Source: Anaerolineales bacterium (lineage in GTDB: Bacteria; Chloroflexota; Anaerolineae; Anaerolineales; Villigracilaceae). Taken from it: DNA of 41,530 bases. The stretch is taken from the NCBI GenBank assembly GCA_020847435.1, contig JADLBX010000020.1, positions 1 through 41,530 on the forward strand. The letters run 5' to 3'. The translations under genes and the position numbers were made by a program. The notes beneath the pieces are model-generated. The model did not search any database. It was not told the DNA's origin and worked only from the letters and a program-made list of their open reading frames with translations. This document shows, in pieces, positions 1 to 41,530 of the stretch. The number at the start of each line of letters is the position of its first letter. The stretch's first letter is position 1.

Positions 1-142
1 CCGCGCGCTCGTCCTGCTCAACGGCGATTGGATTTCGGCGCTCCGCAAGCGCGGTCTGCTGACCCGCGATGCGCGCATCAAGGAACGCAAGAAGCCGGGT
101 CTCAAGAAAGCCCGCAAGGCGCCGACCTATACTAAGCGCTAA
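1..142 (+). CDS. rpsI: 30S ribosomal protein S9, C-terminal part
   Basis: The open frame enters from the left edge (first full codon at 2) and stops with TAA at 140-142, giving the last 46 residues. The translation has the S9 C-terminal signature: a short helix, then GLLTRDAR, a Lys/Arg-rich stretch [14 protein letters not shown], and the terminal YTKR, equivalent to the universally conserved C-terminal SKR/TKR that reaches the ribosomal P-site tRNA. S9 is a small-subunit head protein. The gene is cut only by the window edge. The next gene on the same strand is mazG, separated by a hairpin terminator. Confidence 0.95.
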
Positions 143-147
143 ATCTT

Positions 148-175
148 CAAGTTTCAGGTTCCAAGTTTCAAGTTA
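148..175. repeat. Heptamer tandem repeat (4 units)
   Basis: Four consecutive 7-base units of the form CARGTTY lie just after the rpsI stop: CAAGTTT, CAGGTTC, CAAGTTT, CAAGTTA. The same 7-base period recurs with other cores inside copA, so this looks like one of a family of short tandem repeats. No function is visible. Confidence 0.6.
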
Positions 176-184
176 AAATCATAG

Positions 185-226
185 ACGTAATGCGTGATGG
201 CTAACGCCAGTTTCGCATTACGTTTT
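185..226 (+). terminator. Hairpin terminator after rpsI
   Basis: Arms ACGTAATGCG (185-194) and CGCATTACGT (214-223) are perfectly complementary, with an inner TGGC/GCCA pairing in the loop. The 3' side continues into a T run (TTTT, then AT). This fits a Rho-independent terminator ending the ribosomal-protein transcript. Confidence 0.7.
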
Positions 227-229
227 ATG

Positions 230-242
230 TTTAATTCACGAA
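230..242 (+). promoter_or_regulatory. Putative -10 box directly before mazG
   Basis: TTTAAT (230-235) ends 7 bases before the ATG at 243, and no Shine-Dalgarno sequence is visible. The spacing would give a leaderless or near-leaderless mRNA. This is an inference from spacing only. Three other genes here show the same arrangement. Confidence 0.4.
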
Positions 243-1331
243 ATGGATAATCGTATGGATTTTTCCCTCATCGCCCAAATCTTTGACGCGCTCCGCATCT
301 CTCCGCCCTTGCGGCTGACTCTGCTAGACGCGTCGACTCTCGCCTCCGCGCACGTGCCGCCGTTCCCGCCGGATACTGCCGCGTTGATCGTGGGAGTCGA
401 CTCGGCGGAGTCGGCGGCGCATTTGAAAGAAGTTTTGCTCACCGTGTATCCGAGGGAACATGTGGTGTTCGCGGTTGATAAAGGAAAGAGGAATGAAGAA
501 AGAGAATTGGGAGAATTGGAGAATTCGGTGGGGAGTTGGTTCATCCCTCCGCTGGGAGAGGGGACGTCGTTCGAGTCGTTTGCCGAGATCGTGGCGCATT
601 TGCGCGCGCCGAACGGCTGTCCGTGGGACCGCGAGCAGACGCACGCGTCGCTGAGGAAGCATTTGCTGGAGGAATCGTACGAAGCCATCTCCGCCATTGA
701 CTCGAATAATTTTGCCGACATGCGCGAGGAATTCGGCGATTTGCTGTTGCAGGTCGTCTTGCAGGCGCAGATCGCCAACGAGGCGGGGCAGTTCAACGTC
801 AGCGATGTGATTCGGGGAATCCACTCGAAGATCGTGCGGAGGCATCCGCATGTGTTCGGCGACTTGAAACTCGACGGCGTGGATGCGGTGTTGGAGAATT
901 GGGAGAAATTGAAAGAACAGGAACGCGGCGGCAAGAAAGAGGAAAAGGGAATCCTCGATGGAGTTCCAACGATTCTGCCAGCCTTATCGCAGGCGCAGGA
1001 GTATCAGGACCGCGCGGTACGCGTCGGCTTCGATTGGAACGACATTGAAGGCGTGTTGGATAAGATAAAAGAAGAGATCGAAGAGATCAAGAGCGCCGAA
1101 ACGGACTTCGAACTCGCCTCCGAGATCGGCGACCTGTTCTTTGTGCTGGTCAATCTGGCGCGCTGGAAGAATGTGGACGCCGAGTCCGCGCTGAGGGGGA
1201 CGAATATGAAGTTCAAGAAACGCTTTGGCTACGTAGAGCAGGGGGCAAAACAGCAGGGACGGAATTTATCTGAGTTGAGTTTGGACGAGATGGAGGCGCT
1301 GTGGCAGGAGGCGAAGAGGAGGGAGGGGTGA
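243..1331 (+). CDS. mazG: MazG family nucleoside triphosphate pyrophosphohydrolase with partial methylase-like N-terminus
   Basis: This 362-residue protein has two MazG all-alpha NTP pyrophosphatase domains. The first (about 112-215) contains GCPWDREQTH, the metal-binding LLEESYE and EEFGDLL. The second (about 250-335) has EEIEEI and SEIGDLF. MazG proteins hydrolyse (d)NTPs to monophosphates and pyrophosphate, cleansing nucleotide pools and lowering alarmone levels. The first ~105 residues resemble only the C-terminal part of the tetrapyrrole/SAM methylase domain that precedes MazG in YabN-type proteins (VDS...HLKEVLLTVYP, then a PPLGEGTSFE linker). The SAM-binding half is absent, and only 100 bases separate the ATG from rpsI. 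ATG 243 has no ribosome-binding site; an in-frame ATG lies at 255. The 3' end is duplicated twice downstream. Confidence 0.9.
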   Translation: MDNRMDFSLIAQIFDALRISPPLRLTLLDASTLASAHVPPFPPDTAALIVGVDSAESAAHLKEVLLTVYPREHVVFAVDKGKRNEERELGELENSVGSWFIPPLGEGTSFESFAEIVAHLRAPNGCPWDREQTHASLRKHLLEESYEAISAIDSNNFADMREEFGDLLLQVVLQAQIANEAGQFNVSDVIRGIHSKIVRRHPHVFGDLKLDGVDAVLENWEKLKEQERGGKKEEKGILDGVPTILPALSQAQEYQDRAVRVGFDWNDIEGVLDKIKEEIEEIKSAETDFELASEIGDLFFVLVNLARWKNVDAESALRGTNMKFKKRFGYVEQGAKQQGRNLSELSLDEMEALWQEAKRREG

Positions 1332-1332
1332 C

Positions 1333-1354
1333 GGCAAGCAATATCTTGCCTTTT
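1333..1354 (+). terminator. mazG terminator
   Basis: GGCAAG (1333-1338), a six-base loop, then CTTGCC (1345-1350) followed by TTTTAT form a short Rho-independent terminator right after the mazG stop. A further CCATCG/CGATGG pair (1365-1370/1385-1390) could end the convergent toxin transcript. Confidence 0.6.
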
Positions 1355-1394
1355 ATCTCTTTATTCCATCGTTCATCGGCGGAGCGATGGTGGA

Positions 1395-1880
1395 TTAAAA
1401 CTCCCCCGCTAATTTTAGGATGCGCTGATGAATTTCTGCGGACACCCACATACCTGAATCGCCCAACTTCGTAATGTGCGGTTCGACTGACTCGATCAAG
1501 CCGTTTGACTTCGCCTCCAACAAAACCCTCAAAGTTCCCCAAACTTGCAAGCCCGCCGCTTGTGCGGTTCGGCGTGCAAGCATATCGTCAAGCAAAACGA
1601 CTCGCTCGGAATTTTCCAGCGCTAGAGCCATTGCCGCAATTTCACCAGCGCCTAAATCCAATGCAAGCCATTCAGATGGCGTAGATTTTGGGTTTACGAT
1701 CCTCAACCAGGAATAATCGTCGGGATCGGGAACTTCATAGCCATTCTGCCGTCCCGTATGCAATTCATTTTTCACCGCCTCAGGCGTCCATATTTCGTTA
1801 AATAGATTGGGAAGCCATTCAATTCCGCCAATCCGAAATAAATATAGAAGCGGCGAAGTATTGCTGACAACTTTAGACAT
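1395..1880 (-). CDS. DUF3368 PIN-like toxin of a type II toxin-antitoxin pair
   Basis: This 161-residue protein has the DUF3368/PIN-like pattern: SNTSPLLYL near the N-terminus (first acidic/Asn position), LGAGEIAAMALA in the middle, then LLDDMLARR and a GTL segment. PIN-type toxins are Mg-dependent RNases, and DUF3368 members are normally paired with a small antitoxin. Its ATG at 1880 overlaps the end of the UPF0175 gene by 8 bases, so translation is probably coupled. It is convergent with mazG. The first conserved position is Asn rather than Asp, which is common in DUF3368. RNase activity is inferred from the family. Confidence 0.85.
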   Translation of the reverse strand: MSKVVSNTSPLLYLFRIGGIEWLPNLFNEIWTPEAVKNELHTGRQNGYEVPDPDDYSWLRIVNPKSTPSEWLALDLGAGEIAAMALALENSERVVLLDDMLARRTAQAAGLQVWGTLRVLLEAKSNGLIESVEPHITKLGDSGMWVSAEIHQRILKLAGEF

Positions 1881-2124
1881 CAGCGTTTTCCAGATCGTCC
1901 AATTCAGCGGCGAAAGGGAAAACCTTATAACGGCTCAAGTTGAGTAAAAATTCAACCCGCGACATCCCTGCAAGTTCGGAGGCTCGCCCGGATGAAAGCC
2001 TGCCCATTTCAAACAACTTGACAGCCGCTAACATGCGAATTTCCCGCCCAAACGATTCGGCGTCCGTCTTTTCGGCAAGAAGCACCTTTTCTGGAATTTC
2101 AATAGTAACTTGTTGGAGAGTCAT
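1873..2124 (-). CDS. UPF0175 family antitoxin
   Basis: This 83-residue protein has a UPF0175 pattern: an N-terminal strand VTIEIPEKVL, then a helical region with LAAVKLFEMGRLSSGRASELAGMSRVEFL, resembling a helix-turn-helix, and a short acidic tail ending ELDDLENADV. UPF0175 proteins are DNA-binding antitoxins usually encoded upstream of DUF3368 toxins, as here. ATG 2124 is preceded on its strand by GGAG. The last codons overlap the toxin start. It presumably represses its own promoter in the AT-rich stretch 2125-2180. Confidence 0.85.
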   Translation of the reverse strand: MTLQQVTIEIPEKVLLAEKTDAESFGREIRMLAAVKLFEMGRLSSGRASELAGMSRVEFLLNLSRYKVFPFAAELDDLENADV

Positions 2125-2181
2125 TTTTACTCCTTCATTCCGCCGCTAATTTTACTCGTTTTATTGCATCTTCTGTTGTAG

Positions 2182-2274
2182 CAGGGCGCAAAACAGCAGG
2201 GACGGAATTTATCCGAGTTGAGTTTGGATGAGATGGAGTCGCTGTGGCAGGAGGCGAAGAGGATGGAGGGGTGA
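2182..2274 (+). pseudogene. Second copy of the mazG 3' end (fragment)
   Basis: These 93 bases match the last 93 of mazG (1239-1331) at 88 positions, in frame through to a TGA. Three of the five differences are silent (GGG/GGC, TCT/TCC, GAC/GAT) and two change residues (Ala to Ser, Arg to Met). No upstream mazG sequence accompanies it, so it is an untranslated remnant. Weaker similarity to the mazG 3' flank continues to about 2339, ending in TCATCGGCGG in both. Together with the first copy it brackets the toxin-antitoxin pair. Confidence 0.85.
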
Positions 2275-2361
2275 CGGGGTCTGTTGGCTGGCGAAGCCTT
2301 GCCTCTTTTCCCTTTGACATTTGCTACTCATCGGCGGGCTGTTCATCTTAAAAACAATCAT

Positions 2362-2832
2362 TCACGGTAAAGATGTGCCTTGTTGGATAATGTAAGGAGA
2401 TCCCGAATTCTCAAGCCTGATGCAGACGCGTCCCATGAATCCATCTACATCTGAGCCGGAAACCGGAAGAGTTCCCTCTGGTAGCTGAGTTGCGATATCT
2501 TGGAAACCCGCGTGCAATTCAACACTGGCAATGCCTCCCGTTGAATCAAGGAAGACTGTTGCGTAACTCATTCGTACTCGGCATGCATCTGAATATTCGA
2601 GTCTGCAAGCCGCCCATACATATACCTCTCGATTATTCTGTCCTAGGATTAGCCATTCGCAGATTGAATCTGGCGATTCGGCAATCTCGAGTCCTAATGC
2701 GCGTTCGTAAATTCTCCATCTTTTTTGAGTTGTGTCTGACCGCACAATCTCAGCTTCGTTTCGCTGCAATAGGTAGAATCCAGAAATGGCGATGATGAGG
2801 GCGATGACCGTTACCTTGGTTCTAATGGACAT
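2362..2832 (-). CDS. Hypothetical membrane-anchored protein
   Basis: This 156-residue protein has a short basic start (MSIRTKV), one hydrophobic segment (about 8-24), and a soluble remainder that should face outside. Four Cys (in SICEW, AACRL, DACRV and RVCIR) may form disulfides in an extracytoplasmic domain. I do not recognise a family. It is alone between the second and third mazG-end fragments and transcribed against mazG, so it may have arrived as an accessory cassette. Its codon use looks less GC-rich than that of its neighbours. Confidence 0.55.
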   Translation of the reverse strand: MSIRTKVTVIALIIAISGFYLLQRNEAEIVRSDTTQKRWRIYERALGLEIAESPDSICEWLILGQNNREVYVWAACRLEYSDACRVRMSYATVFLDSTGGIASVELHAGFQDIATQLPEGTLPVSGSDVDGFMGRVCIRLENSGSPYIIQQGTSLP

Positions 2833-2915
2833 TTGTGCCTCTTAACAGAACAGCTCAACGTCAAGTGTTGTTGGCAAGTGCGGGAATTAGCAGTTAAAAT
2901 TAAAAGGTAGTAAAT

Positions 2916-2943
2916 GCAGGAGGCGAAGAGGAGGGAGGGGTAG
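2916..2943 (+). repeat. Third, shortest copy of the mazG 3' end
   Basis: Positions 2916-2941 are 26 bases identical to 1304-1329, the final codons of mazG, and end in TAG (2941-2943) instead of TGA. This copy carries the Arg-Arg-Glu-Gly variant of copy 1, not the Arg-Met variant of copy 2. The rest of 2833-3007 has no gene. Confidence 0.75.
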
Positions 2944-2965
2944 AGGTGGGCGAGACTGTCCAGCC

Positions 2966-3002
2966 AAAAAAAGCGCGGCGAGATGAACGACCGTCTCGGC
3001 TC
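2966..3002 (-). terminator. Likely terminator of the SnoaL-like gene
   Basis: On the minus strand, a GC-rich hairpin region with CGAGA/TCTCG arms is followed by seven T (plus-strand A run 2966-2972), just past the stop codon at 3008. This fits a Rho-independent terminator. Confidence 0.5.
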
Positions 3003-3007
3003 CACTT

Positions 3008-3415
3008 TTAAGGAGCGTTGATTTGTTTTAGGAGTCCAGCCAAATCAAAGTGACTCCAGTGCTCTACGATCTTTCCGTTCTCAAGACGTTCAACATTGAT
3101 GCCTGACAATGTCAGGGTCTTGCCGGTGGCAGCTATCCCTGCAAAGGCGCCTTGATGAACGCCCTGGAAGGTCCATGTGAATGCGACAAGATCGTTTTCT
3201 GCGAGAAACGCTCCGAACAGAGCTTTTTGGACGAACGCGCTGCGGAGAGCCATTGTTCGTTTTGCAAATCCCTCCGGACCGGGAGCCGGCGCGGGGATGG
3301 GACTGTGGTCAATATAATCTGGAGCGATCATTTTGTTGATGAGGGTAGTGTCCCCTTGGTTGAAAGCCTCATTGAACATGCGGTGAACGAGATTCTTGTT
3401 ATCTTCCGTTGACAT
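3008..3415 (-). CDS. SnoaL-like / ester cyclase family protein
   Basis: This 135-residue NTF2-like protein has the SnoaL pattern: NKNLVHRMFNEAFNQGD, then PDYIDHSP, GPEGFAKR, and a C-terminal strand region ending KIVEHWSHFDLAGLLKQ. SnoaL-like folds are small alpha+beta cones acting as polyketide cyclases, isomerases or binding proteins. The Asp-His pair (YIDH) and the EHW motif are the usual pocket residues. The actual substrate cannot be told. ATG 3415 is preceded by AAGGAG at good spacing. It is a stand-alone gene with its own probable terminator. Confidence 0.75.
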   Translation of the reverse strand: MSTEDNKNLVHRMFNEAFNQGDTTLINKMIAPDYIDHSPIPAPAPGPEGFAKRTMALRSAFVQKALFGAFLAENDLVAFTWTFQGVHQGAFAGIAATGKTLTLSGINVERLENGKIVEHWSHFDLAGLLKQINAP

Positions 3416-3493
3416 TACGATCTCCTTGAGTGAATTTTTTTCAATTGCAAAACTCTGCTATGTGTTGGCGCGCTTTGTCGGGCATTTTGGATC

Positions 3494-4132
3494 TTAAGGT
3501 ACATTGCCATTTAAGATAAGTGCAACGCACAACAATATAGTGCAAGTTGATACGATTGCCAGTATGCCAAGCGTCGCGATCTGCCAATTTTCCATGCCCA
3601 AGAATTTCCTTTTTCTTATTACGGGTTTAGGGTTGAGAGGCAAACTAGTTACTGACTTGGGCGGCAAGTTTACTTTATTAGCAAATTGTGACGCAGGTTT
3701 CACCTCAAGTTCTTGGGGCTTCTCAAGATTCCTTTTGTCGGCTTGCTCAAACAATTGAATTAAAGACGCTTCGGTTGCTATTGGCGCGGGTTGAATATTT
3801 CCAAGAGTCAAAACTTCGTTCACGCATTTTTGCACGTCTTTATAGATTTCGGTTCCCGTAAATCGAATGACTCTGTAGCCAGCCCGTTGTAAATATCTTT
3901 CTCGCTCCGCGTCTTTTGTAATCTTCCTTTTTGTGTTGTGATACTGAAAACCATATAGTTCAACGATAATTTTTTTACTTGGAATAAGAAAATCCACGCG
4001 GTATTTTCTATCAATCCAAACTTCTTTTTCTAGCTCAGGAATCAAGGGTTTGGCTGTTTCCCAAAAAGAAATTTCAATAGGCGAGGGCGGCGGTTGCTCA
4101 TAAGGTTTTTTATATGGCTTCTTGAAGGGCAT
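3494..4132 (-). CDS. DUF559 endonuclease-like protein with C-terminal membrane anchor
   Basis: This 212-residue protein has a DUF559 (VSR/restriction-endonuclease-like) domain at about 25-110: YRVDFLIP (Asp47), IIVELYGFQYH (Glu58, His65), a charged helix DAERERYLQRAGY, and the typical VIRFTGTEI. This matches the D...E core of the fold. A linker (110-180) leads to one strong transmembrane segment (about 184-207). DUF559 proteins are usually about 120 residues and soluble, so a membrane tail is unusual. The tail would place the nuclease-like domain on the cytoplasmic side if the C-terminus is outside. The N-terminus is Pro/Lys-rich. Nuclease activity is not shown. Confidence 0.65.
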   Translation of the reverse strand: MPFKKPYKKPYEQPPPSPIEISFWETAKPLIPELEKEVWIDRKYRVDFLIPSKKIIVELYGFQYHNTKRKITKDAERERYLQRAGYRVIRFTGTEIYKDVQKCVNEVLTLGNIQPAPIATEASLIQLFEQADKRNLEKPQELEVKPASQFANKVNLPPKSVTSLPLNPKPVIRKRKFLGMENWQIATLGILAIVSTCTILLCVALILNGNVP

Positions 4133-4315
4133 GTTTTCAATATCTCTGCGTTGGTTAAGAAAAGAGTAAAACTAATTCAAGGAACAATCTAACTGCGTCG
4201 AATACGGACTTATCCTACATGACCGCTCGTAACCAAATCATACATCCAGAGATTGCGGGCGCAGGAAATAATCTCATCAGGGAGCGCATAACATCGAGGA
4301 TAAAAGTTGATTAAT

Positions 4316-4383
4316 GTCGTTCTGAGCGAAGCGAAGAATCTATACGATTGTCTCAGAGACCCTTCGCTGGCGCTCAGGGTGAC
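4316..4383. repeat. Imperfect inverted repeat in a 286-base gap
   Basis: The left arm 4316-4338 (GTC..TCTGAGCGAAGCGAAG) and right arm 4361-4383 are imperfectly complementary over about 23 bases, with a 22-base spacer. It resembles the TCTGAGCGAAGCGAAGAATCT-type intergenic palindromes common in bacterial genomes. It lies 3' of the FAD oxidoreductase gene and could act as its terminator. The rest of the gap 4133-4418 shows no gene. Confidence 0.55.
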
Positions 4384-4418
4384 ATGCTCTCTATGAGTTA
4401 GGCTTTAGGCGCTCCCTC

Positions 4419-6383
4419 TCATTTCTTCTTCCGCGCACTCGTCTTTTTCTTTGCCATAGTCTTCCGAGCAGACTTCTTCGTCTTCCGCTTGGCAACTTTC
4501 TTCTTTCTCGTCGGCTTCAATTTCTTCGATGAAACTTTCTTTGCCGGTTTGCGAATTGGCTTTTTGGCGGATTTCTTGACGGCTTTTGCTTTCTTCGTCT
4601 TTTTGCCAGCCGCTTTCTTCTTCCCTGGAGATTTCTTTTTTGCAGGCGCGGAGACCAGAACGGCTGACTTTGTCGAGGCGGGGGAGGAGGTCCACTTTTT
4701 GATGAGGGAGGGGAGTTTAACGAGCAGGGACTTTACCGCTTCCGCCGCGTTGGCGGCTTCTCCGCTTTGTTTCGGGAACATCACATTGTGATAGATGGAA
4801 TACATTTCATAGGCAAACAGACTTTCAAGAATTGACTCGTCGGTCAGTGGGTAATTCACGCCGAAGGCATAATTTGCGATTGCCAGCGCCGACATGAGCG
4901 CGCCGTCCTCTGAGTCAACTGTGGTGTTGTTGCCCGCAAAGTAGACGTTGGTATTCATCTGCCCGGGGTATGAGATATTCCCAAGTCCTTGCGCCATGTA
5001 CAACTTTGTTTTTGGACCGTCCATCGCGGAAGGAGTCCAGCGTCCGTGAGTCCAGGGTTCGCTGAATAGCACTTTGCTCGGGTCGGGCACTTTCTGTCCT
5101 TTGGAGGGATCGGGGATGTATCCATACATCGTGAGATACAGACCTTCGGCATCGGGGTCGTTCAATACATTTTTCTGGATGTACGTGGTGAACGTGTCAA
5201 TCAGGTTGTAGTTGCCGTTGTCGCTGCCGGGCGCGTAATAGCCGTTGAATTGAAGCGTCTCTTGTTGCTGCATCAGGTCGGGCGAGAGCATCGTCGAATC
5301 GGTGTGGATGTAGCATTTGCCCCACAGCAGATCCCACGTCACGTGCGGACCCGAGGGCTGCATATCCGTATTTCGATAATCGCCGATGGGGTAATTGAAC
5401 TTCGGGTTGTAATACACGTTGTTCCAAAAATATTGGTTCTGCGCGTTGTTCAACATCTTCGAGTTCGTCCACATGTCGGTGGTTAACACGACCTTGTCGA
5501 ACGTCCGCGAGAGAATCGGCTTACTTCCGTTTTGGCTCCACTGCACGGTGACTTGACCTGTGGATTGATCCGTCCACACCGCGCTGACTTTGGAGTTAAG
5601 GATTAACGTGGACGGAGTCAACGACTGGGCGACCGCCTGCATCGCTTCGACCCACGATTGGGCGCCGTTCGCAAATCTCTGCCAGCCCGTGCCGGGTTTT
5701 GAAAAACTTCCAAGCGGGGTGGGGAAGCCCCACGATTGCGGCAGAGGCAAGGTGGCGAAGAGCGGGAACAAGTCCATGAAGATCGTGTCGTTGAGCAACG
5801 CGCTTCCGTAGCCGTTGATAATGCTCATGTACGGCGAAAGGATGTAGTTGATGAAATCGGTTTTGTTGAGGAAGGGAATCGGCGGGTTCGGGAAGAAAAA
5901 TTCTTGCAGGGTCTTCATCTGCCAGTCCACGAACAGTTCGGCTTCGATGAAATCTTGAAACGCGGCGATGTCGAATTTCATGTCGTCGTTGTAAAGCGCA
6001 AAGTTGGATCCTTGCTGATAGGCGGGGAAATTCCCCCAGTTCATCGGCTGACCGTTCAGGCGCGGGAACGCGGCGGAAATTTTCAACGCGTTGTAATCGT
6101 TCATCGGCACACGCTGTTGGAACTCAGGTCTTTGCAACATGACGTGCACGCTCGGGTACATCATCGGCGAGATGAATTGCACGCCGATGTCGATCGGCAA
6201 CTTCTTATTCGGCTTGCCCGGCGCGGGGACGTAATACGTGAGCGAATGTCCGCCAACCGAAGGCTGGTCGTGGATGAGAGTCACGTTCCATTCCTGACGG
6301 GCGGCTTGGTCCTGCGAAAGCGCCCACAACAAGGCGACGCCGGTCGCGCCCCCGCCGACGATGCAGACATTTTTCTTTGCCAT
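4419..6383 (-). CDS. FAD/NAD(P)-binding amine-oxidase-type oxidoreductase with lysine-rich C-terminal tail
   Basis: This 654-residue protein begins with a Rossmann dinucleotide motif (VCIVGGGATGVALL) followed by the NAD_binding_8/amine oxidase pattern. It carries FAD-domain features such as IGVQFISP and, near residue 490, YFAGNNTTVDSEDGALMSALA, the C-terminal FAD-contact region. The substrate is unknown. The last ~76 residues are a low-complexity basic tail (40 Lys/Arg, with Ala, Ser, Thr, Pro), like histone H1 or AlgP tails and in frame with the enzyme. ATG 6383 was chosen because GAGGAGA lies just upstream; an in-frame extension to 6431 would run through the hairpin at 6414. It may be a cytosolic enzyme that binds DNA, RNA or another polyanion. 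Confidence 0.75.
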   Translation of the reverse strand: MAKKNVCIVGGGATGVALLWALSQDQAARQEWNVTLIHDQPSVGGHSLTYYVPAPGKPNKKLPIDIGVQFISPMMYPSVHVMLQRPEFQQRVPMNDYNALKISAAFPRLNGQPMNWGNFPAYQQGSNFALYNDDMKFDIAAFQDFIEAELFVDWQMKTLQEFFFPNPPIPFLNKTDFINYILSPYMSIINGYGSALLNDTIFMDLFPLFATLPLPQSWGFPTPLGSFSKPGTGWQRFANGAQSWVEAMQAVAQSLTPSTLILNSKVSAVWTDQSTGQVTVQWSQNGSKPILSRTFDKVVLTTDMWTNSKMLNNAQNQYFWNNVYYNPKFNYPIGDYRNTDMQPSGPHVTWDLLWGKCYIHTDSTMLSPDLMQQQETLQFNGYYAPGSDNGNYNLIDTFTTYIQKNVLNDPDAEGLYLTMYGYIPDPSKGQKVPDPSKVLFSEPWTHGRWTPSAMDGPKTKLYMAQGLGNISYPGQMNTNVYFAGNNTTVDSEDGALMSALAIANYAFGVNYPLTDESILESLFAYEMYSIYHNVMFPKQSGEAANAAEAVKSLLVKLPSLIKKWTSSPASTKSAVLVSAPAKKKSPGKKKAAGKKTKKAKAVKKSAKKPIRKPAKKVSSKKLKPTRKKKVAKRKTKKSARKTMAKKKTSARKKK

Positions 6384-6413
6384 GACGATTCTCCTCAATT
6401 GAATTTCTGGCTT

Positions 6414-6442
6414 CGTGGGGCGGGATGCCATCCCGCCCCACG
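6414..6442. terminator. Perfect 14-bp hairpin between genes
   Basis: Left arm CGTGGGGCGGGATG (6414-6427) and right arm CATCCCGCCCCACG (6429-6442) are exact complements around one base. It sits 4 bases past the stop of the small membrane protein gene and 30 bases before the FAD gene start. No clear T tract follows on the minus strand, so it may attenuate or process rather than fully terminate. It may also be a dispersed palindrome. Confidence 0.55.
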
Positions 6443-6446
6443 ATAT

Positions 6447-6845
6447 TTATTTACTTTGATTTCGATAATGGCTAAGCCAATAGATTCTCGTCACCGCCAA
6501 AACGACGACGACCACAAGGCTGAAAATGAATCCGAACGTCCACGGTGTGGCGGGATGCGCTTGCATGTAATTCACGGTTAGGAGGATTTGGAGGAAATCG
6601 CCGATGAGGAACGCGCCGAGAACCCATGCCAGCCGGTCGTCTCGTTTTTGCCAGAGGGCGGTGAACTCGAGATACACGAGTGGGACAAGTTGCACGCCGT
6701 ACCAGCGGATGATCTCCAACGGAATGCCGGTTACTTTGTGTGGCGTATACTCGGCGACAAATTCGGCGGGGTTGACCAAGTCTATGACGGCGGCGTAGGA
6801 ACTCAACAGGACTTCGATATAGAAGATGATGCGTGCGATTTTCAC
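6447..6845 (-). CDS. Small membrane protein, four transmembrane segments
   Basis: From GTG 6845 the protein has 132 residues and about four hydrophobic helices (residues 5-23, 50-68, 72-92, 100-122), with charged ends. I chose GTG because GAGGGA lies at the right distance before it. The longer frame back to 6977 would overlap the cyclase gene and adds a composition-biased Arg-rich piece. The start follows the cyclase stop (6857) by 11 bases, so the two are probably one transcript. I do not recognise a family with certainty. Confidence 0.6.
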   Translation of the reverse strand: MKIARIIFYIEVLLSSYAAVIDLVNPAEFVAEYTPHKVTGIPLEIIRWYGVQLVPLVYLEFTALWQKRDDRLAWVLGAFLIGDFLQILLTVNYMQAHPATPWTFGFIFSLVVVVVLAVTRIYWLSHYRNQSK

Positions 6846-6856
6846 AGCGGATTCCC

Positions 6857-9800
6857 TCACGAATTCAATTCGCCAAGCAACGCTTTGGCGTCGAGCAGGT
6901 CGGGCGTATCCAAGCCTTCGGTGAATTTGGCGTAGAGCGGAGCGAGCAGGTCGCGGGCTTCGCGTGCGCGTCCGCATGACTGAAGCAGGCGTCCCAGTCG
7001 CGTGACCGCCCGCAGTTCTTGAGTCAACGCTTGATATTTTTGAGAAGCCGCAATGGCGTCGCGGTATCCCTGTTCGGCAAGTCCCAGATCGGGGTTGGGT
7101 TGCAAGAGGCGAATGTCGGCGCGGACGCGATGGAGTTCGGGGAAGTGCATTTCCTCTTCGGGCGCCGCGCCGAACGCGTCTTCGATGGTGGCAAGCGCTT
7201 CGTCCACGCGTCCTGCGCGGGCTTGCGCTTCAGCGAGTTGGGAAAGATATTGCCCGAGCGAGCTGTGTGTGCCGGAGGCAAGGTACGCGGTAAGCCCTTG
7301 TTTGATCTCGGCGATTCCCGCTTCGTGGTCTCCGAGCAAGGTGTGCGCGATGCCTTGATACATGTTGCCCCAGGCGAGGAACGACGGCAGGCTTTCGCGG
7401 CGGGCGATTTCGAGCATCCCTTCGGCGTGTTCGTGAAGCGCGAGCGGGTCGCGCAGGTAGATGATGAGACTGCATGCGGCGAGATGCGCCATCGCCACGT
7501 TGGCGGGCGCGAGCGGACGGGCGAGTTCGACGGTTTCGGCAAGCAGTTTGCGCGCTTGGTCAATTTTGCCAAGTTGCCAGAGGGCGAGGGCGGCGTGATT
7601 GCGGACCGTGACCTGTGGATCGAACGGCGCCCAGGTGTGCTCCTCGGTTTTGTAGTTTTGGAGGAGTTTCGATACCCATTCGCCGACACCCGAAAAGTTT
7701 CCGACTTCGTACGCAAACAAGGCTTGTGTGAAATATGCCCAGACGAGGTACATGGTCATGCCGTCGCGTTCGGCGATGCGGAGTATTTCCGCCTGTAGTT
7801 CTTCGGAGGTTTTCATGTCGGAGCGGCTGTTTGCCGTTGACCATAACCCGATGAGGATGAAGAAGAACTGGGGCGAGTCGCCGAGTTGGGCGGCGATTTC
7901 ACGCGCGCGCAGGTAGACGAGTTTCTCTTCCTCGGAGCCGAAGCCTTTGATCGCGCTGAAGATGTACCCCAGCGAAAGTTGTAGAGGCAGTTCGAGTTGC
8001 GCGCGATCGGGTGTGTCTGGCAGGGTTTGAAGGACGGCGAGCGCTTTGTGGTAGTGCTGGCTCGCTTCCACGAGCGCGGCGCGCGCGGCGGCGAAATCGC
8101 CGGCGTTTTGCCAGGCTTCGATGGCTTTTTCCGCGTCGCCGGCTTCGGTGAGATGATGTGCCACCAACTCGGGGCGTTGCTTGGCGATCTCGGGGAATTT
8201 CTCGTTCAAAGCCGCGGCGACCGCCCGGTGCAGTTCGCGTCGGCGGCTTTTCAACAGCGACGCGTAGGCGGCTTCCTGCACCAGCGCGTGCTTGAAGGTG
8301 TAGATCACGTCGCCGCTGGATTCGTTGCTGAACACCAGCCCGGAGGCGATCAACTGATCGAGCGCGTGCCGCAGTGAATCTTCCGCTTGCCCCGCGATGG
8401 CGGAAAGCAGGGAGTAGGGGAAGGCGCGTCCCAGCACGGCGCCGACCTGCGCGATTTCCTTGTAAGCGCCGAGCAGGTCGAGGCGCGCCATGAGCAAATC
8501 CTGTAAGGTGGAGGGAATCTGCGATGCGCTGGCGGAGATCGAACGCGCACCCGCGACGGTTTGCGAAAGTTCCTCCGCGAAGAGCGGGTTGCCGTCTGTG
8601 CGGTCGGCGAGCGATTGGAGCGTTTCCGGCGGCACCAGCGAGCCGAGCAAATTGCCGATCATCTCGCGGACGTTTTCCTGCTCGAGCCGGTTGAGGCTGA
8701 TGAGCGTGTGGAACGGTCTGGTGGGCCATGGAGGGATAAAGCGCGTGCGCGCGGTAAACAATAACAGGATGCCTGTGTGTTCCACTTGCTCGCCCAGCAT
8801 GACGAAGATTTCGAGTGTGGAAGGGTCGGCGAAATGCAAATCTTCCACGACCAGCACGGTGGGTTGTGCGCGTGCAGAGCCTATGATCCAATCTACAAGC
8901 GATTGCAACAAGTGCAGGCGCTGTTGTTCGGGCGAGAGCAGGACCGGCGGATATTTGCCCGGTGGGACGGCAATGCCAAGCAGGGAGGCAACCAAAGGCG
9001 TTGATTTTTCCGTGTCTACGCCGGTGAGCGAGAACGAGGTTTCCAGGTCGGCGATCTTGGCTTCCGCCGCTGTTTCTGCGGTCCAATTGAAGGCGTTTTC
9101 GATCAGGTCTATTGTTGGCGCGAACGGCGTATCCTGTTCATACGGCGACGATTCGCCTTCGATCCAGGTATGCGGTATCCCGCCGATATCCTGCTTGAAT
9201 TGGCGCAGCAGGCGCGATTTTCCGATGCCCGCTTCGCCGGTGAGCATCACGAGTTGCCCGTGACCCTTTCGCGCTTGCGCCCAGCGGCTCATCAGCATAT
9301 TGCGTTCGTCTTCGCGCCCGACGAACGGCGTCAGCGATGTGACCGCCGCGGCGTGAAGGCGGCTCCGTACGCCCGACGGTCGGTCTACCTTGAAGATTTG
9401 AATCGGGTCCGCCACGCCTTTCAGGATGTGCGGACCGAGATCCTCCACCACGAAAAACCCGGCGGCGAGGCGCTGTGTGGCGGCTGAAATGCAGACGGAA
9501 TTCGGTTCAGCCGCCGTTTGGACTCGCGCCGCCACGTTCGGCGCTTCGCCGAAGATGTTGCCTGAGTCGCCGCTTTCCTGCCGGATCATCACTTCGCCGG
9601 TGTGGATGCCGACGCGCACCGCGATGCGTTTCGAGAATTCCTTTTGGAGCGCATCATTTAGTTTTTGGATTTCCTCGAGGAAAGCCAGTCCCGCACGCAC
9701 CGCGCGTTCCGCGTCGTTCTCGTGCGCTTGAGGGTAGCCGAAGAGGATCAGGATTCCGTCCCCCAGATATTGCTGGACATGTCCCTCGAAGCGTTTGACG

Positions 9801-9943
9801 ACGCTGGCGGCAGTTTGATGATAACGCGTGAGAATGCTGTGCCAATCTTCGGGGTCGAGCTGGGCGGAGAGTTCGGTGGAGCCGACAACGTCCGAAAAGA
9901 CGACGGTCACCTGGCGGCGTTCGCCGTGAGAAGTGGAAGCCAT
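6857..9943 (-). CDS. Class III cyclase domain - AAA ATPase - TPR regulatory protein
   Basis: This 1028-residue multidomain protein starts with a class III nucleotidyl cyclase homology domain (about 8-190): metal Asp18 in VVFSDVVGSTEL, Asp62 in YLGDGILILFGY, and the transition-state Asn/Arg in EAPNVAARVQ. The usual purine-specifying Lys before the second Asp is Gln58, so activity and base choice are uncertain. An AAA/STAND-type ATPase follows (about 205-560) with FVGRE, Walker A GEAGIGKSR and Walker B VLVVEDLHFAD. The C-terminal ~450 residues are TPR-like helical repeats. Such proteins act as cytosolic signal integrators. It heads the transcript with the small membrane protein. ATG 9943 lacks a strong ribosome-binding site. 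Confidence 0.85.
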   Translation of the reverse strand: MASTSHGERRQVTVVFSDVVGSTELSAQLDPEDWHSILTRYHQTAASVVKRFEGHVQQYLGDGILILFGYPQAHENDAERAVRAGLAFLEEIQKLNDALQKEFSKRIAVRVGIHTGEVMIRQESGDSGNIFGEAPNVAARVQTAAEPNSVCISAATQRLAAGFFVVEDLGPHILKGVADPIQIFKVDRPSGVRSRLHAAAVTSLTPFVGREDERNMLMSRWAQARKGHGQLVMLTGEAGIGKSRLLRQFKQDIGGIPHTWIEGESSPYEQDTPFAPTIDLIENAFNWTAETAAEAKIADLETSFSLTGVDTEKSTPLVASLLGIAVPPGKYPPVLLSPEQQRLHLLQSLVDWIIGSARAQPTVLVVEDLHFADPSTLEIFVMLGEQVEHTGILLLFTARTRFIPPWPTRPFHTLISLNRLEQENVREMIGNLLGSLVPPETLQSLADRTDGNPLFAEELSQTVAGARSISASASQIPSTLQDLLMARLDLLGAYKEIAQVGAVLGRAFPYSLLSAIAGQAEDSLRHALDQLIASGLVFSNESSGDVIYTFKHALVQEAAYASLLKSRRRELHRAVAAALNEKFPEIAKQRPELVAHHLTEAGDAEKAIEAWQNAGDFAAARAALVEASQHYHKALAVLQTLPDTPDRAQLELPLQLSLGYIFSAIKGFGSEEEKLVYLRAREIAAQLGDSPQFFFILIGLWSTANSRSDMKTSEELQAEILRIAERDGMTMYLVWAYFTQALFAYEVGNFSGVGEWVSKLLQNYKTEEHTWAPFDPQVTVRNHAALALWQLGKIDQARKLLAETVELARPLAPANVAMAHLAACSLIIYLRDPLALHEHAEGMLEIARRESLPSFLAWGNMYQGIAHTLLGDHEAGIAEIKQGLTAYLASGTHSSLGQYLSQLAEAQARAGRVDEALATIEDAFGAAPEEEMHFPELHRVRADIRLLQPNPDLGLAEQGYRDAIAASQKYQALTQELRAVTRLGRLLQSCGRAREARDLLAPLYAKFTEGLDTPDLLDAKALLGELNS

Positions 9944-9965
9944 TTGTTTATGTCCGATGGATGTT

Positions 9966-9998
9966 CTAAAGAAACAGGGTAGCGTTGCCGCTACCCTG
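9966..9998 (-). terminator. Rho-independent terminator of the SCP2 gene
   Basis: CAGGGTAGCG and CGCTACCCTG (9975-9984 and 9989-9998) form a perfect 10-bp stem with a four-base loop. On the minus strand it is followed by TTTCTTT, just past the SCP2 stop. It separates SCP2 from the cyclase gene. Confidence 0.8.
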
Positions 9999-10006
9999 CT
10001 GAAATT

Positions 10007-10339
10007 TTATTTGCCGAAGACGAAATATTTTCCCATGCCGAGCGCTATGCCCATATCGCCGCTGACCTTGACCTTACCCTTCATGAACGCCATGGTCGCG
10101 TCCAGCTCGCCGGTGGAGATTTTGATGTAATCCTCCGAGTCCACGGTCATGGTCATTTTTGGTTGCGGGTGCAAGCCTTCGGTGGATTCGCACTTCTGGT
10201 CTTTGATGACCACGTACCAATCGGAGGCTTGCGCGCCTGTGAACCTGAACTGCACGACCGTGTCAACCCCGGCGGCTTTATCAGGTTGGAAGGCGGTCTT
10301 GATCGTTTCGGTCATCAACTCGCGGACGGTGGGTGGCAT
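10007..10339 (-). CDS. SCP2 sterol-binding domain protein
   Basis: This 110-residue stand-alone SCP2 domain has an N-terminal helix (MTETIKTAF), a strand pair VVQFRFTG...WYVVIKD, MTMTVDSEDYIKISTGELDATMAFMKGKVKVSGDMGIALGM, and a C-terminal helix. This is the typical SCP2 layout, including the GKVKVSGD turn. Members bind lipids or fatty acyl chains in a hydrophobic tunnel and are usually cytosolic. The ligand is unknown. The start at 10339 has GAGGAG at good spacing. It is a single-gene unit with its own -10 box and terminator. Confidence 0.85.
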   Translation of the reverse strand: MPPTVRELMTETIKTAFQPDKAAGVDTVVQFRFTGAQASDWYVVIKDQKCESTEGLHPQPKMTMTVDSEDYIKISTGELDATMAFMKGKVKVSGDMGIALGMGKYFVFGK

Positions 10340-10384
10340 GGCAAATCTCCTCTGCGCTTCTTTGAATTTAAAAACACTGGCTTG

Positions 10385-10390
10385 ATTATA
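10385..10390 (-). promoter_or_regulatory. -10 box for the SCP2 gene
   Basis: TATAAT on the minus strand lies 46 bases upstream of the ATG at 10339. No convincing -35 hexamer is found at 16-18 bases. Confidence 0.5.
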
Positions 10391-10439
10391 ACGGTTCGGC
10401 GGGTTAAAAATCCAACCGCGCCCTCAACCATCCCAGGCG

Positions 10440-10970
10440 TTAGTCAATTTCTCGCGCCATCAGGTATTCGTCGTAGTACCTGCCTTCGTAATAGATGGCG
10501 CGCGGGTCAGTTCCGTAGGTTTTGAATCCGCATCGTTCGTAGCATCGAATTGCGGATGCGTTCTCGGTCACCACCGCCAGTTTGACCAGTTCAACCCTGC
10601 GGGATTTTGTCCAGTGGACACACGCTTCGATCAAATGCTCGGCGAGGTGAAGCCCGCGCCATTCCGGGCGCACGTAAACGCCCCAGATAACCGCGCTATG
10701 ACGCGTTTTGGGTCGGTCGCCTTGCTGGATGCCGACCGTACCGATCGGGTCGTTATGATGTTCTGCCAGGAACACGATCGAACCTTCACTTGGTTTCAGA
10801 CGGTTTTCCCAATAACGCGTCGGCGCCTCGGCGCTCAGCGCGTAATCGCCGCTGAACGCGGTCGGCGCGTCTTTCAAGGCGAATAATCTCAATGCGCGGA
10901 ATTTTTCCACATCGCCGATATTGGCGGGTCGAAAAGCAACGCTTCCTTTGGACGTTTCTAACGGTTGCAT
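10440..10970 (-). CDS. GNAT family N-acetyltransferase
   Basis: This 176-residue GNAT fold shows VAFRPANIGDVEKFRALR at the N-terminus, the central strand VIWGVYVRPEWRGLHLAEHLIEA (acetyl-CoA pyrophosphate loop, R-G/L-x-H-L/A), then VVTENASAIRCYERCGFKTYGT, the motif B region typical of RimI-like enzymes. It transfers an acetyl group from acetyl-CoA to an amine. The substrate (protein N-terminus, polyamine or antibiotic) cannot be deduced. The start at 10970 overlaps the upstream lipoprotein gene by 13 bases, suggesting co-transcription. It ends about 100 bases before the SCP2 gene. Confidence 0.85.
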   Translation of the reverse strand: MQPLETSKGSVAFRPANIGDVEKFRALRLFALKDAPTAFSGDYALSAEAPTRYWENRLKPSEGSIVFLAEHHNDPIGTVGIQQGDRPKTRHSAVIWGVYVRPEWRGLHLAEHLIEACVHWTKSRRVELVKLAVVTENASAIRCYERCGFKTYGTDPRAIYYEGRYYDEYLMAREID

Positions 10971-11566
10971 TGGAATCGCGCCAGCGCCAGATCGAATAAG
11001 GCTTGTGTATTGTCTGCCTGAGGGCTATATACTTTCCAGGCGAAGACGCGGTCGCCGCAGGTCCATGCCGCCGCGCCGCCGTAGGGAAGCAGGGAGGTGG
11101 CGGTGGAGGCGATCGGGGTATAGATCACGTTCATGTCGCGAATCAGTTTCACGTCCGGGGCGCCGAGGCGGGTGTCGAGTCCGTCCTCCAGAATTAGGTC
11201 GAGCAGAAATTGCGGGTCCGCCGCGCCGGGCGCGAGTTGCCAGATCGTCTGAATGAACAGATTGCCGTTGAACGCGGCGAGTATGCCTTGTGAATAACTG
11301 TTGGGCGCGGCGGGGTTTTGCTGTGCGGTCACGTCGTAGAATGCCATGTCTATGGGATGCCCGATGCAAAACTGGTATTCGCAGAACAGCCCGCGCAGAT
11401 CGAACGGCGTCGGCGAGGGGATGGGCGTTGGAATCGGCTGAGACGTGTTCGTGGGAATCGCCGCCAGCGTGGAGGCGACCGCCACCTGCACCTGAACGTT
11501 CGGGTCGGGTTTCGGCGCGCAGGCGGTTACAATGAATACAACCAGAAAAAATAGTTTGCTTCTCAT
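10958..11566 (-). CDS. Hypothetical lipoprotein
   Basis: From ATG 11566 the protein has 202 residues and a lipoprotein signal: MRSK, a hydrophobic core, then lipobox VTAC. A Thr/Pro-rich spacer (PTNTSQPIPTPIPSPTP) typical of Chloroflexota surface lipoproteins follows, then a globular region with Cys in FCEYQFCIGH and WTCGD. It is probably anchored on the outer face of the cell. I do not recognise the domain. A TATAAT box sits 6 bases before this ATG, which favours it over the in-frame start at 11581. The gene is divergent from the next lipoprotein. Confidence 0.65.
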   Translation of the reverse strand: MRSKLFFLVVFIVTACAPKPDPNVQVQVAVASTLAAIPTNTSQPIPTPIPSPTPFDLRGLFCEYQFCIGHPIDMAFYDVTAQQNPAAPNSYSQGILAAFNGNLFIQTIWQLAPGAADPQFLLDLILEDGLDTRLGAPDVKLIRDMNVIYTPIASTATSLLPYGGAAAWTCGDRVFAWKVYSPQADNTQALFDLALARFQCNR

Positions 11567-11572
11567 GGCGCG

Positions 11573-11578
11573 ATTATA
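11573..11578 (-). promoter_or_regulatory. -10 box immediately before a start codon
   Basis: TATAAT on the minus strand ends 6 bases before ATG 11566, with no room for a ribosome-binding site. This suggests a leaderless mRNA. A -35 element is not clear. Confidence 0.5.
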
Positions 11579-11632
11579 CAATCATGCGGAACATTCCGTA
11601 GGACGCTCACGTCCCTTGCTCAAGGAGTATGA

Positions 11633-12601
11633 ATGAAACGTTTCTTGTTATCCATGTTGTTGATCCTGACTCTCTCGGCTTGTGCCGGGCAGGCGCAGGC
11701 GACGGAACAACCGCTTCTTCCCGAAGACGACGGACCGTCTGTGCCCACACAGCCCGCGGAGTTGACGCCCGCCGAGCAGTCGGCGGTCGCTCAGCTTGCC
11801 GCGTTGATTGACACGCCTGCGGAGGAGATCCGCGTCGTATCCACCGAGGCTGTGGAGTGGCCCGATGGCTGTCTCGGCATCGAACGTCCCGGAATGATGT
11901 GCACGCAGATGATCGTGCCGGGCTATCGCATTATTTTGGAAGCGGGCGATAAACAGTACGAGTTCCGCACGAACGAAAGCGGCAGTCAGGTGGCGCAAGC
12001 CGGCGGCGGACCGCTGGGTTTGATGGTAGAAGCCATCACGGCGCAATTGGCGTATAACCTCAGGCTCGATCTCGATGAAATTTCCGTTGTCAGTAGCGCC
12101 GCTGTCGAATTCCCGGATACGTGCCTGGGCGTCGCCATGCAGGATGTGGCTTGCGCGGAAGCGATCACGCCGGGGAAGATCATCGTGTTGGAAGCCAACG
12201 GTTTGCAGTTCGAATATCACATCAGCGAGGATGGAAGCCATGTCCAACCCGCCACCGTGGCGCTGGTTTGGACGCGCGAAGGCGGCATTGCCGGGTTCTG
12301 CGACCGGCTCACAGTCTTTCTTTCGGGCGAGGCGTATGGCAGTAACTGCCGCTCGCAGGAGCCTGCCATCACAATGAAACCCTTCGCCGACATTTTATCT
12401 GTCGTCGAGCAGGATCAATTTTTCGCTTGGGCTGGCGAGTTCGCAACGGTTAACTTGGATGCGTCTGACCCGAAAGGCGTAGCCGACGGCATGACGGTCA
12501 CGTTGGAATTTTTCGGGAATGGGAAATCCCAGCCGAGCAAAACCGATCAATCCGTTATGTTCGAATTTGCCCAGCGCGTGTATCAGAGCCTTGCTCAGTG
12601 A
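11633..12601 (+). CDS. Lipoprotein with two internal repeats
   Basis: This 322-residue protein begins with a lipoprotein signal (lipobox LSAC, about residue 17). Two homologous modules follow (about 48-110 and 128-190). Each has a helix, EI-VVS--AVE(W/F)PD-CLG, a second Cys in MMC or VAC, then PG---I(V)LEA and a strand ending in EF/EY. Each module has a Cys pair that could form a disulfide. A C-terminal domain (200-322) contains two further Cys. It is exported and probably lipid-anchored. Function unknown. ATG 11633 has AAGGAG 6-11 bases upstream; the ATG at 11629 is out of frame. A strong terminator follows. Confidence 0.75.
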   Translation: MKRFLLSMLLILTLSACAGQAQATEQPLLPEDDGPSVPTQPAELTPAEQSAVAQLAALIDTPAEEIRVVSTEAVEWPDGCLGIERPGMMCTQMIVPGYRIILEAGDKQYEFRTNESGSQVAQAGGGPLGLMVEAITAQLAYNLRLDLDEISVVSSAAVEFPDTCLGVAMQDVACAEAITPGKIIVLEANGLQFEYHISEDGSHVQPATVALVWTREGGIAGFCDRLTVFLSGEAYGSNCRSQEPAITMKPFADILSVVEQDQFFAWAGEFATVNLDASDPKGVADGMTVTLEFFGNGKSQPSKTDQSVMFEFAQRVYQSLAQ

Positions 12602-12609
12602 ATCAAAAC

Positions 12610-12648
12610 ACAAGACCGCTTCCATCATTCGGAAGCGGTCTTGTTTTA
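12610..12648 (+). terminator. Rho-independent terminator
   Basis: A 14-bp perfect stem (12610-12623 with 12631-12644; core AAGACCGCTTCC) with a 7-base loop is followed by TTTTA, directly after the lipoprotein stop. Confidence 0.9.
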
Positions 12649-12671
12649 AGCGCAGTTGATTCGCCTATTAA

Positions 12672-12780
12672 GTTGTAGGGCAAATTGCCAATTTGCCGAG
12701 TGCAATTTCTTGAATTGCCAATTTGCCGAATGCAATTCCTTTAATTTCTAATTTGTTAAACGCAATTTGGCAAATTGCGG
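12672..12780. repeat. 30-bp tandem repeat, AT-rich
   Basis: Three successive units of about 30 bases start at 12683, 12713 and 12743. The first two are near-identical (AATTGCCAATTTGCCGA..) and the third is degenerate. The first 28 bases of the block (12672-12699) recur with one mismatch, inverted, at 34677-34704. The unit is itself partly palindromic (CAAATTG/CAATTTG). There is no gene in 12602-12802. Confidence 0.7.
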
Positions 12781-12802
12781 TACGAATTTACCTGATCGCG
12801 GA

Positions 12803-13642
12803 CTACGGGATTTGCCCCGCCGGGGCAGAGATCGGCGGGACGGTTTCCACGGCAGTCTGTTCGATGGTCACATACTTGTAGGCGCCGAAGAGCATGATCA
12901 CGGTAAAGGCGGCGGCGAGAGGGTAGAACACGGTCAAACGCTTGCGGAGGGTTGCCGCGTCCGGCTTGCGGTCCGTGATGCCGGCTTTGATCGCCTCCAG
13001 TTCGAGCGGGTGGTCCTCTTCCATTGCCGCCTCTGAAAGTTTGCCGGTAAACATGGCGTTGTTCACGCGCTTGATGCGGACGTGATACATGTGCCAGACG
13101 AGGATGGCGAGTACCGCAAGCGCCGCTTCGCCTCCATGCGCGGCGCGGGCGGCAGGATAAAACTCACCGGGCAGGTACTTGAATGAGACGACCGGGTTCC
13201 ACATAATGAAACCGCTGACTGCCATCACCGTGTAGCCCCACACGAACGCCCAATACTCGAATTTTTCCTCGAAAGTATACCGTCCCATTTTGGGCGGACT
13301 TTTTGCAAAGCCGAGGTTATAGAGCAAAGCCTGCAAGCCGTCCTTCATATCCTGCGGATACAACATCATGGACCACTTGGAGCGCAGGACGAAGACTTGA
13401 TAGGCAATGGTCAGCAAATGGTAGGTGACCGCGAACATCACGATCACCGTGCAGACGTGGTGAATCTTGTACAGGTTTTCGATCCCGCCGAGCGTCTGCG
13501 TAACGAACACGCTGAGCGGCGAGAACGGATATTTCTGCGGCAGTCCCGTCGCGGCGAGGAGGATGAACGTGCTGAGAAGCAAAATATGCTCGATGCGCCT
13601 CGATAACGGGAAGCGTTCGTAATAAACGGTTTTGGCGCTCAT
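12803..13642 (-). CDS. Cytochrome b-type quinol-oxidising membrane subunit (FdnI-like)
   Basis: This 279-residue protein has about five transmembrane helices and the layout of formate dehydrogenase/thiosulfate reductase-type cytochrome b. Likely heme-b ligand His residues are in RRIEHILLL, KIHHVCTVIV, TYHLLTI and WHMYHVRI. The family passes electrons between the menaquinone pool and an extracytoplasmic redox partner. ATG 13642 overlaps the stop of the nine-heme cytochrome gene (ATGA), so the two are translationally coupled and probably form one complex. The much longer upstream in-frame extension would lie inside that gene. The C-terminal ~25 residues are a Pro/Ala-rich outer tail. Confidence 0.8.
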   Translation of the reverse strand: MSAKTVYYERFPLSRRIEHILLLSTFILLAATGLPQKYPFSPLSVFVTQTLGGIENLYKIHHVCTVIVMFAVTYHLLTIAYQVFVLRSKWSMMLYPQDMKDGLQALLYNLGFAKSPPKMGRYTFEEKFEYWAFVWGYTVMAVSGFIMWNPVVSFKYLPGEFYPAARAAHGGEAALAVLAILVWHMYHVRIKRVNNAMFTGKLSEAAMEEDHPLELEAIKAGITDRKPDAATLRKRLTVFYPLAAAFTVIMLFGAYKYVTIEQTAVETVPPISAPAGQIP

Positions 13643-14826
13643 GCTTTCTTGGCTCCTTTCGCGCGGTTGACCCTTCGGCGGTAGATGTCGGTGATGACGA
13701 AGAAGAGCATACCGCCGATCACCGCCGGGATGAAGATCTTGTAGAACAAGTTCACGTAATAAGCGATCGGCTGGTGCGTGGGCGACGCCAACCGATGACC
13801 GAGCCACGCGCCGGGGAAATTTTCGGTCGCGTCGGGGTGACAACGCTGGCATCTTTCGAGCAGGTTGGCGCGTAGGGCGGCGCCTTTGACCGGGTCGTCC
13901 ACGTTGGCGATGTCGTGTACGCCGTGGCAATCGAAGCAGACCGCTTTGTTCGTCTCGCCATCGGGGAATTGCTCGCTGAAGAGTTTGACGTTCGTGCCGT
14001 GGAAGTCTGCCACGTAGGTTTCGTACACATCGGTCGAGATGTCGTATTTATCCATGATCGCGGGATCGTCATGGCAATCGGCGCAAAGGGCGGGCGAGGT
14101 GTTGCGGAATAACGGAGTGGTCGGGTCTTCGATGTTGTGCACGCCGTGACAATTCGTGCAGGACGGCACGTCGAGATTGCCTTCTTCGGTCAGCGCTTTG
14201 CCGTGCACGCTGTCTTTGTAGGCGTCGTATTTTTCCAAATGACATTGGGCGCACGTTTCAGGCACGTGGATGCGCGCCGAGATCGTCAACTCGCCGCTTT
14301 CTTTGCCGATCAAGCGTCCCTGCGTGTGCGGGTTGTGGCAACTCGTGCACAGCGGCGCATTTTCTTTGTCTTCGTTCAAGGCTTGGGCGTGGACGCTATC
14401 CGGCGCGACTTCGTATTGATCTTCATGACATTCTTTGCAAGACTCGGCAAAGCTCAGCGAGAACGCGCGGGCGCTGGTTTCTTTCACTTCGGGGTGAGGA
14501 TAGTCGCTGATTTCCGTGTGGCAATCCACACACGCGACCTCCTCTTCATTGTGAACGGACAAGCCGAACGCGACGGGGTTGATCGTCACCGGCAGAGATT
14601 CGGCGCCGAGGGTGAGCGTGAGTCCCTTTTCTTGATGACATGCCAGGCAAAAATCGTTGGAGGTCTTGTCCTCCTGGAAGTGACCGGGCGCGGCTTGGGC
14701 GGGCGCGGCCGCCGAGGCGAGGGCGTAGAGCAAAAGCCCAAATCCGAGAAACAGGCTGACCCTGCGTATGAACGGAAGGTAATCGCTCCAGCGGGGAGGC
14801 GAGTGCTGTGGTTTGATCGGTCTCAT
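13639..14826 (-). CDS. Nine-heme membrane-anchored cytochrome c
   Basis: This 395-residue protein has an N-terminal hydrophobic segment (about 24-45, possibly cleaved after AQAA), then nine CxxCH heme c sites: CLACH, CVDCH, CKECH, CTSCH, CAQCH, CTNCH, CADCH, CFDCH, CQRCH. A C-terminal transmembrane helix (about 360-382) and a Lys/Arg-rich cytoplasmic end follow. This is the layout of c3/NapC-superfamily electron-transfer cytochromes that take electrons from a cytochrome b partner. It is the middle gene of a three-gene operon. ATG 14826 has AGGAGTT upstream. No catalytic CxxCK site (as in NrfA) is present, so it is probably a conduit. Confidence 0.88.
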   Translation of the reverse strand: MRPIKPQHSPPRWSDYLPFIRRVSLFLGFGLLLYALASAAAPAQAAPGHFQEDKTSNDFCLACHQEKGLTLTLGAESLPVTINPVAFGLSVHNEEEVACVDCHTEISDYPHPEVKETSARAFSLSFAESCKECHEDQYEVAPDSVHAQALNEDKENAPLCTSCHNPHTQGRLIGKESGELTISARIHVPETCAQCHLEKYDAYKDSVHGKALTEEGNLDVPSCTNCHGVHNIEDPTTPLFRNTSPALCADCHDDPAIMDKYDISTDVYETYVADFHGTNVKLFSEQFPDGETNKAVCFDCHGVHDIANVDDPVKGAALRANLLERCQRCHPDATENFPGAWLGHRLASPTHQPIAYYVNLFYKIFIPAVIGGMLFFVITDIYRRRVNRAKGAKKA

Positions 14827-14941
14827 GAACAACTCCTGAATCGTCGCGCTCGGATTCGAAAGCGGGATGTGAAATACAAAATTACAGTTGGCGCGGCAGG
14901 TCAAATGCCGCGCCAACGTTTCAACTTTTCTTGCGTTGCAG

Positions 14942-17125
14942 TTATGGCCGCGTGTAGCCGCTCACGTCGCCGCCGAGGTCTGCGATCGAATCGATCAGGA
15001 ACTGGATGACAAACTTCGGGTTGTGGACGTATGCGCCCGGGTCTTTCTGGACGTATTGGTAGTTGAACGCGGCTTTGACGAGGCGCGGCGTCCATGCGGC
15101 ATAGGCTTTACCGTCTGCGCCAAAGTAGTATGGATAGGCGTGTCCGTCGTAGGTGAGCGCGCCGCCGTGCGCCTCGGCGTAGACTTGCATCTGGGCATAG
15201 AGCGCCTCGGCAAGCGTGGCAACTTCGCCGCTCATGCCTTCCTGCGCATCGCCGTCGCCGTCGTAATCCACTTCGGTTTCGCGGATCGTTTTCGGGTCGG
15301 CGGTGTCGTGGCAGGTTTCGCAGGATTCCACTTTTGGTTCGAGCGCGTGCACGTCGTGACAGTCCTGGCACTTGTTGGCTTTGCCCTCATCGGAGGCGTG
15401 CAGGTTGCGGCTGACGTATTCCTTGCCTTCGTACATGTACGCGCCTTGCACTTCCGCGCCGAAGAGCGTGGCGCCTGCGGCAAAGTAATGGATGTTCTTG
15501 AAGCGGATCTTCGCGTCCACCGTATCGAGTTCCTTGCCGCGCAGGGCGTTGTTCATGCTGGTGGTGGACTCGCGTCCCTGATGGCACGAGATGCACAAGT
15601 TCGAATCGTCGGGCAGGAAGTTACCGTCCGCATCCTGTCCGCCGTAGCTGACGGTCTTGCCGCTGGGGAAGACGACCGAGTTGACCGAGTAGCGATCTGG
15701 GAAGGATTCTCCGTTGTGGCAGGTGGTGCACATGAAGCCGTTGCTGGCCGGCATGGCGCTCAAGCCGACGATCTGCGTCGTGCCGCTCGAGGTGACGAGC
15801 GTTGTCCCGCCGTCGGTGAGATAGGCTGGCAACCCAGTAGCGGTGTGACATTTCACACAACCAAACGGCACGGTGCCGTTGCCTTCTTCCTCGGCATCCC
15901 AATGACGGAAGGGTTCGGTGTTACCGGCGAAGTGACCGGCATCGGTGCGGGCAAGTTTGTTGGTGTCGCCGCCGAGGTCGGCGATCGAATCGTAGAGCAA
16001 CTGCACGATGTATTTGTTGCCGTGCGCGTACGCGCCGGTGTCTTTCAACGAGACTTGATAGTTATACGCGGCTTTGACGAGGCGCGGCGTCCATGCGGTG
16101 TACCCGTTCGGGAAGGCAGTTTCGCCGTCGTCCACTTCGCCGTTGGCGTTGGTGTCAATGAAGAAATACGGATATGCGTGGGCATCGTAGACGAGCGCCG
16201 CGCCGGCGGTCTTGGCGGAATATTTTTGGATCTCGGCATACAGGATATCTTGTAAGCCTTCGATCTCGTAATACATGCCTTCTTTCACATCGCCGTCGCC
16301 GTCGTAATCGCGCGCCGAGCTGACCATCCGTACCGATTTGAGATCGTCAACGGTTGCCACATCTTCGTGGCAGTTCGCGCAGTCCTGCACTTTGACTGCG
16401 AGTGTGTGCGGGTCATGACAACCGACGCACGAATCATAGCCGTCCACGTGTGTGTTCTTCGAGTCATAGGTGAGCCCGTCGTATTGATATCCGCCCATGG
16501 TTTTGCCGCCGTAGAGCGTTGCCGCCGCCGCGTAATAATGCACATTGCGGAAGCCGAAGGTCACATCGTTGCCCTGCGCGTCCTTGATCGGTGCAACGAC
16601 TTCATCCGGGTTGGTCGCGCCAAATTCTTCGATCTGCTTATCAACGCTCACCTTCGATTCGCGCCCCTGATGGCATTCCATACAGCGGACATCGTCGCCC
16701 GCGGAAATCGTTACCCCCGATGGGAAAGTGACAGTGGTTTTGGAAATGGTGACCGGGTTATGGCACGCCGCGCATTGGACGCCTTGCGCTTCTTTCGCAG
16801 GGACGGCTGATTCGACCTTGCCAGCCTCGCTCCCATCCGCGCCGATGAAATCCTCATAGCCTGCGCTGGTGTGACATTTGGCGCAAAACACCGGTACCTC
16901 CGCTGGGTCTTCCGCGTCCCAATGGCGGAAGGGTTCGCCATCAACGTCCGCGTGCCCGCCGGATTGCCAATCTGCGAGATAGGGCGTTTCTGGAACGAGC
17001 GCTGGCGCCTCTGTGGGCGCAGGCGGTTCGGTCGGCGCGGTGGTTGGGGTTGTACCACAAGCGCTGATAATGACGCCAAAGATCACGAGCGCCCCGACGG
17101 TGATTAGCAGGTTCTTTAATTTCAT
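14942..17125 (-). CDS. Ten-heme cytochrome c lipoprotein made of two pentaheme halves
   Basis: This 727-residue lipoprotein (lipobox ISAC at about residue 22, then a Thr/Pro/Ala linker) has ten CxxCH sites: CAKCH, CAACH, CMECH, CVGCH, CANCH, CVKCH, CTTCH, CISCH, CQDCH, CETCH. The two halves (about 40-385 and 390-727) repeat the same landmarks: FRHWDAE, CxxCHNxxxF, FPSGxTxS, CHQGRES, RNxHYxAAxAT, DYDGDGDxxEG, TPRLVKAAxNYQ and IADLGGD. This points to a tandem duplication. DYDGDGD and DTNANGEVDDGE resemble calcium-binding loops. It is probably the outward-facing electron acceptor or conduit of the operon. ATG 17125 has GGGAGA upstream. Function beyond electron transfer is unknown. Confidence 0.88.
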   Translation of the reverse strand: MKLKNLLITVGALVIFGVIISACGTTPTTAPTEPPAPTEAPALVPETPYLADWQSGGHADVDGEPFRHWDAEDPAEVPVFCAKCHTSAGYEDFIGADGSEAGKVESAVPAKEAQGVQCAACHNPVTISKTTVTFPSGVTISAGDDVRCMECHQGRESKVSVDKQIEEFGATNPDEVVAPIKDAQGNDVTFGFRNVHYYAAAATLYGGKTMGGYQYDGLTYDSKNTHVDGYDSCVGCHDPHTLAVKVQDCANCHEDVATVDDLKSVRMVSSARDYDGDGDVKEGMYYEIEGLQDILYAEIQKYSAKTAGAALVYDAHAYPYFFIDTNANGEVDDGETAFPNGYTAWTPRLVKAAYNYQVSLKDTGAYAHGNKYIVQLLYDSIADLGGDTNKLARTDAGHFAGNTEPFRHWDAEEEGNGTVPFGCVKCHTATGLPAYLTDGGTTLVTSSGTTQIVGLSAMPASNGFMCTTCHNGESFPDRYSVNSVVFPSGKTVSYGGQDADGNFLPDDSNLCISCHQGRESTTSMNNALRGKELDTVDAKIRFKNIHYFAAGATLFGAEVQGAYMYEGKEYVSRNLHASDEGKANKCQDCHDVHALEPKVESCETCHDTADPKTIRETEVDYDGDGDAQEGMSGEVATLAEALYAQMQVYAEAHGGALTYDGHAYPYYFGADGKAYAAWTPRLVKAAFNYQYVQKDPGAYVHNPKFVIQFLIDSIADLGGDVSGYTRP

Positions 17126-17204
17126 GCGGCATCTCCCTTTAATCGATCTCTCAATGGATGTTGATGTTGCCAGATCGTGCGAACCGTTCAAAATACAAGC
17201 AATG

Positions 17205-17219
17205 GGATGAGTTACATCC
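17205..17219 (-). promoter_or_regulatory. Palindromic operator GGATG-N5-CATCC (copy 1)
   Basis: GGATGAGTTACATCC lies 80-94 bases before the ten-heme cytochrome start, between the other palindrome and the gene. The same 15-base form (GGATG-N5-CATCC) sits before the Rrf2 gene at 21800. The half-site resembles the GATG/CATC half-sites known for NsrR-type Rrf2 regulators. Confidence 0.5.
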
Positions 17220-17273
17220 TAAATTCTACGTAAATGCCAGATTAATAAACAGTTAAATTCTTTCCTAATCCGG

Positions 17274-17287
17274 GTGACAAATGTCAT
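17274..17287 (-). promoter_or_regulatory. Palindromic operator TGACA-N2-TGTCA (copy 1)
   Basis: GTGACAAATGTCAT differs at one base from 21854-21867. TGAC-N4-GTCA fits the CRP/FNR superfamily site shape. AT-rich -10-like hexamers (TTTAAC, TTTATT) lie about 25-35 bases downstream on the minus strand, roughly where a class II activator site would place them. Confidence 0.55.
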
Positions 17288-17310
17288 AAGGAGATTGCTT
17301 TATACAGGCT

Positions 17311-17336
17311 GTACCGCAAAGTTCACTTTGCGATAC
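17311..17336 (-). terminator. Hairpin at the end of the quinone operon
   Basis: GTACCGCAAAG (17311-17321), loop TTCA, CTTTGCGATAC (17326-17336) pair with one mismatch. It lies 25 bases past the DUF411 stop. There is no long T tract, so termination is plausible but not certain. Confidence 0.5.
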
Positions 17337-17360
17337 AAGAATCCAAGCAACGCCATTCGG

Positions 17361-17810
17361 TCAGGGATAACTGGCGTAGACTTGCTGGCTTCCATCCGGG
17401 AAGAACAAGATCACGTTGTATGGTTCGGGCGCGACGCCGGCGGTTTCCATGCCGGGCGAGCCGATGGGCATCCCCGCGACCGCCAACCCGATGGCGTTCG
17501 GTTTTTCGCTCAGCAGGCGGTTGATCTCTGAAACAGGGACGTGACCTTCGATCACATAGCCATCCACGATGGCGGTGTGGCAAGACTGGAGTTCTGCGGG
17601 AACTTGATACCGAATTTTGATCGGCGTCAGATCTTGTACATTTTCGACCGCGGCTGAAAAACCGTTCTCTTCAATGTACGCGACCCAGTCGCCACAACAG
17701 CCTCAGGTGGGCGAGCGGTAGACGGTGACGGCAATGCCGTCCGCTTTGCCCGACCCGCAGGCAGACAGCGCCAGTGCGAGCAGGGCGATAACGATGAGTG
17801 TTTTCTTCAT
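17361..17810 (-). CDS. DUF411 lipoprotein with in-frame TGA at the first motif Cys (selenoprotein candidate)
   Basis: Read through one TGA, this is a complete 149-residue DUF411 protein, a family tied to copper/metal handling. It has a lipoprotein signal (MKKTL, hydrophobic core, lipobox LSAC, Cys18), then YRSPT at 31-35, TGA as codon 36 (17705-17703), and GCCGDW at 37-42. Family members read CGCC here. The rest is intact: VPAELQSCHTA (Cys77, His78), GYVIEGHVP (84-92), GMPIGSPGME and a C-terminal strand region. Only the first Cys codon of CGCC is changed, so Sec36 is possible; a nonsense mutation (TGC/TGT to TGA) or a sequencing error is the alternative. The gene starts 10 bases after the UbiA stop, last in the operon. 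Its own stop is also TGA. Confidence 0.75.
17680..17705 (-). promoter_or_regulatory. Candidate bacterial SECIS hairpin after the TGA
   Basis: Fifteen bases after the TGA, the mRNA can form GCGAC-UGG-GUCGC: five perfect base pairs with a three-base loop that has G at its second position. A flanking UGU/ACA pairing is possible. Bacterial SECIS elements are short hairpins at about this distance with a G early in the loop. The stem is short and the distance is at the lower limit. Confidence 0.4.
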
Positions 17811-17820
17811 ATTTTCCTTT

Positions 17821-18729
17821 CTATGCGAGTAAGAATCCGATGCCCGCGCCGAGCGCGAACAAAAGGAACGTGAGCAGTGTCTGCGCTTGCGCGGGGACGA
17901 TCGCGCTTGTGGTTTCAGGGTTTTGAATCAATCGCCGTGCGGCTGAATACGCGGGGATAACGGCGATCAACCCCAGCCAAAGGGGGAGAGGAAATTGAAA
18001 GAGCGGCAAGACAGCCAAACCGGCGAAGGTCAGAACGAGAGTCCCCAGGTAGAGTCGGCTGGCGGCGCGGCGTCCCAGCCGCACGACGAGAGTCCGCTTG
18101 TTGGCGGAGCTGTCCGCGTGAAAATCTGGAAATTCGTTGATGAGCAGGAACAACCCGATGAGGAGACCGAGCAGGGTTGAAACTGCGAGGAGCTCGTTTG
18201 AAAGCGCGCCGCGTTGGACGAGATAGGCGCCGACGGCGATGAGCGGTCCGTAACAAGCCGCCACGGCAACTTCGCCCAGCCCGCGATACGACAGTTGAAA
18301 CGGGGGCGCGTGATAAAAAAACGCAAGCGCCATGCCAACCGCGCCGACCCATAAAATGGACGGTTCGCGCCAGAGAACGATGGACAGCCCGGCGATGCCT
18401 CCCAGCAAATAACATGCCAGCGCAATTGCCGCAGTTTGATTTTTTGTCAGCAGGTTGTCCACCAGTACGCGCTTGCCGCCGGAGAAGGGGGAGCGGTCTT
18501 GCTCTTGCACCGCCTGATCGTTGCCGCTGTTCCAATCGAAGATCTCGCCGGAGGCGTTTTTGGCGACCTCGATGGCGAAAATTCCCACGACGGTGACAGC
18601 CAGCCAGCCGAAGTGAAGCGCGCCGTCTGCCGCCGCGGCGCACGCGCCGAGGAACATCGAAGCGAAGGAGGCGAGGGAGATCTTTGGGTCGGCGAGGCGC
18701 CAGAAGCCTTGCAAGAATTTCGATTTCAT
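17821..18729 (-). CDS. UbiA family prenyltransferase
   Basis: This 302-residue protein has about eight or nine hydrophobic helices. Two Asp-rich regions are visible: KNASGEIFDWNSGNDQAVQEQDR (split: NASGEIFDWN, then NDQAVQEQD) near residue 65-85, and NEFPDFHADSSANKRTLVVRLG near 205-225. The latter is the second DxxxD prenyl-diphosphate/Mg site of the UbiA superfamily. SGGKRVLVD follows the first. It transfers a polyprenyl chain to an aromatic acceptor in the membrane, presumably a quinone precursor given its neighbours. It differs clearly from the MenA-like pair at 20298 and 33574. ATG 18729 lies 4 bases after the methyltransferase stop. Confidence 0.85.
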   Translation of the reverse strand: MKSKFLQGFWRLADPKISLASFASMFLGACAAAADGALHFGWLAVTVVGIFAIEVAKNASGEIFDWNSGNDQAVQEQDRSPFSGGKRVLVDNLLTKNQTAAIALACYLLGGIAGLSIVLWREPSILWVGAVGMALAFFYHAPPFQLSYRGLGEVAVAACYGPLIAVGAYLVQRGALSNELLAVSTLLGLLIGLFLLINEFPDFHADSSANKRTLVVRLGRRAASRLYLGTLVLTFAGLAVLPLFQFPLPLWLGLIAVIPAYSAARRLIQNPETTSAIVPAQAQTLLTFLLFALGAGIGFLLA

Positions 18730-18733
18730 CGCG

Positions 18734-19444
18734 TTATTTTTGAATGACCACTTTTTGGTACAAATCGCCAAACAGGGTCTCTTTCCGAATGTGCGACGGG
18801 GTAAACCCGCTTGGGAGCCACTCTTCAATTTCGTGTTTCCAGGTGTCGAGGGCAAAGGGTTCGAGCAATTTGAACAGGAGCGGATAAAAATATCGGAAAG
18901 GATTCCACCAGCGCGGTTTGTGAAAGTCCACGATCACTAACTTGCCGCCCGGCTTGAGGACGCGCAGCGCCTCGCTCAGGGTTTCTTTTCGGGCAGTTGT
19001 GGGCATTTCGTGCAGGAGGAAGAACAGGATCGCCTGTTCGTACGCGTTGTCTGCCGAGAAATCGAGGGCGGTGGCGTCGCTGAGGAGGATGCGCGTGGGC
19101 GCGCCGATCGGGAGTTTGCGGCTGACGTTTTCGAGTTGGATGGGAAGCACATCTATAATGTCGAGCGCGCCGCCGTCCGCGATCTTTTTGGCGAGGCGTG
19201 CGGAAAAATCTCCATATACGCAAGCCACTTGCAGGGTGCGCCCGAAAATCTTTTCGCCAAGTTCGGCCAGGGCGCGGTCGCGCAGTTTCTCGAAGTTGCC
19301 CCACAGGATCATGTTGATGATCCATTTCCGTTCGAAGAAGATCACCGCCCCGGGATGAATATATGCCCACCAGTACGCGTCCTTTAGGTAGGTTGGAATC
19401 GGAATCGTTTGATCCGGGTGTATCTGGTGAATTGAGGCGTCCAT
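18734..19444 (-). CDS. RquA-like class I SAM-dependent methyltransferase family protein
   Basis: This 236-residue protein reads YWWAYIHPGAVIFFERKWIIN (split: YWWAYIHPGAV, FFERKWIINMILWGN), LQVACVYGDFSARL, IIDVLPIQLENVSRKL, ILFFLLHEMP, RVLKPGGKLVIVDFHKP, and a C-terminal LLEPFALDTWKHEIEEW. From memory this matches the rhodoquinone biosynthesis protein RquA better than UbiE/MenG, especially the YWWAY N-terminus and the CVYGD motif I. RquA converts ubiquinone to rhodoquinone using SAM as amino donor. It sits between sdhD and a prenyltransferase, a fitting place for a low-potential quinone used in fumarate reduction. Chloroflexota normally use menaquinone, so the substrate may differ. Start ATG 19444 has AAGGGA. 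Confidence 0.7.
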   Translation of the reverse strand: MDASIHQIHPDQTIPIPTYLKDAYWWAYIHPGAVIFFERKWIINMILWGNFEKLRDRALAELGEKIFGRTLQVACVYGDFSARLAKKIADGGALDIIDVLPIQLENVSRKLPIGAPTRILLSDATALDFSADNAYEQAILFFLLHEMPTTARKETLSEALRVLKPGGKLVIVDFHKPRWWNPFRYFYPLLFKLLEPFALDTWKHEIEEWLPSGFTPSHIRKETLFGDLYQKVVIQK

Positions 19445-19471
19445 GCTGGTCCCTTTCTGCGATGAGGTTTT

Positions 19472-19849
19472 TTATTTTCCAACGCCGCCGAGGATGCCGA
19501 CTGCACCGATGACGAAAAGCAGAAGCCAGAAGAGAAGCAAAAGGATGTTTAACGCTCTCCGCGTTACCGCGCTGGGAGCAAAATCGAACAACACTTGCCG
19601 GAGCCCGTTGACTCCGTGCGAGAAGGCAAACGCCAACAGGAGGACATCGTACACGCGCCAGCCGAGGGCAGCCCAGCGCTGGGCGACGAGGTTCAAGTTG
19701 ATGTTTTCTGCGCCGACGACCAGCGTCGTGAAAATTGTGTGAAACCAGACGAGCGGCACGAGCAAGATCGCGCTCAGACGCATATATTTCCACGCGGTCA
19801 CTTCGAAACCGGGTCGAATGCGCAGGCGGCGTTTTGCGGTCGGAGCCAT
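19472..19849 (-). CDS. sdhD: Succinate dehydrogenase / fumarate reductase membrane anchor subunit D
   Basis: This 125-residue protein has three transmembrane helices (about 24-45, 62-82, 95-118). The second contains AFSHGVNGLRQVLFDF, the HG.NG.R pattern shared by SdhC/SdhD anchors and likely to hold a heme b or quinone-site His. An additional His is in WFHTIF. It anchors the flavoprotein and iron-sulfur subunits and exchanges electrons with quinone. It starts 9 bases after the sdhC stop. sdhA and sdhB are not in the window. Confidence 0.8.
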   Translation of the reverse strand: MAPTAKRRLRIRPGFEVTAWKYMRLSAILLVPLVWFHTIFTTLVVGAENINLNLVAQRWAALGWRVYDVLLLAFAFSHGVNGLRQVLFDFAPSAVTRRALNILLLLFWLLLFVIGAVGILGGVGK

Positions 19850-19858
19850 AGTGTTTTT

Positions 19859-20263
19859 TCAGATGAGATGCAGTCCGTGCAGGATCATGATCGCGCAAGC
19901 GGGAAGCCAGAGGAGAAAGGAGACGATCCAGACGGCGCGAGCAGAATGAGGCGCGGAGGGATGCGACCACAGGGCGGGATGGAAGAGATCGAAGTAGGCG
20001 ATTCGGTATCCGTTCACCCCGTGAAAGATAACGAGAAATGCCATGAAAATTTCAGCCGCGAGCCCAGCGGGACTGCGCAGGACGGCGTTGAGCGAATTGT
20101 AGAGTTGGGGCGCGTAGTGCGCGGTCGACTCAAGCAGGATGTGCATTGTGAGAAACGTCAGCGTGCCAAGCCCTGAAATGCGGTGCATGACAAACGCGTA
20201 ATGTCCAATTCCGCCCCGATATCGGATGTAGCCTGACACGCCGTTGACAATGTTGTGGAGCAT
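19859..20263 (-). CDS. sdhC: Succinate dehydrogenase / fumarate reductase cytochrome b subunit C
   Basis: This 134-residue protein has the classic SdhC signature HRISGLGTLTFLTMHILLE (His of HRxSG, then a heme-ligand His in MHIL), a second helix with VIFHGVNGYRIAYFD, and a third with a terminal ILHGLHLI. It forms the cytochrome b membrane anchor with SdhD. It lies downstream of a MenA-like gene (34-base gap), which is unusual because sdhC normally heads an sdhCDAB operon. The start at 20263 has only a weak AGG-type ribosome-binding site. Confidence 0.88.
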   Translation of the reverse strand: MLHNIVNGVSGYIRYRGGIGHYAFVMHRISGLGTLTFLTMHILLESTAHYAPQLYNSLNAVLRSPAGLAAEIFMAFLVIFHGVNGYRIAYFDLFHPALWSHPSAPHSARAVWIVSFLLWLPACAIMILHGLHLI

Positions 20264-20297
20264 GTCGCACGTACCTGCCTGGGTTAGCCGCTGGCTT

Positions 20298-21311
20298 TTA
20301 GACGATCAGTTTTTGCAAAATCACATCTGCCAGCAAGCCGAGAAGGAATAAGGAGCCGAACGTCCGGTTGTAGCGGAATGCGAGCGGGGCAAAGAAGAGG
20401 GGCCAGCCGCCTTGTCCCTGTGGGAAGTTTGCGGGTCTTTCCGCAGGTTTGGGCTGTAAAAACGCGGGGACGGTTTCTCTCAACTGCGGCAGGGCAAGCA
20501 AGGCGATGAGGATGACCGGCGAGAACATGTGCGACCCAACCAAATATGCCACCAGCAGATAGGAGAGGATCATCATGCCGATGACAGCATAGCGCGATAT
20601 TTTTTCGCCTAGCAATACGGGCAGGGTGTAGATGCGCTTCTCGCGGTCAACGACGATTTTGTCAATATGTTTGCCGAAGATGACCGTCGTTACGCCGAGG
20701 GCGTAGATCGAACCGGCGAACAGCGCCTCCATGCTCCAATTACCGGTGACGGCGTAATATCCGCCGCCCACCATCAACGGACCCCAGACGAGGAAGACCG
20801 CCACTTCGCCGAGCGCAATGTATTTAAGGGGCCAGGTATAAAAGAGTAACAAGAACGCGCCTGCGCCCAGTAAGAGCCAGCCTTGCAGGTCGTAATTAAT
20901 GTGCCGCATGAGATACAAACCGCAGGCGAGCGCCAGCAGAGCCGTGACGACAAAATAGGCAAGATGCTGGCGCTTGTCGAGCAGTTGGTCTTCCAGTGGG
21001 TGAGGCCCATACATTGTGCGGAAATAATTTTTTTGATCCACCCCGCGGATGAAATCCACGTAATCGTTAAGCAGGTTGTTGCTGGCGTGCGCCAACGTCA
21101 AGCCCAGCACAAGCGCGAGCCACGGCGCGAACGCGAACGCGCTGTCGCGCCAGGCAAAAAGTCCCGCGAGAGCCGCCGAAGTCACGGTCATCACCAGCAC
21201 CGCCGCGCGCGTCGAGACCAGCCAGCGCGACACGAAATCCAGATTGTCCCATTCCTCTTTGGTTACGCTGGGAATGACGGTCAGCGCCTTGCGCCACATG
21301 GGAAAGTTCAT
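20298..21311 (-). CDS. MenA-like UbiA prenyltransferase (paralogue 1)
   Basis: This 337-residue membrane protein has about eight helices. The first Asp motif NNLLNDYVDFIRGVDQKNYFRT (split: NLLNDYVDF, RGVDQKNYFRT) matches the MenA NDYxD...GVD pattern. A second polar loop, GKHIDKIVVDREKRIYTLPV, holds the second DxxxD site. MenA enzymes prenylate 1,4-dihydroxy-2-naphthoate in menaquinone synthesis. It is clearly paralogous to the protein at 33574 (shared NYFRT-YG-HPL and KHIDK). It is the second gene of the operon, 33 bases after the Rrf2 stop. An unusual polar loop (QPKPAERPANFPQGQGG) precedes the last helix. Confidence 0.82.
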   Translation of the reverse strand: MNFPMWRKALTVIPSVTKEEWDNLDFVSRWLVSTRAAVLVMTVTSAALAGLFAWRDSAFAFAPWLALVLGLTLAHASNNLLNDYVDFIRGVDQKNYFRTMYGPHPLEDQLLDKRQHLAYFVVTALLALACGLYLMRHINYDLQGWLLLGAGAFLLLFYTWPLKYIALGEVAVFLVWGPLMVGGGYYAVTGNWSMEALFAGSIYALGVTTVIFGKHIDKIVVDREKRIYTLPVLLGEKISRYAVIGMMILSYLLVAYLVGSHMFSPVILIALLALPQLRETVPAFLQPKPAERPANFPQGQGGWPLFFAPLAFRYNRTFGSLFLLGLLADVILQKLIV

Positions 21312-21344
21312 GCTCTGTTCATTTCCGCCGATCGCTCGTCTGAA

Positions 21345-21743
21345 TTATTCGGCAAGTTGGGCAAAATTTGTTGATCTTAATTTCTGAACCAGGTCGTTTT
21401 GCGTGCCGCACCAGACCGGCTGTAACGGGCAGTTCTCCTCGAACGAGCAAACGCCGCTCTGCTCGACGCACATGTTGAGTTGGATCGGTCCGTCAATCGC
21501 CTCGATCACCTCCAACAGCGTGATCTCGCCGGGGTGACGCGCCAGCGAAATGCCGCCGCGCGCGCCGCGTAAGGTGTGCAGTAACCCGGCGACCGAGAGT
21601 TGTGAAATGATCTTCGCCAGAAACGACGGCGGTATCTTTTGTTCTTTTGCGACCTGGCTTGTTGATACGCGCCTACCCTGACCGGTGCGCGCAAGATAGA
21701 GAACTGCCCGGGTGGCATAATCGGCTTGACGTGTGATTTGCAT
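21345..21743 (-). CDS. Rrf2 family transcriptional regulator with Fe-S type cysteines
   Basis: This 132-residue protein has the Rrf2 winged helix: MQITRQADYATRAVLYLA, the helix-turn-helix VSTSQVAKEQKIPPSFLAKIISQLSVAGLL, wing RGARGGISLAR, then ITLLEVIEAIDGP. Three Cys spaced C-X6-C-X5-C (MCVEQSGVCSFEENC) follow, like the cluster ligands of NsrR/IscR/RsrR. Such regulators sense NO, redox state or Fe-S status. It heads the quinone/sdhCD operon and probably autoregulates through the palindrome at 21800-21814. ATG 21743 was chosen for its match to the family N-terminus and the AAGGAAAG upstream; the longer frame to 21812 adds non-family sequence and would cover the operator. Confidence 0.88.
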   Translation of the reverse strand: MQITRQADYATRAVLYLARTGQGRRVSTSQVAKEQKIPPSFLAKIISQLSVAGLLHTLRGARGGISLARHPGEITLLEVIEAIDGPIQLNMCVEQSGVCSFEENCPLQPVWCGTQNDLVQKLRSTNFAQLAE

Positions 21744-21799
21744 GAGGGCTTTCCTTTGCCCGCCGGCTGGCGGTCTCTTCTGTTGATAACTGATAATTC

Positions 21800-21814
21800 G
21801 GATGTTCAACATCC
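21800..21814 (-). promoter_or_regulatory. Palindromic operator GGATG-N5-CATCC (copy 2)
   Basis: GGATGTTCAACATCC is a perfect 7-bp inverted repeat around one base, 57-71 bases upstream of the Rrf2 start. It matches the GGATG-N5-CATCC site before the ten-heme cytochrome operon, and both are followed on the plus strand by an AT-rich tail (CTTGATT, CTAAATT). Confidence 0.55.
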
Positions 21815-21853
21815 TTGATTCAGGAGTTTATGTGGGAATGGGGCGCTCAGTAA

Positions 21854-21867
21854 GTGACAGATGTCAT
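21854..21867 (-). promoter_or_regulatory. Palindromic operator TGACA-N2-TGTCA (copy 2)
   Basis: GTGACAGATGTCAT sits 111-124 bases upstream of the Rrf2 start and differs by one base from 17274-17287. A weak -10-like CATAAA lies about 30 bases downstream on the minus strand. It could also touch the csoR promoter, which begins 33 bases away on the other side. Confidence 0.55.
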
Positions 21868-21899
21868 GAAAGCGATGGATGAACCGCGTCTCGCCGGAC

Positions 21900-21928
21900 T
21901 TGACGCCTGCCTCGGCTTCAGTTATATT
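21900..21928 (+). promoter_or_regulatory. Sigma-70 type promoter of the copper operon
   Basis: TTGACG (21900-21905), a 17-base spacer, and TATATT (21923-21928) form a good vegetative promoter. The predicted start point lies inside the CsoR operator. Confidence 0.75.
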
Positions 21929-21933
21929 ATCCC

Positions 21934-21952
21934 TACCCCCTGGGGGGGGGTA
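21934..21952 (+). promoter_or_regulatory. CsoR operator
   Basis: TACCCCCTGGGGGGGGGTA matches the known CsoR-family operator shape, a TA-C4/5 / G4/5-TA palindrome with a GC-rich core. It starts 5 bases after the -10 box, where bound apo-CsoR would block transcription. The G run (9) is longer than the C run (5). Confidence 0.85.
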
Positions 21953-21992
21953 AGAGAAATGAGTCAAAGCGCGTCACCGAAACAGAGGAATT

Positions 21993-22262
21993 ATGGAAAC
22001 CGAACACACACTCCGCCGTTTAAAAACCATCGAAGGACACCTGCGCGGCGTCATCCGCATGGTGGAAGAGGACGCGTACTGCATTGACGTCATCCGTCAG
22101 ATTCAGGCGGTGGATGCCGCGTTGAACAAGGTCAGCGCCCAGATTCTGGAGAACCACCTGAATTCGTGCGTCATCACCGCAATCCAGGGCAACGATAAAA
22201 AGGAACGCCAGCGTGTGCTGAAAGAAATCACCGAAGTCTTCGAGATGTCCGCGAAGGTGTAA
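21993..22262 (+). CDS. csoR: CsoR family copper-sensing repressor
   Basis: This 89-residue all-helical protein carries the CsoR Cu(I) ligand set: Cys in AYCIDVIRQIQAVDAAL, His and Cys in ENHLNSCV. The order C-H-C with HxxxC spacing is that of copper-responsive members rather than RcnR or FrmR. The N-terminal RLKTIEGHLRGVIRM is typical. Apo-CsoR represses its operon and Cu(I) releases it. It is the first gene after the promoter/operator, with GAGGAA before ATG 21993. It should control the cupredoxin, chaperone and P-type ATPase genes downstream. Confidence 0.9.
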   Translation: METEHTLRRLKTIEGHLRGVIRMVEEDAYCIDVIRQIQAVDAALNKVSAQILENHLNSCVITAIQGNDKKERQRVLKEITEVFEMSAKV

Positions 22263-22288
22263 TTTAAAAAATAAAAGGAGAGAAAACA

Positions 22289-22714
22289 ATGTTGAGAAAG
22301 ACCGCTGTGTTAATGTTTATTCTTTTGACGCTCGCCGCTTGCGGCGGCAAATCGGCGGCTCCAGCCACCGAAATTACACTGGAGGAAACCGATTTTTCGT
22401 TCAGCCCGGATACGATCACCGTGCCTCTCGGCAAACCGGTGACCTTGACCATCAGGAACGGCGGGGTGGTGGAGCACGACTTCGGCGTTCAGAAGATTGG
22501 CGTGAGCGACGTGTCCATGGGACATGAAGAAGGGATGAGCCACGACATGGGCGCGATGGATTTGGATTTGCATGTCGCTACCCAGCCGAACGGCGTCAGC
22601 GCCATTACGTTTACGCCAACGGAAGCGGGAGAATATGAATTCTTCTGCTCGGTTCCCGGGCATAAAGAAGCCGGCATGATGGGAAAACTGACCGTCGTTG
22701 CCGCTGATCAATAA
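22289..22714 (+). CDS. Cupredoxin-domain lipoprotein
   Basis: This 141-residue protein starts with a lipoprotein signal (lipobox LAAC, about residue 18). The plastocyanin-like domain carries type 1 copper ligands: His in VVEHDFG and C-X4-H-X4-M in FFCSVPGHKEAGMMGKL. A Met/His-rich loop (MGHEEGMSHDMGAMD) between them may bind extra Cu(I). It is anchored outside the membrane, where it may store copper or carry electrons. It starts 26 bases after the csoR stop with AGGAGAG upstream, so it belongs to the copper operon. Confidence 0.88.
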   Translation: MLRKTAVLMFILLTLAACGGKSAAPATEITLEETDFSFSPDTITVPLGKPVTLTIRNGGVVEHDFGVQKIGVSDVSMGHEEGMSHDMGAMDLDLHVATQPNGVSAITFTPTEAGEYEFFCSVPGHKEAGMMGKLTVVAADQ

Positions 22715-22738
22715 CACTCAATTACAAGGAGCAACACC

Positions 22739-22957
22739 ATGACCACCGTTAATTATTCCGTCCCCGCAATGCACTGCGACCACTGCACCCACACGATCGA
22801 AATGGAAGTGGGTGAGTTGCAAGGCGTGCAAGCCGTGAAGGCAGATTTGAACACGAAGAAAGTTCAAATTACGTTCGACGCGCCTGCCAGCGAGCAAAGC
22901 ATCAAAGCCTTGCTTTCTGAAATTGATTATCCCGTCGAAGGATTGATCAGCCTTTAG
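22739..22957 (+). CDS. copZ: HMA-domain copper chaperone (CopZ-like)
   Basis: This 72-residue single heavy-metal-associated domain has the Cu(I)-binding MHCDHC (CxxC) loop and the beta-alpha-beta-beta-alpha-beta pattern ending in LLSEIDYPVEG. CopZ-type chaperones carry Cu(I) in the cytoplasm to CopA/CopB ATPases or to CsoR. An AAGGAG lies just upstream of ATG 22739. It is flanked by the cupredoxin and CopB genes in one operon. The extra His in the loop (CDHC) may widen metal choice. Confidence 0.88.
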   Translation: MTTVNYSVPAMHCDHCTHTIEMEVGELQGVQAVKADLNTKKVQITFDAPASEQSIKALLSEIDYPVEGLISL

Positions 22958-23001
22958 TTCGGAGGGAATGCAAGTCCCCTCTTTTTGTCTGAGATCGAAA
23001 A

Positions 23002-25125
23002 ATGACATCGCAACATTCCGACCATCAACAGCACGATCACGGCGCAATGACTCACGAAAAGCCGACTGAGAGTCAGGCAGGTCTTCACGCGGGACATGAC
23101 ATGCACGCGCAACATACCGCCGCTTCCACAGGTTCAAGCGCCCATGCCGGGCATGTGGATCACAGCGGGCATGAAGAGATGTTCCGCCGCCGCTTCTGGG
23201 TTTCGCTTGTGTTGAGCGTTCCCGTTTTGCTGTATACGCCCATGCTCCAAATGTGGTTCGGCTTTGAGATGCCCGCGTTCATGGGCAGTCAATGGATCGC
23301 GCCGCTCTTCGCGGTGATCGTCTTCATTTATGGTGGAATCCCGTTTCTTCAAATGGCGGCGCCTGAGATTCGCAATCGGCAACCCGGCATGATGCTGTTA
23401 ATCTCGCTGGCGATTTCGGTCTCGTTCATTTACAGCCTCGCCGCGTTGTTCTTCAATCTTGGCGAGGGATTCTTCTGGGAACTTGTCACACTGATAGACA
23501 TCATGCTGCTCGGTCACTGGATCGAGATGCGAAGCGTTCGCCAAGCCTCGGGCGCGTTGAACGAACTTGCCAAATTGATTCCCGATACAGCCGAACATCT
23601 CATGCCCGATGGCAGTGTTCACACCATGCCCGTTTCTTCGTTGAAAGCAGGCGACCTCGTTCTCGTCCGTCCTGGGTCAAGCGTCCCGGCGGATGGAATC
23701 GTCGAGCAGGGCGAATCGGACGTCAACGAATCTATGATCACGGGCGAATCGGCGGCGGTGAAAAAAATCGCTGGCTCGAAAGTCATCGGTGGGACGATTA
23801 ACGTAGACGGCAGTCTGCGCGTCCGGGTCTCTGCAACGGGCGAGCAAACCGCGCTCGCGGGCATCATGCGCCTTGTCGCCGAAGCGCAGAAAAGCAAATC
23901 GAACACGCAAATTCTGGCGGATAAAGCCGCGGGCTGGTTGTTTTATCTCGCGATTGGCGTTGCCATGCTCACAGCGATTCTGTGGACGGCGGCAATTGGT
24001 TTCGATCTCTTCACGTTGGAACGCGTTGTCGCTGTTTTGGTGATCGCCTGTCCGCATGCGCTGGGGTTGGCTGTTCCGTTGGTGGTGGCGATCAGTACCA
24101 CGTCCGCGGCGCAGAACGGGATTCTCGTCCGCAATCGTTTGGCGTTGGAAGCCGCGCGTGAAATTGACGTGATCATCTTCGATAAGACTGGCACATTGAC
24201 GAAAGGTGAGCAAGGCGTGGTGGCGATCAAAACAAACGGCGTGGATGAAAACCACGCGCTTGCTCTCACTGCGGCGGTTGAGGGTGATTCGGAACACATC
24301 ATCGCGCAGGCATTACGTAAAGCCGCGCGAGACAGAAATTTACAAACGATGGCTGTATCCGATTTCGAAGCGATCAAAGGACGCGGCATTCACGCCAAAC
24401 ACAACGGCAAAGATATTTGGGTCGGCGGTCCGCGTTTGTTGGAAATGCTCGACGCGAAACCTGACGCGGGATTTTTGGACTTCGCTTCATCCGCAGGGAA
24501 GAAGGGGCAAACCGTAGTCTACCTGATCGTAGACCTGAAAGTTTTCGCCGCCTTCGCGCTGGCGGATGTGATTCGCCCTGAAAGTTTTGAAGCGATAAAG
24601 AAATTAAAGGAAATGAATATCCAAGTCGCCATGTTGACGGGCGACAGCAAAGATGTTGCAAAGGCTGTTGCAGACGAACTTGGCATTGACCTGTATTTTG
24701 CCGAGGTCCTGCCTGAGCATAAAGATGAAAAGGTAGCGGAGTTGCAAAAGCAAGGCAAGCGCGTCGCCATGGTTGGCGACGGCGTGAACGACGCGCCCGC
24801 GCTGACCCGCGCCGACGTGGGCATTGCCGTCGGCAGCGGCACAGATGTGGCGGTTGAATCGGCAGGCATTATTTTGGTGAAGAGCAATCCGCTCGATGTG
24901 GTGAAGATTTTCAAGTTAAGCCGCGCAAGTTATAACAAGATGATTCAAAACCTTGTCTGGGCTTCAGGCTACAATATCGTGGCTCTGCCCTTGGCAGGCG
25001 GCGCGCTGGCTTCGCTGGGAATTCTATTGTCGCCCGCAGTAGGCGCGTTGCTCATGTCACTCAGCACTGTGATCGTTGCGATTAATGCTCAAACTTTGCG
25101 CCGATTGAATCTTGGCGGAGTTTAG
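23002..25125 (+). CDS. copB: CopB-type P1B copper ATPase (CPH motif)
   Basis: This 707-residue P1B-ATPase has a His/Met-rich N-terminus (first ~60 residues) instead of an HMA domain. Eight transmembrane helices follow. The metal motif is CPH (350-352, in [12 protein letters not shown]), the actuator loop has MITGES, phosphorylation is at DKTGT (Asp394), and the hinge has [11 protein letters not shown] pumps (P1B-3) export Cu(II)/Cu(I) or Ag(I) across the membrane with ATP. It begins 44 bases after the chaperone stop. The CPC-type pump follows, giving the operon two export systems. Confidence 0.9.
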
Positions 25126-25223
25126 GCGATAGTATTGAATACACCGAAAAGAAAGTAATCTTATGACTCCCCATGTATTACAACGCAAAGTCGCCCATCG
25201 AAGCCTTACCACGCCCGAACCAT

Positions 25224-25280
25224 CCACGAATTTTGACCACGAATTCACGAATTTGAGTCGCACATTCGAGAATTCGTGAA
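25224..25280. repeat. CACGAATT-type inverted repeat
   Basis: CACGAATT motifs recur at 25225, 25238 and 25246, and TTCACGAATT (25244-25253) pairs perfectly with AATTCGTGAA (25271-25280). It lies in the 249-base gap between copB and copA. No CsoR-type operator or clear promoter for copA is visible in this gap. Confidence 0.55.
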
Positions 25281-25374
25281 GTATTCGCGGAGGGTACGCC
25301 AACCCCAAAGCCACCCTTGCGCTGGATTGAAGCAAAGATCGAATTTTCAAAAAATTCAATTCATACGGAAAATA

Positions 25375-27804
25375 ATGTCCGACACCAAACAACTCACTCT
25401 CCCCATCACAGGCATGACCTGCGCCAACTGCGTGGCGACCGTCGAGCGCAATTTGAAAAAACTCGATGGAGTGAACTCAGCCGTCGTAAACCTTTCGTCC
25501 GAACGTGCCACGGTAGATTTTGACTCTGCCAAACTCGGGCTTACCGACATGATCGCGCGCGTCCAACGCGCGGGATATGGAGTCGCCACAGGCGAAGCGG
25601 AACTCATCATCAAGCGCCTCGCCGACGACAACGACGCGCGCCGACTCGAAAAAGCCTTGCTCAAACTCGACGGCGTCCTCGAAGCGCAGGTGAATTATGC
25701 CAGCGAAAAAGCGCGCGTGACTTATGTGCCGACCATCGTCGCACAAACCGAGTTGCGCCGCGCTGTCACCGACGCGGGCTTTGAAGCGGTCGAACTTGGC
25801 GGCGAAGCGGAAGATGCGGAAGCCATAGCGCGCGAACACGAGATCAACGAGCAACGCCGCTTGTTTATCATCGGCTTGCTTTTCACCGCGCCGCTTTTCG
25901 TTTTTTCAATGCTGCGCGACTTCAACCTCCTCGGGCATTGGGCGCACGACGCGTGGGTCAACTTCGCAATGATGCTCGTCGCCGCGCCCGTGCAGTTTTA
26001 CGTCGGTTGGCAATATTATGTCGGCGCGTATAAATCGCTCCGCAACGGCTCCGCCAACATGGACGTGCTCATCGCCATGGGCTCCTCGGTCGCATACATT
26101 TACTCAATATTCATCACATTCGGGATCATCTCAGGTCACGTCTACTTTGAAACTGCGGCAGTCATCATCACGTTGATTCGACTCGGCAAATATTTGGAAG
26201 CGCGCGCAAAGGGACGCACCTCGGAGGCGATCAAAAAGTTGATGGGACTCCGCGCCAAGACAGCCCGCGTCATTCGCGACGGGGAGGAGGCTTCAGTTTC
26301 CATTGACGATGTGCGCGTCGGGGACATCGTGCTCGTCAAGCCTGGCGAAACGATCCCCGTAGACGGCGTGGTGATCGAGGGCAAATCCAGCGTGGACGAA
26401 TCCATGCTCACAGGCGAATCGCTTCCCGTTGAAAAGAAACAAGGCGACGCGGTCGTCGGCGCGACGTTGAACAAACTTGGCTCGTTGAAATTCGAAGCGA
26501 CAAAGGTTGGCAAAGAGACCGCGCTCGCGCAGATTATCAAACTCGTTGAAGACGCGCAGGGAAGCAAAGCGCCGATTCAAAAACTCGCCGATCAAGTTTC
26601 GGCGGTGTTCGTGCCGATCGTCATCGGCATCGCGCTGTTGACTTTCGCAGGCTGGTATTTCATCGGCGACGCAGGTGACTTGACGCGCGCGTTGATCAAC
26701 ATGGTGGCAGTTCTCGTGATCGCCTGTCCATGCGCGATGGGACTCGCCACGCCAACTGCGGTGATGGTTGGGACAGGCAAAGGCGCGGAGTTGGGTGTGT
26801 TGTTCAAAAACAGTGAAGCACTCGAACGCGCGGGCAACGTGAACGTTGTTGTGCTTGATAAAACAGGGACGATCACAAAGGGTCAACCCGCTGTCACAGA
26901 CATAATTACCAATCACCAATTACCAATTACAAATAACGAACTACTGCGCCTTGCCGCGTCCGTCGAAAAAGGAAGCGAACATCCTCTCGGCGAAGCGATC
27001 TGGGCGGAGGCGACAAGTCGCGGCTTGGGTTTGGCGGAGCCCGTCGGGTTTGCGGCAGAGCCGGGGCATGGTGTGCAGGCTGAAGTCGAGGGAAGAAGCG
27101 TTGCCGTAGGCAATATCCGCATGATGAACGCGCGGAACTTTTCCCTGAACGGACTCGAATCCGAAGTGGCGCGTTTGCAATCCGAAGCGAAGACGGCGAT
27201 GCTGGTTGCGATTGATGGCGAGGTCGCTGGCGTGATCGCCGTTGCAGACACGTTGAAGGAAAATTCAAAAGCGGCGATTGGCGAACTGCATCGCATGGGC
27301 TTGAAGGTTGCGATGATCACGGGCGATAACCAAAAGACCGCTGAAGCGATTGCGAAACAAGTTGGTATTGATGAGGTGCTCGCAGAAGTTTTGCCCGAGG
27401 GTAAATCCTCCGAAGTCAAAAAACTCCAACAATCGCCAATCGAAAATCGTCAATCGAAAATCGTAAATGTAATTGCGATGGTTGGCGACGGAATCAACGA
27501 CGCCCCCGCGCTCGCGCAAGCGGATATCGGCATCGCAATCGGCACGGGAACCGATGTTGCCATTGCCGCCGCGCCCGTGACGTTGATGAGCGGCGACTTG
27601 CGCGGCGTGGCGCGCGCCATTTCGCTTTCACGCAAGACGCTTGCGACGATCAAACAAAATTTGTTCTGGGCGTTTTTCTACAACGTGATTCTGATTCCCG
27701 CCGCCGCGCTCGGTTGGTTGAACCCGATGCTCGCCGCAGGCGCGATGGCGTTCAGCAGTGTGTTCGTGGTGACGAATAGTTTGCGGCTGAAGGCGTACAA
27801 GTAG
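25375..27804 (+). CDS. copA: CopA-type P1B copper ATPase (CPC motif)
   Basis: This 809-residue Cu(I)-exporting ATPase has a first HMA domain with GMTCANC (Cys16/Cys19). A second HMA-like domain (about 72-140) has the CxxC cysteines replaced by Asp (ADDND). The transmembrane metal site is CPC (451-453), the actuator has MLTGES, phosphorylation is at DKTGT (Asp495), and the hinge has GDGINDAP. Two heptamer tandem repeats are embedded in frame at about residues 512-521 and 686-699, in loops of the catalytic domain. ATG 25375 fits the family N-terminus; the ribosome-binding site is weak (GGAA). It may be transcribed separately from copB, given the 249-base gap. Confidence 0.92.
26908..26935. repeat. 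Heptamer tandem repeat inside copA (1)
   Basis: Units ACCAATC, ACCAATT, ACCAATT and ACAAATA repeat with a 7-base period and encode the atypical [11 protein letters not shown] segment shortly after DKTGT. The local base composition is AT-rich compared with the rest of the gene. Confidence 0.7.
27431..27472. repeat. Heptamer tandem repeat inside copA (2)
   Basis: Six units of AATCGNN (last unit degenerate, AATGTAA) encode [12 protein letters not shown] just before the GDGINDAP hinge, where CopA proteins usually have only a short Lys/Gly turn. The reading frame is kept. Confidence 0.75.
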
Positions 27805-27821
27805 AAAACAAGTAGACACGG

Positions 27822-27870
27822 AACAGGTACACACGTAGACAGGCGCCGCTTGTTTACCTGTGTACCTGTT
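27822..27870. repeat. Inverted repeat between copA and the DUF2203 gene
   Basis: AACAGGTACA (27822-27831) and TGTACCTGTT (27861-27870) are exact complements, with partly pairing sequence between them. It may terminate copA transcription; no T tract follows. Confidence 0.55.
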
Positions 27871-27875
27871 TACGT

Positions 27876-27881
27876 TATACT
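27876..27881 (+). promoter_or_regulatory. -10 box directly before the DUF2203 start
   Basis: TATACT ends 6 bases before ATG 27888. No Shine-Dalgarno sequence is present, consistent with a leaderless mRNA. Confidence 0.45.
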
Positions 27882-27887
27882 ACCTCC

Positions 27888-28271
27888 ATGCCCAAATTCT
27901 TCACCCTCGCCGAAGCTAATGAAGCCTTGAAGATCATCCGTCCGATCATGGACGAAGTGATGCTGATTCGTGAGCGGATTCTCGACAACCAACCTGAGAT
28001 TTGGGCTGTCGTGGAAAAGTCTGCGGGGAATGGCGGCAACCCGACATTGAGCAAAATGGTGGTGGAATTCGAAAAGTTCGACGCGTTGCTTCATCAGATT
28101 CTGGATACCGGCGCGCAGATCAAAGATATCAACATCGGTTTGCTCGATTTTTCGGCAGTCAAAGACGGGCGCGAAGTGTACCTGTGCTGGCAACATGGGG
28201 AAGGGGATATCGCCTACTGGCACGAATTGGATATGGGGTTTGCAGGACGGCAACCGATTGAATACTTTTAG
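27888..28271 (+). CDS. DUF2203 family protein
   Basis: This 127-residue protein has the DUF2203 pattern: FFTLAEANEALKIIRPIMDE at the N-terminus, a long helical middle, DINIGLLDFSAVKDGREVYLCWQHGEGDIAYWHELDMGFAGRQPI at the end (key parts: LLDFSA, VYLCWQ, YWHE). The family is conserved in Chloroflexota, Deinococcus, Firmicutes and Actinobacteria but has no known activity. The invariant-looking C-W-Q and W-H-E residues suggest a structured, perhaps metal- or ligand-binding C-terminus. It is probably cytosolic and transcribed from its own promoter. Confidence 0.85.
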   Translation: MPKFFTLAEANEALKIIRPIMDEVMLIRERILDNQPEIWAVVEKSAGNGGNPTLSKMVVEFEKFDALLHQILDTGAQIKDINIGLLDFSAVKDGREVYLCWQHGEGDIAYWHELDMGFAGRQPIEYF

Positions 28272-28330
28272 GTATCTAACGCGGGATAGTTGTACCGGAG
28301 CGTGCGCTTCCATAATTTGCAGGAGAGATA

Positions 28331-29227
28331 ATGAAGAATAAAGGTTTTCTTTATGGCATCGTCGCGTACGCGCTCTGGGGATTTTTCCCGATCTATTGGA
28401 AGTTATTGCAAGAAGTCCCAGCAGTTGAACTGTTAGCGCATCGCATTGGCTGGTCGTTTTTGTTATTGGTCGCGGTCATTTTAGCCACGCGCCACTGGAG
28501 TGATTTCCGTTCCGCGTTGAACGCGCGGACCTTCAAAATCTATTTCATCGCCGCAATCCTCATTGGAGTTAATTGGCTGACGTATGTGTGGGCGGTCAAT
28601 GCGGGCTTCATTGTCGAGACGAGTTTAGGATATTTCATCAATCCGTTGTTGAGCGTGTTGCTGGGCATGATTTTCTTCCGCGAGCGGTTGCGCGCCGCGC
28701 AGTGGATTCCCGTCGCGCTCGCCGCAATTGGCGTGGCGTATCTTACGTTTACCTATGGTCGCCTCCCATGGATCGCGCTTCTGTTGGCGTTCTCCTTCGG
28801 GTTTTATGGCTTGGCGAAGAAGCTCGCGCCGCTTGGCTCGGTGTTCGGTCTCGCGCTGGAAACGGGGATTCTTTTTCTACCTGCCGTGATTTACCTCGGC
28901 GCAATCGAAGCGCATGGCAGCGCGGCATTCTTACATTCGGGGATGACTCCTGATTTGCTAATGATCGGGGCGGGGGTAGTGACGACCATTCCGCTGTTGC
29001 TGTTTGCCTCCGCCGCGAAGCAAATTCCGCTTTCGATGATTGGCATTTTGCAATACCTCGCGCCGACGATCCAGTTTTTGATCGGCGTTCTCGTTTACAA
29101 AGAACCGTTCGACCAGTCGCGGTTGCTTGGGTTCGGCATTGTCTGGCTGGCGCTGATCGTTTTCTGGGTGGAGAGTTTTTTAGCGAGCCGCCCAGCCAAT
29201 CCTGCAATTCCTGAGTTAGGGACCTGA
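28331..29227 (+). CDS. rarD: RarD-type EamA/DMT family transporter
   Basis: This 298-residue protein has ten predicted transmembrane helices. The RarD signature GFLYGIVAYALWGFFPIYWKLL and VELLAHRIGWSFL opens it, and YISPL-like LGYFINPLLSVLLG and LQYLAPTIQFLIGVLVYKE mark the paired EamA repeats. RarD was named for a chloramphenicol-sensitivity phenotype; the substrate of the family is not settled. The inner-membrane location is clear. ATG 28331 has AGGAGAGA upstream. There is no functional link to its neighbours in sequence. Confidence 0.9.
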   Translation: MKNKGFLYGIVAYALWGFFPIYWKLLQEVPAVELLAHRIGWSFLLLVAVILATRHWSDFRSALNARTFKIYFIAAILIGVNWLTYVWAVNAGFIVETSLGYFINPLLSVLLGMIFFRERLRAAQWIPVALAAIGVAYLTFTYGRLPWIALLLAFSFGFYGLAKKLAPLGSVFGLALETGILFLPAVIYLGAIEAHGSAAFLHSGMTPDLLMIGAGVVTTIPLLLFASAAKQIPLSMIGILQYLAPTIQFLIGVLVYKEPFDQSRLLGFGIVWLALIVFWVESFLASRPANPAIPELGT

Positions 29228-29258
29228 GCGTACGGCTGAATATTCGATTCTATCGTGT

Positions 29259-29264
29259 TATACT
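29259..29264 (+). promoter_or_regulatory. -10 box upstream of the first histidine kinase
   Basis: TATACT lies 22 bases before GTG 29287. A short ATG frame at 29271 (three codons) would be at leaderless spacing, but the kinase start has AAGG 4-5 bases before it. Confidence 0.45.
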
Positions 29265-29286
29265 CCTCGGATGAGGGCATGAAGGC

Positions 29287-31344
29287 GTGAACCTGGACTG
29301 GTTTCGAAATAAGATCAAGCCACTGTTTGAGGTTGACAGGCGTGAACTGACTGCACGCTTATTAAATTCGGTTATCTGGGGCGTCCTGATCGTCATTTTG
29401 TTCACTTTGTTGCTCGATCTGATCCAAAATGGGTGGGTGTTTAATGTGCGGAAGAGTGTCCTGACCGGTTTGTTGTTAATACAATTCCTGTTGCTTCTCG
29501 TTTTGCGTTCAGGATATGTGTATACCGCCGCTTTTGTTTTCATGCTATCTATTTGGGGCGCCATGACGTATGGCGCTTGGGTTTCGGGGGGAGTTTACGA
29601 TCTGTCAATCCTTGTTTACATGGTCATCATCTTAGTCGCCGCCTTGGTAATTAACTGGCGGCTTTCTGTCTTTTTTGCAGGGTTAAGTCTTTTGGCGATT
29701 TGGGGCATGGCGTTTGCTGAAATGCAAGGGAAATTAGTCCCTGTCTTGGATGCGCCCATGGATCGAGCCAGAGATTTGACTGCGATCTTCATCTTCCTCG
29801 TCGTGCTTGTTTTTTTGCTGGTAAACGTTTTGCGCGAAGCATTGAAGAAAGTGCGGGAAGAATTCAACGAGAGATTGCAAGCGGAAAGGGCGTTACGCGC
29901 CGGCGAAGAAAAGTTTCACAAAATTTTCGAAACCAGCCCGGTGGCGATTGCGATCACCTCCTTACACGAGGGTCGTTTGCTCGATGCGAACGATGAATAC
30001 TGGAGTTTGACCGGTCTCGATCCCAAAACCTCGTTGGGACGCACTTCGGTTGAATTGGAACTATGGGACCGCGCAGAAGATCGAGAGCGGTTCGTCCAGA
30101 CCTTGTTGATGGAAAAGTCTTTGCGGAATCCTTCTTATGATTTTATCAACCGCAAGGGGGAGGAGCGGATCACGGTCGCATATTATGAATTGATGGATTT
30201 TGGCGCGGAGTCTGCCATTCTTTGTATCTTTCACGATGTTACGGAGCAAAAGCGCGCTGAAATTGCCTTAATGCAGAGCGAAGCCAGATTACGCGCCATG
30301 CTCGGGGCAGTTCCCGATATGATCTTCGAGTTGACCCGTGACGGGACGATCGTTCAATATATTCCATCGGATCTGATCGCTCCTATGATTCCACCGGAAG
30401 AATTCCTCGGTCGAACTGTGGATCAGATTATGCCTGCTATTGCCGACCAGGCAAAATTTGCGATTGCTCGCGCGCTGGATTCGGGTCAGGTCAACGCCTT
30501 TGAATATCAATTACAGTCGAACGGGACGACGAAATCCTACGAAGCGCGGATCGTCTCCACCGGCGCGGGGACTGTCGTGGCGATGATTCGAGACGTCAGC
30601 CTGATCCGCTGGGTGGCATCCGAGCGCGAGTCGCTGATCAACGAGTTGGAAATGAAGAACGCGGAGTTGGAGCGCTTCGTGTATACGGTGTCGCACGATT
30701 TGAAGTCGCCGCTGGTTACTATTGTCGGCTTTCTCGGTTATTTGGAGGATGATCTTAAACGCGGCAACCTGGAAAACTTGCGCAAAGATGTGGAACGGAT
30801 TTATCTTGCCGCCTATCGCATGCAAGACTTGCTCAAAGACCTGCTTGAACTGTCGCGCATTGGGCGGGCGCTGAACTCGCCACAGGAAATCTCATTTGAT
30901 GCTCTTGTAAGAGATGCGCTGGAGTTGACCGATGGGAGGTTGAAGGAAGGCGGGGTTCAGACCCGAATCCAACCTGGCTTGCCCATGATCTATGGCGACC
31001 ACAAACAACTTCTCGAACTGATGCAGAATCTGATCGATAACGCCGCGAAATACATGGGCAATCAACCCGACCCCGTTATCGAAATCGGACAGCAGGGGTT
31101 CGAGGATGGAAAACCGATTCTGTTCGTACGCGATAACGGCATGGGGATTGCGCCGGAGTATCACGCGACGATCTTCGGGTTGTTCAACAAACTCGATCCA
31201 AGATCCGAAGGGACCGGGGTTGGTCTGGCGCTGGCGAAGCGGATCGTTGAATTTCACGGCGGCAGGCTCTGGGTCGAAAGCGAATTGGGAAAAGGCGCGT
31301 TGTTTTCTTTCACGCTTCCAGCCCAGCCCGCCGCGCGTCTTTGA
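29287..31344 (+). CDS. Membrane PAS histidine kinase (first of a tandem pair)
   Basis: This 685-residue protein has about five or six N-terminal membrane helices (25-190), a short coiled-coil, two PAS domains (about 213-325 and 335-450), and a HisKA domain with [10 protein letters not shown] (phospho-acceptor His470). The HATPase_c domain shows NLIDNAAKY (N box), VRDNGMGI (G1) and [18 protein letters not shown] (G2). The architecture and [20 protein letters not shown] resemble the bacteriophytochrome-like kinase group. GTG 29287 with AAGG upstream is the start. No response regulator gene is near. The next gene, 10 bases on, is a paralogue, so both are in one transcript. Confidence 0.88.
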
Positions 31345-31354
31345 GGAAGAATTC

Positions 31355-33427
31355 ATGCTGTCTTTGGTCCTCAACCGGCTCCAGAAAGTTTTCATCGAAC
31401 CTCCCGGTTTCATCCAGAACGTTACGGTCCGTCATAATTCACGCCTGCTAAACATTTTCTTATTGATCATGATCGTGGTGTTTTTGGGGGTGGATGGAAT
31501 TTTTCTTGCGACTACGCCCGGTTATTTGCCGCCGTGGTATGGCTATCTTTTCCTGATCGGATCGTATGCCTTGAATCGAGCGGGTCGCTATGGCATATCG
31601 TCGTTGTTGACTATGACAATGTTTCCGCTGGTGATTTTTACGGATATTGCCAGTGGCGAGGCAAACTCGCCGATCGTCGCGCTCTACTACCTGATTCCCG
31701 GGTTAATCCTTGCCAGTATTTTCCTGCCCTTTCGGCTCACCATGTTTTTTGCGGCAGTCGAGTTGCTTCTGGTCGCTTCGATGCCCTTGGTCGCCCGGAC
31801 AATTTTTGCGGATTTTGCCTCCGTTATTGGACCCTTCTCGGGATTGCTGATCAGCGCCGTTATCATTTCTATTTCCATTTATCATCGCGATCGGATGGAA
31901 GCCACCCGGCAGGCGCGCCTGCGAAAAAGCGAAGAAGACTATCGCGCGATTGTGGAGAATACCATCTTTGGAATTTTTCAGACTACGCCGGATGGCAGGT
32001 ACCAACGCGTGAATACCGCGCTGGTGCGGATCTATGGTTACGCTTCTCAGCAGGATATGCTGGATTCGGTCACGAATATTCCCCAACAGGTGTATGTGGA
32101 TCCATCCGACCGCGAGCAGTTCCTGCGTCGCCTGAACGCCGATGGGTTTATCCATGGCTTTATCGCCCAAAATCGGCGGAAAGACGGATCGCTCATTTGG
32201 GTCTCGTCCGATGCGCGCGTGGTCAGGGATGTTTCAGGAAAGGTTGCCTACTTCGAAGGTACGGTGGAGGATATTACCGAAAAACGGCTCATGGAACAAG
32301 CCCGTCAATTGAGCGAGGAGCGCTATCGCTTGATCTCCTCGGTCATTTCTGATTATGTGTTTTCCAGCGTGCAGAGCGACAAAGGCGCGGTAACGCTCGA
32401 TTGGGTAGCCGGGGCATTCGAGCAGATCACCGGTTACGCCGCAGAAGAGTTGAGCGCGCCGGACAGTTGGCGCTCCATCGTGCATCCCGATGATCAAGCC
32501 CAGGATTTGCGCGATATGGATGTGTTATTGCATAACCAACGCGTTATTTCCGAACTTCGCATCCTTCATAAGGACGGCTCCATCCGGTGGGTGCGGAGTT
32601 ACGCGCACCCCGTGTGGGATTTGAAAAAAAATCAACTAGCCGGCATTTACGGAGCAGTGCAAGATATCACTGAACGAAAACGCATCGAGCAGGAACGCGA
32701 GGATCTCATCCGCGAGTTGGAAGCGAAAAACGCCGAACTCGAACAGTTCACCTATACCGTATCTCACGATCTAAAAGCGCCGCTCATCACCATCAAAGGA
32801 TTTTTAGGCTTGCTCTCGCAGGATACTCACGACGGAAACACGGAACGGGTGGCAAGCGATGTCCGACGCATTAGCGATGCAACGGATAAGATGCACAACC
32901 TGTTGAACGACTTGCTTGAACTTTCACGCATTGGGCGTGTGATGAACGAACCGTTGGAGGTGGACCTCGATGAATTAGCGTTTATCGCCCGATCGAATTT
33001 ACACGGGCAGTTTGAACAGGGCCGCGTCGAAATGATCGTCTCGGAATCGCTTCCGAAGGTGTACGGCGATCGTCAGCGCCTGCTGGAGGTCTTGCAAAAC
33101 CTCATGGACAACGCGATCAAGTTCATGGGCGCTCAGTTGTCGCCGCGAATCGAGATCGGTTGTGCGCCCGCCGCGCGAGACGCGTTTGCCACCCTGTACG
33201 TGCGCGATAACGGCATCGGTATTGACCCGCAATTTCACGAACGGATCTTCGGCTTATTCAACCGCCTAAACCCGGAGATCGAAGGCACCGGCGTGGGCCT
33301 GGCGCTCGCCAAACGCATCATCGAATTTCACGGCGGGCGGATCTGGGTGGAAAGCGCCGCAGGCGAGGGCGCCACTTTCTATTTCACTCTGCCAACTTCC
33401 CCGTTGCCGGGCGCGAAAATAGGTTGA
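31355..33427 (+). CDS. Membrane PAS histidine kinase (second of a tandem pair)
   Basis: This 690-residue protein has about five or six membrane helices (30-175), two PAS/PAC domains (about 195-305 and 325-440; the PAC ends in VEDITEKR and VQDITERK), and a HisKA domain TVSHDLKAPLI (His471). The HATPase_c domain has NLMDNAIKF, VRDNGIGI and [18 protein letters not shown]. Its kinase half closely follows the upstream protein, while the membrane half diverges, so the two probably sense different cues. ATG 31355 follows GAGGAAGAA. An in-frame extension to 31106 would overlap the first kinase and was rejected. Confidence 0.88.
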   Translation: MLSLVLNRLQKVFIEPPGFIQNVTVRHNSRLLNIFLLIMIVVFLGVDGIFLATTPGYLPPWYGYLFLIGSYALNRAGRYGISSLLTMTMFPLVIFTDIASGEANSPIVALYYLIPGLILASIFLPFRLTMFFAAVELLLVASMPLVARTIFADFASVIGPFSGLLISAVIISISIYHRDRMEATRQARLRKSEEDYRAIVENTIFGIFQTTPDGRYQRVNTALVRIYGYASQQDMLDSVTNIPQQVYVDPSDREQFLRRLNADGFIHGFIAQNRRKDGSLIWVSSDARVVRDVSGKVAYFEGTVEDITEKRLMEQARQLSEERYRLISSVISDYVFSSVQSDKGAVTLDWVAGAFEQITGYAAEELSAPDSWRSIVHPDDQAQDLRDMDVLLHNQRVISELRILHKDGSIRWVRSYAHPVWDLKKNQLAGIYGAVQDITERKRIEQEREDLIRELEAKNAELEQFTYTVSHDLKAPLITIKGFLGLLSQDTHDGNTERVASDVRRISDATDKMHNLLNDLLELSRIGRVMNEPLEVDLDELAFIARSNLHGQFEQGRVEMIVSESLPKVYGDRQRLLEVLQNLMDNAIKFMGAQLSPRIEIGCAPAARDAFATLYVRDNGIGIDPQFHERIFGLFNRLNPEIEGTGVGLALAKRIIEFHGGRIWVESAAGEGATFYFTLPTSPLPGAKIG

Positions 33428-33454
33428 ATTGTATTCGATTTCACAAGTTGGGAG

Positions 33455-33460
33455 TATAAT
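33455..33460 (+). promoter_or_regulatory. -10 box upstream of the second MenA-like gene
   Basis: TATAAT, 113 bases before ATG 33574. No convincing -35 is found. The hairpin element at 33488 lies inside the resulting leader. Confidence 0.4.
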
Positions 33461-33487
33461 TTTCAATCGAACAGGCTAATGGTCGTA

Positions 33488-33545
33488 GCCACCGAGAGCG
33501 CCGAGCGCTTTGAGAAAAAAACAACCTCTCCGTGCTCTCTGTGGC
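33488..33545. repeat. Hairpin repeat with A-rich loop (copy 1)
   Basis: GCCACCGAGAGCGCCGAG at the left pairs imperfectly with the reversed right arm ending CTCTCTGTGGC, around a loop of A7. A very similar element lies at 41140-41199, so this is a dispersed palindromic repeat. Here it forms part of the leader of the MenA-like gene. Confidence 0.65.
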
Positions 33546-33573
33546 AAATGAAACTTTTTCAAGGAGCAACCTC

Positions 33574-34632
33574 ATGAACATCAACTTCGCCATGTGGCGC
33601 AAAGCCTCGTGGCAACTCATCAAGATGAGCGACAAAAAAGAATGGGAGGCGCTCGATGTCGTCTCGAAGTGGTTGATCGCCACCCGTTCCGCGGTGACGT
33701 TGGTCACCGTCTACTCGTGCGTGATCGCGGGCATCCTCGCCGCGCGCGACGGCTACTTCTCGTGGGGACCCTTCCTCATCGTGACCCTCGGCCTCTTCAT
33801 CGCTCACGGAACGAACAACCTGCTCAACGACTACACCGACTACTCACGCGGCGTGGACAAAGATAACTACTTCCGCACGCAATACGGCGTTCACCCGCTC
33901 GTGCAGGGATTCTTCACCAAGCCGCAACAGATTCGCTGGTTCATTGTCAGCGGCATCCTTGCCACCCTCGCGGGATTTTACGTCCTGCTCAGCACAGGCT
34001 TCAACGTCACCGTGATCGGCTTATTTGCGTTTGGAGCAATCGCCTTGCTCGCCTACACTTATCCCTTCAAATATTGGGGCTTGGGCGAATTCACGATCTT
34101 CCTCATTTGGGGACCCGTCTTCATCGGCGGCGTGTATTACGTTCTTGCGTTATTCAGCGGACACGAGATCGTCATGTCCAACGTGTGGAGCGCGGTCTTG
34201 GGAGGCGTGCCATACGGTCTCGGCGTCGCCAGTATCAACGTCGCCAAGCACATTGACAAACACGACGACGACAAAGCCAAAGGCGTCGGCACGTTCCCCG
34301 TCCGCGTGGGCGAAGCGTTTGCGCGCCGCGTCGATCAAGTTGCGATCGTCCTCATTTACGTTGTCATCGCCTATCTGGTTTTTGTCACGCGCTATTTCAC
34401 CCCCGCCATGTTAATCGTCTTCCTTGCGGCAAAAGACGCGCTCAACGTGATCAAAGTCTTGAACCATCCCAAGCCCGCCCAAGCGCCCGAGCAAGCCCGC
34501 GCCTTCTGGCCCGTGTGGTTTTCGGGTTTCGCCTTCCAACACAACCGTCAATTCGGCGGCTACATTTTGCTCGGCTTGATCGTTGACGCCCTCCTCCGCA
34601 TCTATCTGCCAGCCTTCTGGACGATGCACTAG
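33574..34632 (+). CDS. MenA-like UbiA prenyltransferase (paralogue 2)
   Basis: This 352-residue membrane protein has about eight helices and is clearly homologous to the protein at 20298: MWRKA start, NNLLNDYTDYSRGVDKDNYFRT (parts NLLNDYTDY, RGVDKDNYFRT), KYWGLGEFTIFLIWGP, and KHIDKHDDDKAKGVGTFPVRVG for the second Asp site. The predicted activity is prenylation of a naphthoate or similar acceptor in quinone synthesis. It stands alone with its own promoter, unlike paralogue 1. ATG 33574 has AAGGAG; the frame could extend to 33532 through the hairpin repeat but would lack a ribosome-binding site. Confidence 0.85.
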   Translation: MNINFAMWRKASWQLIKMSDKKEWEALDVVSKWLIATRSAVTLVTVYSCVIAGILAARDGYFSWGPFLIVTLGLFIAHGTNNLLNDYTDYSRGVDKDNYFRTQYGVHPLVQGFFTKPQQIRWFIVSGILATLAGFYVLLSTGFNVTVIGLFAFGAIALLAYTYPFKYWGLGEFTIFLIWGPVFIGGVYYVLALFSGHEIVMSNVWSAVLGGVPYGLGVASINVAKHIDKHDDDKAKGVGTFPVRVGEAFARRVDQVAIVLIYVVIAYLVFVTRYFTPAMLIVFLAAKDALNVIKVLNHPKPAQAPEQARAFWPVWFSGFAFQHNRQFGGYILLGLIVDALLRIYLPAFWTMH

Positions 34633-34650
34633 TACTTCTACCAGATGAAC

Positions 34651-34704
34651 TTGTAGCGCAATTTGCTAAATTGCGTTCGGCAAATTGCCAATTTGCCCTA
34701 CAAC
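34651..34704. repeat. TTGTAG...CTACAA palindromic repeat
   Basis: TTGTAG (34651-34656) and CTACAA (34698-34703) form terminal inverted repeats around GCAATTTGC/GCAAATTGC motifs. Bases 34677-34704, reversed, match 12672-12699 at 27 of 28 positions. It may act as a bidirectional terminator between the convergent genes here. Confidence 0.7.
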
Positions 34705-34721
34705 TTTAATTTGTTGGTGCG

Positions 34722-35498
34722 CTAGCCGATCTCCAAATCTTTAATTTCCAACCATGCGGGTTCGGGGTTTGATAAAACTCCGAACCCGATTTTGCCTTCG
34801 GGGGTAAACGCCGCGTATTGGTTGTCAATCCAGATGACCAACCCCAGCGGTGGATTCGGACTCACAGCCGACTCGAACACTTCGACGTTATCCACTTCGA
34901 GGGAGGCACGCTTCTCTTCCCAAGTGAGGCTGTATCGCCTCCATTCGGTAACTTCCACACTGACGGCGACTCCGTCCTCGCCGATGATACGTCCCAACAT
35001 CGTACGCGTCGCCTTGCGTGAAAATGGAAAAGCGCCTCCCGCCGCAATCAACAACGGATGAAACCTCGGCGAACGAAACGCCTGCGCTATAAATCCATTT
35101 GCAACAACGCGCTGAGCGGAACGAAGTGGAGACGAAGCGCGTGAATCTTTGAACGATAAATAATTCTCCTTCGACGCGCCGAAAAACCACACCGCGTTCG
35201 GCAGCGCGGGCAAGCGAAACAGATTCCCACCAAACCCCAACGACATCCCGAACGGATCATTCCATAAACCGAATCCCCACGTGCCGGGGATGGAGTCGCT
35301 TGAGGTGCGTGCGAGCAGGCTGAAGGTCGAAGGGAAGCGGTGCGGGAATCGTCGGCGGGCGAGGCGCGCGTAATCATCCAATTGCGCGAGGCGATAGGAG
35401 TCTGAATCTCCTGCGGGAATCGAAAGCCGCCACCCGCGTTCGATCTCCTCCACACGCCCACCAGACGAATAATGCGCCGTTAATTTCGGTTGAGCCAT
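34722..35498 (-). CDS. Hypothetical protein, probably a beta-rich fold
   Basis: This 258-residue protein has no signal peptide or membrane segment. Strand-rich stretches (WGFGLWNDPFGMSLGFGG, VSVEVTEWRRYSLTWEE, LGLVIWIDNQYAAFTPEGKIGFGVL) and a terminal PAWLEIKDLEI suggest a jelly-roll or concanavalin-like domain, perhaps carbohydrate-related. I cannot name a family. It lies upstream, on its strand, of the hairpin repeat at 34651 and just downstream of the DUF5615 toxin gene (34-base gap), but shares no obvious function with it. Confidence 0.6.
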   Translation of the reverse strand: MAQPKLTAHYSSGGRVEEIERGWRLSIPAGDSDSYRLAQLDDYARLARRRFPHRFPSTFSLLARTSSDSIPGTWGFGLWNDPFGMSLGFGGNLFRLPALPNAVWFFGASKENYLSFKDSRASSPLRSAQRVVANGFIAQAFRSPRFHPLLIAAGGAFPFSRKATRTMLGRIIGEDGVAVSVEVTEWRRYSLTWEEKRASLEVDNVEVFESAVSPNPPLGLVIWIDNQYAAFTPEGKIGFGVLSNPEPAWLEIKDLEIG

Positions 35499-35532
35499 TT
35501 ACGCCCGACTGAAAATAAACCGCGTGTTCGCG

Positions 35533-35886
35533 CTACGCGTGGACGACAACATGCTCGCGCGTCAATTCGACAAAGCGATTATCGGCTAAGTCTGAGATGA
35601 TTTGATTCATGTTTGTGACGAGCAACGCTTCGAGTTCGTCGTTGCTGATATTCCCCGTTGAAATTAACAACAACTTTTTTGGACGGTTGTTCAGCCAGAA
35701 AGAAGTCGTGAAATCTGAATCTTTTGTCGCAATGACCGATTCCCGTTCGTCGGCATATTGCAGGATTACGAGATCGGTTGTTGCGTTTCCGTTGGGTAAG
35801 TCAAATGTATGAATTGCAACATGTCCATGCTCGCGGAAAATTTTGACCAAACGCCGCGGCAGGTTGGCGTCTATGATGAAATTCAT
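35533..35886 (-). CDS. DUF5615 PIN-like toxin
   Basis: This 117-residue protein has the DUF5615/Mut7-C-like PIN pattern: MNFIIDANLPRRLVKIFREHGH (Asp6), HTFDLPNGNATTDLVIL, and VIATKDSDFTTSFWL (KDxDF). The acidic residues are those of the PIN nuclease site, so an RNase toxin activity is expected from the family. Its ATG overlaps the stop of the DUF433 gene by 4 bases (35883-35886), the usual antitoxin-first order of DUF433/DUF5615 pairs. Confidence 0.88.
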   Translation of the reverse strand: MNFIIDANLPRRLVKIFREHGHVAIHTFDLPNGNATTDLVILQYADERESVIATKDSDFTTSFWLNNRPKKLLLISTGNISNDELEALLVTNMNQIISDLADNRFVELTREHVVVHA

Positions 35887-36122
35887 GCCAACGCGACGCT
35901 GACGCGTTTTACCTGGCTGAGCCGCGCCGCATAGAGCAAAGCCGCTTGAATGTCGGCGAGTTCGAGATCCTCATAGTCCGCCAGAATCTCCTCTGCAGAC
36001 ATGCCCGAACTGAGCGTTTCCAACAGCCATTCGACAGAGTAACGCAACCCTCGAATCGTAGGTTTGCCAAACGCCATTGCAGGGTTGACGGTAATTCGAT
36101 TGAGCAGGTCTTGATCGTTCAT
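35883..36122 (-). CDS. DUF433 family antitoxin
   Basis: This 79-residue protein has the DUF433 signature RITVNPAMAFGKPTIRGLRYSVEWLLETLSSGMSAEEILADYEDLELADIQAALLYAA (key parts: FGKPTIRG, EEILADY, DIQAAL). It has a small helix-turn-helix-like fold that binds the partner toxin and probably the promoter. It is the first gene of the pair and overlaps the DUF5615 toxin gene by 4 bases. The 61-base gap on its upstream side separates it from the CBU_0592-like gene. Confidence 0.88.
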   Translation of the reverse strand: MNDQDLLNRITVNPAMAFGKPTIRGLRYSVEWLLETLSSGMSAEEILADYEDLELADIQAALLYAARLSQVKRVSVALA

Positions 36123-36183
36123 GGCATCATCTCCGTTCTTGCTTAGTATACCCGATGAGGAGACGCTTGTACTCCTCGCGGAG

Positions 36184-36435
36184 TCATTTTCGGTTGAGCC
36201 ATTTACGCCCCAGCGCGATCAGACCGATGGCGACCCACACCGCATTGAGCCCTGTGGTGGCGTACGCTTCGAGTGTGAACGTGTAAATGACCAGAAAGAC
36301 GCCCCCGATGATGTTCATGCCCTGATAAGCAAGCGAATCGCCCTCGATCTTCTTGAGCGACACCAGCGCGTAGGCAAGGAGAAACAGGATTGAGCCTGTC
36401 CAACCGAGGATTTGGATGAGGAGGGAAGCGGACAT
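36184..36435 (-). CDS. Small membrane protein, CBU_0592-like
   Basis: This 83-residue protein has three hydrophobic helices (about 5-25, 36-55, 60-76) and the pattern LGWTGSILFLLAYALVSLKKIEGDSLAYQGMNIIGG ending in GLNAVWVAIGLIAL, matching the short CBU_0592-type membrane family. The function is unknown. It lies between two toxin-antitoxin pairs, 9 bases past the DUF3368 toxin stop, so it may share that transcript. Confidence 0.7.
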   Translation of the reverse strand: MSASLLIQILGWTGSILFLLAYALVSLKKIEGDSLAYQGMNIIGGVFLVIYTFTLEAYATTGLNAVWVAIGLIALGRKWLNRK

Positions 36436-36444
36436 TTCTCGATT

Positions 36445-36939
36445 TTATTCGTACAGTTCCCGAATCGCTTGGCGCGCTTTTTCGAGAACGCGATCTGAAA
36501 TCCAGAGCGATGAATTTGAAAGGTTTTCAAAATAGGTCAACGCTTGAGATAGATCGCTGATATGTCCCATCGCCGCATTCCATAACAATACCCCTATTGA
36601 GCCGTGGACCTCTATGCCAAGCGATTCGGCAAATTGTCTCGCCATGGCATCGTCAGTCACGCGCCAATCGGCTTTTACCTGGATTGCCAAACTGACGGCT
36701 TGCGCCTCTCCCGCGTCTATTTGAGTTGATTGTGTCCAATCTTCCGCTTGCTTAAGTCTGTCGCTTTCCAGATCAATAATTTTCGCCCATTGGGGAGGTT
36801 TCCAGCCCTGCGAGTTTGCTTCATATTCGTTGGCTACTAACGGTGGGATGATGATGTCGCCTGTATTTGCGAGCAGATGAATTGCTCCTGATTCGCTTAA
36901 ATGGATCAGTGGACCCGTATCGCAGACGACACGCGTCAT
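36445..36939 (-). CDS. DUF3368 PIN-like toxin
   Basis: This 164-residue protein has CDTGPLIHLSESG at the N-terminus (Asp7), IDAGEAQAVSLAIQ in the middle and RVTDDAMARQFAESLGI near residue 115, the three acidic elements of the DUF3368/PIN site. It is a predicted RNase toxin. Its start overlaps the AbrB-type antitoxin gene by 4 bases (36936-36939). It is a distant relative of the DUF3368 toxin at 1395 but with a different partner family. Confidence 0.87.
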   Translation of the reverse strand: MTRVVCDTGPLIHLSESGAIHLLANTGDIIIPPLVANEYEANSQGWKPPQWAKIIDLESDRLKQAEDWTQSTQIDAGEAQAVSLAIQVKADWRVTDDAMARQFAESLGIEVHGSIGVLLWNAAMGHISDLSQALTYFENLSNSSLWISDRVLEKARQAIRELYE

Positions 36940-37157
36940 TCCTTCTTACCTTTTTGGTTTGTCGCCCATTCAATATCCGCGAGTTGGAATTTTTCCGCAA
37001 GCGAACGGTCTACGGCAAGTTTGGGGACGAGGCGAATCGAGCCGTCGTCTTCCACTATTGCTTCAAGCAAATCGCCTTCTTCTATTTTTGCCTTTCGGCG
37101 TGTGGGGACGGGAAGAGTGATCTGCCCGTTGCTTCGGATCTGTAAAAATTCAGACAT
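36936..37157 (-). CDS. AbrB/MazE-type antitoxin
   Basis: This 73-residue protein has the SpoVT/AbrB swapped-hairpin pattern LQIRSNGQITLPVPTRRKAKIEEGDLLEAIVEDDGSIRLVP, including the GQITLP turn. The C-terminal ~25 residues (SLAEKFQLADIEWATNQK) would neutralise the toxin. It binds its own promoter as a dimer. It is the first gene of the pair and overlaps the DUF3368 toxin by 4 bases. ATG 37157 is preceded by GGAG-like bases. Confidence 0.87.
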   Translation of the reverse strand: MSEFLQIRSNGQITLPVPTRRKAKIEEGDLLEAIVEDDGSIRLVPKLAVDRSLAEKFQLADIEWATNQKGKKE

Positions 37158-37245
37158 ATATCGCTCCTGACTGAAATCTGAATTCCTGATTTCTCTTGTA
37201 TTTTACTCTGTAAAAAATAAGATGTCTATCTGCTTGTGAAATGGC

Positions 37246-38187
37246 TTACGTCCATTCCCCAACCCGCTCCAACACTTTGTACGGATCAAGCGCGTCGCGC
37301 AGACCGTCGCCGATGTAGTTGACGGAAATGATGGTGAGGAAGATTGCCAAGCCGGGGAAGATCGCCAGCCAGGGATATTTTGTGAAATGGTCTTGCGCGG
37401 TGTAAATGAGGTTGCCCCACGAGGGAGTCGGTTGTTGGATGCCGAAGTTGAGGAAACTTAGCCCCGCTTCTTGAATGATAGCGTAGCCGAGTTGGAGAGT
37501 CGCTTCGACGATAACGACGCCGATTCCGTTGGGGAGGATGTGACCGAGCATGATGCGTCCATCGGAGCCGCCGAGGGCGCGCGCGGCAGAGACGTAATCC
37601 ATCTCGCGCAGGGTGAGGAAGGCGGCGCGGACTAAGCGCGCGAACGTCATCCACGAGAGGATGCCGATGACGAGGCTGATGGTCAGCACGCTGTTACGTT
37701 GAAAGATGGGAAGTTCCACTTCGCGGAGCATTGCCGCGAGCAGAATCAATACGAGGAACGACGGCAAGGACAAGAACGCGTCGGTGACGCGCATAAGGAT
37801 GGAATCGATCCTGCCGCCGTAGTAGCCAGCCAGCGCGCCGACGGGAACGCCGATGAGGAGGGAGATGGCGACGGCAATTCCGCCAACCGCCAACGAGATT
37901 CGTCCGCCGTAGAGGATGCGGGTGAGCAGGTCGCGCCCGAGCGAGTCGGTGCCGAGCAGGTAGGTCGAGGAGGGCGGCAGGAATTTTTCCGCGAGGTTTG
38001 ATTTTTCGGAATCGAACGGCGAGAGGAAGGCGAAGATGCAAAGGGTGGCGAGGGCGCCAAAGATGATCATGCCCGCGATCGCGCCGCGATGACGTTTGAA
38101 GCGTTTCCAGACGCTTTGTTGTGGAGTCAGCCAGCTTGCTGGCGTATTTGCAGGAGCAAGCTCCTGCGCTCCAGAAATACTATTCAT
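37246..38187 (-). CDS. Oligopeptide-type ABC transporter permease (OppC-like)
   Basis: This 313-residue permease has an N-terminal helix (about 36-56) typical of OppC/DppC, LGTDSLGRDLLTRILYGGRISL (parts LGTDSLGRD, LYGGRISL), four or five further helices and the EAA loop DYVSAARALGGSDGRIMLGHILPN, which contacts the ATPase. It forms the inner-membrane channel with the OppB-like protein. Residues 5-23 (GAQELAPANTPASWLTP) are encoded by two palindromic repeats, unlike the usual N-terminus. The start overlaps the OppB stop by 8 bases. No ATPase genes are in the window. Confidence 0.9.
   Translation of the reverse strand: MNSISGAQELAPANTPASWLTPQQSVWKRFKRHRGAIAGMIIFGALATLCIFAFLSPFDSEKSNLAEKFLPPSSTYLLGTDSLGRDLLTRILYGGRISLAVGGIAVAISLLIGVPVGALAGYYGGRIDSILMRVTDAFLSLPSFLVLILLAAMLREVELPIFQRNSVLTISLVIGILSWMTFARLVRAAFLTLREMDYVSAARALGGSDGRIMLGHILPNGIGVVIVEATLQLGYAIIQEAGLSFLNFGIQQPTPSWGNLIYTAQDHFTKYPWLAIFPGLAIFLTIISVNYIGDGLRDALDPYKVLERVGEWT
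38130..38166. repeat. Two palindromes inside the OppC N-terminal codons
   Basis: GCCAGCTTGCTGGC (38130-38143) and CAGGAGCAAGCTCCTG (38151-38166) are perfect palindromes separated by 7 bases. The second is of the GAGCTTGCTC type often seen as dispersed intergenic repeats; here it is translated. Confidence 0.65.
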
Positions 38188-39217
38188 ATCTCACCCTCGG
38201 GTCGAGGTATGCGTACAAAGTATCTGCCACCAGATTGCAGAGGATGATGAATGCCGCTCCGATGATGAGCACCGCGAGCAGGAGCGGATAGTCGCGGTCT
38301 ACGGCGGCTTGGTAGTAGAGCCGTCCCATGCCGGGCCAAGCGAAAATGGATTCGATCAACACCGCGCCGGTGAAAATGTACGGCAGGTCGAGCGCGATGA
38401 GCGTGACGATGGGAATCATCGCGTTGCTGAGCGCGTGTTTGAAGATCACTTTTCGTTCGGTCAAGCCGCGCGCCCGCGCCGATTTGAGATAGTTCAAGGG
38501 GAGGATTTCGAGCAGACTCGAACGGAGGAAACGCGAGTACCAGGCAATCCAGCCTAACGTCCCGGTAAGAACCGGGAGAACCAAATGGGCGAGTCGGTCG
38601 GAGAGTGAGAATCCGCCGTCTAGGGAGGAAATCCCGCCCGATGGCAGAAGCGGTTCTCCCGTCACCGGGTTTTTCAGCCACGCGTAAAAGACGATGATGA
38701 GCAACAGCCCCAGCCAAAATTCGGGGACGGCTTGCCCGGCGAAGGAGAAGGTGGTGGCGAAAAAGTCGAAGAGCGAATATTGTTTGATGGCGGAGTAGAT
38801 GCCGAGCGGGATGGCGATGGCGAGCGCGACGAACATGGTGATGCCCATGAGCGTGACGGTGTTCGGCAGGCGTTTGGCAATTTCGTCGAGGACCGGCTGG
38901 CGCGTACGATAGGAAAAACCGAAATCGCCGCGCAGGATGCCTTTGCGCGCACCGGGCTCGTCTTGGATGCCGTCGCCGTCGGTGTCAATTTTCGTCCAAT
39001 CGTTGCCGACGAGCCAATAGACGTATTGGAGAGGGAGCGGTTGGTCGAGTCCGAACTGACGTTTGAGTCGTTCCACCTGTTCGGGGCGCGGACGCCTGCC
39101 TGCGTAGGCGGTGATGGGTCCACCGGGCGCGGCGTTGACCAGCGTGAAGAGGATGACGCTCAGGATGAACAGCAAGCCGACGGTTTGGATGAGGCGGCGG
39201 AGGATGTAGGTGGTCAT
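38180..39217 (-). CDS. Oligopeptide-type ABC transporter permease (OppB-like)
   Basis: This 345-residue permease has the OppB start TTYILRRLIQTVGLLFILSVI, NAAPGGP, RLKRQFGLDQPLPLQYVYWL, a GDFGFSYRTRQPVLDEI segment, five or six helices and the EAA loop NYLKSARARGLTERKVIFKHALSNAMIP. A loop TDGDGIQDEPGARKG inserted before GDFG resembles a calcium-binding turn and is longer than in E. coli OppB. ATG 39217 matches the family start; the frame could extend to 39265 through the octamer repeat, which has no ribosome-binding site. It follows the binding-protein gene. Confidence 0.9.
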   Translation of the reverse strand: MTTYILRRLIQTVGLLFILSVILFTLVNAAPGGPITAYAGRRPRPEQVERLKRQFGLDQPLPLQYVYWLVGNDWTKIDTDGDGIQDEPGARKGILRGDFGFSYRTRQPVLDEIAKRLPNTVTLMGITMFVALAIAIPLGIYSAIKQYSLFDFFATTFSFAGQAVPEFWLGLLLIIVFYAWLKNPVTGEPLLPSGGISSLDGGFSLSDRLAHLVLPVLTGTLGWIAWYSRFLRSSLLEILPLNYLKSARARGLTERKVIFKHALSNAMIPIVTLIALDLPYIFTGAVLIESIFAWPGMGRLYYQAAVDRDYPLLLAVLIIGAAFIILCNLVADTLYAYLDPRVRYE

Positions 39218-39219
39218 TG

Positions 39220-39267
39220 AGTCTGATAGTCGAATGGTCGAATAGTCAGATAGCCGAATGGCCAATT
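39220..39267. repeat. Octamer tandem repeat upstream of the OppB-like gene
   Basis: Six 8-base units with consensus AGTCGAAT (AGTCTGAT, AGTCGAAT, GGTCGAAT, AGTCAGAT, AGCCGAAT, GGCCAATT) abut the permease start codon, where a ribosome-binding site would be expected. Confidence 0.7.
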
Positions 39268-39268
39268 A

Positions 39269-39331
39269 AACCGCGAAGCGCGCAAAGAAATTCTTTTGGT
39301 TTTCTTCGCGGACTCAGCGGTCTTCGCGGTT
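39269..39331. repeat. AACCGCGAAG hairpin repeat
   Basis: AACCGCGAAG at the left and CTTCGCGGTT at the right are perfect inverted repeats, with a second TTCTTCGCGG-type motif inside. It resembles dispersed palindromic repeats and separates the binding-protein and permease genes of one operon. It might lower permease expression relative to the binding protein. Confidence 0.6.
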
Positions 39332-39368
39332 AACTCTTTCTGTGTGCCTGCGCGACTCTGCGGCAGAG

Positions 39369-41099
39369 TTATTTCAAAGTCCAATCGGCGATGTTCCAGG
39401 TGACGAGATCGTTGACCGAGGATTGCACGCCGACAAGCCGCGCCGAATATGCCTCGAGGTTGGGCGTGGTGAACAGGTAGACGATCGGTACGTCTTCGTT
39501 GAGGATGTCGGCGATCTTGCAGAAGGTTTCCTTGCGCGAGGCTTCGTCGAGCGTGTAGGCTTCGTCAATCAGCGCGTCCACTTCGGGGTTGTCGTAGCGC
39601 ATCACGTTGTTGCCGCCGCCCGGCACGAGCGCTTCTTCCGAGTACAACTCCCAGATGTAATCGGTGGGGTCAACACCGGCGTAACCGTCGTCCCAAATGT
39701 CCACGTCGAAGTTGCCGCTTTGTTCGATGCCGCCGTTCTCGGCTTGGTCCCACAAGATACTGCCCTCGACAACGGTGATGTTCATCTGGATGCCGATCTC
39801 GCCAAGCATTTCCGCGATGAGTTGTTGCGTGAGTTCGAGCGGTTCGCCGAATTCGGCATACGTGATGAATTCCATTTCCATTTTGTAGCCGTCCGGCGCG
39901 CCGGTGGTACAGCCGCGACATTCGCGGACCCCGTCGCCGTCGGTGTCCTTCCAGCCCGCCGACTCAAGCGCCGCTTTCGCGGCTTCAGGGTCGAAGGCGG
40001 GACGCGGCACAGCGCATTGATACGGCGGACGGAAGAATTCCGTCCAATGCGGGGTTGCCAACCCGTGGAAAATTTCGTTCACGATGGTGTCCACGTCAAT
40101 GGCGGAGCGAATCGCCTTCCGCACGTTGACATCCGAAAGGATGGGATGCGGCGTGGCGGCGGAGTCCACGGTTCCTTTTTCCGCGAGGTTGATGTAGAGG
40201 CGCATCAACCAACGGTCGGTCGGACTCAAACTCACCTTGGCGCCCTCCGAGCCTTCGAGGTCTTTGGCGGTGTTGGCGTTGATCCACATGTCAATATCCG
40301 CGTCGCCGTTCAACATCATCGTCTTGCGCACCGCGTCGTCAGGGACGATCTGCACGATGACCTGGTCAATCTCAGGCTTCGGCGCGAGATAATATTTATC
40401 GTTCTTGTGGAAGGTCATGTGATCGCCTTCGATCCAGTCGTGCAGGACGAAGGGTCCGTCGCTCAACGGTTCGCGCCCGCAATCCCAGGCGACGAATCCC
40501 TGCTCAAGGTTGCAGTAATGCGCGGGCCAAATGGCGAGTTGTTCGCCGCCGAACTGTGTGAGATAACCCGGATAGACCGCGTTGTAGTTGACGACGAACG
40601 AATATTTGCTTAATTGTTCAACCGAGTCGATGTAATCAATTCCGGGAATCCACAAACCGTTGACCGGGTCTGAAATTGCCGCCCACGTGAACAACACATC
40701 GTCCGCGGTCACGGGCGTACTGTCGCTCCATTGGATGTCGTCGCGCATCGTCCACGTGACCGACATTGTCCCCGCCTCCTCGTCAATGGTCACGCCGCCG
40801 TTTTCCACGGTCGGTAACTCAGCCGCGAGTTCAGGGAAGACGTTTCCGTTCGGGTCAATGTCTGCCATGCCGAGCAGTACAAGTTCCATCACGAGCGAAT
40901 CGTAGCCGGTGTCCGCCACCATCGGGTTGAACGTCGGCGGATCTTCCGCGATAACGATCGTGATACTTTTTTCAGAACTCGGAGCGGTGGGTTCGTCTGT
41001 CGCTGTCGTTGGCGCTGGCGTCGCTCCGCACGCAACGAGCGTCAGTGAAAGTATGACCATGAAGGTCAGAAAGAGCAACGTACGCTTTTTGGTGAACAT
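39369..41099 (-). CDS. Extracellular solute-binding lipoprotein, family 5 (peptide type)
   Basis: This 576-residue protein has a lipoprotein signal (lipobox LVAC, Cys24) and an Ala/Thr/Pro spacer. The SBP_bac_5 fold follows with NPMVADTGYDSLVMELV, WTMRDDIQWSDSTPVTADDVLFTW, ISPTDRW-like SLSPTDRWLMRLYINL, VRKAIRSAIDVDTI and ETFCKIADILNEDVPIVYLF. It binds peptides or similar solutes outside the membrane and delivers them to the OppB/OppC-like permeases downstream. A DTDGDGVREC loop plus CRGC adds an unusual possible metal or disulfide element. ATG 41099 was chosen for GGAGGA just upstream and for the signal peptide; the longer frame covers a repeat. Confidence 0.9.
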   Translation of the reverse strand: MFTKKRTLLFLTFMVILSLTLVACGATPAPTTATDEPTAPSSEKSITIVIAEDPPTFNPMVADTGYDSLVMELVLLGMADIDPNGNVFPELAAELPTVENGGVTIDEEAGTMSVTWTMRDDIQWSDSTPVTADDVLFTWAAISDPVNGLWIPGIDYIDSVEQLSKYSFVVNYNAVYPGYLTQFGGEQLAIWPAHYCNLEQGFVAWDCGREPLSDGPFVLHDWIEGDHMTFHKNDKYYLAPKPEIDQVIVQIVPDDAVRKTMMLNGDADIDMWINANTAKDLEGSEGAKVSLSPTDRWLMRLYINLAEKGTVDSAATPHPILSDVNVRKAIRSAIDVDTIVNEIFHGLATPHWTEFFRPPYQCAVPRPAFDPEAAKAALESAGWKDTDGDGVRECRGCTTGAPDGYKMEMEFITYAEFGEPLELTQQLIAEMLGEIGIQMNITVVEGSILWDQAENGGIEQSGNFDVDIWDDGYAGVDPTDYIWELYSEEALVPGGGNNVMRYDNPEVDALIDEAYTLDEASRKETFCKIADILNEDVPIVYLFTTPNLEAYSARLVGVQSSVNDLVTWNIADWTLK

Positions 41100-41139
41100 T
41101 GGTCCTCCTGCAAATTTTATTTTTTTTTTCTCTTGCTTA

Positions 41140-41199
41140 GCCGCAGAGATCACCGAGACCGTTGAGAAAAAAACTCTTTTTCTCTGTGCTCTCTGTGGC
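41140..41199. repeat. Hairpin repeat with A-rich loop (copy 2)
   Basis: AGCCGCAGAGATCACCGAG at the left and CTCTGTGCTCTCTGTGGC at the right pair imperfectly around GAGAAAAAAACTC. It shares arms and loop with 33488-33545. It lies upstream of the binding-protein gene in the gap 41100-41307, which otherwise holds only the mtnA promoter region. Confidence 0.65.
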
Positions 41200-41274
41200 G
41201 AAAAAACTATCGCAAGAGTTTTGTTTTGCAAACGCCGTGTATTATTGCACGGATTGCCCGTGATGTTAAGGTTT

Positions 41275-41300
41275 TTGACAGACGAATTTGCGGGTAAAAT
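41275..41300 (+). promoter_or_regulatory. Putative promoter of mtnA
   Basis: TTGACA (41275-41280) and TAAAAT (41295-41300) are separated by only 14 bases, shorter than usual. TAAAAT ends 7 bases before the ATG, so a leaderless mRNA is possible. Confidence 0.45.
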
Positions 41301-41307
41301 TTCCCCC

Positions 41308-41530
41308 ATGAGAACCGTATTTTGGGAAGACAACCAAGTTAAGATGATAGACCAGCGGATTTTGCCTGCGCGCTTTGAGGTCGTCTCGTTTACCGATCAC
41401 AAATCTGTCGCGCGCGCGATCACGGACATGGTCGTACGCGGCGCGCCCGCCATCGGAGCGACTGCCGCGTTTGGACTCGCGCTCGCGGGATTCGAATCCG
41501 CTTCTTCTTCGACGGGCGACCTGCTCGCCG
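41308..41530 (+). CDS. mtnA: S-methyl-5-thioribose-1-phosphate isomerase, N-terminal part
   Basis: Translation from ATG 41308 reads MRTVFWEDNQVKMIDQRILP and continues into DMVVRGAPAIGATAAFGLALA, the MtnA/eIF2B-alpha-like signature with the RGAPAIG phosphate-binding loop. MtnA isomerises methylthioribose-1-phosphate to methylthioribulose-1-phosphate in the methionine salvage pathway, in the cytosol. The gene runs off the right edge after about 74 codons. There is no clear ribosome-binding site. It is divergent from the peptide transporter operon. Confidence 0.9.
   Translation, partial: MRTVFWEDNQVKMIDQRILPARFEVVSFTDHKSVARAITDMVVRGAPAIGATAAFGLALAGFESASSSTGDLLA

What the first reader, a model, noticed from the sequence alone, without database searches (positions are those of the whole stretch)
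17361..17810. In-frame TGA replaces the first Cys of the CGCC motif in a DUF411 lipoprotein: candidate new selenoprotein
Sequence: from ATG 17810 the frame is open to 17361 except for one TGA (17705-17703), exactly at the first Cys of the family's SPTCGCC motif. Everything on both sides is intact, including the lipobox, the CC and W of the motif, SCHTA, EGHVP and GSPGME. Neighbouring genes end in TGA, so the code is not reassigned. A five-pair hairpin with a G in its loop starts just after the TGA. Known: Sec replaces redox or metal Cys at such motifs. Inference: Sec36 makes a U-G-C-C metal/redox site. Standard gene calling would miss or truncate this gene.
Basis: partly seen in the sequence, partly recalled or inferred. 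Interest (0 to 1): 0.95.

Follow-up and report, generated by a model that had tools for sequence, protein, structure and literature searches.

The report
Selenocysteine in a copper-resistance protein
A bacterial protein of the CopG copper-resistance family has the codon UGA, normally "stop", in place of the first cysteine of its metal-binding motif, and is predicted to be made there with the rare selenium amino acid selenocysteine; the same swap recurs in 90 other genome loci from at least eight bacterial phyla, where the selenium would likely bind copper.

Summary
The gene at 17810-17361(-) is a DUF411/CopG protein with one in-frame TGA (17705-17703) at Cys1 of CGCC. The window's genome holds a tRNA-Sec, selA and selD (itself with a TGA at its usual Sec site); selB and both of its conserved neighbours were not found in the 88.6% complete assembly, while 17 of 17 other genomes of the genus have selB. 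At one syntenic locus (UbiA - DUF411 - multihaem cytochrome) five species of the genus carry TGA and three TGC. The 113 codons after the TGA are under strong purifying selection (dN/dS 0.06-0.13). selA was found in 49 of 50 of their genomes tested, against Sec use in 21.5% of bacteria. A 2026 inventory of 119 prokaryotic selenoprotein families lacks DUF411/CopG. SECIS support is modest. That selenium binds copper is inferred from the CopG structure (model fits at 1.2 A); no protein, selenium or copper was measured.

The parts
17361..17810 (-). Sec-DUF411/CopG gene (149 residues; terminal stop is also TGA)
   Evidence: orthologues in 7 other genus genomes
17703..17705 (-). in-frame TGA, codon 36, predicted selenocysteine; Cys in homologues
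17694..17705 (-). U-G-C-C motif = CGCC (CxCC) copper motif of CopG
   Evidence: alignment to 6wis; 86 of 120 listed database homologues have CGCC
17680..17692 (-). SECIS-like hairpin GCGAC-UGG-GUCGC; sister species show another register (ACUG-GGUU-CAGU)
   Evidence: modest support
17757..17810 (-). signal peptide with lipobox LSAC (lipid-anchored, exported; predicted)
   Evidence: sequence; helix 3-18 in the model
17448..17471 (-). GMPIGSPGM: two Met (M114, M121) kept in all 62 aligned proteins; two Met are described as copper ligands of CopG
   Evidence: literature passages
17541..17582 (-). C77, H78 (SCHTA) and H90 (EGH), kept in all 62 aligned proteins
17821..18855 (-). UbiA prenyltransferase, upstream neighbour in all 8 genus loci (synteny marker)
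14942..17191 (-). multihaem cytochrome c, downstream neighbour in all 8 genus loci (synteny marker)
21993..22262 (+). CsoR-type metal-sensing repressor, about 4 kb away, opposite strand (context, not an operon with the gene)
22289..22714 (+). cupredoxin-domain protein (context)
23002..27804 (+). two P-type ATPases, 23002-25125 and 25276-27804, the second with heavy-metal (HMA) domains (context)

Best explanation
The gene encodes a DUF411/CopG-family protein whose first metal-motif cysteine codon is UGA, which the cell is predicted to read as selenocysteine through its tRNA-Sec, SelA and SelD (and a likely SelB), giving a U-G-C-C site that would likely bind copper in place of the C-G-C-C site of CopG. 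Shown: the UGA at this codon; its presence in five species of the genus at one syntenic locus against TGC in three sisters; strong purifying selection after it; the Sec genes; its recurrence in 90 other loci of at least eight phyla, nearly always (49 of 50 tested) in genomes with selA. Inferred: Sec insertion itself, the SECIS hairpin, export and lipid anchoring, and the function: a thioredoxin-like copper-thiol oxidoreductase in which UGCC and two Met hold a copper cluster outside the membrane, tuning Cu(I)/Cu(II) for copper tolerance or for handing copper on, with selenolate making the site softer and more reducing.
Against: No protein, selenium or copper was measured. selB was not found in the own assembly. 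One of 50 genomes (L115) has neither selA nor tRNA-Sec, and 10 more lack a tRNA-Sec at the strict setting. Of the 91 frames, L123 and L156 have a stop close upstream of the motif, and four more loci are cut or broken pieces; two Pseudomonadota homologues hold a TAA. Copper neighbours are the most frequent kind but few: 14 of 91 loci, 4, 4 and 3 of 95 near neighbours; in the window they are 4 kb off on the other strand, and the direct neighbours are a prenyltransferase and a cytochrome. In R. capsulatus, CutG's Cys and Met motifs were dispensable for maturation of the oxidase CutO (PMC8456105, passages).
Confidence: 0.9

Rival explanations
1. Decaying pseudogene or sequencing error: the TGA is a real stop and the downstream part is dead or a start-over fragment.
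For: Gene callers do report only the downstream piece: 16 of 120 listed database homologues are 89-107 aa and start after the TGA. A few loci are broken (L069, L113, L123, L138, L156).
Against: Same codon TGA in 5 genomes of the genus and in 90 other loci; dN/dS 0.06-0.13 after the TGA; in the genus the only stop is this TGA; three named strains that are not metagenome bins (two Helicobacter, one Parendozoicomonas) have it; selA in 49 of 50 hosts tested. The downstream piece alone lacks signal peptide, first strand and the first motif residue.
Confidence: 0.03
2. UGA is read through as another amino acid (Trp by code change, or Cys/Trp by a near-cognate tRNA), not as selenocysteine.
For: 15 of 120 listed database proteins show W at this place, and 14 of these 15 are nearest to TGA loci, so some gene callers apparently translated TGA as Trp.
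Against: 8 of 24 checked window ORFs end in TGA, as do 41 of 96 Sec-gene matches themselves, so TGA is also a stop here; homologues have Cys; Sec machinery is present.
Confidence: 0.03
3. It is a selenoprotein, but the site works mainly as a thiol/selenol redox centre (UxCC with the thioredoxin-like fold), not as a copper cluster.
Confidence: 0.25

Closest known systems
CopG of Pseudomonas aeruginosa (DUF411, PDB 6WIS/6WJE) and its homologue CutG
   Same: Family (DUF411), fold (1.2 A over 125 residues), CxCC motif, Met pair, link of the family to copper genes
   Different: First Cys of CxCC is encoded by UGA (predicted Sec); lipoprotein-type signal; host related to Anaerolineales (name of the sister contig L064)
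Sec-containing metal proteins in the 2026 inventory: SO_0444 family Cu/Zn efflux transporter (UxC), CopZ-family (2Fe-2S) proteins (GxUC, CU), E1-E2 ATPase (UxxC)
   Same: Predicted Sec at a putative metal motif of metal-handling proteins
   Different: Other families; none is DUF411/PF04214
Sec-thioredoxin / Sec-glutaredoxin (UxxC)
   Same: Thioredoxin-like fold with Sec in the motif before the first helix of that fold
   Different: UxCC plus Met pair instead of UxxC; sequence and fold match CopG far better
Sec-SelD of the same genome
   Same: UGA at a known Sec site, predicted to be read by the same machinery
   Different: Known selenoprotein family

Membership tests
selenoprotein (bacterial) | in-frame UGA at a column that is Cys in homologues | tested here: met
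selenoprotein (bacterial) | coding sequence conserved after the UGA | tested here: met
   dN/dS 0.06-0.13 in the 10 pairs of five genus genes
selenoprotein (bacterial) | host has tRNA-Sec, SelA, SelD | tested here: met
selenoprotein (bacterial) | host has SelB | tested here: inconclusive
   not found in the 88.6% complete own assembly, nor were its conserved neighbours; present in 17 of 17 other genus genomes
selenoprotein (bacterial) | bSECIS hairpin (loop 3-9 nt, stem 4-16 bp, G in first two loop bases, 16-37 nt from UGA) | tested here: inconclusive
   met by 76 of 95 Sec vs 17 of 30 Cys genes; covariation at one pair in Sec genes only; window's main hairpin has spacing 15, a second one meets the model
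selenoprotein (bacterial) | selenium in the protein | not testable with these tools
   needs 75Se or mass spectrometry
CopG / DUF411 | PF04214 match over cut-off | tested here: met
   94.9 bits, cut-off 27
CopG / DUF411 | CopG fold | tested here: met
CopG / DUF411 | CxCC motif and two Met | tested here: met
   UGCC in place of CGCC, M114 and M121 kept; met only if Sec may stand for the first Cys
CopG / DUF411 | binds a tetranuclear copper cluster | not testable with these tools
   literature passages on P. aeruginosa CopG only

The most novel reading that the evidence does not exclude
A selenolate side chain is a ligand of a biological multi-copper cluster (Cu-Se bonds in a CopG-type tetracopper site), a use of selenocysteine that has arisen or been kept repeatedly across bacterial phyla because selenium improves extracytoplasmic copper redox handling; Sec and Cys forms swap at one and the same locus.
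Probability: 0.55. Interest if true: 0.92.

Novelty: new variant of a known kind. Interest (0 to 1): 0.8.

Why it matters
It adds a widespread selenoprotein family that a 2026 inventory of 119 families lacks, for which no NCBIfam model was hit, and that public gene calls truncate or apparently mistranslate. It would link selenium use directly to copper handling, put Sec at the place of a structurally known copper motif, and give natural Sec/Cys orthologue pairs at one locus with which the advantage of Sec over Cys at a copper site can be measured.

Tried and rejected
Pseudogene, sequencing error and code reassignment were considered and rejected (see rivals). SelB in the own genome: the C7 hit is a 100-aa ORF that matches only SelB positions 175-257; the one-contig sister genome G011 has a like hit beside a full selB, so I did not count it. 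SECIS by folding energy alone did not separate Sec from Cys genes; a first pass without enough Cys controls looked stronger than it is. The window's five-pair hairpin is not conserved in sisters. NCBIfam gave only weak N-terminal (lipoprotein-leader) hits. A context search with the window's own copper proteins found copper neighbours in only 14 of 91 loci. The JBC paper on CopG is not held under either id: what I say of CopG comes from passages of two other papers. Of 117 pattern matches, 22 do not match DUF411 and 4 (L069, L089, L113, L138) are cut or broken pieces that I did not count. For some searches I gave 50 of the 90 non-sister loci, picked by hand to span the groups before seeing results. 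Tree rows: L064 (same contig as L021), L106, L107 and L151 (cut by the fetched block) and L123 (stop upstream of the motif) were left out, and Cys database rows were limited to 75 plus the PDB chain. Cys controls: of 37 loci 5 lacked the searched motif and 2 near-copies were dropped, leaving 30. Alignment A2 was picked from proteins with CGCC, so its invariant columns 36-39 are there by choice; its other invariant columns are not. Literature: DUF411 with selenoprotein and the terms selenocysteine, DUF411, PF04214, Cu-thiol oxidoreductase in pairs, 0 papers; at least two of selenoprotein, CopG and CutG, 21 papers, none on this by the 20 titles and abstracts listed. Seen of papers: PMC13188914, passages and section 7 parts 1 and 2 of 3 (with the whole table); PMC12013277, PMC1088965, PMC5029168, PMC8938466, PMC7558416, PMC8456105, passages only; PMC2398784, a term search without any occurrence.

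Full report
What is there. On the minus strand, ATG 17810 opens a 149-residue frame that ends at TGA 17363-17361 and holds one more TGA, at 17705-17703. It sits at residue 36, in SPT-U-GCC. Read with a residue there, the protein is DUF411 (PF04214, 94.9 bits against a cut-off of 27), and its one solved relative by sequence is the copper resistance protein CopG, 6wis (E 2.9e-30; named CopG), whose CGCC lines up with the UGCC.

Does the organism use selenocysteine? The window lies in contig C20 of a 3.05 Mb assembly in 74 contigs, 88.6% complete. It has one tRNA-Sec over Rfam's cut-off (67.4 bits), which ARAGORN also calls SeC with anticodon tca, a full selA (547 bits) and a full selD (351 bits) that itself carries a TGA at CAG-U-ASK, the known Sec site of SelD (UxxK). 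SelB was not found. In the genus, tRNA-Sec is in 18 of 18 genomes and selB over its cut-off in 17 of 18, the exception being this one. In the five relatives that I read (L025-L028, L038) selB lies between a coiled-coil gene and a gene starting MCGRFTL; neither flanking gene was found in the own assembly (which had no positive control), so a gap in the assembly explains the missing selB best.

Same locus, two codons. Eight of the 152 genomes of the family have the gene, all in this genus (8 of its 18), all between the UbiA prenyltransferase and the multihaem cytochrome. Five have TGA, three TGC, and no other stop or frameshift. Among the five TGA genes, dN/dS over codons 37-149 is 0.06-0.13 in all ten pairs, which are not independent. 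The part after the TGA is therefore selected as protein.

How wide is it? In 91 of them the frame through the TGA matches DUF411 at 80 bits or more; 4 more are cut or broken pieces; 22 do not match. One of the 91 (L064) is the contig of the sister genome G016. Two of the 91 (L123, L156) have a stop shortly upstream of the motif, and in five matches the frame is cut by the end of the fetched block; the others read from further upstream of the motif to a stop. A Sec form with PS instead of PT (L172) shows that the pattern misses some. By NCBI's labels the 91 are Chloroflexota 23, Acidobacteriota 21, Pseudomonadota 15, Gemmatimonadota 11, Myxococcota 8, Rokuibacteriota 5, Campylobacterota 2, Methylomirabilota 1, Tectimicrobiota 1, Actinomycetota 1 and 3 without a phylum label. 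I count these as at least eight phyla, since Rokuibacteriota and Methylomirabilota may be one, and the Actinomycetota bin sits among Acidobacteriota on the tree. Three are named strains rather than bins (two Helicobacter, one Parendozoicomonas; titles). Of 50 of these genomes, 49 have selA (47 over cut-off, 2 as pieces) and 39 have a tRNA-Sec at E <= 1e-9 under strict filters; one, L115, has neither. A survey of over 5200 bacterial genomes put Sec use at 21.5% (PMC5029168, passage); the same searches ring over cut-off in 1 of 14 (selA) and 3 of 14 (tRNA-Sec) control genomes.

Controls on the codon. In 400 Chloroflexota genomes 9 have a match; of the 7 strong ones 3 have one TGA and 4 have no stop. 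In 398 Pseudomonadota genomes 195 have a match; in the capped list nearly all rows have no stop, four have one TGA (one is the known Sec locus, two run to the query's terminal codon) and two have one TAA at an unreported place. So a stop inside this family is rare where the Sec form is rare, and the two cases with TAA remain unexplained.

What databases make of it. Of the 120 best database homologues listed (of 7887), 86 have CGCC, 3 another Cys motif, 16 are 89-107 aa pieces that begin after the TGA, one of them named 'DUF411 domain-containing protein' of an Anaerolineales bacterium, and 15 have W at the first Cys. With the motif residue masked, 14 of these 15 are nearest to TGA loci. I infer that gene callers cut the gene or read TGA as Trp.

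Tree. With the Sec/Cys column masked, 91 Sec and 79 Cys rows need 18 changes (shuffled mean 56.5), of which strong branches force 3. Sec and Cys have been exchanged several times; direction cannot be told, and 123 columns leave many forks open.

SECIS. Four of the five genus sequences fold better than synonymous shuffles (z about -1.8 to -2.1; L019 -0.2), and the window's own hairpin was better than each of 20 shuffles. Over all genes, folding energy does not separate 95 Sec from 30 Cys genes (p 0.14). A hairpin of bases 18-24 with 28-34 (T of the TGA = 1), loop 25-27, has at least 6 of 7 pairs in 47 of 95 Sec and 5 of 30 Cys genes (p 0.0014), with G in the first two loop bases in 43 of those 47. 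Base 22 (first of mostly Val/Ile/Met codons) and base 30 (silent third base of the His/Tyr codon) go together in Sec genes (odds ratio 6.2, p 1.2e-4, 93 genes) but not in Cys genes (1.3, p 1.0, 29 genes). The published bSECIS model (constraints from PMC13188914) is met by 76 of 95 Sec and 17 of 30 Cys genes (p 0.016), but also by 70% of synonymous shuffles of the Sec genes and 59% of those of the Cys genes; the window meets it through a second hairpin with spacing 35. The rows are related, so these p-values are too small. I call the SECIS likely but not shown; the window's main hairpin is in another register than that of its sisters.

Novelty. The table of PMC13188914 (119 families/subfamilies, read whole) lists no DUF411, PF04214, CopG or CutG; searches for DUF411 with selenoprotein or selenocysteine found no paper in the library held. 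The library lacks most subscription journals and all preprints, so prior mention elsewhere is possible. By sequence and fold the protein is a member of DUF411/CopG; it is predicted to be a selenoprotein, with Se itself not tested.

Noticed in passing
window 12803-17191 (-): Cytochrome genes lie directly downstream of the Sec gene, among them a 749-aa multihaem c-type cytochrome that is syntenic in all 8 genus loci; a functional link of the Sec protein to this electron-transfer cluster is possible.
   Followed up: partly
G000:C36:83764-84696 (L016): The genome's selD carries an in-frame TGA at its known Sec site, so the genome has at least two predicted selenoproteins.
   Followed up: partly
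L115 (CP070792.1, Gemmatimonadota bin1440): TGA-containing DUF411 in a genome in which neither selA nor tRNA-Sec was found: incomplete bin, contamination, or a stranded Sec gene.
   Followed up: no
L069, L113, L123, L138, L156: TGA-DUF411 matches with a broken or shortened frame before or after the motif: assembly errors or decaying copies. L138 lies in the same bin as the intact L082.
   Followed up: no
L153: The pattern matches twice in this 8 kb stretch; the second match was not examined (possible second copy or chance).
   Followed up: no
P0003, P0006, P0007, P0009, P0018-P0022 and six others (15 database proteins): Public metagenome proteins with W in place of the first motif Cys, 14 of 15 nearest to TGA loci: TGA was apparently translated as Trp by gene callers, a possible general trap for selenoproteins.
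   Followed up: partly
window 4419-6431 (-): Long ORF (670 aa) with a Lys/Ala-rich, histone-H1-like C-terminal tail; family not searched.
   Followed up: no
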